Positions 1 through 64,000 of a stretch of 64,000 nucleotides of DNA are shown here, one piece after another; the stretch's first letter is position 1, and each line of letters starts with the position of its first letter. The notes under the pieces were generated by a model. It was not told where the DNA came from, did not search any database, and worked only from the letters and a program-made list of their open reading frames with translations. Position numbers and translations under genes: made by a program. Source of the stretch: Methanomicrobium antiquum. GTDB taxonomy: Archaea > Halobacteriota > Methanomicrobia > Methanomicrobiales > Methanomicrobiaceae. Where the stretch lies: positions 248,001 to 312,000 of the forward strand of contig NZ_CP091092.1 of assembly GCF_029633915.1 (NCBI RefSeq), given 5' to 3'.

Positions 1-585
1 ATCCTTTCCCCAGCCCCACATCTCTGTCCCGCCGGGATTTGTAACTTTAACACCAAATCCTTTTACGGCCGCAAGTGTCCAGCCGACAACTGCCGCAACA
101 CGTTTTAGGTCTTTATCAGCAACAGCCTCCATTACTGACCAGTTTCCGTCAAAGAGGGTGTTTGCCATTGTGTCCTGAAGAGATGTAAAGAAAAATTCTT
201 CATGAGTGTGCCTTGCTTCAAGTGGTGCCATTGCACCTTCAAGTACTGTTGTATAACCAAGAGCACTGTATCTGTATGTATTTGCATAAACAGTCGGGAC
301 ACTGTATCCAGAAACGGGATACATATAAGGCTGTGCCCGGCCGCGTCCTGCCCGCATATCTTCAGGACTCATATATCTGCCGAAATTCACTTTTGTACCG
401 CAGATATGTGTGTGGGAATCTACCCCCCCCGGAAGTGTAAGACAGCCTTTTGCATCAACGACCTCAGCTGAACTTCCGACAGATTCGACAATCATTTTGT
501 CTCTGATTGCGATATCCATGATCTCGCCTTTTATGTCATTAATCGGGTCGATGACATAGGCATTTTTTACAAGCAGTTCAGACAC
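1..585 (-). CDS. fmdA: Formylmethanofuran dehydrogenase subunit A (partial)
   Basis: N-terminal 195 codons of the amidohydrolase-fold subunit, which handles the formate/formyl-methanofuran half-reaction of the first step of CO2 reduction to methane; the rest lies beyond the window's left edge. The start is a GTG at 583-585 that overlaps the fmdB stop (GTGTCTGA), and the frame stays open to base 1. The metal-binding signature DSHTHI of amidohydrolases follows LPGG, and further on come GYTTVLEGAMAP and HTHEEFFF, typical of FwdA/FmdA. It is the last visible gene of a D-B-A operon. Whether the enzyme is the Mo or W isozyme cannot be told from this subunit, so the name could equally be fwdA. Confidence 0.93.
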   Translation of the reverse strand, partial: MSELLVKNAYVIDPINDIKGEIMDIAIRDKMIVESVGSSAEVVDAKGCLTLPGGVDSHTHICGTKVNFGRYMSPEDMRAGRGRAQPYMYPVSGYSVPTVYANTYRYSALGYTTVLEGAMAPLEARHTHEEFFFTSLQDTMANTLFDGNWSVMEAVADKDLKRVAAVVGWTLAAVKGFGVKVTNPGGTEMWGWGKD

Positions 586-1870
586 TGTTTCTCATCTCCT
601 GAATTTTTTCATATATCCTGCTTATTATGTCAGTATCGGTTGGAAAATCAGTCTCAATTATTTTTTTAGTTCTTAATGGAACACCATCCATACGATAGGC
701 AGTCCCTGACGCTTCTATTCCTGTTATTGCAACAGGAATCTGAATGTCGCTGAAGAATGATGTGCAGTTTTTATGGGGGTCAATATGAATTACAGGAATG
801 TTTGCCATGTGCTCTACACATTTTTTTGGCATATGTGCCGCCGGATCACTTGATACAATCATTAATGCGTCACATTCTTTTCTAAAAAGGATGTCGGCCG
901 CTGTTGTCTCTCCGGGGTTATAGAATGGTATTCCTTTTGCAAAATCAACTGCATAGGGATACCCTGTCATCCATGTGAATACTTCGTTTGCCCCGTAAAC
1001 ATTCCAGTGTCCACGCATAGGGCTGATTGTGAATTTTGTGTGCCGTGAAAGCTCTTCTGTTAATTCAACGGCATTTCTGATATTCTTGTATTTGTGTCTG
1101 CTCATTGTAAGGCCAAGACCGAAGAATAAAGCTCCAAACTTTGCCCCTTTACACATTTCAACAATTCTTTTGAGTTGTGATTTGGAGACCCCTGACACCA
1201 TGTCGGGAATGATTTCATCTTCTCCTCTGACCATTGCTCTTAGAGCTGACAAAACTGCATAATCCCCGCCTTGTTCTATTTGAATGAACTCATCGGCGAT
1301 ATCGGATGACATCGTCTTTCTTACATCAACAACTATCAGTTTTCTTTCCCTGAATGCATTTTTTAAAAAGAATCCGTCCGCATATGTGGTGTAACGGCTC
1401 ATATGTCTTGGATGACTTTCAAGAGGGTTGCATCCCCAGTAGATAATAAGATCAGCCCGGTTTTTAACCTGGCCAAGTGTGCATCCCGGATGTCCCACCT
1501 CCTGAATTCCCATAATTGAGGGCCCGTGGCAGAGGGATGATGTATTGTCAATAACACCGCCAAGAAGCATGCAGAGATGAACACCTTTTGCCTGAGCTTC
1601 TCCCTGTGTTCCGCTCCAACCGAAAAAAAGAGGTCTTTGTGCATTATTTAAAATTTCAGCTGCATAAGTAACGGCTTCTTCATATCCTGTCTGTATTGTT
1701 TCATTTCCCCTCCTAATTACCGGACTTTGCAGTCTTTCTTTCCTTAAAAATTTGGCTTTTGCAAGTGAACAGCCATTGTCAACTCCTGTTATTTTTCCAT
1801 CTTCAATTGTAATTCCAAGATCATCACACAGACATCCGCAGAAAGGGCAGATAACATTTTTTTTCATCAT
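578..1870 (-). CDS. fmdB: Formylmethanofuran dehydrogenase subunit B
   Basis: Catalytic subunit (430 aa) that carries the bis-pterin Mo/W centre and a [4Fe-4S] cluster. The N-terminal cluster motif is CPFCGCLCDD (residues 8-17) with a fourth Cys in NGCSLAK. The residue that ligates the metal in this family (Cys or Sec) is Cys114 in SSLCHGPSI, so this is the cysteine form. GWSGTQGEAQ and WGCNPLESHPRH are further family motifs. Length is normal. It overlaps fmdD upstream and fmdA downstream by a few bases, so the three are translationally coupled. Dependence on Mo versus W cannot be decided by sequence, although the neighbourhood is full of genes for both oxyanions. Confidence 0.95.
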   Translation of the reverse strand: MMKKNVICPFCGCLCDDLGITIEDGKITGVDNGCSLAKAKFLRKERLQSPVIRRGNETIQTGYEEAVTYAAEILNNAQRPLFFGWSGTQGEAQAKGVHLCMLLGGVIDNTSSLCHGPSIMGIQEVGHPGCTLGQVKNRADLIIYWGCNPLESHPRHMSRYTTYADGFFLKNAFRERKLIVVDVRKTMSSDIADEFIQIEQGGDYAVLSALRAMVRGEDEIIPDMVSGVSKSQLKRIVEMCKGAKFGALFFGLGLTMSRHKYKNIRNAVELTEELSRHTKFTISPMRGHWNVYGANEVFTWMTGYPYAVDFAKGIPFYNPGETTAADILFRKECDALMIVSSDPAAHMPKKCVEHMANIPVIHIDPHKNCTSFFSDIQIPVAITGIEASGTAYRMDGVPLRTKKIIETDFPTDTDIISRIYEKIQEMRNSV

Positions 1871-2250
1871 ATTTCCTGCCCTCCAATTTCCCTGAAGAGA
1901 TCAAAAACCGGTGAAATTTGTTTGTCTGTATGGGTTATCTCGACAACTGATGATTTATAATCAGGCATTCCTGTTCCATGTGTTTCATAAGGAATTATTT
2001 TGTTACAGTATGGGCCATAGGGAACAAAGATTGTTCCACGCTTTATATTTGAATCTTCAACTGCACTCATGACAATTTCGTCATGTGTGCTTTTTAAAAG
2101 AACATTGTCATCATTGCTGATGCCTAATATCATCATATCAACTGGATTAATGTGGCATGATGAAGTTTCTTTTGAATATTCTGCTGATAGTTTATGTTCA
2201 ACAAATTCACCCTGCCTGATTGTTCTGCCGGTTATCATCTCAAATTTCAT
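1867..2250 (-). CDS. fmdD: Formylmethanofuran dehydrogenase subunit D
   Basis: 127-residue molybdopterin-dinucleotide-binding subunit. In bacterial enzymes this domain is the C-terminal part of the large subunit; in methanogens it is a separate polypeptide that completes the cofactor site of subunit B. Family-like features are the central hydrophobic block MMILGISNDDNVLLKS and the closing segment FVPYGPYCNKIIPYETHGTG. The ATG at 2248-2250 is preceded by AAGGAAG, a good ribosome site. First gene of the operon; its stop overlaps the fmdB start by 4 bp. Confidence 0.92.
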   Translation of the reverse strand: MKFEMITGRTIRQGEFVEHKLSAEYSKETSSCHINPVDMMILGISNDDNVLLKSTHDEIVMSAVEDSNIKRGTIFVPYGPYCNKIIPYETHGTGMPDYKSSVVEITHTDKQISPVFDLFREIGGQEI

Positions 2251-2754
2251 TTGGATATCTTCCTTTTGGGAAATGATAACAAAAAATTATCATGTTAATG
2301 AGATCCCTAATTAAAATTACTTGTCGTCTCATTTAATTAATGGTTTGTGATTTTACATTAAAAAAGCGGGTTATGCTGTTTACTATTTCGGATGATTAAA
2401 GTCTGTTCTTCAATATTTCTTTTATTTTTTTATTTCTTTTAGTTCAAAAAGCATTTCATCCGGTGCTATTGGATTCTCCTGAGATTTCGCCTGCCTTTTC
2501 CTTTGTGTTGCTAATTAATTTTTGTTTTCTGACAATAGTGTCTTATAAGTTTATTTTTTTATCCCATAATTTAAATCAGTAAAATTCATCATTTAAAGCA
2601 GTATTGCAGGTCAGAAAAAGCATAGCCGGCCAGGGCATAACTATGGGGAGGTATAATTGTGGAGTGGTAATTGCGGTATCAATGTTTTTAAAAAATTATT
2701 TTTTATAAATTGTTGCGCAGGTGCGAAATTAATCCGGTTAAGTCTGTTTTGTTG
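2251..2754. other. 504-bp intergenic region with the fmd promoter
   Basis: No credible gene. The right-hand genes (moeA pair) end at 2755 and the fmd operon starts at 2250, both on the minus strand, so this stretch should hold the moeA 3' end and the fmd promoter. On the minus strand an AT-rich TATA-like element (TAATTTTAATTAG, about 2308-2320) lies 60-70 bp before the fmdD start, followed by an inverted repeat at 2273-2293. Several T- and A-rich runs could terminate transcription, but nothing else stands out. Confidence 0.5.
2273..2293. promoter_or_regulatory. Perfect inverted repeat near the fmdD transcription start
   Basis: ATGATAA and TTATCAT, two perfect 7-bp arms separated by 7 bases (CAAAAAA), about 25-45 bp upstream of the fmdD start codon and between the TATA-like element and the ribosome site. 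The position fits an operator or a leader hairpin. Function is inferred only; the arms are AT-rich and could arise by chance. Confidence 0.35.
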
Positions 2755-4605
2755 TTATACTTTTCGCATCTCACCTGTGTGTGCTGTATCATATCCGCCG
2801 GTTTTGTTAAGTTTTGATTTGAATAAGTCAGAATTTATACTTTCAATTAATGTTTTTATTCTTTTATCATCTGCCATTTCATCATAAAATGCAATCTCGT
2901 ATCTTTCTTTGATTACCGGTACAAATTCAAGTCCAAGCAGTTTTGCGGCGCTATAAATACACATTCCGGAATCAGCCTCGTCATTTTTGACTGCGAGAGA
3001 AACATCAAGATGTGTTGTCCTCTCTAAATCATATCCTTTGATTGATGAGGAATCAATTCCTTCTTTTTTGAGCATATAATCAAGCAGTATTCTTGTTCCT
3101 GAGCCTTTCTGTCGGTTTATGAATGAATGATCAGCAAGATTTTGAAGACTTATTCCTGTTTTTGATGCAATTCCCTGCTCTCTTTCTGCAACACATAATA
3201 AAGAAATGTCTTTGTCGGGCAGGTATTTTTTTATGTAAGATATGTTATATCCGCCGTCATCGGATAGAAGGTGCATTGGTGCTACATGGCAGGTTTTCTT
3301 TTTAAGAGCAAGAATGCCGCCCATGCTTCCAACATGTGCAGAGTGGATATCAATATTATTAATAGATGCCATGTCTGTTAAATAATCAATACAGGGGTCG
3401 TGACTGCCGACAATTAAGAGAGAGTTTTCAACCCGGGATTTTTGAACGATAAGTGAGGCCTGTGTTGTTTTTCCTGCCACAATTCCTTCTTCTTCTTTTG
3501 AAATTCTAAGAATTGCGTTTGCACGAACTGCACTCATCTGAACACCTGAACCACGCGACTGGGCAATTCCTACAAATCTGTCTCCAACTTTTCCAACTGA
3601 CATCATTACAAATTCATCAGTTCCTATGGGTGATGTCAGGGATGATGCAAGTTCAATGTCAATTTTGTGCATGTAAGGTGTTTCAAATCCATACAACCTT
3701 ATCATTGGATACACAATTTCTCTCATTATTGTGAGTGATGCAAGCGGGTATCCCGGCAGGCCTATCACAGGTTTTTTATCTATTCTTCCAATAATTGCAG
3801 GCTTTCCGGGCTTTATTCCAATGCCGTGGACAAAGACTTCGCCCAGTTCCTCTATTATGGATGCAGTATAGTCTTTTGTTCCTGCAGATGAGCCTGCAGA
3901 GATGAGAACGAAATCATTTTCAGATACTGCCCTGTTTAATGCATCTCTGATTTTGTCTCTGTCGTCAGGAATTATTGGACATCTTGTGGATGAAACTCCT
4001 GCCTCAGTAAGCATTGCACCTGCCATTATGGTGTTGCTGTCGATAACGGCACCGGGCTCTAAATTATTCCCTGGCTCTTTTAGTTCGGTGCCTGTCGGAA
4101 TTATTCCGGCAGAAAGGTTTTTGACAGAAATTTCTGTTACCCCGTAACTTGCAAGTGCACCTATGTCATTTGGCCTTATTTTGTGGTTTGAAGAAAGAAT
4201 CATTTCAGATTCTCCTATGTCTTCACCTACAGGACGAATGTTTTGCCATTTTGTGGCAGGTTTTCTTATGATAAATCCTTCATTTTCTTCCCATGTATCT
4301 TCAACCATGATTACACAGTCATATTCAGGAGGAACAACATTTCCTGTATTAACCCGTTTTGAGTCTTTGATAAAAACAGGGTTTGACTCCATTGCAAAGA
4401 GCGTATCTGTGCTTTTAACGGCAAATCCGTCCATTGCAGATAAGTGTATCATTGGTACAGAATATTTGGAAAAAACAGCTTCTGCAGTAATTTTTCCACA
4501 TGCATCTGTTATCTTTGCAATTTTTGTTGAAGTTTTAAAATCTGAAATATTATTTAGAATTATTAAAGCCTCATCAAGGCTTTTCATTTTAAGGTATCTT
4601 CTCAC
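2755..4605 (-). CDS. moeA: MoeA fused to a C-terminal periplasmic-binding-like domain
   Basis: About 616 aa. Residues 1-400 are a complete MoeA (Mo/W insertion into adenylylated pterin): AMDGFAV, NTGNVVPPEYD, GIIPTGTEL, SAGSSAGTKDYT and GIGIKPGKPAIIG are recognisable. Residues 400-617 match the PBP-like domain (LysR substrate-type) that follows MoeA in many archaea: LLIVGSHDPCIDYL, HVGSMGGILAL, NRQKGSGTRILLDY. The fused domain probably binds molybdate or tungstate or senses the pterin; this is inference. The start chosen is GTG at 4605, overlapping the end of the other moeA (TGGTGA), with in-frame TTG one codon before. Two MoeA paralogues in tandem are common in archaea and may separate Mo from W insertion. 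Confidence 0.9.
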   Translation of the reverse strand: MRRYLKMKSLDEALIILNNISDFKTSTKIAKITDACGKITAEAVFSKYSVPMIHLSAMDGFAVKSTDTLFAMESNPVFIKDSKRVNTGNVVPPEYDCVIMVEDTWEENEGFIIRKPATKWQNIRPVGEDIGESEMILSSNHKIRPNDIGALASYGVTEISVKNLSAGIIPTGTELKEPGNNLEPGAVIDSNTIMAGAMLTEAGVSSTRCPIIPDDRDKIRDALNRAVSENDFVLISAGSSAGTKDYTASIIEELGEVFVHGIGIKPGKPAIIGRIDKKPVIGLPGYPLASLTIMREIVYPMIRLYGFETPYMHKIDIELASSLTSPIGTDEFVMMSVGKVGDRFVGIAQSRGSGVQMSAVRANAILRISKEEEGIVAGKTTQASLIVQKSRVENSLLIVGSHDPCIDYLTDMASINNIDIHSAHVGSMGGILALKKKTCHVAPMHLLSDDGGYNISYIKKYLPDKDISLLCVAEREQGIASKTGISLQNLADHSFINRQKGSGTRILLDYMLKKEGIDSSSIKGYDLERTTHLDVSLAVKNDEADSGMCIYSAAKLLGLEFVPVIKERYEIAFYDEMADDKRIKTLIESINSDLFKSKLNKTGGYDTAHTGEMRKV

Positions 4606-5804
4606 CAAAAGATCACTTCCACTTCTTCTCCGGCTTCAAGTCCTTCCTGACCGGCAGGGATTTTCACGATGCCTTTACTATCTGCAAGAGTGCTTAAAAG
4701 TCCGGATTTGCTGTATAAAGGCTTTGCATAACCATCTTTGAAAACAACCCTGACATAGTCCTCCCTCCCCTCTGCAGAGGGGATGTTTTCGGTCAGTTGT
4801 GCTATTGTTGTTCTGTATTCTTTTCTTATTCCCTGCATTGCACAAAGAAGTTCGGATACTAAAAAGGAGAGTATTACAAATGCTGATGATGGATGCCCGG
4901 GAAGACCGATTACAGGTTTATTGCCTACAGTTCCAATTATTGTAGGTTTGCCTGGCGATATTGAGATTCCGTGAATCAGAAGTTCTCCAAGACTCTCAAT
5001 TATCATTGATGTGTTGTCTCTTGCATCCTTTGAGCTTCCTCCTGAGATTAAAACTGCATCACACTCGTCTGCGGCTTTTTTGATTGCAGTATAAAGTTCA
5101 TTTTTTTCATCCGGAATAATTCCATAAACTTTTGGAATACACCCTTCATTTTCCACAAATGATGAGCATAGAGTTGTGTTTACATCTCTGACCTTTCCAA
5201 ATGGAGGCTTTTTTGATATTTCAACCAGCTCGTTTCCTGTTGAAATAATACCAATTAATGGTTTTTTAAATACTTCTGCTTCCACAATCCCAAGTGCGGC
5301 TAAAACACCGCATTCCTGGGGGCGAAGGATAGTTTTTGCAGGAATAATTTTTTTTCCCTCTGCAAAATCCTCATCGGCAAAGACAACATTTTCTCCGGTT
5401 GCAAGCGGGCGGTAGACTAAAACATCATCTTCTATTTGTTCACAGTATTCAATCATTGCGACCGCGTCTGCACCATTGGGTACATTTCCTCCTGTGGGGA
5501 CATATGCACACTGCCCTGTTTTTATGCTGATATCAGAAAGTGTTCCCATCTCAACTCTTCCTGTATAATCAAGCATTGCAGGAACTGATTCTCCTGCGCC
5601 GACAGTATCTTTGGAGACAACTGCGTAGCCATCAACTGTTGAGCGTGTAAATCCCGGGATATTCTCGTTTGAGATTATATCTTCGGCGAGAATCCTCCCG
5701 TTTAAATTCTTTAAAGCTACTGTTTCTTTTTCAGCCGCTTTTGCGATTGAATATATTGCCTCTTTAGCTTCCTGTACTGATTTTAATGAGAGGAAAATAC
5801 TCAT
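4602..5804 (-). CDS. moeA: Molybdopterin molybdenumtransferase MoeA
   Basis: 400-residue stand-alone MoeA. Domain order is normal: N-terminal hinge (GRILAEDIISNENIPGF, TVDGYAV), middle domain with VPTGGNVPNGADAVAMIEY, then the MogA-like catalytic domain with GIISTGNEL, ISGGSSKDARDNT and GISISPGKPTIIG, and the beta-barrel tail with GREDYVRV. It inserts Mo (or W) into MPT-AMP in the cytoplasm. It overlaps the small upstream gene by 4 bp and the downstream moeA-PBP gene, making a three-gene operon. Which paralogue serves which metal is unknown. Confidence 0.93.
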   Translation of the reverse strand: MSIFLSLKSVQEAKEAIYSIAKAAEKETVALKNLNGRILAEDIISNENIPGFTRSTVDGYAVVSKDTVGAGESVPAMLDYTGRVEMGTLSDISIKTGQCAYVPTGGNVPNGADAVAMIEYCEQIEDDVLVYRPLATGENVVFADEDFAEGKKIIPAKTILRPQECGVLAALGIVEAEVFKKPLIGIISTGNELVEISKKPPFGKVRDVNTTLCSSFVENEGCIPKVYGIIPDEKNELYTAIKKAADECDAVLISGGSSKDARDNTSMIIESLGELLIHGISISPGKPTIIGTVGNKPVIGLPGHPSSAFVILSFLVSELLCAMQGIRKEYRTTIAQLTENIPSAEGREDYVRVVFKDGYAKPLYSKSGLLSTLADSKGIVKIPAGQEGLEAGEEVEVIFW

Positions 5805-5986
5805 TTAAAGCAACCCAGCTGGCATTTCCTGATTTTGACGTTGTTTTTGTTGCAGTGTCTTGTTATGTCTAATTTTTTAAGGCCGTATTTTTCTGCGATT
5901 TCAAATGCTTTTTCGCAGTAAATTTCATTTGTTATTCCTTCTTCTGCGAAAATCTCTTCCAGTGTCATATCTGATTTGGAATTCAT
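5801..5986 (-). CDS. Small Cys-rich protein at the head of the moeA operon
   Basis: 61 aa, not assigned to a family here. The open frame continues 40 codons upstream, but the ATG at 5984-5986 (MNSKSDMTLEEIF) is preferred: the upstream part is AT-rich, His/Lys-rich and lies over the likely promoter. The protein has a helical acidic N-terminal half and a basic C-terminal half with cysteines at CEKAF, RHCNKN and RKCQLGC. The tail suggests a metal site or a small winged-helix fragment. It overlaps moeA by 4 bp (ATGA), so coupling to Mo/W-cofactor synthesis is likely. The start codon sits inside the palindrome CATACttGTATG. Confidence 0.65.
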   Translation of the reverse strand: MNSKSDMTLEEIFAEEGITNEIYCEKAFEIAEKYGLKKLDITRHCNKNNVKIRKCQLGCFK

Positions 5987-6533
5987 ACTTGTATGATTGT
6001 TTCTAAAATATAAAAAGTGTTTATGATTTTGCTTCAACTTTTCAGCAATGTAAATATGAATGTAAGATTTGCAATGAAAACGTGCGTGAGAATTTTTTTC
6101 ATGCAAACAGTTTCATGTAAGTTGTGAATTAACTTTCATTTAAAACGCACATGATGAGCGTTTTTCATCACACAAAACCCTCACACATAAAACAATAAAA
6201 GTATATCCTGGATTTTATCTTTTATAGCAAAACCAAATCTGATTTTCACGAAAAAGGGACCAGGACTTTTTTATTGATGCTTTTATCTGATAAAAATGAT
6301 CAATTATATATTTAATAAGATCTTAATTACTATTTGCTGATAATTAAGAGAAATTAACTATGTATTGTTAACTCTTTTGCATTGGCGAGCCACTGTATAT
6401 CACCGTCCGCTATAATTTATCTATAAATGTGCTCTTTGATTGAACCTAAATTTAGGAACAATTCAGCACTTATCTTTTAATCCTAAACCATGTTGCACTG
6501 AGCCGTGCCTAAATTTTTATTTTTTTACGGCTG
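5987..6533. other. 547-bp intergenic region with a hairpin repeat
   Basis: No supported gene. It contains the moeA-operon promoter (immediately right of 5986), one copy of the modular hairpin repeat (6078-6180), a perfect 12-bp palindrome CCTAAATTTAGG at 6445-6456, and otherwise very AT-rich DNA leading to the 3' end of the membrane-protein gene at 6534. Confidence 0.5.
6078..6180 (-). repeat. Modular hairpin repeat, copy 1 (degenerate B + partial A)
   Basis: Reads, relative to the other copies, in the same orientation as the 56861 copy: a B-module part (TTTCATGTAAGTTGTGAA...) followed by the A-module start (CATGATGAGCGTTTTTCATC). It is the most diverged copy: the second half of A is missing. 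Related copies lie at about 36665, 56861, 62265 and 63236. Confidence 0.7.
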
Positions 6534-7529
6534 TTATTTTTCAGAGATAATATCTTGTGCCTTGTCTAAAAAGCCTTTAAACCGGATATTGTCAATATCA
6601 TCTTCGCAGGTTCCTGTGAAACGGACTTCTGCGGTTTTTTCAAGAATGTCCCCGCATGATTCATAAAGCTTATTTTTCCTGTTAATAAGCATTAAACATT
6701 CATTGTCTGTTATTTCATCCCCTGCTCCGTATTTTTCAGAAACAAATTTCCTTATGGAGAGGGAAATCAATATGCAGGCCTCCTTTTTAAGGCCTCTTTC
6801 AAAAAGATCTGCCGAGTCTTTTAAGATATCTGATGGTGATTTTTTGTTTTTTTCATCATCCAATATTTTTTGTGACCTGATGTCCACCGTTTTTCTTTCT
6901 GAAAGAATCCTGTATGCACCGGCGGCAATAATAAGGGCAGATACTGCAGATATGACTGCAATCAGGTTATATGGAAGTATGGGCTCATTTTTTAATATTA
7001 CTTCTGTTATGCTGTCATTTTTTACTACCGCCGTTATGCTTGCCTGGTTGATGCTGTTTTTGTATTCAAACTTAAAATGCTCGTATCCCTGAGTTATATT
7101 TACTGATGTAAATGTTCTTTCATAATTTTTTTCTGAAAGATATTCTGCAGCTTCTCTGAAAGATTCGTTGGCTAGAAGAATTTCAGGCAGCTTTATAGGC
7201 CATGTTGATTCTTCTGTTATTGATATGACTTCTGTGTCTTTTATTGTCCCGCTTACCGTTATTATCTCGGATGTTTTTGATCTGTATTCGATTGTGAACT
7301 GACCTGATTCTGCATTATCCGGAATTACGGTTAGAATCTGATCAGTGAAATTCTGGCTTTTTAAGGCTTCATTTACGGTTCTGAAAAGACTGTCGCTTAT
7401 GACTGCTTCTGATAGTGATTCCCTGATTTCTTTTAATCGCTTAATCTCTTCTGAGGCACTTTGTATGTAAATTCCTATCCTGAAAAGCTGCCTGTTTAGA
7501 TGGTAAGGAATCAGGCTATCTAACACCAC
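6534..7529 (-). CDS. Membrane-anchored protein of unknown function
   Basis: 331 aa. There is no N-terminal signal; one clear membrane segment lies around residues 185-207 (LIAVISAVSALIIAAGAYRI). The first half contains two similar beta-rich stretches (FTIEYRSKTSEIITVSG and FKFEYKNSINQASITAVV), which look like a duplicated domain. The C-terminal 100 residues are helical (DILKDSADLFERGLKKEAC), like the cytoplasmic helical domains found in DUF4129-type proteins. The frame starts at tandem GTG codons (7529 or 7526); the TATA-like ATATAAAAAATG lies just upstream, so the message may be nearly leaderless. Divergent from the PEGA gene. Function not recognised. Confidence 0.6.
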   Translation of the reverse strand: MVLDSLIPYHLNRQLFRIGIYIQSASEEIKRLKEIRESLSEAVISDSLFRTVNEALKSQNFTDQILTVIPDNAESGQFTIEYRSKTSEIITVSGTIKDTEVISITEESTWPIKLPEILLANESFREAAEYLSEKNYERTFTSVNITQGYEHFKFEYKNSINQASITAVVKNDSITEVILKNEPILPYNLIAVISAVSALIIAAGAYRILSERKTVDIRSQKILDDEKNKKSPSDILKDSADLFERGLKKEACILISLSIRKFVSEKYGAGDEITDNECLMLINRKNKLYESCGDILEKTAEVRFTGTCEDDIDNIRFKGFLDKAQDIISEK

Positions 7530-7588
7530 ATTTTTTATATGGTATTAAAGAGGGCAAGCATAAGGTTGGTGTAAAAACATCAGGTGAG

Positions 7589-8332
7589 ATGGCCAAAACT
7601 TATGAGGAGAATGTCTGGGTTTTTGACAATGAAAATGCGGTTGTAAATATAATTACTATCGGCAATTCTGAAGGAATAAATGTAAATATTAATTCACGCG
7701 ATTTTAAAAATTTAAAGTTTAAAATAAAAGACAATTACCCTGAATATGATTTTCCGGCGATAGTATCTGCTGAAAGATGCGGAACATATATAACAGTTTT
7801 GGATGATGGAAAATTTTATTCTTATAACTCTGGAATTTTAGAGGATGGAGACAATGTAATTGTTACAAGGAACACAAATTTTGGAAAAGTTAGTGTTGAC
7901 TCAAATCCATCCGGAGCGGAAATATTTGTGGATGGCTATAATGCAAAAATAACAACTCCTGCCGTTTTGGATTGCCTTTCTGAAGGGTGGCATGTCATCC
8001 AGGTTTCAAAGGATGGATATTACTCAGAAAAAAAGCAATTTTTCATGGTTGACTCAGGTCCGGACATTGATTATCAGCTTAAATTCCTGTTGGATGAATA
8101 TCCCTACGGATATTTGTCGGTAAACAGTCAGCCGGAGGGTTGTAGCATATATCTGGGAGGAAGCTATACCGGCAAAAAGACGCCGTATAACTTTGAATAT
8201 ATGCCAATCGGTACGTATGATGTGATGTTGATGTATAACCGGACTATAACGGAGAATGAACTGGTAACCGTTCTTCCTTTTGATAAAAAAGGACCGGTAT
8301 ACTGTAATCTAACGATGTCGGATATGTCATAA
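7589..8332 (+). CDS. PEGA-domain protein
   Basis: 247 aa with two PEGA domains: residues about 107-165 (GKVSVDSNPSGAEIFVDG ... VSKDGYY) and 172-240 (GYLSVNSQPEGCSIYLGG ... PIGTYDV). PEGA domains are beta-sandwich modules of archaeal and bacterial surface or envelope proteins. The N-terminal 100 residues are beta-rich without a family match. No signal peptide or transmembrane segment is visible, so location is uncertain. ATG preceded by AGGTGAG. Divergent from the preceding gene and just upstream of the tungstate transporter, but a functional link to it is not evident. Confidence 0.75.
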   Translation: MAKTYEENVWVFDNENAVVNIITIGNSEGINVNINSRDFKNLKFKIKDNYPEYDFPAIVSAERCGTYITVLDDGKFYSYNSGILEDGDNVIVTRNTNFGKVSVDSNPSGAEIFVDGYNAKITTPAVLDCLSEGWHVIQVSKDGYYSEKKQFFMVDSGPDIDYQLKFLLDEYPYGYLSVNSQPEGCSIYLGGSYTGKKTPYNFEYMPIGTYDVMLMYNRTITENELVTVLPFDKKGPVYCNLTMSDMS

Positions 8333-8401
8333 TACATAATTTTAAAAATATCTGTTCAAAAGTTAAGTATATCTATTTAACATTTCCTCTTTTTTTCGAA
8401 A

Positions 8402-8428
8402 TATTTATAACACTGTTATGAACATAAC
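8402..8428 (+). promoter_or_regulatory. tupA promoter with palindromic candidate operator
   Basis: TATA-like ATTTATA at 8402-8408 lies about 30 bp before the tupA ATG (8437), implying a leaderless transcript; no ribosome site precedes the ATG. Between the two lies the perfect inverted repeat GTTATG-AA-CATAAC (8415-8428), placed where a repressor would block initiation. Tungstate-responsive control is inferred from position only. Confidence 0.5.
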
Positions 8429-8436
8429 TTACAATC

Positions 8437-9435
8437 ATGGATTTTAAGAAATCTGGTTTGATTCTTCTGTTAATTGTACTGGCAGGGGCTGTTTTAATGG
8501 CAGGCTGTACCGGTACACAGAGTACAGGGGATGCAGTTGCAACACCTGCTGTTACACAGACGGCAGAGGAAACTCCTGCAGTCTCTGAGGACAAGGTATT
8601 GTTAATTGCAACAACAACAAGTCTGGATGCAACAGGGCTTCTGGCAGAACTCGAAAAAGAGTTTGAGGAAAAGACCGGAACTGATGTTCAGATAACAGCT
8701 GTCGGAACCGGAGCTGCTCTTGAACTCGGAGCAAACGGCGATGTCGACCTCCTAATGGTCCACGACCGCTTACGCGAGGATGCTTTCCTAAAAGAAGGCT
8801 CGGCAACTGACCGCAGAGTCTTTGCATACAACTACTTTGATATTGTTGGTCCGGAGAGTGACCCTGCAGGCATTAAGGGAATGAGCCCTGAAGATGCTCT
8901 TGTAACAATAATGGAAAAAGGCAAGACTGATGCAAATGTGAAATTTGTTTCCCGCGGTGACGGTTCAGGCACACACGGAAAGGAAAAAGCCCTGTGGAAA
9001 TCGGCCGGATATGACTATGCTGAAAATGAGCCTGTCTGGGTAAAGGAAGACTGGTATGTTGAGGCAGGCACAGGTATGGGTGCAACCCTTACAATGGCTG
9101 ACGAGATGAATGCATATTCATTAAGTGATATCGGAACATTCCTGAAATACAGCGGTGATGAGACAATCTCCCTCGTAGAACTTGTAAATGAAGGCGACTC
9201 ACTCATCAATATCTACGGCGCAATGATCATCAGCCCGGAGAAATATCCTGAAACCAATGTAGAACTCAGCAAGGAATGGATCAATTTCTTAACCTCTGAC
9301 GGAGTTCAGGAAGAGATACAGGTTTTCGGTGTAAAAGAATACGGTCAGCCGCTCTTCTTCCCTGCAAAGGATGCAATTGCCATCCTTTCACCATCAGGTG
9401 TTACACAGGATGAAATCTCAGCAGTTATTGCCTGA
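8437..9435 (+). CDS. tupA: Tungstate ABC transporter, substrate-binding lipoprotein
   Basis: 332 aa. A lipoprotein signal (membrane stretch, then LMAGCTGT) anchors it outside the cell. The mature part begins VLLIATTTSLDATGLL, the TTTS signature of TupA, whose Thr/Ser residues bind the oxyanion; VGTGAALELGANGDVDLLMVH and SRGDGSGTHGKE are further family motifs. TupA proteins are highly selective for tungstate over molybdate. First gene of tupABC. The ATG is probably used on a leaderless mRNA. Confidence 0.92.
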   Translation: MDFKKSGLILLLIVLAGAVLMAGCTGTQSTGDAVATPAVTQTAEETPAVSEDKVLLIATTTSLDATGLLAELEKEFEEKTGTDVQITAVGTGAALELGANGDVDLLMVHDRLREDAFLKEGSATDRRVFAYNYFDIVGPESDPAGIKGMSPEDALVTIMEKGKTDANVKFVSRGDGSGTHGKEKALWKSAGYDYAENEPVWVKEDWYVEAGTGMGATLTMADEMNAYSLSDIGTFLKYSGDETISLVELVNEGDSLINIYGAMIISPEKYPETNVELSKEWINFLTSDGVQEEIQVFGVKEYGQPLFFPAKDAIAILSPSGVTQDEISAVIA

Positions 9436-9483
9436 AATTTAAATTACCTTTTTTTATTATCAGATTCTATTTGAGAAGGAAGA

Positions 9484-10170
9484 ATGGACTACATTACGCA
9501 GGGTCTGAGTCAGGCATTTATTCTGATAGCGACCTTAAATCCTGAAGTCGTTGATATAACCCTTAGAACCTTATCAATTACATTTACTGCGACATTAATC
9601 GCCTCAATAATATCGGTACCACTTGGTCTTTATATATCATTTAATAATTTTTTCGGCAAAAAGACAATAATAAGTCTTATTCAGACCCTGTACGCCCTTC
9701 CAACAGTAGTTGTCGGTCTTTTAATGTACATGCTTTTGTCAAATAAGGGGCCATTGGGAATATTTGGTCTTCTTTTCACTCCGTCAGGTATGATAATAGG
9801 ACAGACCGTTCTTATAATCCCGATAATTACAGGTCTTACAATAGCTGCACTTTCAAACCTTGACCCGGGTATAAGGGATACCGCACGTTCACTTGGTGCA
9901 ACAGTATCGCAGTTTTTCCTTTCAATGTTAAAAGAAGCCCGTTTTGCAATCCTCGCCGCTGTTGTCATGGGTTTTTCCCGTGCGATATCAGAAGTCGGTG
10001 CCGCTATAATGATAGGAGGAAATATTCGCGGCCAGACAAGGATTTTAACGACCACAATTACTCTTGAAACCGGTCAGGGAAATTTTTCATTATCAATCGC
10101 CCTCGGCATAATTCTTCTTTTGATTGCACTGATAGTGAACATGATTGTGTCATATTTCCAGCAGAGGTGA
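9484..10170 (+). CDS. tupB: Tungstate ABC transporter, permease
   Basis: 228 aa integral membrane protein with about five membrane helices. The EAA loop that docks on the ATPase is visible at DTARSLGATVSQFFLSML, followed by RAISEVGAAIMIGGNI. ATG with GAGAAGGAAG upstream. It follows tupA by 48 bp including a T run, which may partly terminate transcription, and overlaps or abuts tupC. Confidence 0.92.
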   Translation: MDYITQGLSQAFILIATLNPEVVDITLRTLSITFTATLIASIISVPLGLYISFNNFFGKKTIISLIQTLYALPTVVVGLLMYMLLSNKGPLGIFGLLFTPSGMIIGQTVLIIPIITGLTIAALSNLDPGIRDTARSLGATVSQFFLSMLKEARFAILAAVVMGFSRAISEVGAAIMIGGNIRGQTRILTTTITLETGQGNFSLSIALGIILLLIALIVNMIVSYFQQR

Positions 10171-10175
10171 AAGGT

Positions 10176-11291
10176 ATGTTGAAAGTAAAAAACCTGCATA
10201 AAAAATTTGGTGAAAAGGAGGTCTTAAAAGGCATTGATCTTGATATAGAAAAGGGGGAGATATTTACAATAATCGGTCCTTCCGGCCAGGGAAAATCAAC
10301 ATTTCTCAGAATAATGAACCTTCTTGAAACACCCACATCTGGCAGTGTTGTATTTGACGGCAAAAATCTGTTTGAGGGTGGAAAAGTCTCTGTTGAGATG
10401 AAAAGAAGGATGGGTATGGTATTTCAGAATCCTTCAGCTTTTAACATGAGTGTGTTTGAAAACATTGCGCTCGGCCTTAAGTACAGGGGGTTTACAAAGC
10501 CGGATATAAAGAAGAAGGTGGAAGAAGCACTTATCGAGATCGGTCTTTTAGGGTATGAAAAGAGGCTTGCAACAACACTTTCAGGCGGTGAGATGCAGAG
10601 GGTCTCTCTTGCAAGGGCGATTGTAACCGAACCTGACATTCTGTTTATGGACGAGCCGACAGCAAGTCTGGATCCTGTAAATATTGAAAAGATTGAGGAT
10701 CTGATTCATTACTATAACAAAAAGAAGGGAATCACGGTTATCATGTCAACGCATGATCTCATGCAGGGACAAAGGCTTGCAGACAGGATAGGCGTTATGA
10801 TTGAGGGGACTTTTTATCAGAAAGGGACACCTGATGAGGTTTTTTCAAGGCCTTCAAATGAGAGTGTTGCAAGGTTTATAGGCATCAGTAATATAATTCA
10901 CGGTGAGATTGCAGAACATGAAAGAGGGGGTGAGCATGCATTTTTAAAGGCCGGGAATGTGGAGATTCTTGTTAAAACCGTATTTTTGAAAGGTGATCCG
11001 GTCTCGGCATGCATAAGACCGGAGGAGATTACGATTCATCATAAAAGAATTGAGATGATTGCAGGGAGAAACATAATAAACGGGAATTTATCCGGGATAT
11101 CGCGGCAGGGGAGACTGATTTTTGCCGATGTGGACTGCGGGTCCGGTCTTTTATTAAGCGCCCTTGTTACCTGGGAACAGTATGAGCGGCTTGATCTGAA
11201 AACCGGTGATAAGGTTATGCTCTCATTTAAACCGAGATCAGTTCATGTGATGGAAAAAACAGAGATGGCGAATATCAACTCCGTTAAATAA
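10176..11291 (+). CDS. tupC: Tungstate ABC transporter, ATP-binding protein
   Basis: 371 aa. Walker A GPSGQGKST, Q-loop VFQNPSAF, signature LSGGEMQR, Walker B DILFMDEPTASLDP and the H-loop in MSTHD are intact. Residues about 240-370 form a TOBE-like oxyanion-sensing tail (SACIRPEEITI, LSGISRQGRLIFADVDCG). The start chosen is ATG 10176 (MLKVKNL), with GAGGTGA eight bases upstream; a GTG at 10167 overlapping the tupB stop is the alternative. Confidence 0.92.
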   Translation: MLKVKNLHKKFGEKEVLKGIDLDIEKGEIFTIIGPSGQGKSTFLRIMNLLETPTSGSVVFDGKNLFEGGKVSVEMKRRMGMVFQNPSAFNMSVFENIALGLKYRGFTKPDIKKKVEEALIEIGLLGYEKRLATTLSGGEMQRVSLARAIVTEPDILFMDEPTASLDPVNIEKIEDLIHYYNKKKGITVIMSTHDLMQGQRLADRIGVMIEGTFYQKGTPDEVFSRPSNESVARFIGISNIIHGEIAEHERGGEHAFLKAGNVEILVKTVFLKGDPVSACIRPEEITIHHKRIEMIAGRNIINGNLSGISRQGRLIFADVDCGSGLLLSALVTWEQYERLDLKTGDKVMLSFKPRSVHVMEKTEMANINSVK

Positions 11292-11320
11292 ATATAATTA
11301 ACTTAATTAACATTTTAATT

Positions 11321-11346
11321 ACAAACAGGTATGTTTTTTTAAAATA
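11321..11346 (+). promoter_or_regulatory. wtpA promoter with shared ACAAAnAGGTATGT motif
   Basis: ACAAACAGGTATGT at 11321-11334 abuts a TATA-like TTTTAAAATA (about 11337-11346), which is 20-28 bp before the wtpA ATG, so the transcript is probably leaderless or nearly so. An almost identical motif (ACAAAAGGTATGT) precedes modA at 15691. The shared motif directly beside the TATA box suggests a common Mo/W-responsive regulator; inference. Confidence 0.45.
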
Positions 11347-11364
11347 AAGTAGGACTTAAAACTG

Positions 11365-12426
11365 ATGAAAAAATTCTCATCTGTTATTCTGGTTTTTGCT
11401 TTAATCTGTGCGGCAGTTTTCATATGCGGCTGTACAGGTAATGGTGAAAAGGTTTCTCAGGAACAGGTTCAACCGACAGCAGCGGCTGAAAAGACTGTTT
11501 TGAAAGTATTCCATGCAGGAAGCCTTGCTGCTCCTATGGAAGAGATGGAGGCTGCGTTTGAGGCTGATTATTCTGACATTGATGTCCAGCTTTACTCCGG
11601 CGGCAGCACAAAGCTTGCAAAAGAGATTGTTGAGCTCGGAAAGCCTGCCGATGTATTTGCATCAGCGGATTACACTCTTATACCATCCCTTATGGTCCCT
11701 GACTTTGCCACATGGTATGCAACATTTGCAAAGAACAGAATGGTTCTCTGTTATTCTGACAAGAGCAAATTCGCAGACGAAGTAACTGCGGATAACTGGT
11801 ACGAAGTTCTTGGCCGTGAGGGAGTTGCATGGGCATTTTCTGATCCAAATCTTGATCCGTGCGGATACCGTTCATTAATGACAATCCAGCTTGCTGAATC
11901 AAATTATAATGACGATCAGATCTTTGACAACCTGGTTGCAAAGAACAGTAAGATAACAACAACTGTAAAAGATGGTGTAACAACCATTCATGCAATTGAA
12001 CAGGATCCAACTTTCCCGCTCAGTATTGATGAAAAGAGTGTAAATCTGATTACAGGGCTTTCTGCAGGTAATCTCGATTATGCATGGGAATACAGAAGTG
12101 TTGCCGAACAGAATGCCGAATCAGGCATAAGGTACATTGAACTTCCGGAAGCAGTTGATCTCTCATCAATTGACTATGAGGATACATATGCAAAAGTAGT
12201 GGTTGAAACAGCCGGCGGAATGATGACAGGAAAGCCTATTGTTTATGGTGTAACTGTGCCGACAACAGCAGATCAGCCTGAAAATGGTGAAAAGTTTGTT
12301 GAGATGCTTGTTGGAAAGACCGGTCAGGACATTATGAATAATGCAGGTCAGCCACCGATTGTTCCGGCAACAGGATTTTTGGATGTTCCTGCAGGTCTTT
12401 TGGCTTCACTTGCAGTTGCAAACTAA
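11365..12426 (+). CDS. wtpA: Tungstate/molybdate-binding lipoprotein, WtpA type
   Basis: 353 aa. Lipobox FICGCTGN after a hydrophobic signal. The mature protein starts VLKVFHAGSLAAP and contains SGGSTKLAKEI, ADVFASADYTLIP and SDPNLDPCGYRS, all typical of the archaeal WtpA/ModA class. In that class an Asp of the last motif and the Glu in the later YxxEY segment (here DYAWEYRSVA) give the metal six-fold coordination; both are present. It should deliver tungstate and molybdate to WtpBC. Paralogous in role, but not close in sequence, to tupA and the later modA. Confidence 0.92.
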   Translation: MKKFSSVILVFALICAAVFICGCTGNGEKVSQEQVQPTAAAEKTVLKVFHAGSLAAPMEEMEAAFEADYSDIDVQLYSGGSTKLAKEIVELGKPADVFASADYTLIPSLMVPDFATWYATFAKNRMVLCYSDKSKFADEVTADNWYEVLGREGVAWAFSDPNLDPCGYRSLMTIQLAESNYNDDQIFDNLVAKNSKITTTVKDGVTTIHAIEQDPTFPLSIDEKSVNLITGLSAGNLDYAWEYRSVAEQNAESGIRYIELPEAVDLSSIDYEDTYAKVVVETAGGMMTGKPIVYGVTVPTTADQPENGEKFVEMLVGKTGQDIMNNAGQPPIVPATGFLDVPAGLLASLAVAN

Positions 12427-12448
12427 ATCAAACTAAACTTTTTTTATT

Positions 12449-13261
12449 ATGCTTAAAAAGTCGAATCTTCCGGATAGTTGTATCATCTCTTTTTCGCTTA
12501 TCGGCGCCCTGATTGTATCTTTAACATTAATCTCATTATTGTATCTTGGAATTGCACAGGCCGGCGACATACCAAATCTCATCGCGGTTGCATCGGAGAC
12601 AAAAGTAATTGACTCTGTTCTTCTTACGATGTTTGCGGGATTAAATGCCGTTATTCTTTTAATGCTGGCCGGAATTCCGCTTGCATATGTTCTTGCGAGG
12701 GTTGATTTCAGGGGTAAGGGAATTGTGGAGAGTCTTGTCGATCTTCCTGTGATGCTTCCCCACACTGTTGCGGGAATTTTGGTATATATTCTCTTTATGA
12801 GGAGGGGAATTATCGGAGGGCCGCTTGGATCGGTGGGAATAGTATTCGAAGATGCTTATCCCGGCATTGTTATGGCAATGCTGTTTGTGGCGTCGCCCTA
12901 TTTTATTAACACTGTAAGGGAAGGCTTTGAAAAAGTGCCTGTTCATATGGAGAATGTTGCAAGGACACTTGGTGCAACAAGATTTACAGCATTCAGGAAA
13001 GTTGTTCTCCCGCTGAGTACAAGGCACATATTTAACGGATGTATTCTCGCCTGGGGAAGAGCTATAGGTGAGTTTGCGGCTGTAATTATGATTGCCTATT
13101 ATCCGATGATAATATCAACGCTGATTTATTACAAATTTACAACGAGCGGTTTAAAAGAGAGCAGTACGGTAGCCTTTATAGTAATAGTGGTCTGCCTTGT
13201 AGTCTTTGCAGGTCTGAGATATGCTATGAAATATGTGGGGAGATATGATGATAGAGTTTGA
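12449..13261 (+). CDS. wtpB: Tungstate/molybdate ABC transporter, permease
   Basis: 270 aa, about six membrane helices. EAA loop: TLGATRFTAFRKVVLPLS, followed by AWGRAIGEFAAVIMI, the usual ModB/WtpB pattern. The ATG follows wtpA by 22 bp and has no strong ribosome site. Its end overlaps the wtpC start region, so B and C are coupled. Confidence 0.92.
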   Translation: MLKKSNLPDSCIISFSLIGALIVSLTLISLLYLGIAQAGDIPNLIAVASETKVIDSVLLTMFAGLNAVILLMLAGIPLAYVLARVDFRGKGIVESLVDLPVMLPHTVAGILVYILFMRRGIIGGPLGSVGIVFEDAYPGIVMAMLFVASPYFINTVREGFEKVPVHMENVARTLGATRFTAFRKVVLPLSTRHIFNGCILAWGRAIGEFAAVIMIAYYPMIISTLIYYKFTTSGLKESSTVAFIVIVVCLVVFAGLRYAMKYVGRYDDRV

Positions 13262-14315
13262 TTGTGTTTCACTAAGTCTTGGGGATTTCAGTCTGAAAGA
13301 CCTGACGTTTGAAATTTCAAAAGGCGAGTATTATTTTATTTTAGGCCCTTCAGGTGCCGGAAAAACAGTGATTCTTGAGGCAATTGCCGGTCTCCACCGC
13401 CCTGATTCCGGAAAGATCTTTATAAGAGGAACTGATGTGTCTCTGGTGGCACCGGAAAAGAGAAGGATATCGCTTGTTTATCAGGATTATTCCCTATTTC
13501 CGCATATGACTGTTTATGAAAATATTGCCTTTGGCCTTTGTATGCAAAAGGCAGGTAAAGATGAGATATACGGGGCAGTATCTGAGATGATGGAAAGGCT
13601 TGGCATTTCCCATTTAAAAGACAGGTATCCTCTGACAATGAGTGGCGGGGAACAGCAGAGGGTTGCACTTGCACGTTCACTTGTTGTAAAACCCGAAATT
13701 CTCCTTTTGGATGAGCCGTTGTCTGCAATGGATCCGGGAACTCGTGAAAAATTCATGTCTGATCTTAGGAGGCTGCATGAAGATTTTGGAATTACAATTG
13801 TGCAGGTGACCCATTCCCGTGATGAGGCCTGGTCCCTTGCCAGCAGGATTGCTGTTGTATCGAACGGAAAACTTGAGCAGGAAGGAACTCTCGAAGAGGT
13901 ATTCAGGAAACCTGTAAACTGCATTGTCGGAAAATTTGTTGGAATTGAAAATGTCCTGGATGGAATTGTCGTGAATAATCCGGGAGGTTTGGGCAGTATT
14001 ATTGATATCCACGGAGTTAAAATCCGTTCTGCGTGTGATTTTGAGAGCGGAGAGAAAATTCATGCATATCTGCGAGGGGTTGATATCGTTTTAAGTCCTG
14101 ATATGTCCGGTTCAAATGTGGAAAATTTTTTTTACGGCAGAGTTTTGAGTGTAACTCCTCACAATTCATTGTACAGGGTTTATGTTGACTGCGGATTTCA
14201 TCTGTGCTCGCTTCTGACAGAAAGAGAGGTGGATGCAATGAAGATTGAGGCAGGACAAAACGTCTGTGTTTTTTTTGAGGAATCAGCAGTTCATCTGACC
14301 GGAAGAGAATCATAG
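13248..14315 (+). CDS. wtpC: Tungstate/molybdate ABC transporter, ATP-binding protein
   Basis: 355 aa. Walker A GPSGAGKTV, signature MSGGEQQR, Walker B EILLLDEPLSAMDP, His loop in VTHSRDEA. The C-terminal 110 residues form a TOBE-type domain (LDGIVVNNPGG, AYLRGVDIVLS) that in this class can bind oxyanion and inhibit transport. GGGGAG lies six bases before the ATG at 13248 (MIEFD), which is therefore preferred over in-frame ATGs at 13233 and 13245. The coding region starts inside wtpB. Confidence 0.9.
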   Translation: MIEFDCVSLSLGDFSLKDLTFEISKGEYYFILGPSGAGKTVILEAIAGLHRPDSGKIFIRGTDVSLVAPEKRRISLVYQDYSLFPHMTVYENIAFGLCMQKAGKDEIYGAVSEMMERLGISHLKDRYPLTMSGGEQQRVALARSLVVKPEILLLDEPLSAMDPGTREKFMSDLRRLHEDFGITIVQVTHSRDEAWSLASRIAVVSNGKLEQEGTLEEVFRKPVNCIVGKFVGIENVLDGIVVNNPGGLGSIIDIHGVKIRSACDFESGEKIHAYLRGVDIVLSPDMSGSNVENFFYGRVLSVTPHNSLYRVYVDCGFHLCSLLTEREVDAMKIEAGQNVCVFFEESAVHLTGRES

Positions 14316-14325
14316 GAAAAAAGGC

Positions 14326-14352
14326 GGCGGTTTTAATTCCGCCAGGCTTTTT
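14326..14352 (+). terminator. Hairpin plus T-tract after wtpC
   Basis: GGCGG-TTTTAATT-CCGCC hairpin (14326-14343) followed by a T-rich run, between the convergent wtpC and MOT1 genes. Placed as a terminator of the wtp operon. Confidence 0.6.
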
Positions 14353-14400
14353 ATTATTCAATAGGGGATTTTTCAACAATGGAAAAAAGGCTTATAAAAA

Positions 14401-15519
14401 TTAAAATGTTTTCATTTTTTTGTATTTTTTTATATAAGCTATCAGCATTCCCACAATAAATGCAATAGTTATCCCCAAAAAAGGAGTCAGAATGCCAATT
14501 AAAATTGTTACCAGCCATGAATCTGTTTTTGCCGCCGACTGTCCGAGAGTGAGTGCCACAAATATTAAAAGACCTGCAAAAATCCCTGTCGGAATTATCA
14601 ATAGCATTGACGGAGTTGCAAAAAAGAATGCGAATCCGAGGAGAATTATCCCTGCAAAAATGTTTGAACCTCCTGTACGTGCTCCGAATCTGTACTGGGC
14701 GGCAAGACCTCCTGCACCGTGACACATTGGAAAACCTCCCAGGGGACAGGATACAATGTTCATCGCACCTATTGTCTTTGCAAGCTTATCGGGTTCGGCT
14801 TCTTTTTTGAAGAGATCAAAAGCGAGAAGAGAGGTTGCAAGTATGGCATTTGTGAGAGTTAAGGGTATCTGGGGGATTACAAGATTCCATGCGGCAAAAC
14901 TGAAATCAGCAGGATTAGGAATCACCAGATACGGTAATGCAATCATCTCCGGTGTTGGAATGCCGTATGCAATAAACCCTGCCGCAATCCCGACACCCAT
15001 AACTATCAGGGCTGAGACATCCGGAATTCTTGTTCTTGCAGATATTATCATAAACAAAACAACAATTACCACTGATATAACAGCAAAGGTCAGATCATTA
15101 ACAACAAAATGAAATGAGGTCTTTAAAAGAAGGAGAGCAAGACCTGCCTGAACACCTCTTATAACACTCTCAGGAATAAATCTCTGTATTTTCTTCATCC
15201 CTTTCAGATATCCAAGAGTGAGGAACAAAATTCCGATTATTATTCCTGATGCAGCTATTTCAGGAGCAGACAACCCTTCTGCAATAACAACAGCACCTAT
15301 TGCCTTCATCGGTTCAACAGGAATTGGCATATTGTAGTATAATCCTGTTATCGTGAACCATATGGCAAAGAAGAGAAATATTGTACTCAGGTTGACATCT
15401 GATATCAGTGCAACACCAAGAATAATCGGAAATATTGTACCGAAATCCCCGACAGAACCCGCAAGCTCATTAATACCAAACTTAATTTTTTTTGATTCCT
15501 GTGTATCTGTTTTATTCAA
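14401..15519 (-). CDS. MOT1-family molybdate/sulfate permease
   Basis: 372 aa with about ten membrane helices. Family motifs of the MOT1 branch (plant and fungal high-affinity molybdate transporters; archaeal members little studied) are clear: ELAGSVGDFGTIFPI near the N-terminus, MPIPVEPMKAIGAV, and GGFPMCHGAGGLAAQYRF. It is a secondary transporter, not an ABC component. The frame opens with TTG (15517-15519) preceded by weak AGAGAG; no earlier ATG exists. Divergent from modA and convergent with wtpC, so its placement supports a role in Mo/W uptake. Sulfate as substrate cannot be excluded. Confidence 0.85.
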   Translation of the reverse strand: MNKTDTQESKKIKFGINELAGSVGDFGTIFPIILGVALISDVNLSTIFLFFAIWFTITGLYYNMPIPVEPMKAIGAVVIAEGLSAPEIAASGIIIGILFLTLGYLKGMKKIQRFIPESVIRGVQAGLALLLLKTSFHFVVNDLTFAVISVVIVVLFMIISARTRIPDVSALIVMGVGIAAGFIAYGIPTPEMIALPYLVIPNPADFSFAAWNLVIPQIPLTLTNAILATSLLAFDLFKKEAEPDKLAKTIGAMNIVSCPLGGFPMCHGAGGLAAQYRFGARTGGSNIFAGIILLGFAFFFATPSMLLIIPTGIFAGLLIFVALTLGQSAAKTDSWLVTILIGILTPFLGITIAFIVGMLIAYIKKYKKMKTF

Positions 15520-15690
15520 GTAAATCTCTCTAATATGCCAGTTTCTTCAAATAAGTAACGGACTTTTTAACTGTTTTGGGATCTTTGCATTAAAAATATT
15601 GTCCTGACTGTTTTTCACCTGAAGTAAGTTTTTTATTATATGTTGCGCTCACTCATGAAACATTCGATTTTTATCAACTTATTGTAGTTA

Positions 15691-15722
15691 ACAAAAGGTA
15701 TGTACAATCTCTATCTTTAAAA
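15691..15722 (+). promoter_or_regulatory. modA promoter with ACAAAAGGTATGT motif
   Basis: ACAAAAGGTATGTACA (15691-15706) precedes a TATA-like CTTTAAAA (about 15715-15722), which lies some 27-34 bp before the modA ATG at 15749: again a leaderless arrangement. The motif matches the one upstream of wtpA at 11321 except for one missing base. Confidence 0.45.
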
Positions 15723-15748
15723 CCGGGGTTTAAGAAACATTGTTCTGC

Positions 15749-16573
15749 ATGAAGAAATTTGGTTATGTTTTTTTATCTGTTCTGTTTTTGGCAGGTTTAA
15801 TTCTTGTATCGGGATGCACATCAAATGCAGCGGAAACAGGTGTTCAGGTGCCGGCTGTTACGGATAATGCTGAAAAGTCACTTGTCGTTTATTGCGGCGC
15901 CGGATTAAGAGAGCCGATGGAGAAAATTGCTGCAGCCTTTGAGGAAAAAGAAGGCATTCAGATAAAGTATACCTATGGAGGTTCTGCCCAGCTCCTGTCC
16001 CAGATGGAACTACTTCAGGGAGGGGATGTATACATGCCTGGTGCAAAGGCATATATTGATTCAGCGGCAAAAAAAGGCTTTATTGAAGAAAGCCAGGATG
16101 TCGTATATCATGTGCTGACAGTTGCCGTTCCAAAAGGAAATCCCAAAAATATTCAGACTCTTTTTGATCTGACCAAAGACGGAATAAAGATTGGTATCGG
16201 TGAGCCCGACGGACCTGCAGTCGGAACAGCTGCCAAAAATATTCTAACGAAAAATAACCTCTGGGAAGATGCACAGGATAACATTGCAGTTCAGTCAGGA
16301 ACGGTAAATGAACTTCTTGTTTATCTGAACATGAACCAGGTTGATGCTGTAATTATCTGGGAAGATCTTGTGGACCCTGAAAAAATGGATGTCTTAGATA
16401 TTCCGGTAGAAGAAGGATTTATTAAAGTTGTACCTATAGGAAAACTTACATTCAGTGAAAATCCCGAAGATGCAATGAAATTTGTGGACTTCGTTTCTTC
16501 TGATGAAGGAAAGGCATTTTATCGCGAATGTGGTTTTGAAACTTATCCGTCTGATAAGTATCAGAATATTTAA
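15749..16573 (+). CDS. modA: Molybdate-binding lipoprotein, ModA type
   Basis: 274 aa. Signal with lipobox LVSGCTSN. The mature protein has VVYCGAGLREPMEKIA, YTYGGSAQLLSQM and GGDVYMPGAKAYID, the pattern of the archaeal ModA/type-2 periplasmic binding proteins; VDAVIIWEDLVD near residue 210 is also typical. ATG 15749 (MKKFGYV) is preferred to the TTG three codons earlier because it starts the signal peptide and fits the promoter spacing. First gene of modA-trmO-modB-modC. Confidence 0.88.
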   Translation: MKKFGYVFLSVLFLAGLILVSGCTSNAAETGVQVPAVTDNAEKSLVVYCGAGLREPMEKIAAAFEEKEGIQIKYTYGGSAQLLSQMELLQGGDVYMPGAKAYIDSAAKKGFIEESQDVVYHVLTVAVPKGNPKNIQTLFDLTKDGIKIGIGEPDGPAVGTAAKNILTKNNLWEDAQDNIAVQSGTVNELLVYLNMNQVDAVIIWEDLVDPEKMDVLDIPVEEGFIKVVPIGKLTFSENPEDAMKFVDFVSSDEGKAFYRECGFETYPSDKYQNI

Positions 16574-16616
16574 CTTTTTTTTAAAATTGAATTGAGATTT
16601 TAGGAGTCCCCAGTTT

Positions 16617-17159
16617 ATGGCAACTGAAGAAAAGAAGAGAGAAGTCAGGGAAAGCCTGATTACCTATAAACCAATAGGAATCATCCATTCCGAACATACA
16701 GTGCAGGAAGATACTCCCATTCAGGGAATTTTTAATCCGTCAAAAGGGAGTGTTGAAGTATTTGAGGAATATGCCGAAGGATTAAAAGATATTGAGAAAT
16801 TTTCCCATCTGATACTTTTATACCATTTTGACAGGTCAACAGGCAGTGAAATCGTCAGAAAACCTTTCCTTGATGAAGAAAAAGAGAGAGGTATCTTTTC
16901 AATAAGGCATTTTAACAGGCCAAATCCGATTGGATTTTCAATTGTTGACCTTTATTCTGTTAAGGGAAATATTCTTGAAATTGGTGCTGTTGATATTCTG
17001 GACGGCACACCTGTAATTGACATAAAGCCGTATGTTTACCAGTTTGACAACCGCAAGGAAGTAAAAAACGGCTGGGTTGATGATACACACGTGGGAGAGA
17101 TCGCAGGGTGGAATGCAACTCCCAAAGGTCTGCGTAAGACAGAAAGAACCAGTTTATGA
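16617..17159 (+). CDS. TrmO/TsaA (YaeB)-family protein
   Basis: 180 aa of the TrmO family, which in bacteria methylates N6-threonylcarbamoyladenosine 37 of tRNA using SAM. Motifs: YKPIGIIHSEHT near the N-terminus, HFNRPNPIGFSIVDL and GTPVIDIKPYV. ATG with TAGGAG upstream. It sits inside the mod operon, and before the IS insertion only 5 bp separated it from modB. Archaeal members are often found beside Mo genes, so the true substrate in this context may not be tRNA; this is open. Confidence 0.85.
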   Translation: MATEEKKREVRESLITYKPIGIIHSEHTVQEDTPIQGIFNPSKGSVEVFEEYAEGLKDIEKFSHLILLYHFDRSTGSEIVRKPFLDEEKERGIFSIRHFNRPNPIGFSIVDLYSVKGNILEIGAVDILDGTPVIDIKPYVYQFDNRKEVKNGWVDDTHVGEIAGWNATPKGLRKTERTSL

Positions 17160-17190
17160 TTTTTATGACTGAATTTAAACAATACAACTG

Positions 17191-17196
17191 GATTAA
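17191..17196 (+). repeat. Target-site duplication, left copy (GATTAA)
   Basis: GATTAA directly before the left IS terminus; the second copy is at 18858-18863. The 6-bp length fits IS4/IS1634-type elements. Confidence 0.85.
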
Positions 17197-18857
17197 CCTA
17201 AGTTTGCCACTTACGTATAAAGTACCAATCAAATGATTTGAATAAATAGCTCAAAAATCCAATTAAAAAGAAATAAGACTGTTCTTAGTGATGTTACAAA
17301 TGATCAAACATGCAAACAAAACTAAGAACCTATGTAGTTGAGCCTAATGACAATATATCCTTTCCTATTGGCATCATCCTGCTTGTCAAAACACTATATG
17401 AAATACTTAATTTTTCAGAAATTTTTGGCAAGCATAAGAAAAAAGGAATAAGTATCGATGATTTACTTATCGCGCTTATCAGTTACAAGCTGACTGATAA
17501 TTTCAGCATCAAGCGCTCACATGGATGGATAAATCGCTTAGAGGTTTTGCAGATATTTAACCTGATTTCTTTCAGTGAAAGAACGATTTATCGTCTTCTT
17601 GAAACAATCGGAGCAAACAGAGAAGAAATCATCTCAGATATTCAGGATAGAATCTTTGATAGGTATGATTTTGATCTCACCGACATCAACATGGACTGGA
17701 CCAGTATAGTTCTTCACGGAAATAAAGCAGAACTTGGTAAATATGGATATAGTCGGGATCACAGACCTGACAAAAAACAGATAACTATTGGATTGGCTGA
17801 ACTGGCTAATCCAATCAATATTCCGATAGGAATGACTGTTGAACCCGGAAATCTCAACGATCAGAAACATTTCAAAAAGACGTATCTTCAGGTAAAAGAT
17901 AGATTAAAAGAAGATTCTCTAGTAATATTTGACAAAGGTGCAAACAGCATTGATAATACTCAGATGATTCGCTCCGATAACCTGCAGTATATCACAGGAA
18001 AGAAGCTTAACAAAAGTGATGATAAGATAATTGCAAAATTCGAAGAATATAGTCCTGAAATTATTGATGATGAAGCCGGCATTCGCGGCATTAAAATTGT
18101 GAAACCAAACAGCATCAATTACTTCTATTTTTCAAAGAAACTTCAGAAAGAACAACTTGAATCCAGGGCGAGAAAAGTTGTGAAACAGATTAAGGAAGCA
18201 AAAACGATTCAGGAATGTATTGAAAAAAATAAAAAACTCCCTAAGAAGTTTCGTATAAATAATTTGCTTGTTGATGTTGATTATTCCATCCAGACAAAAC
18301 TTGTTCAAATTTCAGAGGATGAAGCTGTAAAACTCCTTGAAGATAAATTAATCACTGGCAGAGAAGGATTTTTCTGTCTGAAATCAAGTAAGAATTTGAC
18401 ACTTGTTGAGGCCCTAAATACATATCGAAAAAAAGACTCGATTGAGAAGATATTCCACTCTTTAAAGAATGAAATTGAAATTAAACCATTGAGAGTCTGG
18501 ACAGATAACAGCATTTATGGTGCGTTAATCATCGGATTTATTGCACAGCTTTTTATTTCACTGATTCGATTTGAAATCCCGGAAATGAAGCATACATCTA
18601 CAAAATTCATAAAAAAATCATTATCGAATTTGACAGTTACCATTGATTTGTGGAAAAGAAAGACAAAAAAGTACATTCACTCGAATTTTGACTCCATAAA
18701 TACGAAGATTTTACTCTATGACTGGGGCATTTCATGATTTTAAAGTAGTAAAATAGCCAACTGTCAAATTCTATTTCCTGACAAAAATTTGAAAAAATCG
18801 AATAGAGATAGTGGACAGTATCTTGAGGGGGATTGAACTCTAACTGGCAAAGTTAGG
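17197..18857 (+). mobile_element. IS1634/IS4-type insertion sequence (1661 bp)
   Basis: Terminal inverted repeats of 17 bp with two mismatches: CCTAAGTTTGCCACTTA at 17197-17213 and, on the other strand, CCTAACTTTGCCAGTTA at 18857-18841. One transposase gene fills it. Flanked by GATTAA direct repeats. The intact frame and clean ends suggest a recent insertion. Confidence 0.9.
17310..18737 (+). CDS. IS1634-like DDE transposase
   Basis: 475 aa, apparently full length. The N-terminal DUF4277-like segment (KTLYEILNFSEIF, ISIDDLLIALISYKLTDNF) is followed by the RNase-H-like catalytic core: first Asp in DINMDWTSIVLHG, second in LVIFDKGANSID, and the catalytic Glu in the motif YRKKDSIEKIFHSLKN with downstream PLRVW. 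These match IS4-superfamily enzymes of the IS1634 branch. ATG at 17310 with weak context. It moves its own element and here has split modB. Confidence 0.9.
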   Translation: MQTKLRTYVVEPNDNISFPIGIILLVKTLYEILNFSEIFGKHKKKGISIDDLLIALISYKLTDNFSIKRSHGWINRLEVLQIFNLISFSERTIYRLLETIGANREEIISDIQDRIFDRYDFDLTDINMDWTSIVLHGNKAELGKYGYSRDHRPDKKQITIGLAELANPINIPIGMTVEPGNLNDQKHFKKTYLQVKDRLKEDSLVIFDKGANSIDNTQMIRSDNLQYITGKKLNKSDDKIIAKFEEYSPEIIDDEAGIRGIKIVKPNSINYFYFSKKLQKEQLESRARKVVKQIKEAKTIQECIEKNKKLPKKFRINNLLVDVDYSIQTKLVQISEDEAVKLLEDKLITGREGFFCLKSSKNLTLVEALNTYRKKDSIEKIFHSLKNEIEIKPLRVWTDNSIYGALIIGFIAQLFISLIRFEIPEMKHTSTKFIKKSLSNLTVTIDLWKRKTKKYIHSNFDSINTKILLYDWGIS

Positions 18858-18863
18858 GATTAA
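18858..18863 (+). repeat. Target-site duplication, right copy (GATTAA)
   Basis: Immediately right of the IS end; identical to 17191-17196. Confidence 0.85.
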
Positions 18864-19647
18864 GATAATTACCTTATCTTTTTGTCTTCTTCTCACTGCA
18901 TTTATCGTTGCTCTCCTGCTTTTGGTTGTCACCCATCCGGCTCCGGGTGCAATATTGGATTCTCTTGGAACCAAAGAGATTCAGTTTGCAATATACCTGA
19001 GTCTGGTAACATCAATTGCATCGACAATTCTGTGCATATGTGTTGCAGTTCCGGCAGCCTATGCACTTGCAAGATATGAATTCTGGGGTAAAACCTTTGT
19101 TAATATGATAGTCGACATCCCTCTCGCCCTTCCCCCGCTTGTCGCCGGTGTTGGTCTTTTGTTATTCTTTGGAACCACAACATTCGGTGATTTCCTTGCG
19201 AATATAGGGCTTGTTTTTGTTTTTACGCCGCTTGGGATTATAATTGCCCAGTTCTTTGTAAATCTCCCCTTTATGCTTCGGATTATGCGTTCCACATTTG
19301 AAGGCATAAATCCCCGATATGAATATGTTGCACAGACTCTCGGGTGCACTCAGACACAGGCAATCCGGCAGGTGATACTTCCTATGTCTTTAAACGGTTT
19401 TTTTGCAGGAGTCGTCATTACATGGGCAAAGGGAATAGGTGAATTTGGCGCTGCTTTGATTTTAGCCGGTGCCACAAGAATGAAGACTGAAACCCTTCCG
19501 ATATCACTTTTTTTGAACATGTCATGCGGAGAGCTTGAGATGGCTATTTCGGCAGCAACAATTCTGATTGCAATAGCTGTAGTATCGTTATATATTTTTG
19601 AAAAATACGGCGGTTCGGCGAAATTCTGATAAATCTGGTTAAGAAAA

Positions 19648-20706
19648 ATGATACACATAAACAATCTTTCAAAGGATCTGGGGGAATTTAAACTTCAAAA
19701 TGTCAGTCTGGATATTCCGAAAGGAGAATATCTTGTAATTATTGGTCCGACAGGGGCAGGAAAGACCATACTTCTTGAAACTCTTGCAGGTATCTATTCT
19801 CCTGATTGTGGAAATATCTGCTTTGGTGACAGGGACATTACAGCATTACCTCCCAGAGAGAGAAATATTTCAATGGTATATCAGGATTTTATGCTTTTTC
19901 CACATATGAATGTTGAAAAAAATATAGGATTCGGGCTTAAAAATAAAAAAACCGCACCTGATATAATAAAAAAGCGTGTTGATGAGATTACGGAGATATT
20001 TGGCATAAATCATCTTCTTCACAGATTTCCCGGCACACTGAGCGGCGGTGAAAAGCAGAGAACTGCAATATGCAGGGCGGTTTTAATGGACCCTGTTATG
20101 CTTCTTTTAGATGAACCCTTAAGTGCCCTTGATACTCAGACAAGGGAGACACTCCGTTCGGAACTCAGGAAGTTTCATGATCTGTTCAAAACGACAATTA
20201 TTCACATAACCCACAATTATGAGGAAGTTTTTTCGCTTGCAGACCGGGTAGCATTAATGAATGAAGGAGAAATTCTTCAGACGGGTAGTCCCGATGATAT
20301 ATTTGAAAGGCCGGCAACCGGGTTTATTGCAGGATTCGTCGGAATTGAAAATGTATATGAAGGCATTTTTGTATTAAGAGACGGAATTTCTTCTGTTGAA
20401 ATATTTGGTATTGATATAAGGCATAAAAATTCCCTGACAGTAAAGGAAGGGGAGTCTGCGAAATTATGTATAAGATCAGAAAATATCAGAATATCAAAGG
20501 AAAAAGGTTTAGATATGGACTCAAATGTGATATCCTGTAAGATTTTGGATATTATCGATAATGGAAGCTTTGTAAAAATCATTGCCTATGCCGGTTTTAT
20601 CCTGAATTCTGTTATGATGAAAAAGACATTTAACTCCGAAGAGTTAAAGGCAGGCGATACGGCTTATGCCTGTTTTGATTTTGATTCAGTCCATATACTT
20701 CAATAA
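19648..20706 (+). CDS. modC: Molybdate ABC transporter, ATP-binding protein
   Basis: 352 aa. Walker A GPTGAGKTI, Q-loop VYQDFMLFPHM, signature LSGGEKQR, Walker B VMLLLDEPLSALDT, His loop ITHNYEEVF. The last 110 residues form a TOBE-type regulatory tail. It follows modB by 18 bp and is convergent with the gene at 20715. With modB interrupted, its partner may be missing, although exchange with wtpB is conceivable. Confidence 0.9.
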   Translation: MIHINNLSKDLGEFKLQNVSLDIPKGEYLVIIGPTGAGKTILLETLAGIYSPDCGNICFGDRDITALPPRERNISMVYQDFMLFPHMNVEKNIGFGLKNKKTAPDIIKKRVDEITEIFGINHLLHRFPGTLSGGEKQRTAICRAVLMDPVMLLLDEPLSALDTQTRETLRSELRKFHDLFKTTIIHITHNYEEVFSLADRVALMNEGEILQTGSPDDIFERPATGFIAGFVGIENVYEGIFVLRDGISSVEIFGIDIRHKNSLTVKEGESAKLCIRSENIRISKEKGLDMDSNVISCKILDIIDNGSFVKIIAYAGFILNSVMMKKTFNSEELKAGDTAYACFDFDSVHILQ

Positions 20707-20714
20707 ACCTTTTT

Positions 20715-21050
20715 TCATTTTTCAGTGAGCAGATTGAATATATTCGCGCCCAGAATTTTTTTTGTCTCTTCTGAAAATTCAGTTTCCAGTATAGACAGGA
20801 GAATTTTTGTTCCTCCGTTTGTAGTCCAGATCCCTACTCTTTCCTCTCTTGTCACGAATTTTTCCTCTTCCATTCGTGAAAAACCGGGCAATACATAATA
20901 GTGCGGGGTACCAATTTCTTTTGCAAGTTCTCTTGTTGTAGGAAGTTTTATTTTGACATTCTCCTTTTCAAAAAGAATGTTTATGCTTCCTTTCTGAATT
21001 ATTACCCTTGCTGCGGCATTCAGAATTTTATTAATTTCATCCCGGGTCAT
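20715..21050 (-). CDS. Hypothetical protein, possible winged-helix regulator
   Basis: 111 aa, not recognised. Residues 38-70 (TTRELAKEIGTPHYYVLPGF) look like a helix-turn-helix core followed by a wing-like VTREERVGIWTTNGG and a terminal helix. It has no signal or membrane segment. ATG at 21050 near a GGGATGAAATT context; no clear ribosome site. Convergent with modC and in the same direction as the 73-aa gene. Location suggests, but does not show, a role in regulating Mo/W genes. Confidence 0.6.
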   Translation of the reverse strand: MTRDEINKILNAAARVIIQKGSINILFEKENVKIKLPTTRELAKEIGTPHYYVLPGFSRMEEEKFVTREERVGIWTTNGGTKILLSILETEFSEETKKILGANIFNLLTEK

Positions 21051-21085
21051 TTAGTCACAGGTTTAAAAAAAGGAATATTTTTACT

Positions 21086-21307
21086 TTAGTGTTCTTTCTT
21101 TGAGCCGTGCTCTTCATCAGGCATCGGTTCAAGATAAATGAGTTCGGCGCTGAGATCTTTGGCAATCTGCTCAATTTCAATTTTGCGGAAATGATTTGCT
21201 GCGATCTTCACTTTTTCCTCTTTGTCGCCAACTATTGCAACAACTCTGAACCTTGGCTGTTTTACGCCTTCCTTGATTTTTGACCTTTCTCGAACGTAGA
21301 TTTTCAT
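21086..21307 (-). CDS. Small basic protein, unknown function
   Basis: 73 aa: MKIYVRERSKI, then VVAIVGDKEEKVKIAANHFR and a helical acidic end with a His-rich tail (DEEHGSKKEH). Likely a compact alpha/beta fold. Divergent from the Mo-storage-like gene across a 98-bp region. The His/acidic tail could bind metal, but this is speculation; no family recognised. Confidence 0.6.
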   Translation of the reverse strand: MKIYVRERSKIKEGVKQPRFRVVAIVGDKEEKVKIAANHFRKIEIEQIAKDLSAELIYLEPMPDEEHGSKKEH

Positions 21308-21332
21308 TTAATTCACACCCTTTATTCTGCTT

Positions 21333-21358
21333 AAACCACCTGTTATATCAGCTGGTTT
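21333..21358. promoter_or_regulatory. Inverted repeat between divergent genes
   Basis: AAACCACCTG-TTATAT-CAGCTGGTTT: 10-bp arms with one mismatch and a 6-base AT spacer, in the divergent promoter region between the 73-aa gene and the Mo-storage-like gene. A candidate operator. Confidence 0.45.
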
Positions 21359-21405
21359 GACATCTATACTTAAGTCTGATTACATATTAATATTGTGGTG
21401 ATACG

Positions 21406-22212
21406 ATGAAACAGAGATTTGAAATCCAAAATAAACTACAGGGAGAGACACTTGTCAGGAAAGGCCTGATGCATGAGAGATCCGGTGTTAAACAGATAAA
21501 AATAGCCCCTGAATTAAATGTAATAAAAATAGGCGGGCACGGAACGATAGATTTTGGTGCCGAAGTTGTGCTCCCGCTTTTGGATGAGATAGGCGAACTT
21601 TCAAAGAAGCACCAGATATTAATTGCAACCGGGGGGGGTGTTCGTGTCCGCCATATAATGGATATTGGAATTGACCTTGGGATGCCTACAGGAATTCTTG
21701 CAGAGCTTTCAGGCACTGTAAGTGAACAGAATGCAATAATGGTTGCCACAGTTATGGCAAAATACAAGGCTGTTCATATCAGCAATGATGATCTCCTGGA
21801 TATTCCCATGCTGATAAACATGGGTCAGCTTCCGGTAATGAGAGGAACTCCCATATTCGGCCTTTATGAAACTCCATCTCCGGTCGGGCCTATTCCCCAG
21901 CACAGGACAGATACCGGGGCGTTTCTTGCAGCAGAAGTACTCGGTGCAAAAAGGTGCATACTTGTCAAAAACGTAGACGGCTTATACGCGGAAAATCCAT
22001 TTATGAATCCGGATGCTGAATTGATTCGTGAGATAAAAGCCGATGAACTGCTGGAAATGAATCTCGAAGATCTGGTTTTAGAAGAAAAAGCTGTGGAAGC
22101 TCTTAGTAATGCAAAGAATATACATGAAATCAGGATTGTCAATGGTCATGTGAGAGGCAATATTGAAAAAGCCTTAAACGATGAAAACTGCGGTACAATA
22201 ATAAGAAGATAA
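21406..22212 (+). CDS. Amino-acid-kinase-fold protein, Mo/W storage protein-like
   Basis: 268 aa. Residues 45-265 follow the UMP-kinase-like fold of MosA/MosB, the Azotobacter molybdenum storage protein that packs polyoxomolybdate or tungstate in a hexamer using ATP: NVIKIGGHGTIDFGAEVVLPLLDEI, IATGGGVRVRHIMDI, LAELSGTVSEQNA, PQHRTDTGAFLAAEVLGAK (cf. PYRTDAGCFLLAEQFGCK), VKNVDGLYAENP and VNGHVRGNIEKAL. The length equals that of Mos subunits, which supports storage over plain UMP kinase; isopentenyl-phosphate kinases are also distant relatives. ATG with GGTGAT upstream. Location at the end of the Mo/W island strengthens the call. Ligand binding is untested. Confidence 0.78.
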   Translation: MKQRFEIQNKLQGETLVRKGLMHERSGVKQIKIAPELNVIKIGGHGTIDFGAEVVLPLLDEIGELSKKHQILIATGGGVRVRHIMDIGIDLGMPTGILAELSGTVSEQNAIMVATVMAKYKAVHISNDDLLDIPMLINMGQLPVMRGTPIFGLYETPSPVGPIPQHRTDTGAFLAAEVLGAKRCILVKNVDGLYAENPFMNPDAELIREIKADELLEMNLEDLVLEEKAVEALSNAKNIHEIRIVNGHVRGNIEKALNDENCGTIIRR

Positions 22213-22227
22213 TTAGATTTAATCTAA
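22213..22227. promoter_or_regulatory. Palindrome after the Mo-storage-like gene
   Basis: TTAGATT-T-AATCTAA, perfect 7-bp arms with one central base, starting one base after the stop codon and about 57 bp before the hydrolase gene. Could be an operator of that gene or a terminator stem. Confidence 0.35.
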
Positions 22228-22284
22228 ATCGCGGTCCGTAAAAGTTTTAATAATATAATATCAGGGAAAATATCAGGATTATTT

Positions 22285-23259
22285 ATGATATTATTATTTT
22301 TGTCAGTTGTATTCGTATATGCAGCACTATGCATAACAGCACAGCCTGTGAAATATGATGCATCAGTGGTTAATATTACAGAAAAAGGCGAAGATACTCA
22401 GGGATATATAAAAACATCCTCCGGCAGGATCTGGTTTAAAATCGCCGGAATAAACAGCAAAAAAACACCCCTTCTTCTCCTTAACGGAGGGCCGGGAGTA
22501 TCACATGATTATTTTGAGCCGCTTTTGGTTCTTTCTGATGAAAGACCGGTTATTTTTTATGACCCGCTCGGATGCGGGAATTCTGATAAACCCGGCGATA
22601 TGTCCCAATATTCGGTTGAATCCTACGTAAAGGAGGTGGGAGAGGTAAGGTCTGCACTCGGGCTTTCTGATGTTCATATTCTCGGACAGTCGTGGGGCGG
22701 AGGCCTTGCAGCGGCATACTTCATTTCAGAAAAACCGGAGGGTGTAAAAAGCCTGATTCTTTCATCTCCCCTTCTGGATACAAAAAGGTGGATCTCTGAT
22801 CAGAAATCTTACCTCTCAGAGATGCCTGAGAATATTCAGGAGATTGTTCGTATTGCAGAGGAGACCGGCGTTTATGATTCTGAAGATTATCAGGATGCAC
22901 TGAATGAGTATTACTCGCTTCATCTTTGCAGGCTTGACCCCTGGCCGCCTCTGTTTATAGACTCCCTTGAAAAGCTTTCGATATCTGTTTATATGCATAT
23001 GTGGGGGCCAAGTGAGTTTACGTGCACGGGAACACTTCAGTCGTTTAATTTAACAGCAAATCTCTCTGAGATTGGTGTGCCCGTTCTGTTCATCTGCGGT
23101 GAGTACGACGAGGCAACACCTTCGGCAATCAGTCATTTCGCAGGTTTTGTGGACAATTCACAGATTCTGATTATAAAAGATGCATCACATCTGAACCATA
23201 TCGAAAAAACAGACGAATATGTAAAGGCTGTAAGAGAGTTTCTCGGAGATTTGGATTGA
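22285..23259 (+). CDS. Secreted alpha/beta hydrolase, proline iminopeptidase-like
   Basis: 324 aa. A hydrophobic N-terminus (MILLFLSVVFVYAALC) should export or anchor it. Oxyanion-hole motif LNGGPGVSHDYF, nucleophile elbow GQSWGGG, acid in CGEYDEATP, and catalytic His in ASHLNHIEK make a complete triad in peptidase family S33 order; the GGPG motif points to proline iminopeptidases. Likely substrates are N-terminal Pro or small peptides outside the cell. Start ATG after weak CAGGA. Confidence 0.85.
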   Translation: MILLFLSVVFVYAALCITAQPVKYDASVVNITEKGEDTQGYIKTSSGRIWFKIAGINSKKTPLLLLNGGPGVSHDYFEPLLVLSDERPVIFYDPLGCGNSDKPGDMSQYSVESYVKEVGEVRSALGLSDVHILGQSWGGGLAAAYFISEKPEGVKSLILSSPLLDTKRWISDQKSYLSEMPENIQEIVRIAEETGVYDSEDYQDALNEYYSLHLCRLDPWPPLFIDSLEKLSISVYMHMWGPSEFTCTGTLQSFNLTANLSEIGVPVLFICGEYDEATPSAISHFAGFVDNSQILIIKDASHLNHIEKTDEYVKAVREFLGDLD

Positions 23260-23480
23260 GAAAGAGATTTCCAAATTATACGCCTGCGCCAAAAGCACCT
23301 GCGGAAGAGCCAATTTGATGAAGGGGATTTATTTAAATTTCTGGAAATGCTGATGGATGTCCGGGGGGCGTTTGATGCAGGCGGGAAGGTGGTCATACAT
23401 GTTTCATGCGGTGATATTGCAGGTGTTGATATAAAAGGCTTAATTCTGACAGTTTACGGTGGATGGCCCCGAACCTGTTG
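23260..23480 (+). pseudogene. Possible gene remnant downstream of the hydrolase
   Basis: A frame of about 74 codons (23260-23481) with protein-like composition, including DEGDLFKFLEMLMD and GGKVVIHVSCGDIAG, but without an ATG at its beginning and with no ribosome site. It begins inside the hydrolase's final bases and stops at TGA. The composition is more GC-rich than the surrounding spacer. It may be the tail of a deleted gene. No family recognised. Confidence 0.35.
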
Positions 23481-24060
23481 AAATCTGAAGGCCAAAACTG
23501 CAAAAAATATGGAACTTCCCATGAAATGCCACCTGCGTTTTCCAATGAGTGGGGGAGGTTTATGACTCAGAAATATTTACAGGGTTTCGGGGTGGGTGGC
23601 AAACAGGGGCAGGGGATTTTTTTGGATAGCAAAATATGAATATTACTAATATCAAAAATATTTTGAGCCTTCATTAATAAGTTCTTATTTTTGGAGATAT
23701 TCTGAATTTAATGTTATAATCTTCTAATTTTAATTTCACTAAAAAAAGGCGCACAAATATGTGAAAAGACACCTGATTTTTTGTCATAAAGAGTAATACT
23801 TTATACCTGATGTCGTAACACGGAGATCAAAAATACATCAAATTCGCTTTTGATATTTGAAATTAACCTTTATACCCAAACTATTTTTTTACAATTATAT
23901 TGCTTCATATTAGGAATGCTTATATTCTGAGTTCAAGATAATGTACCTTTGTCCCATGCGGGGACGTGCAGTAGTGACTACCAATATTAACGACAGCATC
24001 TGCTGTCATCATTCAGTGAAAGAAAAGCATTGCACATAATGGGTATAGGAGGAAAAAAAT
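23481..24060 (+). other. Spacer and long leader of the mcr operon
   Basis: No gene seen. A TATA-like CTTTATACCC lies at 23868-23877, so the leader could be about 160 nt. The leader contains GTCC/GGAC (about 23951-23965) and GACAGCA-TC-TGCTGTC (23992-24007) stems and ends in a strong ribosome site TAGGAGGA about seven bases before mcrB. Confidence 0.5.
23992..24007 (+). promoter_or_regulatory. Hairpin in the mcr leader
   Basis: GACAGCA and TGCTGTC are exact complements with two bases between them (in practice six pairs and a 4-base loop), about 55 bases before mcrB. May affect mRNA stability or translation of this very highly expressed operon. Confidence 0.4.
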
Positions 24061-25365
24061 ATGGCAAAATATTCCGACACAATCGATCTTTATTCAGACG
24101 ACGGAAAAGTTCTGAAAAGCAACGTTTCTCTCGAGAAAATAAGCCCGCTTGTCAATCCGGCAACATTAAAGCTTATTGATCTTACAAAGAGAAGCATTGC
24201 AGTAAACCTTGGCGGCATTGAGGCAGCACTCAAGACCGGCAAGCTTGGAAAAGGCGGCGTAATCATGGGCCGTGAACTCGACCTTCCAATCATGGACAAC
24301 AAGGATGCAATTGTTGCCAAGATTAAGGAAATGGTTGATGTTGTAGGTGGCGAAACTGTTGTAAACGAGTACAAGGGCGGACAGCTCCTTCTCGTAGAAG
24401 TGCCAAAGGCACGTATTGATGGTGCATCCACATATGATGCGGCAATTACATCAGTTGCAGCAGCAACAACATATGCAATCGTTGACCAGTTCAACGTCAG
24501 CATGTTTGATGCATCTGCAGTAAAAGCAGCAACATTTGGTGCTTACCCCCACACAATGGATATGGAAGGAGCACTTGTATCATCAATCCTTTCAAACCCA
24601 CAGAATAACGAAGGTCTTGGATACGCTCTTCGTAACATTGGTGCAAACCACTATGTTATGATGACCGGCAGAAATGCAATGCAGGGTGCAGCACTTGCAT
24701 CAACCCTTGAGACAGCAGGAGAGTTTGAGATGGGCGGTGCAATCGGTCCGTTCGAGCGCCACATGCTTCTCCAATACGCATACCAGGGTCTTAACGCAAA
24801 CAACCTTGTATACGAACTCGTAAAGGAGAACGGTCAGACAGGAACTATCGGTACAGTCGTACAGTCTCTTGTTGCAAAAGCAATTGAGGACAAGGTAATC
24901 GTTCCTGGAAAGAAGGGCGGCTACTTCCAGTTCTATGACACAAAGGATCCAATGATGTGGAACGCATATGCAGCAGCAGGTACACTTGCAGCAACCATGG
25001 TAAACTGTGGTGCAGGACGTTTCGCTCAGGCAGTATCCTCAACACTTCTTTACTTCAACGATCTTCTTGAGCACGAGACAGGACTTCCTGCAACAGACTT
25101 TGGTCGTGTAATGGGTACAGCTGTTGGTTTCTCATTCTTCAGCCACTCAATCTACGGTGGTGGAGGTCCAGGTATCTTCAACGGAAACCACGTTGTAACA
25201 CGCCACGCAAACGGCTGTGGTATCCCATGTATTGTTGCAGCCTGTGCACTTGATGCAGGTACACAGATGTTCACACCTGAGGGAACATCCGCAGTAATGG
25301 GCCAGACCTATGGTCAGATCCCAGAGTTCAACAAGCCAATCCAGCAGATCGCAAACGGCGTCTGA
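24061..25365 (+). CDS. mcrB: Methyl-coenzyme M reductase subunit beta
   Basis: 434 aa, full length. Part of the alpha2beta2gamma2 enzyme that releases methane from methyl-CoM and CoB at nickel F430. Family blocks: YSDTIDLYSDDGKVL at the start, GRELDLPIMDNKDA, and near the C-terminus FFSHSIYGGGGPGIFNGNHVVTRH, which helps form the CoB/F430 channel. Strong ribosome site. The codon use (GGT, AAC, TAC, CTT) is biased, as in highly expressed genes. First gene of mcrBDCGA. Confidence 0.98.
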   Translation: MAKYSDTIDLYSDDGKVLKSNVSLEKISPLVNPATLKLIDLTKRSIAVNLGGIEAALKTGKLGKGGVIMGRELDLPIMDNKDAIVAKIKEMVDVVGGETVVNEYKGGQLLLVEVPKARIDGASTYDAAITSVAAATTYAIVDQFNVSMFDASAVKAATFGAYPHTMDMEGALVSSILSNPQNNEGLGYALRNIGANHYVMMTGRNAMQGAALASTLETAGEFEMGGAIGPFERHMLLQYAYQGLNANNLVYELVKENGQTGTIGTVVQSLVAKAIEDKVIVPGKKGGYFQFYDTKDPMMWNAYAAAGTLAATMVNCGAGRFAQAVSSTLLYFNDLLEHETGLPATDFGRVMGTAVGFSFFSHSIYGGGGPGIFNGNHVVTRHANGCGIPCIVAACALDAGTQMFTPEGTSAVMGQTYGQIPEFNKPIQQIANGV

Positions 25366-25389
25366 ATAGATTGAAATTTACAGATTGGA

Positions 25390-25860
25390 ATGACACAAAG
25401 CCAGTATCCCCAGTGCAGGGCAGTTCCGCTCCGCATGTTGTCGCCGGTGACTGCCGAAAAATTTCTAAATGCGGTAGTTAAGGTTCCGGGAATCAGGAGG
25501 ATGACCATAAACGGTCCTTCCCTTCCTGCCCTTGTACCTTATGGTCCAGCAAGAGGAAAAGAGAACAAAAACTCCAACAGGCGTGCCATAAAAGTTGGCA
25601 ATGCTGAAATGGAGCTTCGTGTTCAGGTTGGAATGGTAATATTCGAGGTTGAAGACAAGACTGTAATAGAAAAGATCCGTGAAGTCTGTAATGAATTCTT
25701 TAAAGATTTCAAATGTCAGGTCCAGGAGGGCAAGTTTATGAAAACCAGCCCGACTGTTTCAGATTACTGCAAATACGGTCCTGATGCAGACGAATCTGTA
25801 CTTGGTCTTTCTGATCCGAGAAAAAAAGACGGTCCTGTAATTATACAGAGTTTAAGATAA
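25390..25860 (+). CDS. mcrD: Methyl-coenzyme M reductase operon protein D
   Basis: 156 aa accessory protein that binds MCR and is thought to help F430 delivery or assembly. Motifs: PQCRAVPLRMLSPVTAEKFL, INGPSLPALVPYGPARG and SDYCKYGPDADESVLGLSDP. ATG with weak ribosome site (TTGGA), in keeping with lower expression than the structural subunits. Confidence 0.95.
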   Translation: MTQSQYPQCRAVPLRMLSPVTAEKFLNAVVKVPGIRRMTINGPSLPALVPYGPARGKENKNSNRRAIKVGNAEMELRVQVGMVIFEVEDKTVIEKIREVCNEFFKDFKCQVQEGKFMKTSPTVSDYCKYGPDADESVLGLSDPRKKDGPVIIQSLR

Positions 25861-25861
25861 A

Positions 25862-26488
25862 ATGCCACTTGGTCGTGTAACACAGGTAGTAGACTGCCGT
25901 GAAAGTATGGGCATGGGAAAAGGCGGAGGCCTCGCACAGCGTGGCACAATATCCGAATGCCGCCATCCTGATGTCATAGTGGTAGGTATGTCTCCTGGAA
26001 GACGACATGTGACAAAACCTGTATGCGATATCACATCAGGACTCAGAAGAGAAGGTGTCGAATTTTCGGTCAGCACTCTTGTGCTTAATGCCGGAAGCGG
26101 CGTCCCTTCTGATGCACCAAAGATTGCAGGCTCTGTTCTGGGAGCCTATTTCGGTGTGAGCGACAAGGAAGTTGCCCAGATAGAGCAGCATAAGGTGGCA
26201 ATTCTTCATCATGGAAATGTTCGTTCCCATGTTGTGGAAAAAGTCCGCAAAATTCTCTCACAATGTAATATCGATGCAATCGTGGTATCGCAGGCCCCAA
26301 TAGACTATGAAGACCTTGCAAAAGTAGGCGTAAAAACTGCCTATGTTTATCCTGACAAGGAAAATATTCGCACAAAAGGAAGGGTTGTGGCAATAATAAG
26401 CGGGGTTACCCGTGGACAGACGCCACCCAGAGAAAAGCTGGCTGAAGTAATTTCGGCTGTAATGAATGTGATGAAAAATAACATTTAA
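25862..26488 (+). CDS. mcrC: Methyl-coenzyme M reductase I operon protein C
   Basis: 208 aa, component of the ATP-dependent MCR activation complex (A3a). Family motifs: VDCRESMGMGKGGGLAQRGT near the start and VLNAGSGVPSDAP in the middle. It begins two bases after the mcrD stop, so coupled translation is likely. Presence in the operon follows the BDCGA order of mcr-type clusters. Confidence 0.95.
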   Translation: MPLGRVTQVVDCRESMGMGKGGGLAQRGTISECRHPDVIVVGMSPGRRHVTKPVCDITSGLRREGVEFSVSTLVLNAGSGVPSDAPKIAGSVLGAYFGVSDKEVAQIEQHKVAILHHGNVRSHVVEKVRKILSQCNIDAIVVSQAPIDYEDLAKVGVKTAYVYPDKENIRTKGRVVAIISGVTRGQTPPREKLAEVISAVMNVMKNNI

Positions 26489-26499
26489 GGTGAAATAAA

Positions 26500-27264
26500 A
26501 TGGCATACAAACCACAGTACGGTCCAGGTACATCAATTGTCGCCGCAAACAGGCGCAAACAGATGGACCCGACCCAGAAACTTGAAAAGGTTCGTGATGT
26601 GACAGATGAAGACATAGTTCTCATTCTTGGTCACCGTGCACCAGGTTCAGCATACCCGACAGCACACCCGCCCCTTGCAGAACAGCAGGAGCCTGACTGT
26701 CCAATCAGAAAGATTGTAAAACCAACCGAAGGAGCAAAGGCAGGAGACCGTGTCCGTTATATTCAGTTCGCTGATTCAATGTTCAACGCACCATCCCAGC
26801 CATACCAGCGTACATACTCAGAATGCTACCGCTTCCGTGGTATTGACCCGGGAACACTCTCCGGACGTCAGATTGTCGAGTGCCGTGAGCGTGACCTCGA
26901 ACAGTACGCAAAATTCTTAATTGAGACAGAAATGTTTGACCCTGCACTGGTATCATGCCGTGGTGCAACAGTTCACGGTCACTCACTCCGTCTTGCAGAA
27001 GATGGAATGATGTTTGATATGCTCCAGCGTTGTATCCTCGGTGACGATGGCATCGTAAGATACGTAAAAGACCAGATTGGTGAGCCACTCGACCGTGAGG
27101 TTGCAGTCGGAAAGCCAATGGGTGACGAATGGATAAAAGCACACTCAACAATCTTCCACTCACTTGTTGGTGTTTCATACCGTGATGATGCAGAGTACGT
27201 TGAATATATCCAGCGTATCCATGCGCTAAGGACAAAATACGGCTTTATGCCAAAGGAGGAGTGA
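26500..27264 (+). CDS. mcrG: Methyl-coenzyme M reductase subunit gamma
   Basis: 254 aa, full length. YKPQYGPGTSIVAANRR at the start, LILGHRAPGSAYPTAHPPL and SCRGATVHGHSLRLAEDGMMFD are conserved. It forms part of the active-site channel with alpha and beta. ATG 11 bp after mcrC with AAGGTGAAA upstream; 5 bp from mcrA. Confidence 0.98.
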   Translation: MAYKPQYGPGTSIVAANRRKQMDPTQKLEKVRDVTDEDIVLILGHRAPGSAYPTAHPPLAEQQEPDCPIRKIVKPTEGAKAGDRVRYIQFADSMFNAPSQPYQRTYSECYRFRGIDPGTLSGRQIVECRERDLEQYAKFLIETEMFDPALVSCRGATVHGHSLRLAEDGMMFDMLQRCILGDDGIVRYVKDQIGEPLDREVAVGKPMGDEWIKAHSTIFHSLVGVSYRDDAEYVEYIQRIHALRTKYGFMPKEE

Positions 27265-27269
27265 TTTAA

Positions 27270-28976
27270 ATGGGAAAAATTGAGAGATCACAGAAGCTTT
27301 TCCTTAACGCACTTAAAGAGAAGTTCCAGGGAGAAGACCCTGAATCAGTAAAGACCGCATTCTACAACTTCAATGGTGTCCGCCAGTCCCCACGTAAGCG
27401 TGAGTTTATGGCAGCAACAAAGGGCATCGAGATGAAGCGTGGAATTTCCATGTATGACCCTGAACACTGCCACCTTGGTGGTATCCCTATGGGTCAGAGA
27501 CAGCTCATGACCTACGAAGTATCCGGAACAGATGTCTTCGTAGAGGGAGATGACTTACACTTTGTAAACAACGCCGCAATGCAGCAGTTCTGGGATGACA
27601 TCAGAAGAACTGTTATTGTCGGAATGGATCTTGCACACGCAACACTCCAGAAGCGTCTTGGAAAGGAAGTTACTCCTGAAACAATCAACGAGTATCTCCA
27701 CATCTTAAACCACGCAATGCCTGGCGCAGCTGTCGTTCAGGAACACATGGTTGAGACACACCCTGGTCTTGTCGATGACTGTTACGTCAAAGTCTTCACA
27801 GGCGACGACGAGATGGCAGACGACATCGAGCCACAGTTCTTAATCAACGTAGAAAAACTCTTCCCTGCAGAGCAGGCAGAAGTTCTTAAGAAGAACGTCG
27901 GCAAGTCAATGTACCAGGCAATCCACATCCCAACAACAGTCTCAAGGACTTGTGATGGTGGAACAACCTCCAGATGGTCTGCAATGCAGATCGGTATGTC
28001 ATTCATCGCTGCATACAGAATGTGTGCCGGTGAAGCGGCAGTAGCTGACCTTTCATTCGCAGCAAAACACGCTGGTGTAGTTCAGATGGCTTCCCACCTG
28101 CCTGCACGCCGTGCACGTGGTCCAAATGAGCCTGGAGGAATTAAATTCGGTCTGTTCTCTGATATCATTCAGGCAAACCGTAAATATCCAAAAGACCCGG
28201 CAAAGGCATCCTTAGAGGTTGTCGGTGCAGGAACAATGCTCTTTGACCAGATCTGGCTCGGATCATACATGTCCGGTGGTGTCGGATTTACACAGTATGC
28301 AACAGCGGCATACACAGACAACATCCTCGACGAGTTCACATACTACGGTATGGACTACATCAAAGACAAATATGGTGTAGACTACACTCACCCAGACCCC
28401 GCAAAGATTGTCAAGCCAACACAGGAAGTTGTAAACGACATCGCAACAGAGGTAAACCTCAATGCTATGGAGCAGTACGAACAGTACCCGACAATGATGG
28501 AAGACCACTTTGGTGGTTCACAGCGTGCCGGTGTAATGGCGGCAGCATGTGGTCTCTCCTGTTCAATTGCAACCGGAAACTCAAATGCAGGTCTTAACGG
28601 ATGGTACCTTTCAATGCTTATGCACAAGGAAGGATGGTCACGTCTCGGATTCTTCGGATACGATCTTCAGGACCAGTGTGGTTCAGCAAACTCCCTTTCA
28701 ATGGAGCCTGACCGCGGTCTGATTGGAGAACTTCGTGGACCAAACTATCCAAACTACGCAATGAACGTAGGACACCAGGGAGAATACGCAGCTATCGTCG
28801 CTGCGGCTCACTACGGCCGTGGCGATGCATTCTGTTTCAACCCGCTTGTAAAGATTACATTCGCAGATCCGTCACTGAAATTCGACTTTGCAGAACCGCG
28901 CCGCGAGTTCGCAAAGGGAGCAATCCGCGAGTTCATGCCTGCCGGAGAGCGCTCACTGATCATACCTGCAAGGTAA
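27270..28976 (+). CDS. mcrA: Methyl-coenzyme M reductase subunit alpha
   Basis: 568 aa, complete catalytic subunit. The region around the glycine that is thioamidated in MCR reads [14 protein letters not shown] (about residues 456-470), and CoB-channel residues are in [18 protein letters not shown]. The F/Y choice in LGFFGYD is the form typical of Methanomicrobiales. Full length, no substitutions of concern. GGAGG lies before the ATG inside the end of mcrG. Confidence 0.98.
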
Positions 28977-29178
28977 GATCAACACAATATTTTTTTTCTT
29001 AGATCAAAAAAATCAGTATAAGTCTGATTATATCCCAATCGGCGTCTGATAATCTGTTTTTTTCCGGACAATCCTTTCGAAAGCTTTAATTAACTACTTA
29101 ACGACTTATTTTTGAATCCAAAAAGGGTTTCGTGAAACGTGTATCTCTGGTGCATGTAGCACACAGGAGGATGCCTTA
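28977..29178 (+). other. mcr-mtr spacer with mcr 3' T-tract and mtr leader
   Basis: An eight-T run at 28991-28998 follows mcrA as a likely archaeal terminator. Near mtrE there is a GTGC-ATGTA-GCAC hairpin (about 29149-29161) just before the AGGAGG ribosome site. TTTAATTAA around 29084 is a possible TATA element. Confidence 0.4.
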
Positions 29179-30084
29179 ATGGAAGAGTTACTATTTGGCA
29201 TCGGTATAAGCGCTGTTGCAGGCGCTCTTGCCACTGTTTCCGGTGCTGCGGAGGATACTGAATCTGATATAGGATCACAGGGTGATCCAAACTCACAGGT
29301 TCAGCTTGCTCCGCAAATGGGGTATATTCATCGTATTTATAGCAAAGCTATCTCTGGTGAACCCCCTGCATACGGTTTATGGTGTGCGTTAGGAGCTGGC
29401 CTTGCATGGGCGCTGATGGCGATTAACTATAATCCGGTTCTTGCTATAGTCTTAGGTTCGGCTATAGCTGTGTTTGTACAGGGTGTATATGCAACCACAG
29501 CATATCTGGGCAGGACTGCAAGTCTGGCAAAATTTGAACAGCCGGTTTACATTGACTTAATTAAGTCAGTTACAACCGTGACCATGGCACATGCGTTTAT
29601 TGCAATATTCACATGTGTATCAATGTGTTTCCTTATGGTAAACGCACTCGGACATCCTTTCCCGCTCCCGCTTCTGGGACTTGTATGGGGTATTGCTCTC
29701 GGAGCCGCAGGCTCTGCAACAGGCAACCCGTTCTATGGAAAGGAACGCCAGTACCAGTCTCAGAAGTTTGGTGCAGGTGTCCCTATCTCTGCATCCGGTA
29801 ACATCGTCCGATATGCAGAGGCAGGCCAGCGCAGTTCACTTGACAACGGATGGTTCACCTCAAAGATGGGTGGCCCTGCATCAGGTGTCTGTTTTGGTCT
29901 TATTGTATTCCTTGAACTGTGGCGTACAATCTTCTTCGAAGAGTTCGCAAACGGTTGGGGTGCAATAATTGCAGGTATAGTATTGATTCTCATCTTCATG
30001 ATAATCGACAGAATGGTTGAGAAATGGGCACGCAGAACATACGGCCCGTACACAGAAGAAAAAACTGAGGAGGCTTCAGCATGA
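29179..30084 (+). CDS. mtrE: Methyl-H4MPT:CoM methyltransferase subunit E
   Basis: 301 aa membrane subunit of the sodium-pumping methyltransferase that passes the methyl group from H4MPT to CoM. About six helices; the loop QVQLAPQMGYIHRIYSKAISGEPP and GNPFYGKERQYQSQKFGAGVP are typical. AGGAGG eight bases before the ATG. Its stop overlaps mtrD by 4 bp. Confidence 0.96.
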   Translation: MEELLFGIGISAVAGALATVSGAAEDTESDIGSQGDPNSQVQLAPQMGYIHRIYSKAISGEPPAYGLWCALGAGLAWALMAINYNPVLAIVLGSAIAVFVQGVYATTAYLGRTASLAKFEQPVYIDLIKSVTTVTMAHAFIAIFTCVSMCFLMVNALGHPFPLPLLGLVWGIALGAAGSATGNPFYGKERQYQSQKFGAGVPISASGNIVRYAEAGQRSSLDNGWFTSKMGGPASGVCFGLIVFLELWRTIFFEEFANGWGAIIAGIVLILIFMIIDRMVEKWARRTYGPYTEEKTEEASA

Positions 30085-30914
30085 GCGCACTTGGAGGAGC
30101 ACATGCAGGCGGAGACGGAATTAATCCGGTAGCGGCAGTTATTGGTATTATAATTCTTATCCTGGCAGTTGGTGTAATGTATTACGTCGCACCCGGCATG
30201 GCTTTCATGGCATTAATCGGTGTAATCATCGGTGGTCTTCTCATTGGTTTTGGTGTACACTTTGTTCCTGTCGGAGGAGCTCCGGCGGCTATGGGTCAGT
30301 CACCAGGTATTGCTACCGGTGTTACAATGCTTGCCGCTGGTGCCGGTCTTGCCGGTCTCTTTGGCGGTGCATGGGCAGCCGAGCTTGGCTTTGGTGTCGC
30401 ACTCGCAGGCGGAGCAATTGGTGGCGGTCTTATGATGGCAATCACCTGTTTAATGGTCAATGTAGTCTACGTTTTTGCAATGGGTATTCCCGCGGCATCA
30501 GGTAAGGTTGCAAAAGACCCGATTACAGGCGATACATTTGAGGCATACAAGTCACAGGGTACAGAAGGACACGGTTTACCATTCATCTCCTATGTAGGCG
30601 GTGTAATTGGCGGTATGCTTGGTGGTCTTGGCGGTACGCTCATTTACCTTGAACTATTAGCAGTCTATGAACATTACCTTCCTACAGTGCTTGACGCATC
30701 TGCAGAGCAAATTCTTCCTCTTGCAGTTGGAATGGCAGGCATTTTTGCAGTAGGTATGTTCCTGATAAACGCAGTTTTGGCTGCATACAATATTACTGGT
30801 ACAATTGAAGGACCTCATGACCCAAAGTTCAAGAGATTCCCTCGTGCAGTAGTTGGTTGTGCAGTTGCATCAGCAGTATGCGGTCTGCTTGCCATAATAA
30901 TGGTGATTATGTGA
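30081..30914 (+). CDS. mtrD: Methyl-H4MPT:CoM methyltransferase subunit D
   Basis: 277 aa, Gly/Ala-rich, about six helices. GVHFVPVGGAPAAMGQSPGIATG and the conserved QGTEGHGLPFISYVGGVIGG loop identify MtrD. With MtrC and MtrE it forms the Na+-translocating membrane part. Confidence 0.96.
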   Translation: MSALGGAHAGGDGINPVAAVIGIIILILAVGVMYYVAPGMAFMALIGVIIGGLLIGFGVHFVPVGGAPAAMGQSPGIATGVTMLAAGAGLAGLFGGAWAAELGFGVALAGGAIGGGLMMAITCLMVNVVYVFAMGIPAASGKVAKDPITGDTFEAYKSQGTEGHGLPFISYVGGVIGGMLGGLGGTLIYLELLAVYEHYLPTVLDASAEQILPLAVGMAGIFAVGMFLINAVLAAYNITGTIEGPHDPKFKRFPRAVVGCAVASAVCGLLAIIMVIM

Positions 30915-30926
30915 GGTGTTTTTGAT

Positions 30927-31799
30927 ATGTCAGTAGAAATTACAGCTTCAGAAGGCGGAATGCCGCACAACAAAGTGATGGCTATTGGTCTTGTCGGCGC
31001 ATTAGTCTGCATGTATCTTACATACTTAAACGTAATCACCGGAACAGAAATTTTCTCGTTCTTTGGTGGTATTGCAGCAGTATTAGCCCTCTGGTGGGGT
31101 ACGGATACAATTAAGCACCTTTGCAGCTACGGTCTTGGTACAGGTGTTCCGTCTGCAGGTATGATTGCACTTGGTTCCGGTGTAATTGCCATGATTCTTG
31201 CAACAAAACTCAGTACAATGGGCTTTATCTCATCAGTTCTGATAATCCCTATTGGCTGTGTCGTAATTGCAGCAATCCTTGGAGCAATTCTTGGATACAT
31301 TGCAAACAATATCGTAAACATGAATATTCCGGTAATGATTGTTTCACTCGCAGAGCTTTGTATTGTCGGAGCAATTACAATTCTTGGTCTTTCTGCAATG
31401 GCAGCAGGCAGTTTTGTTTTTGCAGACCTTGTTACAGGTTCAACAACATTCTTCGGTATCCAGGTTGCTGATTATCAGGCATCCTTAATCGGAGGAGGAG
31501 TTATAGCAGTCATTTTCATGCTTGGTGCAATCGCAGTTCAGCACGCATTCAACGCATGTCTCGGACCAAACGAGTCACAGGACAGAACACTCATGCTTGC
31601 AGCAGAGTGTGGATTTTTAAGCATGATTGTTGTTTCAATCATGTCATTTGCATTCATCAGTTTTGGATCTGCAATTCTTTCATTTGCAATTTCCGTAATC
31701 GGATGGGCATACACTTACAGCAAATATATTGAGCTGTCCAGGCGTGACGCATTCATGTGGCTTGACGCAAAGCCAATCCTTGAGAAGAAGGAGGCCTAA
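30927..31799 (+). CDS. mtrC: Methyl-H4MPT:CoM methyltransferase subunit C
   Basis: 290 aa with about eight helices. AVQHAFNACLGPNESQDRTL near residue 210 is a family motif, as is the PHNKVMAIGLVGALVCMYL start. GAGGTG ahead of the ATG. Full length. Confidence 0.96.
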   Translation: MSVEITASEGGMPHNKVMAIGLVGALVCMYLTYLNVITGTEIFSFFGGIAAVLALWWGTDTIKHLCSYGLGTGVPSAGMIALGSGVIAMILATKLSTMGFISSVLIIPIGCVVIAAILGAILGYIANNIVNMNIPVMIVSLAELCIVGAITILGLSAMAAGSFVFADLVTGSTTFFGIQVADYQASLIGGGVIAVIFMLGAIAVQHAFNACLGPNESQDRTLMLAAECGFLSMIVVSIMSFAFISFGSAILSFAISVIGWAYTYSKYIELSRRDAFMWLDAKPILEKKEA

Positions 31800-31802
31800 A
31801 GT

Positions 31803-32087
31803 ATGGGATATATTCAGGTACTTCCGGAATTCGGACTTGTTGCAGATCCTATGGTTGGTCTTGTCACCACCGCAGGCGCATCATTAGCACCGGTTCTGGA
31901 ACAGGTAACTGAGCTTGAGTTAATTGCAGACGATGTTGTCGGCATGCTCTCAGGTGAAGGCAAGTTCTTATCTTCATTCCCGAACAGAGAGCAGTCTCTT
32001 GTTTATGCAGGAAGCGTCACAGCAATGTGGTATGGTATAGCAGTCGGACTAATTGTCGCGGGTATAGTCGCGTTTGCGTTACTCTGA
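31803..32087 (+). CDS. mtrB: Methyl-H4MPT:CoM methyltransferase subunit B
   Basis: 94 aa. [18 protein letters not shown] at the N-terminus and a single C-terminal membrane helix ([20 protein letters not shown]) are as expected. AAGGAGG upstream; 3 bp after mtrC. Confidence 0.95.
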
Positions 32088-32097
32088 GGTGTTAAAA

Positions 32098-32820
32098 ATG
32101 GCAGATAAAAAATCTCCGGCCTCAGGATGGCCAAAAATTCAGGGCGACTATCATACCGGCGATGCAAACAGTCCGGTTGTAGTTGTCACAGTGGGTTCAC
32201 ACCTTGACGAGCAGGGAATCTGTGATGCAGGAGCAGCAATGTGCGGTTCCTGTAAGACAGAAAACCTGGGTCTCGAAAAAATTGTTGCAAACGTAGTTGC
32301 AAACCCAAACATCAGATTCCTCATTACATGTGGAACTGAAGTTAAGGGTCACCTCTCCGGTCAGTGCTTAAAAGCCCTTCACGCAAATGGTGTTGAGGGT
32401 GGAAAGATTGTCGGAGCAACAGGTGCAATTCCGTTCATCGAAAACCTCTCAGCTGATGCAATCCAGCGTTTCCAGGAACAGATCGAAATAGTCGACATCA
32501 TGGAATCCGAGGATATGGGTGCTATCAAAGCAAAGATTTCTGAGCTTACAGCACGCGATCCCGGTGCATTTGAAGCTGATGCAATGGTTGTTGAGGTTAA
32601 AGAAGAAGACGGCGGTGCAGATGGCGCTGAAGGCGAAGAAGCACCTATGTCTGCTGAACTTGCTCTCATTCATGCAAGAATGAAGGCAATTCAGATGATG
32701 GTTACCGATATAGGCTATCGCAACCGCTTTGCAGCAGGTGTTTACTCAGGTAAAGTTGAAGGACTCATGATAGGTCTTATCATGTCTTTTGCCATACTTG
32801 GCTTCCTGTTGATGGGGTGA
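32098..32820 (+). CDS. mtrA: Methyl-H4MPT:CoM methyltransferase subunit A
   Basis: 240 aa, the corrinoid-binding subunit. The soluble domain (residues 1-172) holds [18 protein letters not shown] and the cobalt-ligand region [11 protein letters not shown] (His about 85). A linker and a single membrane helix follow ([17 protein letters not shown]). The start is ATG 32098 ([10 protein letters not shown]) with GAGGTG upstream. A second MtrA domain with about ten amino-acid differences is fused to MtrG two genes on. Confidence 0.97.
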
Positions 32821-32825
32821 TATAA

Positions 32826-33038
32826 ATGTCAGATGAGGAAAAATCAGGTCCGACAATTATAAGGATGGCAGCAATTGAAGACATGGTTGATGACATCCGC
32901 TTCAAAAGCCAGATCCTGGCAAGGACAAACAAATTAGAGTCCGGTATCATGAGTGCAGGTCTTACCGGATTTGGAATTGGTGTTGCAATTTCACTTGTTC
33001 TGGTTCTCCTGCCGGTATTTTTAATTGGAGGCATTTAA
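32826..33038 (+). CDS. mtrF: Methyl-H4MPT:CoM methyltransferase subunit F
   Basis: 70 aa. [20 protein letters not shown] and a C-terminal membrane helix match MtrF, a family whose helix-plus-anchor resembles the C-terminus of MtrA (compare [17 protein letters not shown]). GGGGTGAT precedes the ATG. It directly precedes the fused gene. Confidence 0.93.
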
Positions 33039-33039
33039 T

Positions 33040-33777
33040 ATGGCTGACAAAAAATCTCCGGCTTCAGGATGGCCAAAGATACAGGGTGACTACCACACCG
33101 GCGATGCAAACAGCCCTGTTGTTGTTGTAACAATGGGTTCACATCTTGATGAGCAGGGAATCTGTGACGCAGGAGCGGCAATGTGCGGTTCCTGTAAGAC
33201 AGAAAACCTTGGTCTTGAGAAGATTGTCGCAAACGTAGTTGCAAACCCAAACATTCGCTTCCTTATTACTTGCGGAACAGAAGTTAAGGGTCACCTCTCC
33301 GGTCAGTGTTTAAAAGCCCTTCATGCCGGTGGTGTTGAAGGCGGTAAGATTGTCGGAGCACAGGGTGCAATTCCATTCATTGAAAATCTAAATGCAGAAG
33401 CAATCAAGCGTTTCCAGGAACAGATCGAAGTAATCGATATCATGGAATCCGAGGATGTCGGTGCTATCAAAGCAAAGATTTCTGAGCTTACAGCACGCGA
33501 TCCAGGTGCATTTGAGGCTGAAGCAATGGTTGTTGAGGTCAAAGAGGAAGGTGGAGCAGACGGAGCAGTAGTTGCAACCGCAAACCCGCAGTTCCTTGAA
33601 ATTGAAGCACGCCTCAACGAAATTGAGACAAAACTTGAATTTGCAGATGCAGAGATTGCCCAGCGTGTAGGACGTAAAATTGGCCGTGATATCGGTATTC
33701 TTTATGGTCTTACAGCCGGTTTGATTGTATTTATGATGTTATTGGTATTACTCCCAAAACTTATGGCAATGATCTAG
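33040..33777 (+). CDS. MtrA corrinoid domain fused to MtrG
   Basis: 245 aa. Residues 1-178 repeat the MtrA corrinoid domain almost residue for residue, including [18 protein letters not shown] and [11 protein letters not shown] with the cobalt-ligand His. The MtrA membrane tail is absent. In its place residues about 182-245 are a complete MtrG ([40 protein letters not shown], then one membrane helix). It occupies the mtrG position in E-D-C-B-A-F-G-H. GGAGG before ATG 33040. Silent differences from mtrA are many and amino-acid differences few, so the domain is under selection and is not a fresh copy or an assembly error. The complex would then carry two corrinoid domains. Confidence 0.92.
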
Positions 33778-33792
33778 GAGGAGTGACGAAAA

Positions 33793-34830
33793 ATGTTCAA
33801 ATTTGAAAAAGAGCAGACGGTACTTGATTTCAACGGTACCAAGATTGGTGGGCAGCCCGGAGAGTATCCGAGGGTGCTTGGCGCTTCTATCTTCTATAAC
33901 AAGCATGAAACAGTTATTGATGATGAGAAGGGCATAATAGACAAGGATAGAGCAGAGGCGCTCTGGAACAGATGTCTGGAACTTTCTGATCAGTCAGGAA
34001 TTCAGCACTTCTGCCAGATAATCTCAGAAACACCAGAGGCATTTGAAAGCTACTTCCAGTGGTTTGACTCAGTCGACAACAAGACTGCATTCTTAATGGA
34101 TTCATCCAACCCTGGTGCACTTGCACATGCTTGTGAATATGTCACTGAAGTTGGTCTTGCAGACCGTGCTATCTACAACTCAATCAACGGTTCAATAGGA
34201 CCTGAGAATATTGAGGCTTTGAAGAACAGTGATGTAGATGCGGCTATTGTTCTTGCATTCAACCCTGGTGACCCAAGTGTTCGCGGTCGTGAACAGGTTT
34301 TAACATCAGGCGGAGTTGCAGGTCAGGAAAAATCAATGCTTGCAATCGCAGAGGAGTGTGGAATTACACGTCCTATTCTCGATACAGCGGCAACACCTCT
34401 CGGCCTTGGTTCAGGCGGTTCATTCCGTGAGATTCTTGCATGCAAGGCAATTCACGGTCTTCCAACCGGCGGTGCATACCACAACATGACTGTTTCATGG
34501 CCCTGGTTAAAGCGCTGGAGAGGTTCAAAGAAGAATCCTTCACTGCTTCTTCAGCAGTACGAAGGAAAGGATCTCCTTGCTGAGCAGATGGGTCATCACC
34601 ACTCCGGTGGACTTGAAGGCTTAAAGCAGGCAGCATGGACAGCACCTGATATTGGATGTAACATCATGGCGGCAACTCTTGGAGCTGACCTTATTATGTA
34701 CGGACCTATCGAGAACTGTGAGGCGGCAACAACCGCTATTGCATTTACAGATATTGTCCTTGCAGAGGCTGCAAAAGAGTTCGGTCTTGAACCGCAGGTG
34801 GACACACACCCGCTCTTCCACCTCGTATAA
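33793..34830 (+). CDS. mtrH: Methyl-H4MPT:CoM methyltransferase subunit H
   Basis: 345 aa. TIM-barrel-like subunit that moves the methyl group from methyl-H4MPT to the corrinoid of MtrA. FNGTKIGGQPGEYPRVLGAS, FLMDSSNPGALAHACEY, LAFNPGDPSVRGREQVL and LDTAATPLGLGSGGSFREI are family motifs. About 30 residues longer than the shortest homologues. GGAGGAG upstream. Last gene of the operon, followed by a T-rich terminator region. Confidence 0.96.
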   Translation: MFKFEKEQTVLDFNGTKIGGQPGEYPRVLGASIFYNKHETVIDDEKGIIDKDRAEALWNRCLELSDQSGIQHFCQIISETPEAFESYFQWFDSVDNKTAFLMDSSNPGALAHACEYVTEVGLADRAIYNSINGSIGPENIEALKNSDVDAAIVLAFNPGDPSVRGREQVLTSGGVAGQEKSMLAIAEECGITRPILDTAATPLGLGSGGSFREILACKAIHGLPTGGAYHNMTVSWPWLKRWRGSKKNPSLLLQQYEGKDLLAEQMGHHHSGGLEGLKQAAWTAPDIGCNIMAATLGADLIMYGPIENCEAATTAIAFTDIVLAEAAKEFGLEPQVDTHPLFHLV

Positions 34831-34837
34831 GAGAAAA

Positions 34838-34975
34838 CCCTAAAATAATTTTTTTATTTTGTTTTCCTTCGATTTCTGGTTTTTTATTTGATTTACGTAT
34901 TTTTTTGCAATTTTTTGAATTTTCTGATTTTTTTTAAAAGAAATTTTTGTTTTTTTTTTTTGGTCACAGCCGGTT
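34838..34975 (+). terminator. T-rich termination region after mtrH
   Basis: About eight T runs of 5-14 bases with few other bases follow the stop codon over 140 bp. Oligo-T tracts are the intrinsic termination signal of archaeal RNA polymerase. Confidence 0.7.
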
Positions 34976-34996
34976 TTTTTATTTCAAAATAATTAA

Positions 34997-35004
34997 TTTT
35001 AAAT
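34997..35004 (+). promoter_or_regulatory. TATA box of tRNA-Glu
   Basis: TTTTAAAT, 33-40 bases before the tRNA 5' end. Confidence 0.5.
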
Positions 35005-35036
35005 GTGTAGCGCTTCAATATAGAAAGGCACTTTTT

Positions 35037-35109
35037 GCTGATATAGTGTAGGGGCCAATCATGCAGGACTCTCACTCCTGCGACCGGGGTTCAAATCCCC
35101 GTATCAGCA
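35037..35109 (+). tRNA. tRNA-Glu (CTC)
   Basis: 73 bases folding as a cloverleaf: acceptor GCTGATA/TATCAGC, anticodon stem CAGGA/TCCTG with loop CTCTCAC (anticodon CTC, codon GAG), T-arm CGGGG-TTCAAAT-CCCCG, discriminator A. No CCA encoded and no intron. Confidence 0.95.
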
Positions 35110-35318
35110 TAATTTATTATTTTTAATTATTCTCATTATTGCCAGATTTGTGAATTACAAATATAAAAATCCTGATAATATGAGATTATGATAATTCTGA
35201 AATCATCATAATCCTGAAATCATCTTTATAGTTACAACTATTTTTGAAGTCAACGCCGGACTTAATACTTTTCGTGACTATAAAGTTCTACATGAAAGAA
35301 TTCATAAATAAAAAAAGA

Positions 35319-36617
35319 ATGAAAAAATTTACATTCGCGGCAGTAACACTTCTTATATTTTGTGCAATATTTGCAGGATGCACAGGAGTTTCTGACCCTG
35401 ATAATAAAGACAGCGGGGACAAAACACCAGATAAAACACATGGTGCTGAATTAAACAGCACTGAATCTGAAAAAGCAGTGGCATCGGCAAACACAAACTT
35501 TGCGTTCTCTTTGTATGACGCAATCTCCAAAGAAACAGAAGTTGATTCAAATATATTCTACTCTCCGTATTCAATATCATCAGCATTTGCACTTGTCTAT
35601 GAGGGAGCAAAGGAAAATACTGCGGATGAGATAAGTTCTGTATTTTACTTCCCAAAGAGCATCGATATTTTAAGACAGGGTTTTAGAGATTTGAACACTG
35701 CAATAAACGAAGAAAACTCAGCATATGATTTAAGCGTTGCAAACGCACTCTGGGCTGAAAAGACACATCCTTTCCTTGATTCGTATATGAAAACAGCAGA
35801 GGAGTATTACTCGGCAGAGACAAAAAACTTAAACTTTATTGAAAAGCCAGAGGATTCACGTCTTGAAATCAACAAATGGACTGAGGTGAAGACAAACGAA
35901 AAGATAAAAGACCTAATCCCTCAGGGTATGATTGATTCAATGACCCGCCTTGTAATAACAAATGCAGTTTATTTCAAGGGAGACTGGGTAAAAGAGTTTG
36001 ACAAAAATAAAACATCAAAAGCTGACTTTACAACTCCGGCAGGAAAAGTTGTTGCTGTCGATATGATGCAGAGGACAGATGAAGATGCATTGTTTGATTA
36101 TGCTGAAACAGAAACTGTTCAGGCTTTAAAGATGCCTTATGAAAGCAGTGATTCAAACGGACTTTCAATGATAATTCTTCTTCCAAAAGATAATACTCTC
36201 TCAAAAGCAGAAGATTATCTGACCTTTGATAAATACAGTGATTTAACAGATTCAATGACAGAAGAAGAAGTCATGGTGTATCTGCCCAAATTTATGCTTG
36301 AAACAAAATATTCTCTTTCTGATACCTTAAAAAGTATGGGAATGACCGATTCATTTTCTGCTTCTGCTGACTTTTCAGGGATGGACGGGACAAAAAGTCT
36401 CAGCATAAGTTACGTTGTTCACAAAGCGTATGTTGATGTAGATGAAGAAGGAACAGAGGCCGCCGCCGCAACCGCTGTTGTAATGCAGCTCACATCTGTA
36501 ATTGAAAAAGACCCGGCATTTGTATTTATGGCAGATCATCCATTTATATTTACTATTCAGGATGACAAAACAGGAAACATTCTCTTTGTTGGAAGAATCT
36601 GCAATCCGGAATCATAA
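35319..36617 (+). CDS. Serpin, lipoprotein-anchored
   Basis: 432 aa from ATG 35319 (MKKFTFAAVT), chosen because it begins a lipoprotein signal (IFAGCTGV); an earlier frame start at 35244 would add a hydrophilic extension. The serpin fold is complete: NIFYSPYSISSAFALVYEGAK, LVITNAVYFKGDWVKEF and the C-terminal ADHPFIFTIQDDKTGNILFVGRI. The reactive-loop hinge is EEGTEAAAATAV, the small-residue pattern of inhibitory serpins; counting from it puts P1-P1' near Thr-Ser in MQLTS, so the target would not be trypsin-like. A protease inhibitor on the cell surface is inferred. Serpins are rare in archaea. Confidence 0.92.
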   Translation: MKKFTFAAVTLLIFCAIFAGCTGVSDPDNKDSGDKTPDKTHGAELNSTESEKAVASANTNFAFSLYDAISKETEVDSNIFYSPYSISSAFALVYEGAKENTADEISSVFYFPKSIDILRQGFRDLNTAINEENSAYDLSVANALWAEKTHPFLDSYMKTAEEYYSAETKNLNFIEKPEDSRLEINKWTEVKTNEKIKDLIPQGMIDSMTRLVITNAVYFKGDWVKEFDKNKTSKADFTTPAGKVVAVDMMQRTDEDALFDYAETETVQALKMPYESSDSNGLSMIILLPKDNTLSKAEDYLTFDKYSDLTDSMTEEEVMVYLPKFMLETKYSLSDTLKSMGMTDSFSASADFSGMDGTKSLSISYVVHKAYVDVDEEGTEAAAATAVVMQLTSVIEKDPAFVFMADHPFIFTIQDDKTGNILFVGRICNPES

Positions 36618-37050
36618 TCAATCAACCTTTTTTTCAATTAATTAATGGTTCTTATCGAATCATTCATAGCATTTTTTGCTATGAAAGTCAAAATCCCTGA
36701 TAGACTTATCATCACTTTTTGTGTGATGAAAAAAAGCTCATCATGCGGGTTTTACATGAAAGTTCCTTTGTAACTTACATGAAACCGGTGCATGAAATAT
36801 TATTTCATGGACGTTTTTTATGAATGTTTTATGTATGTGTAATACACAAATAAGACAAAAAGAAAAAAAGAAAATAAATATAAGGAATAAAAAAGTCCAT
36901 AAATTAAAAATAGTTTAAGAGATAAAAAAAGTTAAAAAGTCAAATAAAAAAAGGTCAGGAAAATAAGAAAAAATAACAATTTAGCGTTATTTAAATCTGT
37001 AATAAAAAAAAGTGAGGGGTTTGGATTTCAAATTTAAAAGGCATGATGAA
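36618..37050. other. 433-bp spacer with hairpin repeat and A-rich leader
   Basis: Holds the serpin 3' end, copy 2 of the modular hairpin repeat (36665-36821), and about 180 bp of very A-rich DNA that leads into the sensor-kinase gene. No gene seen. Confidence 0.5.
36665..36821 (+). repeat. Modular hairpin repeat, copy 2 (A then B)
   Basis: Begins with a perfect stem CATAGCA-TTTTT-TGCTATG (36665-36683). Module A (36676-36744) includes CATCAC-TTTTTGT-GTGATG; module B (36750-36821) includes CATGAAAT-ATT-ATTTCATG (36791-36809). The reverse complement of the 56861 copy. Confidence 0.8.
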
Positions 37051-39678
37051 ATGGAGATAAAACCGGTTTTTGTTCTGTATGTTGATGAAAACAAAGCTTT
37101 TTGTGATGAATTCTTAGAATTTGCCAAACAAAAATCAATCCTTGCTGATAGCTGTGCCGGATTTCATGAAGCCAAAAAAATCTATACGCCTCTAAAATAT
37201 GATTGTGTAATTGCCGGTTTTTTTGACGATGATAAGGAATGGATTGAATTTATTAGAAATACAAGAGAGAATAATGATAAAACCCCTTTTATTTTATTTA
37301 CAAAATCAGAGAATAAAAGTCTGATAATTGAAGCATTAAATGCAGGCTTTGACTATTATCTAAAGAAGGACTCCACATCTTATCCTCTGTTTGACAGTTT
37401 ATCTGAAAAAGTAAATTTTCTTGTTAAAAAAAATCAAAAAGAAGTTTTAAATCTTGAAACACGAAAAGGAACACTCTTTTACAACATGCCTGTTCCTTTT
37501 GTATTAATTTCACTTCCTGAAGTCGTTTTTGCCGAAGTTAATGATCTTTTCTTAAAAAGTACAGGCTATAGCCGGGATGAAGTGGTTGGCAAAAGTCCGC
37601 CTGACTTTGATTTTTTTGTCGATATGGATGATTATTACTCAATGATACATACTCTTCGAAAGAAAGGATATATATCAGGGCTTGAACTTAGATTCCGGAT
37701 GAAGTCAGGGGAGATAAGGATGTACCGCTTTTTTTCAAGAGTAATTACAATTGAAAAAAAGGCTTATGTTATCTCAACAGTTGAAGATATAACTGAACTA
37801 AAAGCTTCAGAAAAATCTTTTCAGATGCTTGTTTCAGGAATGTCTGGTACAAGCGGCAGGGCTTCTCTTAACAGGATAACAAAAGAACTAAGCACCTATT
37901 TTGATGCAGACTGTGTAATACTTGGAGAGTATATGCCCGGCTACAAAAAGATAAATGCAATATCAATGTATCTTGACAATAAACTGATTTTAGATAAATC
38001 ATTCAGCCTTAAGGGAACATTATGTGAAGAACTTTTAGAAAAAGAATATTGTATAAATCCTGACTGCAAATCCTCTGAATTTTATATAGAGGATATTGTT
38101 GATAAATTTTGTGTGAGAGGATATCTGGGTTCTGTATTGTATGCGAAAGATGGCAGAAACTTAGGTGTTATCTGCATATTGTCGAGAAAAAAACTTAAAG
38201 TTCCCCCATATTCCAGAGAAATCATCGATATTTTTTCTTCCAAGGCATCGGGAGAAATAGAGCGTCTTCATGCACTTGAGGAATTATCTGAAAGCGAGAG
38301 GAAATTCAGAACACTGGTTGAATATTCTCTTGGAGGGATTTTAATTCTTGACTTTAATGGAAATGTTTTGTTTGCAAACGAAAGTGCCAGAAGAATCGTT
38401 TTTCCAGAGGATTGCACTGATGTGTCCTGTTCGGCAAACGTGATGGATTTCATTGCGCCTGCCTCAAGAGAAGATGTTTTGTTAGATTTCGAAAAGGTCT
38501 CACAGGGAACTGACGGATATATTGCACAATACCTTCTGAATACTGTTAAAGGTGAAGAACGCTGGATAGAAAGCATTGGAAAGGCTATAACTTTTGAAGG
38601 GAGTCCTGCAATTTTAATCTCAATAGGAGATATTACCGGTCGCAAAAAAATTGAGATGGCTCTTAAGGATGAAATTACAAGAAGAAGAATTCTTCAGGAT
38701 CAGTCTCGCGATGGAATAGTGGTTTTAAGAGAAGACGGGAGTGTTTTTGAGGTAAACGAGAGTTTTGCAAATATGCTTGGATACAGCATTGATGATGTCA
38801 AAAAAATGTATGTATGGGACTGGAATAATACTGGTCCTGATTATATTGCTCTTGAGATGCTAAGGATTGTTGATGAAAAAGGTGATCACTTCGAAACCAG
38901 GCATATAAGAAAAGACGGGACAGAAATTGATGTTGATATCAGCACAACCGCCGCTATATTTTCAGGAGAAAAATTGATTCTTTGCATCTGTCGTGACATA
39001 ACTTCATGGAAGAACTCTGAGAGAGCACTTATCAGCGTTAACAAAAAATTAAATCTTTTATCATACATTACCTGCCATGATATATCAAATAAGACAAACG
39101 GACTTGAAATTTTCATATCCTTACTGGATGAAAATCAATTAAATTCCGATATGAGGCCTTATCTGGATGAAGCGAAAAAAGCAGTGCATTCAATTATGCA
39201 CCAGATTGAATTTACCCGTGAGTATGAAAAGGTAGGCGTAAAAGAACCATTGTGGATTTCTCTTGAAAAAATCACTGAAGGTCTTTTTGACGCTAATGTT
39301 TGTTTGAATTTTAATTGCAAAGGGGTTTATATCTATGCTGATGCAATGCTTGAGAAGGTTTTTTACAATCTCTTTGACAATACACTTCGTCATGCAAAAA
39401 GAGCGGCTGTGGTAGATATAAATTGCAGAAAAACTGATGAATCAAATCTGGTAATTATATGGGAAGACAACGGGCCCGGAATTGAGGACTCAAAAAAAGA
39501 AGAGATTTTTAAAAGGGGATATGGCAAAAACACAGGGTTTGGATTATTTTTGGCAAGAGAAATTCTTGATATAACCAAAATTACAATCTGTGAAACCGGA
39601 GTATTTGGGGAAGGTGCAAGATTTGAGATGTCTGTTCCTATGGGTGGATATAAGATTAAAGACTCAGATGAGCGCTAA
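37051..39678 (+). CDS. PAS/GAF sensor histidine kinase with degenerate receiver
   Basis: 875 aa from ATG 37051 (MEIKPVF; AAAAGG upstream), or 888 from GTG 37012. Domain order: receiver-like (1-115), PAS (130-240), GAF (250-400), PAS (405-525), PAS (530-645), H-box LLSYITCHDISNKTNG with the phospho-acceptor His, and HATPase with DNGPGIEDS and GYGKNTGFGLFLARE. In the receiver the Asp of the usual ISDYQMP motif is replaced (DCVIAGFFDDD), so it is probably not phosphorylated. Cytoplasmic; no membrane segment. From the second half on it is nearly identical in arrangement to the next gene. Confidence 0.88.
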   Translation: MEIKPVFVLYVDENKAFCDEFLEFAKQKSILADSCAGFHEAKKIYTPLKYDCVIAGFFDDDKEWIEFIRNTRENNDKTPFILFTKSENKSLIIEALNAGFDYYLKKDSTSYPLFDSLSEKVNFLVKKNQKEVLNLETRKGTLFYNMPVPFVLISLPEVVFAEVNDLFLKSTGYSRDEVVGKSPPDFDFFVDMDDYYSMIHTLRKKGYISGLELRFRMKSGEIRMYRFFSRVITIEKKAYVISTVEDITELKASEKSFQMLVSGMSGTSGRASLNRITKELSTYFDADCVILGEYMPGYKKINAISMYLDNKLILDKSFSLKGTLCEELLEKEYCINPDCKSSEFYIEDIVDKFCVRGYLGSVLYAKDGRNLGVICILSRKKLKVPPYSREIIDIFSSKASGEIERLHALEELSESERKFRTLVEYSLGGILILDFNGNVLFANESARRIVFPEDCTDVSCSANVMDFIAPASREDVLLDFEKVSQGTDGYIAQYLLNTVKGEERWIESIGKAITFEGSPAILISIGDITGRKKIEMALKDEITRRRILQDQSRDGIVVLREDGSVFEVNESFANMLGYSIDDVKKMYVWDWNNTGPDYIALEMLRIVDEKGDHFETRHIRKDGTEIDVDISTTAAIFSGEKLILCICRDITSWKNSERALISVNKKLNLLSYITCHDISNKTNGLEIFISLLDENQLNSDMRPYLDEAKKAVHSIMHQIEFTREYEKVGVKEPLWISLEKITEGLFDANVCLNFNCKGVYIYADAMLEKVFYNLFDNTLRHAKRAAVVDINCRKTDESNLVIIWEDNGPGIEDSKKEEIFKRGYGKNTGFGLFLAREILDITKITICETGVFGEGARFEMSVPMGGYKIKDSDER

Positions 39679-39760
39679 ATAAATATTAAAACTTTTCAGA
39701 AATTATTTTTTTTGTCTTGATAGCAATTTATATAAAAAAAGCGCCTTATAGATATCCAAA

Positions 39761-41554
39761 GTGAGCCTGAACAGTGAATTTTTGGCAGATAAAAAGACTG
39801 CTTTTGCACTGATAATAATGACAATTTTCTGTATTGTCATAAGCTTTTTCTCCTTATCATCCGGATTTTATATCATTTTTCAAAATTTTTTTTATATCCC
39901 AATAATTCTTGCATGCATTTTTTATCTCAGACGGGGGCTTTTATTCTCTGTAATCCTCTCATTTGTCTATTTAGGTCTTCTGACTGGCTATGCAGGATTT
40001 AATGAGTTTGGAAACGGAATTGCAAGGACTCTCATCTTCATTGGAATCGCCTGTATAATTACAATTCTTTCTGAAAAAACAAAATACGCCAATGATAAAG
40101 TCAGAGAGAAAAACAAAGAGCTTAAATATACAATTGAAAAACTGGCGTTAAGTTGTGATCGCTATCACACGCTCTTTGAAAGTATAAGTGATTCACTGTT
40201 TCTTTATAAAATTGATGAAAACGGACTCCCCGGTCTTTTTATCGAAGTTAACAGCAGTGCATCTGAAAGTATAGGCTACAGCCGCGAAGAGTTTCTTCGG
40301 ATGACTGCTCTTGACATTGCCGGAGAAATTGGAAAACGTGAGGCAAAAGAGCAGGTTGAAATTTTATACAAAAAAGGCTCTCATAAATTTGAGTCATCAC
40401 AGGTTAGAAAAGACGGGACAGAATTTCCTGTAGAGGTAAATTGTCATCTGATTCGGACAGATTCTCAGGGATGTCTTGTTCTGTCTGTTGTAAGAGATAT
40501 TACTGACCGCAAAAAAATTGAGATGGCTCTTAAGGATGAGATAACAAGAAGAAGAATCCTGCAGGATCAGTCGCGTGATGGAATTATAATAATAAGAGAA
40601 GATGGGAGTGTTTTTGAAGTTAACAAAAGTTTTGCAGATATGCTTTACTATAGTGTCGATGATGTCAAAAAAATGCATATCTGGGAGTGGAATCAATCAG
40701 TACCACGCGAAATTATCTCTAAAATGCTTAAAACCGTTGATGAAAAGGGGGATCACTTTGAAACCCGCCATCTAAGAAAAGACGGAACAGAAATTGATGT
40801 TGATATCAGCACAACTGCCGCTAATTTTTCAGGAGAAAAATTAATCCTTTGCATCTGCCGTGACATAACTGCCTGGAAGAACTCTGAAAAAGCTCTTATC
40901 AATTTAAACAAAAAATTGAGCCTTTTATCATACATCACATGCCATGATATTTTAAACAAGGCAAATGCACTTGAAATTTTCATTTCTTTGCTGGATAAAA
41001 AGGATTTAAACCCTGATATTCAGCCATATCTGGGTGAAGCGGTAGATGCAGTTAATCTGATTATGAGCCAGATTGAGTTTGCCCGTGAGTATGGAAAGGT
41101 TGGTGTAAATGAACCCTTATGGCTTTCTCTCGAAGAAATAACAAAAGAACTTTCTGATGTTCGTGCAGAGCTTAATTTTGAATGCAAAGGCATTTATGTT
41201 TATGCCGATGCTATGCTTGAAAAGGTATTTTATAACCTCTTCGACAACACTCTTCGTCATACAAAAGGTTTGGTTTTGATAAACATCAGATGCAGAATTG
41301 GTGGTGATTCAACTCTTATAATTTCATGGGAAGACAACGGACCCGGAATTGAGGACTCGAAAAAGGAAAAAATTTTTGAATCAGGATATGGTCAAAACAC
41401 CGGTTTTGGTCTGTTTTTGGCAAGGGAAATACTTGATATAACAAAAATTAAAATATCTGAGGTTGGTGTTTTTGGAAAAGGTGCCACATTTGAACTATCT
41501 GTTCCTAAGGGTGGATATTATTTTGAAGAAAAAGGAAGAGTTACGAAAAAATAA
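39761..41554 (+). CDS. Membrane-bound PAS sensor histidine kinase
   Basis: 597 aa. GTG start at 39761. Residues 14-120 contain four membrane helices (AFALIIMTIFCIVISFF, FFYIPIILACIFYL, LLFSVILSFVYLGLL, TLIFIGIACIITIL), then a coiled coil, PAS (128-250), PAS (255-370), H-box LLSYITCHDILNKANA, and HATPase (DNGPGIEDS, GYGQNTGFGLFLARE). The second PAS and kinase core repeat the preceding gene (RKKIEMALKDEITRRRILQD is shared exactly), showing a tandem duplication after which the N-termini diverged. Ligand unknown; no response regulator adjacent. Confidence 0.88.
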   Translation: MSLNSEFLADKKTAFALIIMTIFCIVISFFSLSSGFYIIFQNFFYIPIILACIFYLRRGLLFSVILSFVYLGLLTGYAGFNEFGNGIARTLIFIGIACIITILSEKTKYANDKVREKNKELKYTIEKLALSCDRYHTLFESISDSLFLYKIDENGLPGLFIEVNSSASESIGYSREEFLRMTALDIAGEIGKREAKEQVEILYKKGSHKFESSQVRKDGTEFPVEVNCHLIRTDSQGCLVLSVVRDITDRKKIEMALKDEITRRRILQDQSRDGIIIIREDGSVFEVNKSFADMLYYSVDDVKKMHIWEWNQSVPREIISKMLKTVDEKGDHFETRHLRKDGTEIDVDISTTAANFSGEKLILCICRDITAWKNSEKALINLNKKLSLLSYITCHDILNKANALEIFISLLDKKDLNPDIQPYLGEAVDAVNLIMSQIEFAREYGKVGVNEPLWLSLEEITKELSDVRAELNFECKGIYVYADAMLEKVFYNLFDNTLRHTKGLVLINIRCRIGGDSTLIISWEDNGPGIEDSKKEKIFESGYGQNTGFGLFLAREILDITKIKISEVGVFGKGATFELSVPKGGYYFEEKGRVTKK

Positions 41555-41603
41555 AAAAAGTATTCTGAGAGAATAAGTAATACTGTCTGGTTTAAACTGG
41601 TAT

Positions 41604-44600
41604 TTACTCCTGCACGAAATAATACTGGTTATGAGGCACATGAATTTCAAACCTTGCACCGCTTCCCTCTTCTCCTGTCTCTTTAATTGAAAGATCTGTG
41701 ATTTCAAGAATATCACGTGATATATAAAGTCCAAATCCTGTATTTTTTCCGTATCCTGATTCAAAAATTCTCTCTTTGTCTTCAGTTGAGATGCCTTTTC
41801 CATTATCTGAACAAACGATTATTAAATCTTCATCTGCTTCTTCGACAAAAAATTCAATTTCGGATGCTCCTGTTTCATGCCTTACGGCATTGTCAATTAA
41901 GTTATAGAACACCTTTTCAATAAGCGGGTCTGAAAAGATCCTTAAATCTTTTGGAATGTTATTTTTAATTGAAAAATCAGCGTTTGAAAATGTCTCTGCC
42001 GATTTCCAGACGATATCTTCTATATTAAACCATGAAGGAATATTAACTCCGATATCCTCATATTCCTTTGTAAAATCAATCATGTCTCTTATATTGTCAA
42101 TTGAAGATATTATGCCTGATAAAAATTTGTTATCCGAAGATTCATTATTTTTCATCTCTATTATCTGAACATAGCCTTTCATTGCCATAAGCTGATTTTT
42201 AATATCGTGGCGGGTTATTCCTGAAAGCAGTTTTAATTTTTTGTTTGCCGCTTTTAAAGCCTTTTCAGAGATTTTTTTCTCTGTTATGTCCTGAATTCTT
42301 ATCTGTGCTCCATTAAATACGCCGTCTTTAATGATTGGCAAAACTTTAAGGTTTACATATGCTTTGCTTTTATCTTTTCTTTGGACTTCAAATTCATTTT
42401 CTGAAGAAATACCCTCCTCAGAGATTGCAACAGTCTTCATAAAGTCTTTGAATGAATCAGAAAAAATATTTTTAGCGGCAAAAATCTCTGTTTTTCCTGT
42501 GAATTCCTCTGGAGTATAACCAAAGATTTCAAGAGAAGCAGGTGATGCATAAACAAGCCTTTTATCCTTATCAATAATTCCAATCATGTCTGATGAACGG
42601 TCTACAATGGTGTGATATTTTTTTTCACTTTCAGAAAGTTCATTCTCTATTGCTGTTCTTTCAAGTTCAGATGCGGCTTTAACTGCAATAATCTCAATTA
42701 TATCCCTGATGGATTTATTTATTAAAAGCGGTTTTTTGGAAAGTATTTCTAGAACACCGATTGTATCTCCATGGGAATTTTTAAGCGGCGTTCCAATGTA
42801 TCCGCGTATGTTGTGTATTTTCAAAAACCGGGATTCCGGGAAAATTTCAGATATATTGTCCTGGTAAAAGGTAAAACCATTATTTTTTAAATTTTCACAC
42901 GGATTCCCGGCTGAATTGAATGAATACTCAAAATCTTTAATGTCAGATGTAATGGACTTTAATTTAACAGTATTACCGTCAGGCTGAAATTTTCCGATAC
43001 CAACAAGGTCTGCATCAAGCAGTGAATTTATGTTTTTTGTAATTATCTTTAATGAATCAAGGCCGGTTGTGCCAATCATACTTCTGACAAGTGCTTCAAA
43101 TGCTTCCTCTTCTTTTCTTTTTTCTGTTATATCCTCAACTGATGAAAGGAGGTAGGGTTGTTGGTTCATCAAAACAATTGCTGAATGGAATTTACATGTA
43201 GCAATATTTCCGTTTTTTATCCGGCATTTAATTACCATACCGTTGACAAAGCCCTTTTCTCTGACAGAAGTGGTAAAGGCTTCGGCCTCAGCCGGATCGA
43301 CAAACAAACCAATATCTTCGTTTTTTTTCCCAACAAGTTCTTCACGGCAATATCCGGTATTTCTTAGGAAAACATCGCTGACATCTGAGAAAATTCCGGT
43401 TTTTGCTTCAACAAGAGTCAAAGGCAGTGGACTTTTGTCAAATAAAGTTACAAATTTGTTCTCTGAATTCTGAAGCTTTTCTTCTGCAATTTTTCGGTCA
43501 GTTACATCGCGAACTGAGACAAATATTGCGTCAGTATTCAGATAAGAGATCTTTTTTCCGATGCATTCAACCCAGATTTCATCTTTGTTTTTTGTTAGTA
43601 TTTTGTAAGATACAGGATAGGCATCATTTCCTGTTCTTACATTTTTTAAGTCATTTAAAACTTCCTGCAAAGAATCCGGAGATACATAATCAATTAAATT
43701 CAAATCATATCCGGTTGAATCCGGATATGGGATTTTAACTATATCGGCAATTGCCTTATTAATGAAAAGCACATTTCCTGAGAAATCAGCTATAATAATG
43801 CCGTCTAAGGAATATTCTACAAGACTTCTGAATTTTTCTTCACTTGCCCTTAATTCATCTTCACTTTTTGCAAGTTCAATATATTTTTTTCTTAATTCTT
43901 CTTCAGTTGCAGTCAGTTCTTCATATGCGGCGCTAAGCTCTTCGTTTATTTTTAAAAGCTCTTCTTCAACTCTTTTTAATTTTGTTGTTTCTGCCGCAAG
44001 TGTCAATACTACAGTCTTATCGCCTAATTTTAATGAGACTGATGAGAAGACAACATGAATTTTTCTTCCGTCTTTTAAATTAATTGCAAGGGGTACATTT
44101 TCCACTTTTCCTGCAAATATTCGTTTTGAGACAAGTTTTAATGCATCAGACATTGAAATGAGTCCTAATCTTATTGGATCTTTTCCAATAATATCTTCTT
44201 TTGAATATCCGCTTAATTCTAAAAATGATTTATTTACTTCAATGAATTTATTGTCCGGGTGATTGTTTATTGCAATCGGATAAGGGCTGTGTTCAAAAAT
44301 TCCCCTGAATTTTTGCTCACTCTCAATAAGAGCTGTTTCTGTTTCTTTGATGTGGGTTACATCTTTAAAGATACCTCTTGTATACTGCGGGATGTTGTTT
44401 GAAATTTTGCATGTCGCCATTCCCTGAACGAATACTTTCTCACCAGTCTTTTTCTTAAAGACCGCATCTATTAATTCAATAGTCTCTCCTGACATTACAC
44501 GTGAAAATGTCTCTTTGCAGTGTTTGAGGCTTTCAGGATGAATTACATCAAATAAGGTAATATCTTCTAATTCATACTCTTTATATCCGAGTGTTTCAAG

Positions 44601-45521
44601 CCACGTGTTATTTACAAATAGAAAACGCCCTTTTGGGTCAACGCTTTGAATAAGGTCGGTTGCATTTAAGAGATCATGGTATCTTTCCCTGCTCCTTAAA
44701 AGCTCACTTTCTGCTTCTTTAAGTTCAGTAATATCCCTGATTGATTCAATTGCACCTGTGACTTCTCCTTTCTGATTATAAAGAAGACATGCCTTTCCAA
44801 GAACGGACAGGTTTTTTCCGTTCGGAATTTTAAGTACGGTCTCACCGGTGATTGTGCTTCCGTTTCTGAATACATTTGAATAATACTGAAGAATTGTTTC
44901 ATTGGATTCATTAAGAAGATCTATCATCATTGGGCGTTTTTCGCCGTATACTGCCTTTGAATATTCAAAATTTCCTTTTCCAAGGATTGATGTGGCAGAG
45001 ACCCCTGTAAGATCTTCTATTGAGCGGTTCCATGCAATGACAACTCCGTTGGTATCAATTGCAAAGGTTGCATCAGGAAGAAAATCTATGATGTCAAGGA
45101 GGCGTCTTTTTGAGTCTGAAAGTTCATCTTCAGCGTGACTTCTTCTGTATGCCTGTTTTATTTTATGTGAGAGCTCTGCAAACTGTGATTTTGGCTCTCC
45201 GCCTTTCTGAAGGTAAAAATCAGCTCCATTGTTGATTGCATCAATTACAACCTCCTCACGTCCGTGACCTGTGAAAAGAATAAAGGGAATGTCGCCAAAT
45301 TTATTTCTGACCTCTTTTAAAAAAGCAATGCCGTTCATTCCGGGCATCTGGTAATCGGATATTATGACGTCACATTCACCAATTGATGCAGAGTCCAGAG
45401 CTTCCTGTACAGATGTGTAAGTATTAACCTGAAATTCACCGGTTCTTTCAAGAAATATTTTTGCAATCTCTAAAAGAGCAGGCTCGTCATCAACGTAGAT
45501 GAGATTTATTATTTCAGGCAT
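41604..45521 (-). CDS. Receiver-PASx6-GAF hybrid histidine kinase
   Basis: 1305 aa. Receiver (1-125) with acidic pair in YVDDEP, phospho-Asp in IISDYQMPG and Lys in YLQKGG is intact. Then PAS domains at about 138-258, 268-385 and 393-505, a coiled coil, PAS at 560-680 and 685-800, GAF at 810-960, PAS at 965-1085, H-box LLSGITRHDIKNQ, and HATPase (DNGKGIS, GYGKNTGFGLYISRD). Receiver-first histidine kinases are characteristic of methanogen signal networks. No DNA-binding output. Opposite in direction to the preceding pair. Confidence 0.88.
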   Translation of the reverse strand: MPEIINLIYVDDEPALLEIAKIFLERTGEFQVNTYTSVQEALDSASIGECDVIISDYQMPGMNGIAFLKEVRNKFGDIPFILFTGHGREEVVIDAINNGADFYLQKGGEPKSQFAELSHKIKQAYRRSHAEDELSDSKRRLLDIIDFLPDATFAIDTNGVVIAWNRSIEDLTGVSATSILGKGNFEYSKAVYGEKRPMMIDLLNESNETILQYYSNVFRNGSTITGETVLKIPNGKNLSVLGKACLLYNQKGEVTGAIESIRDITELKEAESELLRSRERYHDLLNATDLIQSVDPKGRFLFVNNTWLETLGYKEYELEDITLFDVIHPESLKHCKETFSRVMSGETIELIDAVFKKKTGEKVFVQGMATCKISNNIPQYTRGIFKDVTHIKETETALIESEQKFRGIFEHSPYPIAINNHPDNKFIEVNKSFLELSGYSKEDIIGKDPIRLGLISMSDALKLVSKRIFAGKVENVPLAINLKDGRKIHVVFSSVSLKLGDKTVVLTLAAETTKLKRVEEELLKINEELSAAYEELTATEEELRKKYIELAKSEDELRASEEKFRSLVEYSLDGIIIADFSGNVLFINKAIADIVKIPYPDSTGYDLNLIDYVSPDSLQEVLNDLKNVRTGNDAYPVSYKILTKNKDEIWVECIGKKISYLNTDAIFVSVRDVTDRKIAEEKLQNSENKFVTLFDKSPLPLTLVEAKTGIFSDVSDVFLRNTGYCREELVGKKNEDIGLFVDPAEAEAFTTSVREKGFVNGMVIKCRIKNGNIATCKFHSAIVLMNQQPYLLSSVEDITEKRKEEEAFEALVRSMIGTTGLDSLKIITKNINSLLDADLVGIGKFQPDGNTVKLKSITSDIKDFEYSFNSAGNPCENLKNNGFTFYQDNISEIFPESRFLKIHNIRGYIGTPLKNSHGDTIGVLEILSKKPLLINKSIRDIIEIIAVKAASELERTAIENELSESEKKYHTIVDRSSDMIGIIDKDKRLVYASPASLEIFGYTPEEFTGKTEIFAAKNIFSDSFKDFMKTVAISEEGISSENEFEVQRKDKSKAYVNLKVLPIIKDGVFNGAQIRIQDITEKKISEKALKAANKKLKLLSGITRHDIKNQLMAMKGYVQIIEMKNNESSDNKFLSGIISSIDNIRDMIDFTKEYEDIGVNIPSWFNIEDIVWKSAETFSNADFSIKNNIPKDLRIFSDPLIEKVFYNLIDNAVRHETGASEIEFFVEEADEDLIIVCSDNGKGISTEDKERIFESGYGKNTGFGLYISRDILEITDLSIKETGEEGSGARFEIHVPHNQYYFVQE

Positions 45522-45686
45522 TATTTATCATATCTTTTTAGATTTGATAATTCTTACTGATGGTGAAAAGTATTATTTCTGTCTAATCCTGTCCATATGA
45601 AGATTTCAATCAGGTACTTGTTTGACAGGACAGTTAAAAATCAGTCATATTAGATTATTTATCTTGGAATTTACAAAATAATGTTT

Positions 45687-48638
45687 TTATTGCCGGGCAG
45701 AAAAGCGCCAGGCGCCGTTTGGAACAATTATCTCAAATCTTGCACCCTGCCCTTCTTTTCCTGTTTCTTTAATTGTAATTCCTGTTGTTGATAAAATTTC
45801 ACGTGTTAAAAATAGTCCGAAGCCGGTATTTTTACCAACGCCTCTGTCAAATATTTTCTCTTTTTCAGACTCAGCTACACCTTCACCGTTGTCTTCCCAG
45901 ATAATTTTAAGCTCACTGTCAGATATTATGCAGGTTGTATGGACTTCTGTTGCACTTACTCCATGCCGTATTGTATTATCCATTAAGTTTGCAAAGACCT
46001 TTTCAAGCATTGGATCTGCTTTTATGAGAATGTTTTCGCAGTTGTTATAGAGTTTTATTCTGTCATCCGCTGATTTATCTATCAGCTTTCTGATATTAAG
46101 CCAGACTGCTCTTTCAACCCCGAGATTTTCATATTCGCGGGTGAACTCAATCTGTCGCTGGATTTTTTGTACAGCAGTATCAATTTTATCCAGGTAATCA
46201 ATCTGAACGGGATCTTTTGCATAATCCTTAGTAATCTCAAGTGCTCCTCTGACTATTGTTATGAGATTTAAAATATCATGCCTTGTAATGCCGGAGAGAA
46301 TCTGAAGTTTTCTGTTTGCAAGACAAAGAGACTCTTCAGCGATTTTTCTGTCTGTTATATCTCTTGCAATTCCTTCAAATCCAAGAACTTCTCCTGATTC
46401 ATTCTTAATAGGTACAATTCCGGATGTGTGCCAGTGCCATGAACCTTCTGCATCTTTTATTCTGTATTCAATTCCCTCCAGTCTTTCTCCGGATTTCAAG
46501 ACCTTTTCTAAGAATTCCAGGCTTTTTGAAACGTCATCAGGATGGATATAATCCAGAAAAGATTTTCCTTTGGAATAACCCTGCGGGAAACCAAGCAGTG
46601 ATGAAGCGGCCGGGGATACAAATGTAAATTCCCCTTCTTTTGTGAGTGTATACACAATGTCATGCAGGTTTTCTATAAGATTTCTGTATCGTTTTTCACT
46701 TTCCAGTAGAGTTTCTTCTGATTGTTTCCGGTCTGTTATGTCTATGAATGATGCAACACTTCGTCTGGATTTTGGAATTAGTTTTACATTATTTAGACAG
46801 TAATGAATTCTTCCATCTCTGTCTATAAAACGAAATTCATATGTTCCTGTGACCTGTTTTCCCTCATTATCAGGATTGCGGCGCTTTTTGTGATAATTAA
46901 GCATTAAATCGAGATCATCTTTTAAAACAAAATCCGTCCAGGACATTTTGTTTTCGATTTCTTCTTTTGAAAAACCTGAAAGTTCTTCAAATCCGGAGTT
47001 TGCCATTGAAATTGTTGTATCGTCCTCAATAATTATTGTTGCCGCACCTGTAGTTTCAAATATTGTTCTGTATAAGTTTTCTGACTCTTTTAGAATAATC
47101 TCTGCCCTTTTTCTGTCTGTTATATCTCTGATACATTCGATTGAACCAATTAATTTTTTGTCAGAATCATAAAGGGGTGATGCGGTAAACCAAAAATATG
47201 TGCCCATTCCTGTATTATATTCGGGTTTGAAGATTTCTGCAACCAGCTTGTCATCTTCCCATCTGATTTTTGAGTATTTACTGACTGCTTTTTCATCGTA
47301 GTTTATTACAAGATCAATTAAAATCGGAACTCTTTCATTGAAAAATACCAGGCCTGTTTCATAGTTGCCCTTTCCGATTATGTCTTTTTTATTAACGCCT
47401 GTCATTATTTCAGTTGCACGATTCCAGGCGATTACTTTTCCTTCTCTGTCAATTACAAATGTTGCATCCGGTAGAAATTCAATGATGTCGGAAAGCTCCT
47501 GTTTTGATTTTTGAAGCTCTTTTTCTTTTGATATCATCTCATTAAGGCTGTTTTGGAGCTCTTCTTCAGAGACAGTTAATTCCTCATATGCGGCATGAAG
47601 TTCTTCTGTTTTTCTGTACAGTTCCTGTTCTGTTTTTTCTTTTTCAGCAATTGTTCTTGCCTGCATAAAATTTTGATAGGCAGTTTTAGAAATCAGGTTT
47701 GCAACTGTATGCAGTATTTTGCCAACAGATAAGAACTCTTCATATGACATCGAAGGAACTTCATAGTAAGCTTTCATAAACTCTTCTTCATCAGCACCTA
47801 TCTTCCTTGCATACTCACGCATTTTATCTTCACTTTGAGCTTCGTTTCTGATCTGTCCTGCAAGCCAGTTTGCGATGTGTTGTCCGTTTATGATTATGCT
47901 TACTCCTGCGTCCCACAGCCCTCCGCTCAGGCAAATCTGAACTGTCGGACCGTCAGGATTTGGTTTTCCAATTGCTGCATCTGATTTATGACAGTTTTGG
48001 CATCCGGTTTTTGTTTTTCTTATTATATCTTTGCACAGACGTGTGAATCTGCTTGGTTTTGTAACAGGTGTTCCGTCAGGAAGTGTGATTAGTGAAGCAA
48101 CACCTGTCAATTCAGAAAATTCATCCTGAATTTTTTGTATTTCATCAGGGTCAAATAAATTTTCAAAAGAAAATTGTAATTCCTGTTCCGGCCGGGTAAG
48201 AGAGAACAGGCGTTGTTTTAAAATATCCTCAGCTTTTTTTCCTGATATTGACTTTTTTATTTTATGAGCAAGTTCAGCAAACTGTGATTTTGGATCGCCG
48301 CCTTTCTGGACATAAAAATCAGCTCCTTCGTTTAAGGCCTCAATTACTACCTCTTCCCTGCTCTTTCCCGTAAAAATCAAAAATGGCGTAGAATTATTAG
48401 TGTCTCGTAGATATTTTAAAAAATCAATCCCGCTCAATTCAGGCATCTGATAATCTGATACTATCGCATCAAAGGATTGTGTTGAGAGTATTTTTAGCGC
48501 TTCTTTTACGCTTTCTGCTGTTGTTACAGAAAAATTTCCTGTTCTTTCAAGAAACATTTTGCCAATATCAAGAAGAGCTGGTTCATCATCAACATAAAGA
48601 AGTGATATTTCAGGTAAATCCCACTCTTCAAATGGCAT
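45687..48638 (-). CDS. Receiver-PocR-PASx3 histidine kinase
   Basis: 983 aa. Receiver (8-125; YVDDEP, IVSDYQMPE and YVQKGG intact), then a PocR ligand-binding domain (about 155-320): FSELTGVASLITLPDGTPV, FTRLCKDIIRKTKTGCQNCHKSD, ICLSGGLWDAGVSIIINGQH. PocR domains bind small hydrocarbon or alcohol-like ligands such as propanediol in bacteria, and a C...CxxC pattern can hold metal. Three PAS domains (378-500, 505-625, 630-750), H-box GITRHDILN and HATPase (DNGEGV, GVGKNTGFGLFLTRE) follow. Same direction as the 1305-aa kinase; the signal is not known. Confidence 0.88.
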   Translation of the reverse strand: MPFEEWDLPEISLLYVDDEPALLDIGKMFLERTGNFSVTTAESVKEALKILSTQSFDAIVSDYQMPELSGIDFLKYLRDTNNSTPFLIFTGKSREEVVIEALNEGADFYVQKGGDPKSQFAELAHKIKKSISGKKAEDILKQRLFSLTRPEQELQFSFENLFDPDEIQKIQDEFSELTGVASLITLPDGTPVTKPSRFTRLCKDIIRKTKTGCQNCHKSDAAIGKPNPDGPTVQICLSGGLWDAGVSIIINGQHIANWLAGQIRNEAQSEDKMREYARKIGADEEEFMKAYYEVPSMSYEEFLSVGKILHTVANLISKTAYQNFMQARTIAEKEKTEQELYRKTEELHAAYEELTVSEEELQNSLNEMISKEKELQKSKQELSDIIEFLPDATFVIDREGKVIAWNRATEIMTGVNKKDIIGKGNYETGLVFFNERVPILIDLVINYDEKAVSKYSKIRWEDDKLVAEIFKPEYNTGMGTYFWFTASPLYDSDKKLIGSIECIRDITDRKRAEIILKESENLYRTIFETTGAATIIIEDDTTISMANSGFEELSGFSKEEIENKMSWTDFVLKDDLDLMLNYHKKRRNPDNEGKQVTGTYEFRFIDRDGRIHYCLNNVKLIPKSRRSVASFIDITDRKQSEETLLESEKRYRNLIENLHDIVYTLTKEGEFTFVSPAASSLLGFPQGYSKGKSFLDYIHPDDVSKSLEFLEKVLKSGERLEGIEYRIKDAEGSWHWHTSGIVPIKNESGEVLGFEGIARDITDRKIAEESLCLANRKLQILSGITRHDILNLITIVRGALEITKDYAKDPVQIDYLDKIDTAVQKIQRQIEFTREYENLGVERAVWLNIRKLIDKSADDRIKLYNNCENILIKADPMLEKVFANLMDNTIRHGVSATEVHTTCIISDSELKIIWEDNGEGVAESEKEKIFDRGVGKNTGFGLFLTREILSTTGITIKETGKEGQGARFEIIVPNGAWRFSARQ

Positions 48639-48798
48639 AATGTATATCCCCTTTTTCTTAAAAGGATATATAATCTTGTATCAGGATAATTTTTAATTTT
48701 ATAAGGCGTTATAGAGGTATGAAAGGCAAAAATTTAGCATTAAAAAATAGCAGTGTTAAAAAAGAAACCATTTTCTTGTTTCCATCGGTTTATTTGTC

Positions 48799-49071
48799 TC
48801 AATCGTATTTTTCTGCATTTGAATTTGTGCAGGCTTTTAAGTACCAATAAATTATAAGCATAACCAAAGTCATTTCGATGAAAAATCCCACATACAGGAT
48901 TAGTCCTGACCAGAATTGTGTTTTTAAATCCCCAAAAACCCGGTTTTTTGTAAATATATCAATAATAAATCCAATGAGAGGAAGTTTCGCTGTGAAAAAA
49001 GAACCATATAATCTCCCCTGCCATACTTCTCCTCCCAAAAACAAAGCAAAAATAAAAATTACATTTATCAA
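48799..49071 (-). CDS. Small membrane protein
   Basis: 90 aa with two hydrophobic stretches (MINVIFIFALFLGG and LILYVGFFIEMTLVMLIIYWYL) and a middle loop of mixed charge. No family recognised. Chosen over the overlapping plus-strand frame because that one is basic and lacks a protein-like pattern. Translation start near weak signals; moderate support only. Confidence 0.5.
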   Translation of the reverse strand: MINVIFIFALFLGGEVWQGRLYGSFFTAKLPLIGFIIDIFTKNRVFGDLKTQFWSGLILYVGFFIEMTLVMLIIYWYLKACTNSNAEKYD

Positions 49072-49220
49072 TATTTTTTCTTATCAGAATTTCCTGAAAT
49101 TCTTTACAGGTAGCAATGCAAATAGAAATGGTATGGATATATCGTGAGAGGTGTTTATGGTCTTTTAGGCCTGATATTAAAATATAATCATCTGGGGCTA
49201 AGTCTTGTGGGGTGCAATTT

Positions 49221-50225
49221 ATGGAAATATCAGTAAAGTTTAAATTAATTTTTGTGGCTTTCATTATTATTTTGTCATCAATAGTTCCCTTCGTATCAGC
49301 AGGTGATCCAGTTATGTTTAGTGAAGGGGATTCATATGATTCATATGTATCCGGTAATTATATTGTATATACGGACTTTAAGGATGACCCTTTTGGAAGG
49401 GAGCCTGAATGGTACAGATACGGAATTGTCAGGGGAAAACCAAATTTTTTTAAAGATCTTCCAATAGGGAATACATATCTGTTCAATATATCCTCAAACA
49501 CAACAACTCCGGTTTATAAAAGCGTATGCAGGAGCATTTCACCCTGGATAAAAGATGATACAGTATATTGGTATGAGAACAGACTATCTCCTGCGTATTT
49601 TGATTCAGATGATCCAAACCCTCTTGACATTTTTTTGTATTCTGTACCTATTGAGAGGATAAATTATCAGGCAGCAGAAAATTATTCCATGCTAAATCCT
49701 AATGTAACTCTCTCCCGGAAATCAGGATATAATTATTCAGAAAGAAAAAGACCCATGTTTTCTTCGGATTTAATTGAAGTTGTACATAGTAATGACAAAA
49801 CATCTGATCTTTTTATGTATTATACAGACCCGGATATTGGCAATAAAACCCTGATTGCATCCGGCCCCTATCTGTGTTATGCAAGTCCGCAGCTTTATGG
49901 GGATAGAATTTTCTGGGAGGACTGCCGCAGCGGTTATTCACAGCTTTATGTATATTCACTTAAAACCGGTCGTGAATATCAGATAGCACCACAGTATTTC
50001 TCCCAGTATGACTGCTCGTTTGACGGCGATATTGTTGCATGGACAACATATGGCGGGGATTTATATTACACAAATATTTCAGGACTGATTGATGAGAAAT
50101 CCTCTGAAAACAGCTATGAACCCGTATCCGGATCAGAAGAATCCGATATTGATACAGTTATTCTGATATTTGCAATTTCAACTGCAATTTTGATTATGGC
50201 GACTAAAAGAGGAGGATTATATTGA
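49221..50225 (+). CDS. Membrane-anchored beta-propeller surface protein
   Basis: 334 aa from ATG 49221 (GGGGTG upstream; GTG 49212 in-frame is an alternative). Signal peptide (LIFVAFIIILSSIVPFVSA), then TolB/WD-like repeats typical of archaeal surface propellers (SYVSGNYIVYTDF, YASPQLYGDRIFWEDCRSG, SLKTGREYQIAP, SFDGDIVAWTTYGGD), and a C-terminal membrane anchor (VILIFAISTAILIMA) with a basic tail. Overlaps the next gene by 4 bp. Function unknown; the fold suggests a binding or scaffold role on the cell surface. Confidence 0.75.
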   Translation: MEISVKFKLIFVAFIIILSSIVPFVSAGDPVMFSEGDSYDSYVSGNYIVYTDFKDDPFGREPEWYRYGIVRGKPNFFKDLPIGNTYLFNISSNTTTPVYKSVCRSISPWIKDDTVYWYENRLSPAYFDSDDPNPLDIFLYSVPIERINYQAAENYSMLNPNVTLSRKSGYNYSERKRPMFSSDLIEVVHSNDKTSDLFMYYTDPDIGNKTLIASGPYLCYASPQLYGDRIFWEDCRSGYSQLYVYSLKTGREYQIAPQYFSQYDCSFDGDIVAWTTYGGDLYYTNISGLIDEKSSENSYEPVSGSEESDIDTVILIFAISTAILIMATKRGGLY

Positions 50226-51016
50226 ACAATTTCTGTCTCCTAAAAGGATTATTAACCTCTGTTGCATTATTAACTGCTATTCTTGCGGGATGCACAGGTA
50301 TGATTCCTGATGATTCTGGTGTAAATATCATCAATAATTCAATAACAGAAGATAATTTAAGCGATTTGGATGAAAACAGGTTTTATCCCGGAAGTGATGA
50401 GAGAATTAGGTTATGTTCATGCATATGCAGGCTTTTAATTGTTGAGAATATTAGTGCCGGAGAAGGATATTCCATGATACAGAATTACAGCAATAAAAAC
50501 GAGATTGTAATGAATCTTGAGCTTTATGGAAATGAACCACTTTCTTCTGAATATTTATCATTTGAAGATAATCCTCTGCTTTTAAGCGCCCTTGAAAAGA
50601 AGCATGGAGGTGTGGAATTAACACCTGAAGAGAATGATTATGCCCTTCTGCATTACAGCAATAAATATTTTGAATATTCGGGAAGTTATTACGTTGCAGT
50701 TGTCAGAGAAGGTTCGTGTTCAAATGACATCTGTTATCCAAAAGATTATAAAAATCTAAAATTTACTGCAGATGAAGTTTTATCACTTGCTCTTGCTGAT
50801 AAAGATGTCAGATATTCAATAGGTGATTTGGACTATGAAGTCTCAGGAGTCTGCATTACTGAAAATAATGGTGAGTCTTTATATCAGGTGCAGATTCAGA
50901 TGTATAAAGACGGTTATCCGCATGGAATGGTAATTCCATATTTAAATATGTCAGGCGGAGTTGTCATAAAAGGGTATAGTTATCCTCCACATATATTGCC
51001 GGAAGTAGCCGGATAA
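50222..51016 (+). CDS. Lipoprotein of unknown function
   Basis: 264 aa. TTG start at 50222 overlapping the previous stop, with AGGAGG six bases upstream, so the start is well supported. Lipobox TAILAGCTGM. The mature protein is acidic and alpha/beta with VVREGSCSNDICYPKDYKNLKF and a PepSY-like tail (FTADEVLSLALADKDVRYSIGD, YQVQIQMYKDGYPHG). Secreted and lipid-anchored together with the propeller protein. No exact family recognised. Confidence 0.7.
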   Translation: MNNFCLLKGLLTSVALLTAILAGCTGMIPDDSGVNIINNSITEDNLSDLDENRFYPGSDERIRLCSCICRLLIVENISAGEGYSMIQNYSNKNEIVMNLELYGNEPLSSEYLSFEDNPLLLSALEKKHGGVELTPEENDYALLHYSNKYFEYSGSYYVAVVREGSCSNDICYPKDYKNLKFTADEVLSLALADKDVRYSIGDLDYEVSGVCITENNGESLYQVQIQMYKDGYPHGMVIPYLNMSGGVVIKGYSYPPHILPEVAG

Positions 51017-51044
51017 TTTTGTATAATTATAACTTGTTCAAAAC

Positions 51045-51617
51045 TTATTCTATTACAATATCATATTTAAAAAGAAGCCCTGAAACACCCTGCAATGAAA
51101 ATAAGGCATTTTTCATCCTGTTTAGTTCAGGATCTATAATGTAATTTTCAGCTGTTCTAAAGTCCGCACCCTCCATATTATTTCTGATAAAAACAGTTCC
51201 TGACAGGCTGCAGTTCTTAAATTCAGCTTCTCTTAGATCTGATTCAGTAAACTGGGCTTCATTTAATGTGCAGTCATCAAACACAGATTTTACAAGACTG
51301 TTTTTAAAAAAAATAGCATAACTAAAGATGCATCCAATAAATCCGACATCAAAGAGAAAATCGCTGCAATAGCTGAAGTCAACCCCTGTTAACTTGCATT
51401 TATTAAATCTGACATTTTTTAAGCCTGTTCCGTTAAGTTTTGTAAGTCCCAAGTTGCAGTTTTCAAATTTGCAGTCAATAAAATCACAGTCTGACAAATC
51501 AGTCTCTGAAAAATTGCAGTTTAGAAATTCACATGAATCAAATTCATTTCCTGTAAATTCTGTCTGTGAATAATCACAGTTTTCAAAAATTATATTGTTC
51601 TGGGACTCGTTTATCAT
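51045..51617 (-). CDS. Pentapeptide-repeat protein
   Basis: 190 aa of five-residue repeats of the A(N/D)LxX class, for example FENCDYSQTEFTGNEF and FLNCNFSETDLSDCDF, running for about 170 residues. These form a right-handed quadrilateral beta-helix. No catalytic motif. It stands 12 bp from the broken gene upstream. Function of this family member unknown. Confidence 0.85.
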   Translation of the reverse strand: MINESQNNIIFENCDYSQTEFTGNEFDSCEFLNCNFSETDLSDCDFIDCKFENCNLGLTKLNGTGLKNVRFNKCKLTGVDFSYCSDFLFDVGFIGCIFSYAIFFKNSLVKSVFDDCTLNEAQFTESDLREAEFKNCSLSGTVFIRNNMEGADFRTAENYIIDPELNRMKNALFSLQGVSGLLFKYDIVIE

Positions 51618-51629
51618 TGGTTCCTCTTT

Positions 51630-52481
51630 TTAGTAAATGCCATCTCCTGCTGTTAAAAAACCTTCCATCAAATATGTACCATTTTTAGAGCCTTTAAAGT
51701 CATTTTCAAACATTTCTTCATATAAATCCCACTGCCACCCAAGCACGTGCCATTCATTTGAGCCCCTGAGATAACAGGATATGCTTAAAGTATTGTCATA
51801 GTCAGCTTCGTATGAAAGATATATGGGAACTTCTATCTGTGACTTTGAATAAGCGTTGCTTTTCTTTATGGTGAATTCCTCTATTTCTGTCATGCTTAAA
51901 AAACTGTGTGGTCTGAACAGGGGTTCTGTATCAAATGGTTGTTTTGTATTGATCTCTAAATCATCTTTAGATAATACCTGTGAATTTCCATCTGCACAAG
52001 TTCAGGAGTTTTAGTTGAATAACTTTCTGAATAGATGATTGCAGGCACCGAAGGAAGCTCTGATTCGTTTTGACCGGGAAAAATTGCAATTGGTTCAATA
52101 TGGCTTTTATAAACAGGAGTTATTTTTTCTGCTGATAAATTGAGCATAGGATAGTTGCTTTGAATCTCAATTTTTGCAGAGATATTATTCGTATCAAAAT
52201 TTGTAAATGTAACTTCTGATATGTTTAAAAACGTCCTATAATCTCCTGAATCAAAATCCGGGGCAGATGGCAGCGGTATTAGCAGTGTTGCGTTATATAT
52301 TGGTTCTGTTGTGGAAAGATAAAGATCACAGGAATAAACTGAATTCACATTGTCAGCTGCATAAATGCCAAGGATTCCTATTGCTATAAGAAGACTGATA
52401 AAAACCAGAACTGCCAGGATAAGTATTCCGACAATTATTTTTCCTGCAATATTTAAGATACTGACTATCTTAATCTGACAT
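51630..52481 (-). pseudogene. Frameshifted membrane-anchored surface protein
   Basis: Two reading frames together give one protein: an N-terminal part (membrane helix IIVGILILAVLVFISLLIAIG, then VYSCDLYLSTTEPIYNATL) that stops at about 51956, and a C-terminal part (DGNSQVLSKDDLEIN ... SNEWHVLGWQWDLYEEMF) whose open frame overlaps it. They join if one base is supplied near 51990. A second shift is needed near the start, where ATG 52481 (MSD) reads out of frame with KIVSILN. The product resembles the intact protein at 60239-60910. Either a real pseudogene or two sequencing errors. Confidence 0.6.
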
Positions 52482-52510
52482 TACAATTCAGATAATATAT
52501 TTGTTGTTTT

Positions 52511-53887
52511 TTAGTACCAGCAGATATCATAGTCTGTTTCGGATTTTACATCTGCTCCGGATACGGCAATGGTCCATTTGCCGTTGTCCATAAAATTACT
52601 TTCTGCTTTTAAAATAGTCATTCTGACTGCACTGTCATCTTTTTCATCGTCCATATCAGAAAAGTGCCAGAATGTTCCTGACGGACTTACAACCGACATT
52701 GATAATTCTGTATCATTATTATCCCACCGGAGTTCAAAAGATAGTTGTGAACTGCCTGAAGGAGTAAGTGAATACCAGTCAGTTTCACCATTTAATATTG
52801 TGCTGTAAAAACGAACCTTGGTTTCAGGAGGGGGGAGAGGAGTTGGTGCAGAACTGTTGTCATCTGCATTGCCGTGACTCAAAAAATCTCTCCCTTTATT
52901 TAAAAAATTATAGAGGTAAATGTCATGTCCTTTTCCCCAATTGTCGAGCCAGACAACATAATCTCCGGAAACCTTTGGGTAATCCTGTTTATGGTCTTTT
53001 GATATTTTCTCTGTTGTTCCGGTTTTTGTGTTGTGCAAATATACATTTCCTCCCCATGGCAGGTTAGAAGGATAAGGTCCAAAATCAAGCCATACAATAT
53101 TATCTCCTGAAACATCCGGGCATAGCTGGGCAGATTCTGTAAAATCGACAGGTCTGGATTCTTTAGTATTAATATCATACATGAATGTTGTATAATACCC
53201 TTCATGCATTCCGGTCCAGACTATGGTGTCTTTGTCTATTACAGGTGAGTAATGAACGTCAGGAACATCTACAGAAAACTCTAGGGTATTTTTTTGGGTA
53301 TTATCATAAAGGCGTAATTCCCGTTTATTTTCAATGATGTCTTCCCAGATATACACAATTTTTCCATTTGATATTGCCGGATGGGAGTATGAGTCATAAA
53401 ATGTGTTTCTACGAAGAGCTGAGTATTCGCCCGTTTTTATGTCATACATCTTAAGAGTAGATCTCTTCTCATCAATATCCTCAACCCATACAATAATATC
53501 TCCGTCAATCACTGGTGAATGCTGAGGATTTTTGGTATATAAAAAGGTTATTTTGCCATCAGACTCGTCATAAAGATAGACTGCACGATTATCAGACCAT
53601 ACATAACTGTCACCTGAGAAGTCAAGACTGAATTTACCTGAAGGATCAGCAATTACAATTTCCTGCATACCTGTTGAGATATTGTATTTGTGAATTGAAC
53701 TTGCAAGCATGTTGTTTTCATCCTGTTCATATTCTATCCAGGCAACAACATTGTCCTTAAAGGCGATTGCATCATATCTTGCCGCATCACCCTTGGCAAT
53801 AAATTCGGCATCTGGTATATCCTGCGCAAAACATGGCGTAGCAATTAATGAAACTGCCAGAAAAAGGGGCAATAAATATAATTTCAT
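52511..53887 (-). CDS. Secreted beta-propeller protein with C-terminal sandwich domain
   Basis: 458 aa. Signal peptide MKLYLLPLFLAVSLIATPCFA. Residues 30-330 have seven or so TolB-like blades (DNVVAWIEYEQ, SPVIDGDIIVWVED, SPVIDKDTIVWTG, PDVSGDNIVWLDFGP). The final 110 residues (GETDWYSLTPSGSS, LSMSVVSPSGTFWHF, NGKWTIAVSGADV) form a beta-sandwich resembling prepeptidase-C-terminal (PPC-like) domains. Overlaps the upstream gene by 4 bp. Extracellular; no enzymatic motif. Confidence 0.78.
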   Translation of the reverse strand: MKLYLLPLFLAVSLIATPCFAQDIPDAEFIAKGDAARYDAIAFKDNVVAWIEYEQDENNMLASSIHKYNISTGMQEIVIADPSGKFSLDFSGDSYVWSDNRAVYLYDESDGKITFLYTKNPQHSPVIDGDIIVWVEDIDEKRSTLKMYDIKTGEYSALRRNTFYDSYSHPAISNGKIVYIWEDIIENKRELRLYDNTQKNTLEFSVDVPDVHYSPVIDKDTIVWTGMHEGYYTTFMYDINTKESRPVDFTESAQLCPDVSGDNIVWLDFGPYPSNLPWGGNVYLHNTKTGTTEKISKDHKQDYPKVSGDYVVWLDNWGKGHDIYLYNFLNKGRDFLSHGNADDNSSAPTPLPPPETKVRFYSTILNGETDWYSLTPSGSSQLSFELRWDNNDTELSMSVVSPSGTFWHFSDMDDEKDDSAVRMTILKAESNFMDNGKWTIAVSGADVKSETDYDICWY

Positions 53888-55056
53888 TTTTTATTCTCCC
53901 TTTTTTTAATTGCAAAGCCAAGTACCCCTGTAATCAGGGCTGTTTCAAGTATCAAAAGGCCTGTGCTTGGCGGGCTTTGATTTACAGGGGCTGATACGTC
54001 CGTTTTTATTGTGTCTTCTTCTTGAGATCCGGCATCTTCCAAAAGGCTTTTTGTTTCGTCATCAACCATATATGATTTTACCAAAAGGCTGTCATCTGCT
54101 GTATTTGCAGAATATGCCTCATCGTAAACTGAAAATGTATTGAAAGCAGATGCATCTGCATCAGCAGCCTCTACTGTGATTAAGTATTCGCCAGGGGCAA
54201 GTTCGTCTGTAAAAATCTCCTTTTTCCATGCATAATAATCACCGCCGCTTTCAACCTTTGTATCTTCAATAATCTGATCCTTAAAGAACGGCTCATCTGG
54301 AGCTGTGGGCTCAATTGAAATAATAAGCCTTGTATTTTCTCCAAGATTTGTTGTTCCTGAAAGTTTCAGGGATGTGCCGGTTGTAATATCCGGGAATGTT
54401 TTAGTGTCAAACCGTATCCACGGGACTTCTGCAAGGAGCATTATTTTCATATACGGGTTTTTGGCCTCTTTTTTTGCCAGTTCTATTTCAAATTCTGTAT
54501 TTGTGTCGGGAAAATATCCGCTGTTTATAAATTCAGAATCACCTCCGACAATGTATGTATAATATTTGCCGGAGAAGAGTTTGTGCGATTTTGTTTTGTC
54601 AAGGATGACACCGTCACCTAAAATATCTCCGTTTTCATCTGTCTGAAATTTAACAAACCGGTTTTTATCAACGACCCCCATACTTTCCTTATAGAACCAC
54701 ACACCTATTTCTGAATCAGGCGCTCCTGTTCCTGAAAGATAAAGCGGCTGATCCTTTGCAAGAGTTCCTCCATATATTGAGACTGGGGATAATTCCAGAT
54801 CCATATCAAAACTGGGAGATACATACCGTTCTTTTGCAAAGTAATCTGAATTTTCTGAAGCATTTCCTGCCAAAACAGGTGATGCTGAAAAAATAAAGAG
54901 TATTAATACTGCGATAGCAATAATCTGAAGTGAGCAGCTTTTTTTGAAGACCGGTTTTTTGTTATCTTTATTTATGTAGTATTTTTTGATTGTTTGTATA
55001 ATTTGCAGATGGATTTCACTGTAATACTTTGGTTCTTTGTATACTGAAAGTGCCAT
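53884..55056 (-). CDS. Surface protein with C-terminal anchor, paralogue 1
   Basis: 390 aa. A cytoplasmic N-terminus of about 40 residues precedes a membrane/signal helix (LQIIAIAVLILFIFSASPVLA). The extracellular part (GGTLAKDQPLYLSGTG, GVWFYKESMGV, SGKYYTYIVGGDSEF, IEPTAPDEPFF) is related to the next gene and to DUF3821-like proteins of Methanomicrobiales surfaces. A C-terminal helix (STGLLILETALITGVLGFAI) plus basic tail resembles an archaeosortase-type sorting signal. Operon with both neighbours. Confidence 0.75.
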   Translation of the reverse strand: MALSVYKEPKYYSEIHLQIIQTIKKYYINKDNKKPVFKKSCSLQIIAIAVLILFIFSASPVLAGNASENSDYFAKERYVSPSFDMDLELSPVSIYGGTLAKDQPLYLSGTGAPDSEIGVWFYKESMGVVDKNRFVKFQTDENGDILGDGVILDKTKSHKLFSGKYYTYIVGGDSEFINSGYFPDTNTEFEIELAKKEAKNPYMKIMLLAEVPWIRFDTKTFPDITTGTSLKLSGTTNLGENTRLIISIEPTAPDEPFFKDQIIEDTKVESGGDYYAWKKEIFTDELAPGEYLITVEAADADASAFNTFSVYDEAYSANTADDSLLVKSYMVDDETKSLLEDAGSQEEDTIKTDVSAPVNQSPPSTGLLILETALITGVLGFAIKKRENKK

Positions 55057-55058
55057 AT

Positions 55059-56459
55059 TTACAGCCCTCCTGTCATAATCAGTGATATTGATGGCAAGAT
55101 GTTTTCTTTTAGACCAGAAAATGTTGTTTTTGGGATTTCATTGCATGTTAATATTCTAATATAATCCTGTGCAAAATCGTAGCTATGATCAGCTGAATAA
55201 TCCTTAATGTTTTGAATCTGTGTTTTATCTTTCAGGCTTTTAGTACTTTTATCGACATCGTAAGTAATCTTTGATAACACATCTTTTGATGAATCTGAAA
55301 CGCTGTAAACCTGATTATAAGTATTCACTGTTATGCTGTCCTGACCAAGACCTTCAGGACTCTCAATTGATATTGTATATTCTCCGGGTCCGAGAAGAGA
55401 TGTATCAATCACAGATTCCCATCTGTTTTTGTTATTGTATGGGAATACTTCTGTTTGAAGAACAATTATTCCCTGGTATGAATCATAATCAACAGCTGAT
55501 GAGCTTACAACAATTTCAAGAATTGCGCCTGATTTAAGATTCGTTTTTCCGTCAATTTTAAGTTGTGTGCCAATTTGAATTTCTTTTGGAATGTTATTAG
55601 TAATTGAAATTTCAGGCTCTTCTGCAAAGAAAGTAAATTTCTGGTACTGCAGATCTCTGTCCTGCAATATTGCATTTTCAAGCTCAGTATAAGTTGAAGG
55701 AATTATTTCTTTGTCTGTATATTCAAAATCTCCGGAGACTGTATATACACAGTATCTGCCTGATGGCATATTGTATGAGTTAAAGGCCGACAATATCTCT
55801 CCGTTGCCCATAATTTCCCCATTGCAGTCTGTAGAAAGGGCTTTGAAATGTGCCTCTTTGTTTTCGTCAGTTTCCTGGTATATCCAGACTCCTGTTTTTG
55901 TGCCTGAAAGTCCTGTACCGGCAAGATAAAGTGGCTGGCCTTTAGCAAAAATACCTCCTGTTGCATCCGGTTCAGGACTCAGTTTGAAATTCTGGCGGAG
56001 ATTTTTGTATCCGCTGTTGCAGAAGTCAGGCGGGACCGGCTCATCTTTGGGCTCCATCCCGGCCGGATAAATATGAATTATCTTTGAATATGCCTTGTCA
56101 GAGTTGCTCTCCTCCCATATTGTCAGATTCCAGTCTCCGGGGATAAAATTTCCCAGAGATATTTTAGTATAATGTGCAAATGTACTGCCGCCACTAGTGC
56201 TACCGCTTCCTGTGCTTACCTTTCCACTTATTTTGCCTCTGTGAGGATATGGAGTGTCAAGGGTAAAATTATAACTTATAAATGATCCTTCCGAGTAGGA
56301 TGATTTATAAAAAATTTCCAGTGTGTCGTTTTGTGATAATTCATCCGGTATGGGGCGCATCAAGGTTATTTTATCATCCGCTGATGCCGGAAAACCACAA
56401 ATCAGCAGACACACTGATATCAAAAGAATGCTTGTTATCCATATTTTTATTCTGTTCAT
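55059..56459 (-). CDS. Surface protein, paralogue 2 (DUF3821-like)
   Basis: 466 aa from ATG 56459 (MNRIKIW), chosen over the longer frame because it begins the signal peptide. The N-terminal beta domain has FISYNFTLDTPYPH and SLGNFIPGDWNLTIWEE; then GGIFAKGQPLYLAGTGLSG, GVWIYQETDENK and SGRYCVYTVSGDFEY repeat the paralogue at 53884. It lacks its terminal anchor unless that is supplied by the partner. First gene of the three-gene surface-protein operon ending at 52511. Confidence 0.78.
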   Translation of the reverse strand: MNRIKIWITSILLISVCLLICGFPASADDKITLMRPIPDELSQNDTLEIFYKSSYSEGSFISYNFTLDTPYPHRGKISGKVSTGSGSTSGGSTFAHYTKISLGNFIPGDWNLTIWEESNSDKAYSKIIHIYPAGMEPKDEPVPPDFCNSGYKNLRQNFKLSPEPDATGGIFAKGQPLYLAGTGLSGTKTGVWIYQETDENKEAHFKALSTDCNGEIMGNGEILSAFNSYNMPSGRYCVYTVSGDFEYTDKEIIPSTYTELENAILQDRDLQYQKFTFFAEEPEISITNNIPKEIQIGTQLKIDGKTNLKSGAILEIVVSSSAVDYDSYQGIIVLQTEVFPYNNKNRWESVIDTSLLGPGEYTISIESPEGLGQDSITVNTYNQVYSVSDSSKDVLSKITYDVDKSTKSLKDKTQIQNIKDYSADHSYDFAQDYIRILTCNEIPKTTFSGLKENILPSISLIMTGGL

Positions 56460-56860
56460 TTTCTCAATCTCTTTTTTATTTTTTTTGCAAAGCATTCTTT
56501 TGAGTCACCTATGTAAGTGATTTCTGTGAGATTGTTCGTCGTGAATATATTTGTCTGTGCAAAATACCTGTTTGCCTGACAGATTGGTAGTCTTTATTTC
56601 AAACAGAAAATTAATTTATGCATATAAATGAATTCTGATTTTGAGTTGATTTATCTTATCCTGTGGTGTTTTTTTGGTTTTTTTCACAGGATTATTTTTC
56701 ATCAGGTGAATTTTCTGTATTTATGGAGAGCTTTCTCACAGAAATCACTTATTATATTATGAGAATATTTTTTAAAAAAAGGAGGTGCAGATAAAGGCGG
56801 GGGAAATTAAAATGATGATTTTAAAAAAAGTCCTGATCTGGAAATATATGAGAGATTGTC

Positions 56861-57078
56861 CATAAAAACGTCCATGATAATTTTTTTCATGCAACAGTTT
56901 CATGTAAGTTACAGAGTAACTTTCATGTAAAGGCCCCATGATGAGCGTTTTTCATCACACAAAAAGTGATGAAAGTTTATCAGGAATTTTGACTTTCATA
57001 GCAAACGTACATGATGAGCTTTTTTCATCACACAAAAAGTGATGATAAGTCTATCAGGGATTTTGACTTTCATAGCAA
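56861..57078 (-). repeat. Modular hairpin repeat, copy 3 (B-A-A)
   Basis: Module B (56861-56931, with TTTCATGTAAGTTAC and GTAACTTTCATGTA arms) is followed by two tandem A modules (56938-57004 and 57010-57078) that differ from each other at only a few positions (CATGATGAGC, CATCACACAAAAAGTGATG, then TTTGACTTTCATAGCAA). The reverse complement of this order matches the 36665 copy, with module A doubled. Confidence 0.8.
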
Positions 57079-57241
57079 ATCTTACAGTCAGGCAATTGAC
57101 CAGAAAGAATCAAAAATAATACTGAATTCAATGTGACATTTCCGGTTTCACAACCGGATTTTTAGAAATTTAAAAAAGACATAATAAAATATAAAATCAT
57201 AAATCACCAGAAAAATATTGCCAATCCAGTAAAACCATCTG

Positions 57242-57343
57242 AAATTAGCACAACCAGATAAAAATTAGCACAACCAGATAAAAATTAGCACAACCAGATA
57301 AAAATTAGCACAACCAGATAAAAATTAGCACAACCAGATAAAA
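57242..57343 (+). repeat. 20-bp tandem repeat, five copies
   Basis: The unit TTAGCACAACCAGATAAAAA occurs five times head to tail without a single difference except at the outer edges. No spacers, so not a CRISPR. Copy number suggests slippage or recombination, and it may vary between strains. Confidence 0.9.
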
Positions 57344-57579
57344 TTAAAGAGGCATGTATGAAAACAACAGTTTTCATGCCAGGTCCTGATGAAAAAGGTG
57401 AATATCATTTCACATGCAAAATATTCTCAATACTTTTTTCTAACTGGTTTAGCAAATTAAAAAAATAACAAAAAGGATTTTTAACCAATAATAAGATTAA
57501 AAAACAAAATGTTTCAATTTTTCTCACAGAATTCTTATATAAAATAAATAAAAACATTAAAACTAACGGAGGAAATATT

Positions 57580-58419
57580 CTGACAATATGTAGATATTCT
57601 CTAATAATTACAGCAATAATTATCGCATTTTTGATGTTTGTTTATCCTGTATGCGCAAATCCGTTTTCATATTCTGTAAACGGGTGGGATGAGGCACCTC
57701 CTGTAAGTGAACCAAAAGCACCTGTTCCTGCTGAATTCCTGGAAATTCCTCCTCTGGCAATTCTGTTTGTTTCACTTGCGCTGATATCCCCTGCATTTTT
57801 ATTGGCGGCTGAAATATTTTTTGCCGGTTTTGGGCTGACAGCTCTTAATTTTCGGAGAATTGATAAAAAGAGTATTCTTAACAACAATTTTCGAAATGAA
57901 ATATATGTCTATATTGTTCAGAATCCTGGAGCGTACTTTACAGAAATCGAAAATGCATTGCAGATAAACAGAGGGACTCTTAACTACCATATCAGAATAC
58001 TTAAACAGGAGCATTTAATTGTATCTTTATTAAAAAATGGCAGGAATTTTTATTTTGAAAATTCCGGTTGCTACACACATTCTGAGATGGTAATAATTGT
58101 CAGTCTTAAAAGCGAAACCAGTTACACAATCTGTGAATATCTTTTAAAGACTCCCGGTGCATCCAGAAATGATATCGCGGAGAAAGTGCAAACAACGTGT
58201 TCTACGGTTTCATGGCACATGGGAAGATTATCTGTTGCAGGAGTGCTTCTTTCAACAAAATGCGGTCGTGTTGCCAGTTACCGTCTTTCACCGTCTGCTG
58301 TAAAAATGATGGATAAATTAACTACTGAAAGTTTCTCTGCATATGCAAACGATATGTATGCCTGCCGGCAGACTGTATGCCAGTATGATTTGGGCAGGGC
58401 TAAAAGCTCTTCAAAATAA
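57580..58419 (+). CDS. Membrane-anchored winged-helix regulator
   Basis: 279 aa if begun at the CTG 57580, seven bases after a perfect ribosome site GGAGG; the same frame has TTG 57631 and ATG 57634 with no ribosome site. With the CTG start the protein has a signal sequence (ICRYSLIITAIIIAFLMFV), a short extracellular part, a membrane helix (PPLAILFVSLALISPAFLLA), then two winged-helix domains: NEIYVYIVQNPGAYFTEIEN ... RGTLNYHIRIL and TICEYLLKTPGASRNDIAEK ... CSTVSWHMGRL. Such two-wHTH membrane proteins occur widely in Methanomicrobiales as transcription regulators. Target genes unknown. Confidence 0.8.
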   Translation: MTICRYSLIITAIIIAFLMFVYPVCANPFSYSVNGWDEAPPVSEPKAPVPAEFLEIPPLAILFVSLALISPAFLLAAEIFFAGFGLTALNFRRIDKKSILNNNFRNEIYVYIVQNPGAYFTEIENALQINRGTLNYHIRILKQEHLIVSLLKNGRNFYFENSGCYTHSEMVIIVSLKSETSYTICEYLLKTPGASRNDIAEKVQTTCSTVSWHMGRLSVAGVLLSTKCGRVASYRLSPSAVKMMDKLTTESFSAYANDMYACRQTVCQYDLGRAKSSSK

Positions 58420-58740
58420 ATTATTTAATAATTTAAGATGGGATAAAGTCTATTATAAAGATGTAAAATGCAAAAACATGATAAAAGGCTGAAATTCAAA
58501 ATTTTTGGAAGGCTTGTTGAAAAACAGTAATCAAAGGATTTTTTATTAAACCCCTGATTAGTTTTTAATATCCCCTACCTCATAAGTGATAATATCCTCT
58601 TTATCTTCCGGCGTTTAATCCGAATTTTCATCTGGAAACAGGGCTGAATGATCGTAAAAAATCGGACAACCCGATGTCAAAGAGAATTGTTTTTATAAGT
58701 CAAACAACATATCTAATAGAGCACTACGGTGATAATAAAG
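58420..58740. other. 320-bp spacer with the tRNA-Val promoter
   Basis: Apart from a TATA-like TTTTATAAG (58691-58699), no gene or clear repeat is seen. Confidence 0.4.
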
Positions 58741-58814
58741 GGGCTTGTGGTCTAGCTGGTTATGACGTCGCCTTGACACGGCGGAGGTCTTGAGTTCAAA
58801 TCTCAACGAGCCCA
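58741..58814 (+). tRNA. tRNA-Val (GAC)
   Basis: 74 bases: acceptor GGGCTTG/CGAGCCC, anticodon stem CGCC/GGCG with loop TTGACAC (anticodon GAC), T-arm TTGAG-TTCAAAT-CTCAA, discriminator A. TATA-like TTTTATAAG about 42 bases upstream. CCA not encoded. Confidence 0.95.
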
Positions 58815-59041
58815 CTATTCTGATTAATTTAATATATTTAAGTAAGTTGTTTGTTTTTTAGTTGCTGATTTTTGCGCAGCCGGATATGTTCTTTATAATC
58901 TGGCCTTTTTTTTCACCTCTCTGCAGAGAAATAACAAAAAAGACTAATGCCTGAATAGTTCTAAAGATATAATGAAGATAAGAGCAGATATATCTGAATA
59001 TAATTTGAATACCGATATTCTGTTCTTAAGTGAGGACTCGT

Positions 59042-60142
59042 ATGAGAATACTTTTAGTAGTATGCGGAGAAGGGCTGGGTCATGCCTCCCGCTCAACCAA
59101 ACTTGCACGTTACCTTGAAAGATTTGGTCATGTATGTCTTTTCGCATCATATGGTAAGGCATATGAGTTCATAAAAAATCAGGGCATATTCAGCGTGACT
59201 GAAACATACAGGGAAGTCATGCTTGAGGGTGACGGAGGTTATTTCAGCCTTTCCAGGACGATGTGGTCATCAAAGGGAATAATGGTCGCTCTTGCAAGAT
59301 CACTTAAACATATCAGAAGTCTGATTGTTGAAAATTCAATTGACCTGGTAATTTCAGATACAATGTATGCCGCAGTTTCTGCCGCAAAAATACAGGGTGT
59401 CTCTTCTCTTTTTATTACAAACCAGAACAAATTTGCGTCTGCAAGTGATCAGAATTCAAAGCACTGGAATATTTTAAGCAGTGTTGTTGAAAAATATCTC
59501 TCACTTCCTGATAATGTTTTAGTACCTGATTTTTCTCCTCCTAATACTGTAAGCGGATACAATCTTGATATAAAGCATGAAGACAGGGACAGATACAAAT
59601 TTATTGGCCCGATAATGGATGTAAACCCGGCAGAGTATAATTTTGTATCAGAAACAATCTTTGCAAGCTTTGGAGGTGAGCCTTTTAAGCTTCCTATGTA
59701 TGAGATGCTAAAAGAAATTGCTGACGAAAGGCCGTTTCAAAAGTTTGAGGTTTTTTCAACAACATCAGGCCTTCCTTCAGAGACAAAAAACTTCAAACCA
59801 CACGGATATGTGCCTGATATATTAAATCACATGGCAAACTCAAGGCTCACTATAATGCACGGCGGTCTTACATCTCTTCATGAATCATTAATCTTCAACA
59901 AACCATGCGTTATGATAATTGATCCATATCATCCGGAACAGTGGAACAACGGGCGTAAAATTGAGGAAATCGGCGCCGGTATCATGATTCCGGGTGACCG
60001 GGTGACAAAAAAACGCTTAAGCGATGCAATAGACGAAGCACTGACATTAAAGCCTCCTAACATGACACCTCTTTTTAAGGAAGAGGATGGAAGGCTCAAT
60101 GCCCTTAAATTAATTGAAGAAATTGGACAAAAAAGGGCCTGA
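59042..60142 (+). CDS. MurG-like glycosyltransferase
   Basis: 366 aa from ATG 59042 (MRILLVVCGEGLGHASRS), with GTGAGG upstream. The N-terminal glycine-rich LVVCGEGLGHASRSTKLA and the C-terminal MHGGLTSLHESLIFNKPCVMII, HPEQWNNGRKIEEIGAG match GT28/UDP-glycosyltransferase folds of the MurG type, with the donor-binding loop in the second half. Product unknown in archaea without peptidoglycan; candidates are glycolipids or S-layer glycans. Cytoplasmic or membrane-associated. Confidence 0.85.
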   Translation: MRILLVVCGEGLGHASRSTKLARYLERFGHVCLFASYGKAYEFIKNQGIFSVTETYREVMLEGDGGYFSLSRTMWSSKGIMVALARSLKHIRSLIVENSIDLVISDTMYAAVSAAKIQGVSSLFITNQNKFASASDQNSKHWNILSSVVEKYLSLPDNVLVPDFSPPNTVSGYNLDIKHEDRDRYKFIGPIMDVNPAEYNFVSETIFASFGGEPFKLPMYEMLKEIADERPFQKFEVFSTTSGLPSETKNFKPHGYVPDILNHMANSRLTIMHGGLTSLHESLIFNKPCVMIIDPYHPEQWNNGRKIEEIGAGIMIPGDRVTKKRLSDAIDEALTLKPPNMTPLFKEEDGRLNALKLIEEIGQKRA

Positions 60143-60238
60143 TAAAGACCTGAAAACCTCCCTAAATATATAACTTTTAATTTTTCTATGGAAGGCTTTT
60201 TGCTTACAATAACAAAAATTGAATTGCAGGTTTTAATT

Positions 60239-60910
60239 ATGCAAAGTACAGCTAAAGTTTTAGGTCTTATTATCGCAGGACTTGTGGTATTTATATTCGC
60301 ATTCATGACAATCGCCGGATTTTTATATCCTGCCGGATTTACTGTTCTTGGAATTGTCCCGGACAGCACTTACAGTTATGATGTCGGAATAAAGGCATCA
60401 TCAGAGATATCAAATCTAACTTTATTTTTACCGATTCCGTCATATAAGGAGGATTCTCTTGTTGGTGTAAGTATTATTGACAAAAACGGGTACGGGCCTG
60501 AGAACCTGAAATATGAATTGTTTGGTGCAAAAGAAAGCATGATGCTTAAAGTTTCAGCGGAAACGCTTGAAAATGCAATTTTTGGCGGAGTTGCGGGGGC
60601 AGGCAGCCTTATTGATACAAGAGAGCCTCTTAAAAATTCAGCGATACTTTCACCTGTAAACAGTATTTCAACGGGAATGGACAGTGCAGTATATGATACT
60701 TACATCTATGCAAAATATGATGCCCGGGAAGATGCCATTGTTGAGATAATAATTTCTGCTAAGGGTGAGAATAAATGGTCTTTTCTGACATCGAAAAGCA
60801 ACAGCTATACAAATACAGTTAAGCTCATGCTGAAGGGTCCGCAGTCAGGCTGGCAGACTGCCGGTGCTGATCTCAAATACAGTATTGGTGATTATACAAT
60901 AACACTGTGA
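60239..60910 (+). CDS. Membrane-anchored surface protein
   Basis: 223 aa from ATG 60239 (MQSTAKVLG); the longer frame lacks a ribosome site. N-terminal membrane helix (LGLIIAGLVVFIFAFMTIAGFLY), then an extracellular beta-rich part (YSYDVGIKASSEISNLTLFLPIPS ... GENKWSFLTSKSNSY). Related to the broken gene at 51630-52481, which has YSCDLYLSTTEPIYNATLLIPLPS and SNEWHVL. Function unknown. Confidence 0.7.
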   Translation: MQSTAKVLGLIIAGLVVFIFAFMTIAGFLYPAGFTVLGIVPDSTYSYDVGIKASSEISNLTLFLPIPSYKEDSLVGVSIIDKNGYGPENLKYELFGAKESMMLKVSAETLENAIFGGVAGAGSLIDTREPLKNSAILSPVNSISTGMDSAVYDTYIYAKYDAREDAIVEIIISAKGENKWSFLTSKSNSYTNTVKLMLKGPQSGWQTAGADLKYSIGDYTITL

Positions 60911-61018
60911 TAAGCTCTAGGAAGGAATCAGATAAAATATTTTTTTAATATAGCTTAAGAATGCAAAAATAACAGTAAATTCAAACAGACGATTATTATT
61001 TTAAAAAGAGGGCTTGAA

Positions 61019-62182
61019 ATGAACAGGGCAAATTTATGTGTTGAGTGCAAAGGAAGAGGTTTTTGCGGTCTTAAAAGGTGCCCTGTTATAAGCCGCTTTT
61101 ATGCCAAAACCAAAACAAAGCCGGTTGACAGCTATATGGGAGAAAGTCCGTCTGTTTTTGTTGGAAGCTATAATTATCCGAATATGTCAGGCGGACCTTT
61201 GATGATAAGTGAAAACGACAATCCTGAAGACTGGATAAAGAGTAATTACTCAATTGATGATATTGTATCTCTTCGGTCAAGGACTATCAGAGGCGCAAAA
61301 ATTCTTTCCAAAAAAGCAGATTCTGTTCAGGAGATTGCATTATCCCAAAAGCCGGTTGATGTTGAGGTATCATTTCAAAAACCTGTAAATTTTTCTCTCC
61401 GGTTTGACGGAACACTTGCACCTGTCGGACTTTCGGGGGACATCAAAAAGATGGATGTTTTGGATAACGCTTTTGTTCCAAGAATTGTTGATAAAATTAC
61501 ATCTGATACAGATCTTTGTGCAACAGAGGGGATGTTTGAGCTTTACAGGGGTGGAATTGACGTTCATCACATACAAAATGTTCTTTCTGCAGGTCTCATA
61601 GGAACTGAAAAGAAAAGAAGATATGTTCCGACAAAATGGGGAATTACAGCAATTGACGACACAATTTCAAACCTTCTTAAAAAAGAGGTTTCAAAGTACC
61701 CTCACATCTCTGATGTTATGGTTTTTTCAGGAATTCTTCATGCAAACCAGATTATATGTATGATGATTCCCGGAAGCTACAAATACGAGATGATTGAGAT
61801 GTGGGAGAAGAACAGTCTCTGGTCAGGAGATTGTGATGTAATTGTTGCAGATGGTGAGAGTGAGAAGAGAAAATCCAAGTATTCACCAATATCCGGTGCA
61901 TACTACTCCGCAAGGCTTGGAGTTTTGGAGTACCTGCATGGAATCCGCCGTTCAGCCAGGATAATTCTTGTAAGAAGAGTGACCAAAGATTACTGGGCGC
62001 CTTTAGGTACATGGGTGATAAGAGAGGCAACCCGTCTTGCAATGAAAAATCCGCATGTTAAATTTGAAAATGCAGACGAGGCCTGTGCATATGTTACAAA
62101 ACTTCTTGGAAGTGACAACTGGCTCTCGCACGGAGCTCTTCTAAACGAAATAAAGACACAAAAAACCATTTTCGACTTTTAA
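61019..62182 (+). CDS. nreA: NreA-type DNA repair protein
   Basis: 387 aa. N-terminal zinc-finger CVECKGRGFCGLKRCP, then the conserved VGSYNYPNMSGGPLM and IRGAKIL; the C-terminal region has GAYYSARLGVLEYL and RLAMKNPHVKFENADEA. Archaeal Nre proteins bind PCNA through a C-terminal PIP motif, and the last residues here are QKTIFDF, which fits it. Involved in DNA damage tolerance in haloarchaea. ATG with AGAGGG upstream. Confidence 0.9.
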   Translation: MNRANLCVECKGRGFCGLKRCPVISRFYAKTKTKPVDSYMGESPSVFVGSYNYPNMSGGPLMISENDNPEDWIKSNYSIDDIVSLRSRTIRGAKILSKKADSVQEIALSQKPVDVEVSFQKPVNFSLRFDGTLAPVGLSGDIKKMDVLDNAFVPRIVDKITSDTDLCATEGMFELYRGGIDVHHIQNVLSAGLIGTEKKRRYVPTKWGITAIDDTISNLLKKEVSKYPHISDVMVFSGILHANQIICMMIPGSYKYEMIEMWEKNSLWSGDCDVIVADGESEKRKSKYSPISGAYYSARLGVLEYLHGIRRSARIILVRRVTKDYWAPLGTWVIREATRLAMKNPHVKFENADEACAYVTKLLGSDNWLSHGALLNEIKTQKTIFDF

Positions 62183-62264
62183 TAATCTTTGATAATGATA
62201 ATTTCCACTATATAAATTTCGACTGTAAATAAAAAATTCCAACTCTAATATTAAAAAAATTGAT

Positions 62265-62333
62265 TTTACATGAAAGTTACTTCGTAACTTACATGAAACC
62301 GTGCATGAAATATAATTTCATGGACGTTTTTTT
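62265..62333 (+). repeat. Modular hairpin repeat, copy 4 (B only)
   Basis: Module B alone: CATGAAAGTTAC-TTC-GTAACTTACATG, a near-perfect stem with 3-base loop, and CATGAAATATAATTTCATG, a second stem. Lies between two convergent genes, so it could serve as a bidirectional terminator. Confidence 0.8.
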
Positions 62334-62346
62334 GTAAGCTTCTTCT

Positions 62347-63183
62347 TCAGCTTCTTCTAATAAAAAAAGCTGTTCCAAGTGCGGCAAAAAGAGCTGTAAC
62401 AAAACCAAAACCCGGTGTGGCCTCTGTTGCAGACGGTGATGGCTGTTTTGTCTCTTCAGCTGTCGGCAACACACCTGGTGAGATGTGGATTTCATAGACA
62501 GAAACTGCCTGAGGACCTGTCATTTTTCCAAAAGAGCCTGTTGATTTGCAGATGTCTGACGGAGATTCACCTTTTATAAATTTAACAGAGATGTCAAAGT
62601 CTTTTGGATTTTGTGTAGTGTATTCATAAGATTCTCCCGGAAGAAGGCCAGAATTTGTCAGTGTTTCTCCTGACCTGATAACAGTTACATCTGCCGAACT
62701 TGCAGTGCATACCGTTCCGAGACATTCTGCACAGTTTGGAACCGGGCTTGTTTTAAGGATATAATCCCCTGCAAGCGGTTTGAATACTTCTCTTTCAGGA
62801 TCGCCTGTTAAATCTGTAACTTTTGCTTTTCCTGATAGTTCTGTAATCTTTGCAATGCCAAGATATGTTCCTCCGCTACCACCAAGGATAATGAATCTTA
62901 CAGGATCTCCGACACTGAATGTATCAAAAGCGGAGATGTCAGGAACAACGCCTGTAACATTGCCTGCATCAGACGCTATCCACTCGGAAAGAGGAGTTGA
63001 GCCCGAATAAGATGTTGCAAACTGATACTCTGAATAAACAGTGATTGTTTTTTCTGAAACGTTAATATCAGAGATCTTTCCCATACCATTAGCCTCTAAT
63101 ATTACTGCGCCTGCCGGCGAAAAAATAAATAAAAGAGCTGTAAAAAAAATTGCCGCCGGAAATAAATTATTTCTCATGTCCAT
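62347..63183 (-). CDS. PGF-CTERM surface protein
   Basis: 278 aa. Signal peptide (LFPAAIFFTALLFIFSPAGA), an extracellular beta-rich middle (ITVYSEYQFATSYSGS, DPVRFIILGGSGGTYLG), then a low-complexity threonine/proline linker (TKQPSPSATEAT) and the terminal PGFGFVTALFAALGTAFFIRR, which is a PGF-CTERM sorting signal removed by an archaeosortase. Surface protein of unknown role. ATG 63183 or 63177. Confidence 0.85.
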   Translation of the reverse strand: MDMRNNLFPAAIFFTALLFIFSPAGAVILEANGMGKISDINVSEKTITVYSEYQFATSYSGSTPLSEWIASDAGNVTGVVPDISAFDTFSVGDPVRFIILGGSGGTYLGIAKITELSGKAKVTDLTGDPEREVFKPLAGDYILKTSPVPNCAECLGTVCTASSADVTVIRSGETLTNSGLLPGESYEYTTQNPKDFDISVKFIKGESPSDICKSTGSFGKMTGPQAVSVYEIHISPGVLPTAEETKQPSPSATEATPGFGFVTALFAALGTAFFIRRS

Positions 63184-63235
63184 GGATATTACTCCTGAAT
63201 AGAAAGAAGATGATGATTGTATATAAAAGCGCTTA

Positions 63236-63288
63236 TTTGCTATAAAAGTTGAGATTCCTGATAAACTTATCAGGTTTTTTGTTATCAG
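63236..63288 (+). repeat. Modular hairpin repeat, copy 5 (partial A)
   Basis: Partial A module: TTTGCTATAAAAGTTGAGAT followed by CCTGATAA-AC-TTATCAGG, a perfect 8-bp stem at 63257-63274 and a T6 run. Between the surface-protein promoter and the end of the ligase gene. Confidence 0.7.
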
Positions 63289-64000
63289 GAAGACTGGTTT
63301 TTGAACCTTTCTTCAATTGAAGATATAGTCTCAATTTCATCTATTCTTTTGTCATCACGAAGCCTGATGAATCTTGGGAATCGAAGGGCATAGCCTGCCT
63401 TGTATGTAGGGCTTTTTTGAATCTCGGCATATCCCACTTCAAATACTAACTCCGGTTCAAAAGAAACTGTGTTTTTCGCCTCTAATATGACCGAGTCTTT
63501 TAAAAGACTGTATAATACTGAGAGCATCTCATCTGAAATTCCCGTTGCAACCTTTGAGACAGGAAGTAATGTGCCGGTCTCATCCTGACATGCAAGAAGA
63601 AACGATCCAAACATCTTAGCTCTTTTTCCTTCTCCCCATTCGGCACCGATTACTGCTAAGTCTATTGTATCAACAGCGGGTTTTATCTTAATCCATTCCT
63701 TTCCGCGAACACCCGGAGTGTAATGTGCAGTTAAAGACTTAACCATTATTCCTTCATGCCCGTCTTCTAATGCCTTTTTGTAGAATGATTCAATATAATC
63801 AATATCGTCTGAGACAATCTGCGGTGCAACATAGCTTTCAATTGACTCTTCGAGGATTTCTCTTCTTTTTGAGAAGGGTTCATCTATCAGTGTTTCATTA
63901 TCAATTGAAATAATGTCAAATATGTTTGGAACAAGCTTTATGCTTTCAACATGGCTTGCAATATCATGCTTCCTGCGAAATCTTCTTAAAACGTACTGAA
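63285..64000 (-). CDS. lig: ATP-dependent DNA ligase (partial, C-terminal half)
   Basis: The last 238 codons of an archaeal DNA ligase, with the frame open to base 64000; the N-terminal DNA-binding domain and the nucleotidyl-transferase Lys are outside. Motif III-like [13 protein letters not shown], motif IV EGIMVKS and motif V KEWIKIKP lie in the visible part, followed by the OB-fold with [23 protein letters not shown] and [12 protein letters not shown]. Normal C-terminal end; no sign of damage. Confidence 0.93.

Follow-up and report, generated by a model that had tools for sequence, protein, structure and literature searches.

The mtr operon of Methanomicrobium antiquum contains, in the place of mtrG, a gene whose product joins a second MtrA corrinoid domain to MtrG, and it raises the question of whether this gene is real and whether it gives Mtr, the energy-conserving, sodium-pumping methyl transfer step of methanogenesis, a second methyl carrier. 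The gene lies on the forward strand at 33040-33777 of the window, by which we mean the whole 64,000-nucleotide stretch that was analysed, and its translation is an MtrA-MtrG fusion of 245 residues. Behind the mcr genes the order is mtrEDCBA-F-(A·G)-H, with mtrB (31803-32087; PF05440, E 1e-31), the N-terminal part of which is expected to dock MtrH, mtrA-1 (32098-32820; PF04208, E 1e-86; TIGR01111, 338.9 bits), mtrF (32826-33038; PF09472, E 1e-20) and mtrH (33793-34830; 345 residues; PF02007, E 5e-98) all on the forward strand. The product of mtrA-1 has a corrinoid domain (residues 1-170) and its own anchor helix, that of mtrF is a free-standing stalk helix, and the intact MtrA that a preliminary description had placed two genes before the fusion is this mtrA-1, with mtrF between them. 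The fusion gene begins right after the mtrF stop codon, and GGAGG precedes its ATG. The genome is a single contig of 2,438,126 bases, in which PF04208 has exactly two matches and PF04210 one, namely the fusion itself, the sole mtrG; MtrH and MtrB are encoded once each. The possibility that the second carrier has an MtrH or MtrB of its own was therefore rejected.

The corrinoid domain of the fusion (residues 1-173; 33040-33558) matches PF04208 over residues 4-173 (E 1e-85) and scores 291.5 bits against TIGR01111 (mtrA), above the NCBI equivalog cut-off of 249.15. Alignment with PDB entries 9qtq_A, 8q3v_A, 5laa and 5l8x places the cobalt ligand His85 at codon 33292-33294, so that the fusion shows both MtrA characters tested, the family score and the lower ligand, in line with the preliminary description of its N-terminal part. 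The remainder (residues 179-245; 33574-33774) matches PF04210 over residues 179-236 (E 7e-23) as well as the MtrG chains 9qtq_S and 8q3v_G, scores 73.9 bits against TIGR01149 (mtrG; NCBI equivalog cut-off 50.65) and has the single stalk or transmembrane helix expected of MtrG. No PF09472 (MtrF) match was found in the fusion by Pfam, which separates it from the mtrA-F type. Between the two parts lies a Glu/Gly/Ala-rich linker (residues 169-179; 33544-33576), visible in linker alignments. In the AF2 model the corrinoid domain adopts the MtrA fold and superposes on 5L8X at 1.1 Å, residues 170-182 are disordered (pLDDT <50), and a single long helix spans residues 183-244.

The earlier statement that the protein ends with a complete MtrG and its helix holds for the helix and for the MtrG match, but MtrG is only nearly complete, the PF04210 match starting at profile position 6. 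This start falls at positions 5-11 within Methanomicrobiales, as against 1-2 in most genomes of the phylum outside the order; the fusion has therefore removed the first few residues of MtrG and put the linker in their place. Free MtrG reads PSVVVDPADF at the positions corresponding to the junction, and in the alignment a beta-prone AVVATANP segment of the fusion occupies the place of PSVVVDP. Since a beta sheet formed by the N-termini of MtrB, F and G docks MtrH (PMC12774963), the docking strand of MtrG may have been kept in the fusion.

This architecture has a published precedent that the preliminary description lacked: the fusion is already known, and is a fixed trait of the order rather than a peculiarity of one genome. 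Wang, Chen, Cao and Lou (2015) reported two mtrA copies in Methanomicrobiales and Methanococcales, the second being either mtrA-2b, an mtrA-G fusion present in all eight Methanomicrobiales then complete, or mtrA-2a, an mtrA-F fusion of Methanococcales and Methanocella arvoryzae, with gene conversion homogenising the mtrA-1 and mtrA-2 domains (PMC4632066). A further study counts mtrA among the genes with long-lasting concerted evolution, confirming the earlier report (PMC6053082). The M. antiquum gene is mtrA-2b, known since 2015 as a hallmark of Methanomicrobiales: it has the same domains, the same position between mtrF and mtrH, mtrA-1 alongside and concerted evolution, differs from the described gene in nothing of substance and is a further example of it. 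Our data agree with the 2015 description, on a larger sample. On the essentiality of mtrA in Methanococcus maripaludis, the source given by Wang et al. is Sarmiento et al. 2013 (PMC4632066); our literature search on this point found no direct paper.

The mtrA-2a gene resembles the fusion in placing a second corrinoid domain, likewise kept alike by conversion, on another stalk helix, and differs in being joined to MtrF rather than MtrG and in having an independent origin (PMC4632066). In the 2015 paper it was known, among Methanocella-like genomes, from M. arvoryzae only; we observed mtrA together with an mtrA-F fusion in three Methanocella-like genomes from two genera of one family (G239, G257 and G263), and found it absent from G248. 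In G263 there are also two mtrG genes in a row.

The distribution of the fusion was determined in 135 genomes of the order that were at least 90% complete. Exactly one MtrG match was found in 127 of these, and in 101 of the 127 the open frame around it is at least 200 residues long. The 26 shorter frames might be taken for normal mtrG, a reading that was rejected by checking their positions against contig ends: 24 lie at a contig end, one (G166) is due to a stretch of N that falls within both mtrA copies, and the last (G134) is a MAG copy with a frameshift, truncated by the contig end. After this check no normal free mtrG was found among the 127 single-match genomes. Outside the order but within the phylum, more than 100 MtrG matches among those listed all lie in frames of 55-143 residues, so that among the listed matches in the phylum fusion-length frames are confined to Methanomicrobiales. 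The MtrA+MtrG architecture that the preliminary description proposed to seek in relatives thus proved to be present throughout the order: all its adequately assembled genomes, which represent six families, have it, and the same fusion operon is found in a named MAG of the Methanospirillaceae.

Both corrinoid domains are maintained. Across 51 genomes, His85 and its surrounding motif are present in 51/51 MtrA-1 domains and 51/51 fusion domains, with no sign of the change from His to another residue that had been named as grounds for doubting the fusion. The two domains are on average 95.2% identical within a genome (range 84-100%) compared with 77.3% between genomes, and the median dN/dS between copies is 0.07, with dS near 1 in several genomes; these substitution patterns show strong purifying selection on both. 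In a DNA tree built from 66 domains of 33 genomes, the two copies of the same genome were sisters in 29 of the 33, and a single clade of fusion domains was rejected (p-AU 0.0001), indicating concerted evolution of the MtrA domains within genomes, as described for mtrA-2b. In two species pairs (G197/G207 and G024/G029), copies group by type and not by genome; the duplication therefore predates those species, and the likeness of the copies therefore reflects conversion and not repeated duplication. The sequences thus show that the corrinoid domain of MtrA was duplicated in tandem long ago, that the copy became fused to the 5' end of mtrG, and that conversion has since held the two domains close to identity.

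The consequence of the fusion for the complex depends on the architecture of the Mtr stalk, which contains three copies each of MtrA, B, F and G with all four N-termini in the cytoplasm, as seen in Methanothermobacter (PMC10998594) and Methanosarcina mazei (PMC12774963). In both, a flexible linker carries the corrinoid domain of MtrA, which has been proposed to move back and forth between MtrH and the cavity of MtrCDE. As the stalk N-termini are cytoplasmic, the addition of such a domain to the N-terminus of MtrG is compatible with this arrangement. The complexes of Methanothermobacter marburgensis (8Q3V, PMC10998594) and M. mazei (9QTS, PMC12774963) share with that of M. antiquum eight subunit types and a stalk that allows such an addition, but their MtrG is free and each complex has three corrinoid domains. 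In M. antiquum, every MtrG-containing complex would have two corrinoid domains in each protomer, attached to the helices of MtrA and MtrG, respectively, and an (ABCDEFG)3 complex would have six shuttling domains instead of three, because there is no other MtrG and normally no internal start, unless the protein is cut; proteolytic release of MtrG from the fusion is possible. Six carriers would match the six MtrH of the M. mazei complex, which has three MtrA and whose membrane-distal MtrH its authors thought unlikely to be reached (PMC12774963). Because His85 and a flexible linker are preserved in each of the two domains, each should bind cobamide and ferry methyl groups between MtrH and the cavity of MtrCDE. 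The reading that probably suits these sequences best is the one suggested by the preliminary description, namely that Mtr has gained a second methyl carrier and with it a different stoichiometry; our literature search found no paper that draws the consequence of the fusion for the number of carriers per complex, and neither biochemical nor structural measurements on Mtr of Methanomicrobiales were found.

The likeliest benefit takes one of two forms. Loading of one carrier at MtrH might overlap with unloading of the other at MtrCDE, or the second carrier might serve the membrane-distal MtrH of each dimer, and either would raise turnover without more sodium pumps. Six carriers may nevertheless leave the rate unchanged, as the MtrCDE cavities stay at three per complex. 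Taking the evidence as a whole, we consider it likely that mtrA-2b is a fixed, conversion-maintained gene of Methanomicrobiales that provides two working carriers per protomer.

The alternative that deserves most weight, although we regard it as unlikely, is that the second corrinoid domain is folded yet serves in assembly, in regulation or as a spare rather than in routine methyl transfer, and that conversion with mtrA-1 keeps it intact; gene conversion could indeed preserve a domain that was only partly used. Such a role would be consistent with the drift of the copies to 84% identity in some genomes and with an order-specific insertion in MtrH, a sign that the complex has been altered in other ways too, but the invariant ligand and binding motif in all 51 fusions and the low dN/dS, despite dS near 1 in several genomes, are as expected of an active carrier. 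Very improbable is the production of free MtrG from the same gene by an internal start, which would leave the second domain on only part of the complexes: no evidence in its favour was found, and in 48 of 51 genomes, M. antiquum included, there is no ATG, GTG or TTG from 14 codons before to 5 codons after the NPQF junction. That the assembly misjoined a single mtrA and a normal mtrG across a repeat can be given almost no credence, because, although two mtrA copies do break short-read assemblies exactly at the mtr locus, the first 166 codons of the copies here show 58 differences in 498 nucleotides, mostly silent (41 codons synonymous, 10 replacement), a pattern that excludes read errors or a collapsed repeat, the same gene order recurs in single-contig genomes of other species, and the fusion was published for eight finished genomes. 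The DNA likeness of the two copies ends at the end of the domain, and there is none upstream of the start codon.

Near-identical mtrA copies were observed to break or corrupt short-read Methanomicrobiales assemblies at the mtr operon, both in the two defective loci noted above (G134 and G166) and at the contig ends of the 24 other genomes of the order. Surveys of MAGs would therefore under-report both mtrA-1 and the fusion.

The insertion in MtrH comprises about 30 residues after WPWLKRW and is found in the MtrH of the window and in nine other members of the order, that is, in all order members aligned. In the alignment it is absent from Methanosarcinia and Methanocella-type MtrH, and a shorter one stands at this site in MtrH of the ANME-1/Methanoliparia type. 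A tie between the insertion and the fusion was considered and set aside as unproven, as Methanocella-type genomes with the A+F arrangement are without the insertion.

A corrinoid domain on a stalk helix other than that of MtrA also occurs in the EDCB[AF]FGH operon of TACK archaea, ANME-1 and Methanoliparia, in which the small gene following the fusion was described as a duplicate mtrF (PMC9982363). Like the M. antiquum fusion, this operon has its corrinoid domain on a non-A helix; unlike M. antiquum, it has a single such domain, and the product of its next small gene has the profile score of an MtrA-type anchor. The stalk helices of MtrA and MtrF are weakly alike in profile matches, and two profiles, of canonical MtrA anchors and canonical MtrF, gave at most 27-29 bits across types and at least 87 bits within types on canonical control sequences. 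In all 18 loci of a first set, the helix of the fusion was of MtrF type (50-65 bits against 2-17 bits), whereas the next small gene was of MtrA-anchor type (36-52 bits against 8-24 bits), and the same was found in all 45 loci of a second set, from Methanophagales/ANME-1, Methanoliparum, Methanolliviera, a Nezhaarchaeota and a Thermoprotei MAG. Loci with an MtrF-type fused helix followed by a free MtrA-type anchor were recorded in ANME-1, Methanoliparia, Nezhaarchaeota and Thermoprotei MAGs (L162-L206) and in L147-L161. The plain reading of these profile scores is an anchor exchange, in which the sole corrinoid domain of the operon would sit on an MtrF helix and MtrA's own anchor would be a free stalk subunit, not a duplicate mtrF. 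This exchange in ANME-1, Methanoliparia and Nezhaarchaeota is possibly new; a literature search on MtrA and MtrF in Methanophagales found no paper. Because the sole complex-anchored carrier of ANME-1 is on a non-A helix, such anchoring must be workable, which supports, by analogy, the catalytic competence of a corrinoid domain placed there.

We put forward tentatively, at somewhat less than even confidence, that the Mtr corrinoid domain is a movable module used on three stalk helices (A; A and G in Methanomicrobiales; A and F in Methanococcales and some Methanocella; F alone in ANME-1, Methanoliparia and Nezhaarchaeota, where the former A anchor is a free subunit), and that the six carriers of the A and G arrangement match six MtrH and give the distal MtrH its own carrier. 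Both Mtr structures matched by sequence search represent lineages that lack the fusion, so that a model with a single carrier in each protomer does not hold for the Methanomicrobiales as a whole. In the fusion, nature has set up an experiment on the number of carriers that an Mtr complex requires and on the MtrH copy served by each, and the anchor exchange of ANME-1 is a second such experiment.

Second, divergent Mtr-like loci were also observed in some Methanosarcinaceae/ANME-2 and related genomes (L210-L212; G411, G490, G501 and G515, on contigs C109, C41, C120 and C129, respectively), with an MtrA about 33-36% identical to the ANME-1 query and an MtrG of about 57 residues; in the four genomes G411 to G515 just named, the divergent locus accompanies a normal mtr operon. 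Directly behind the mtr operon of the window, at 35244-36617, lies a gene for a putative serpin-like protein with a lipoprotein-like N-terminus, as judged from its own sequence.
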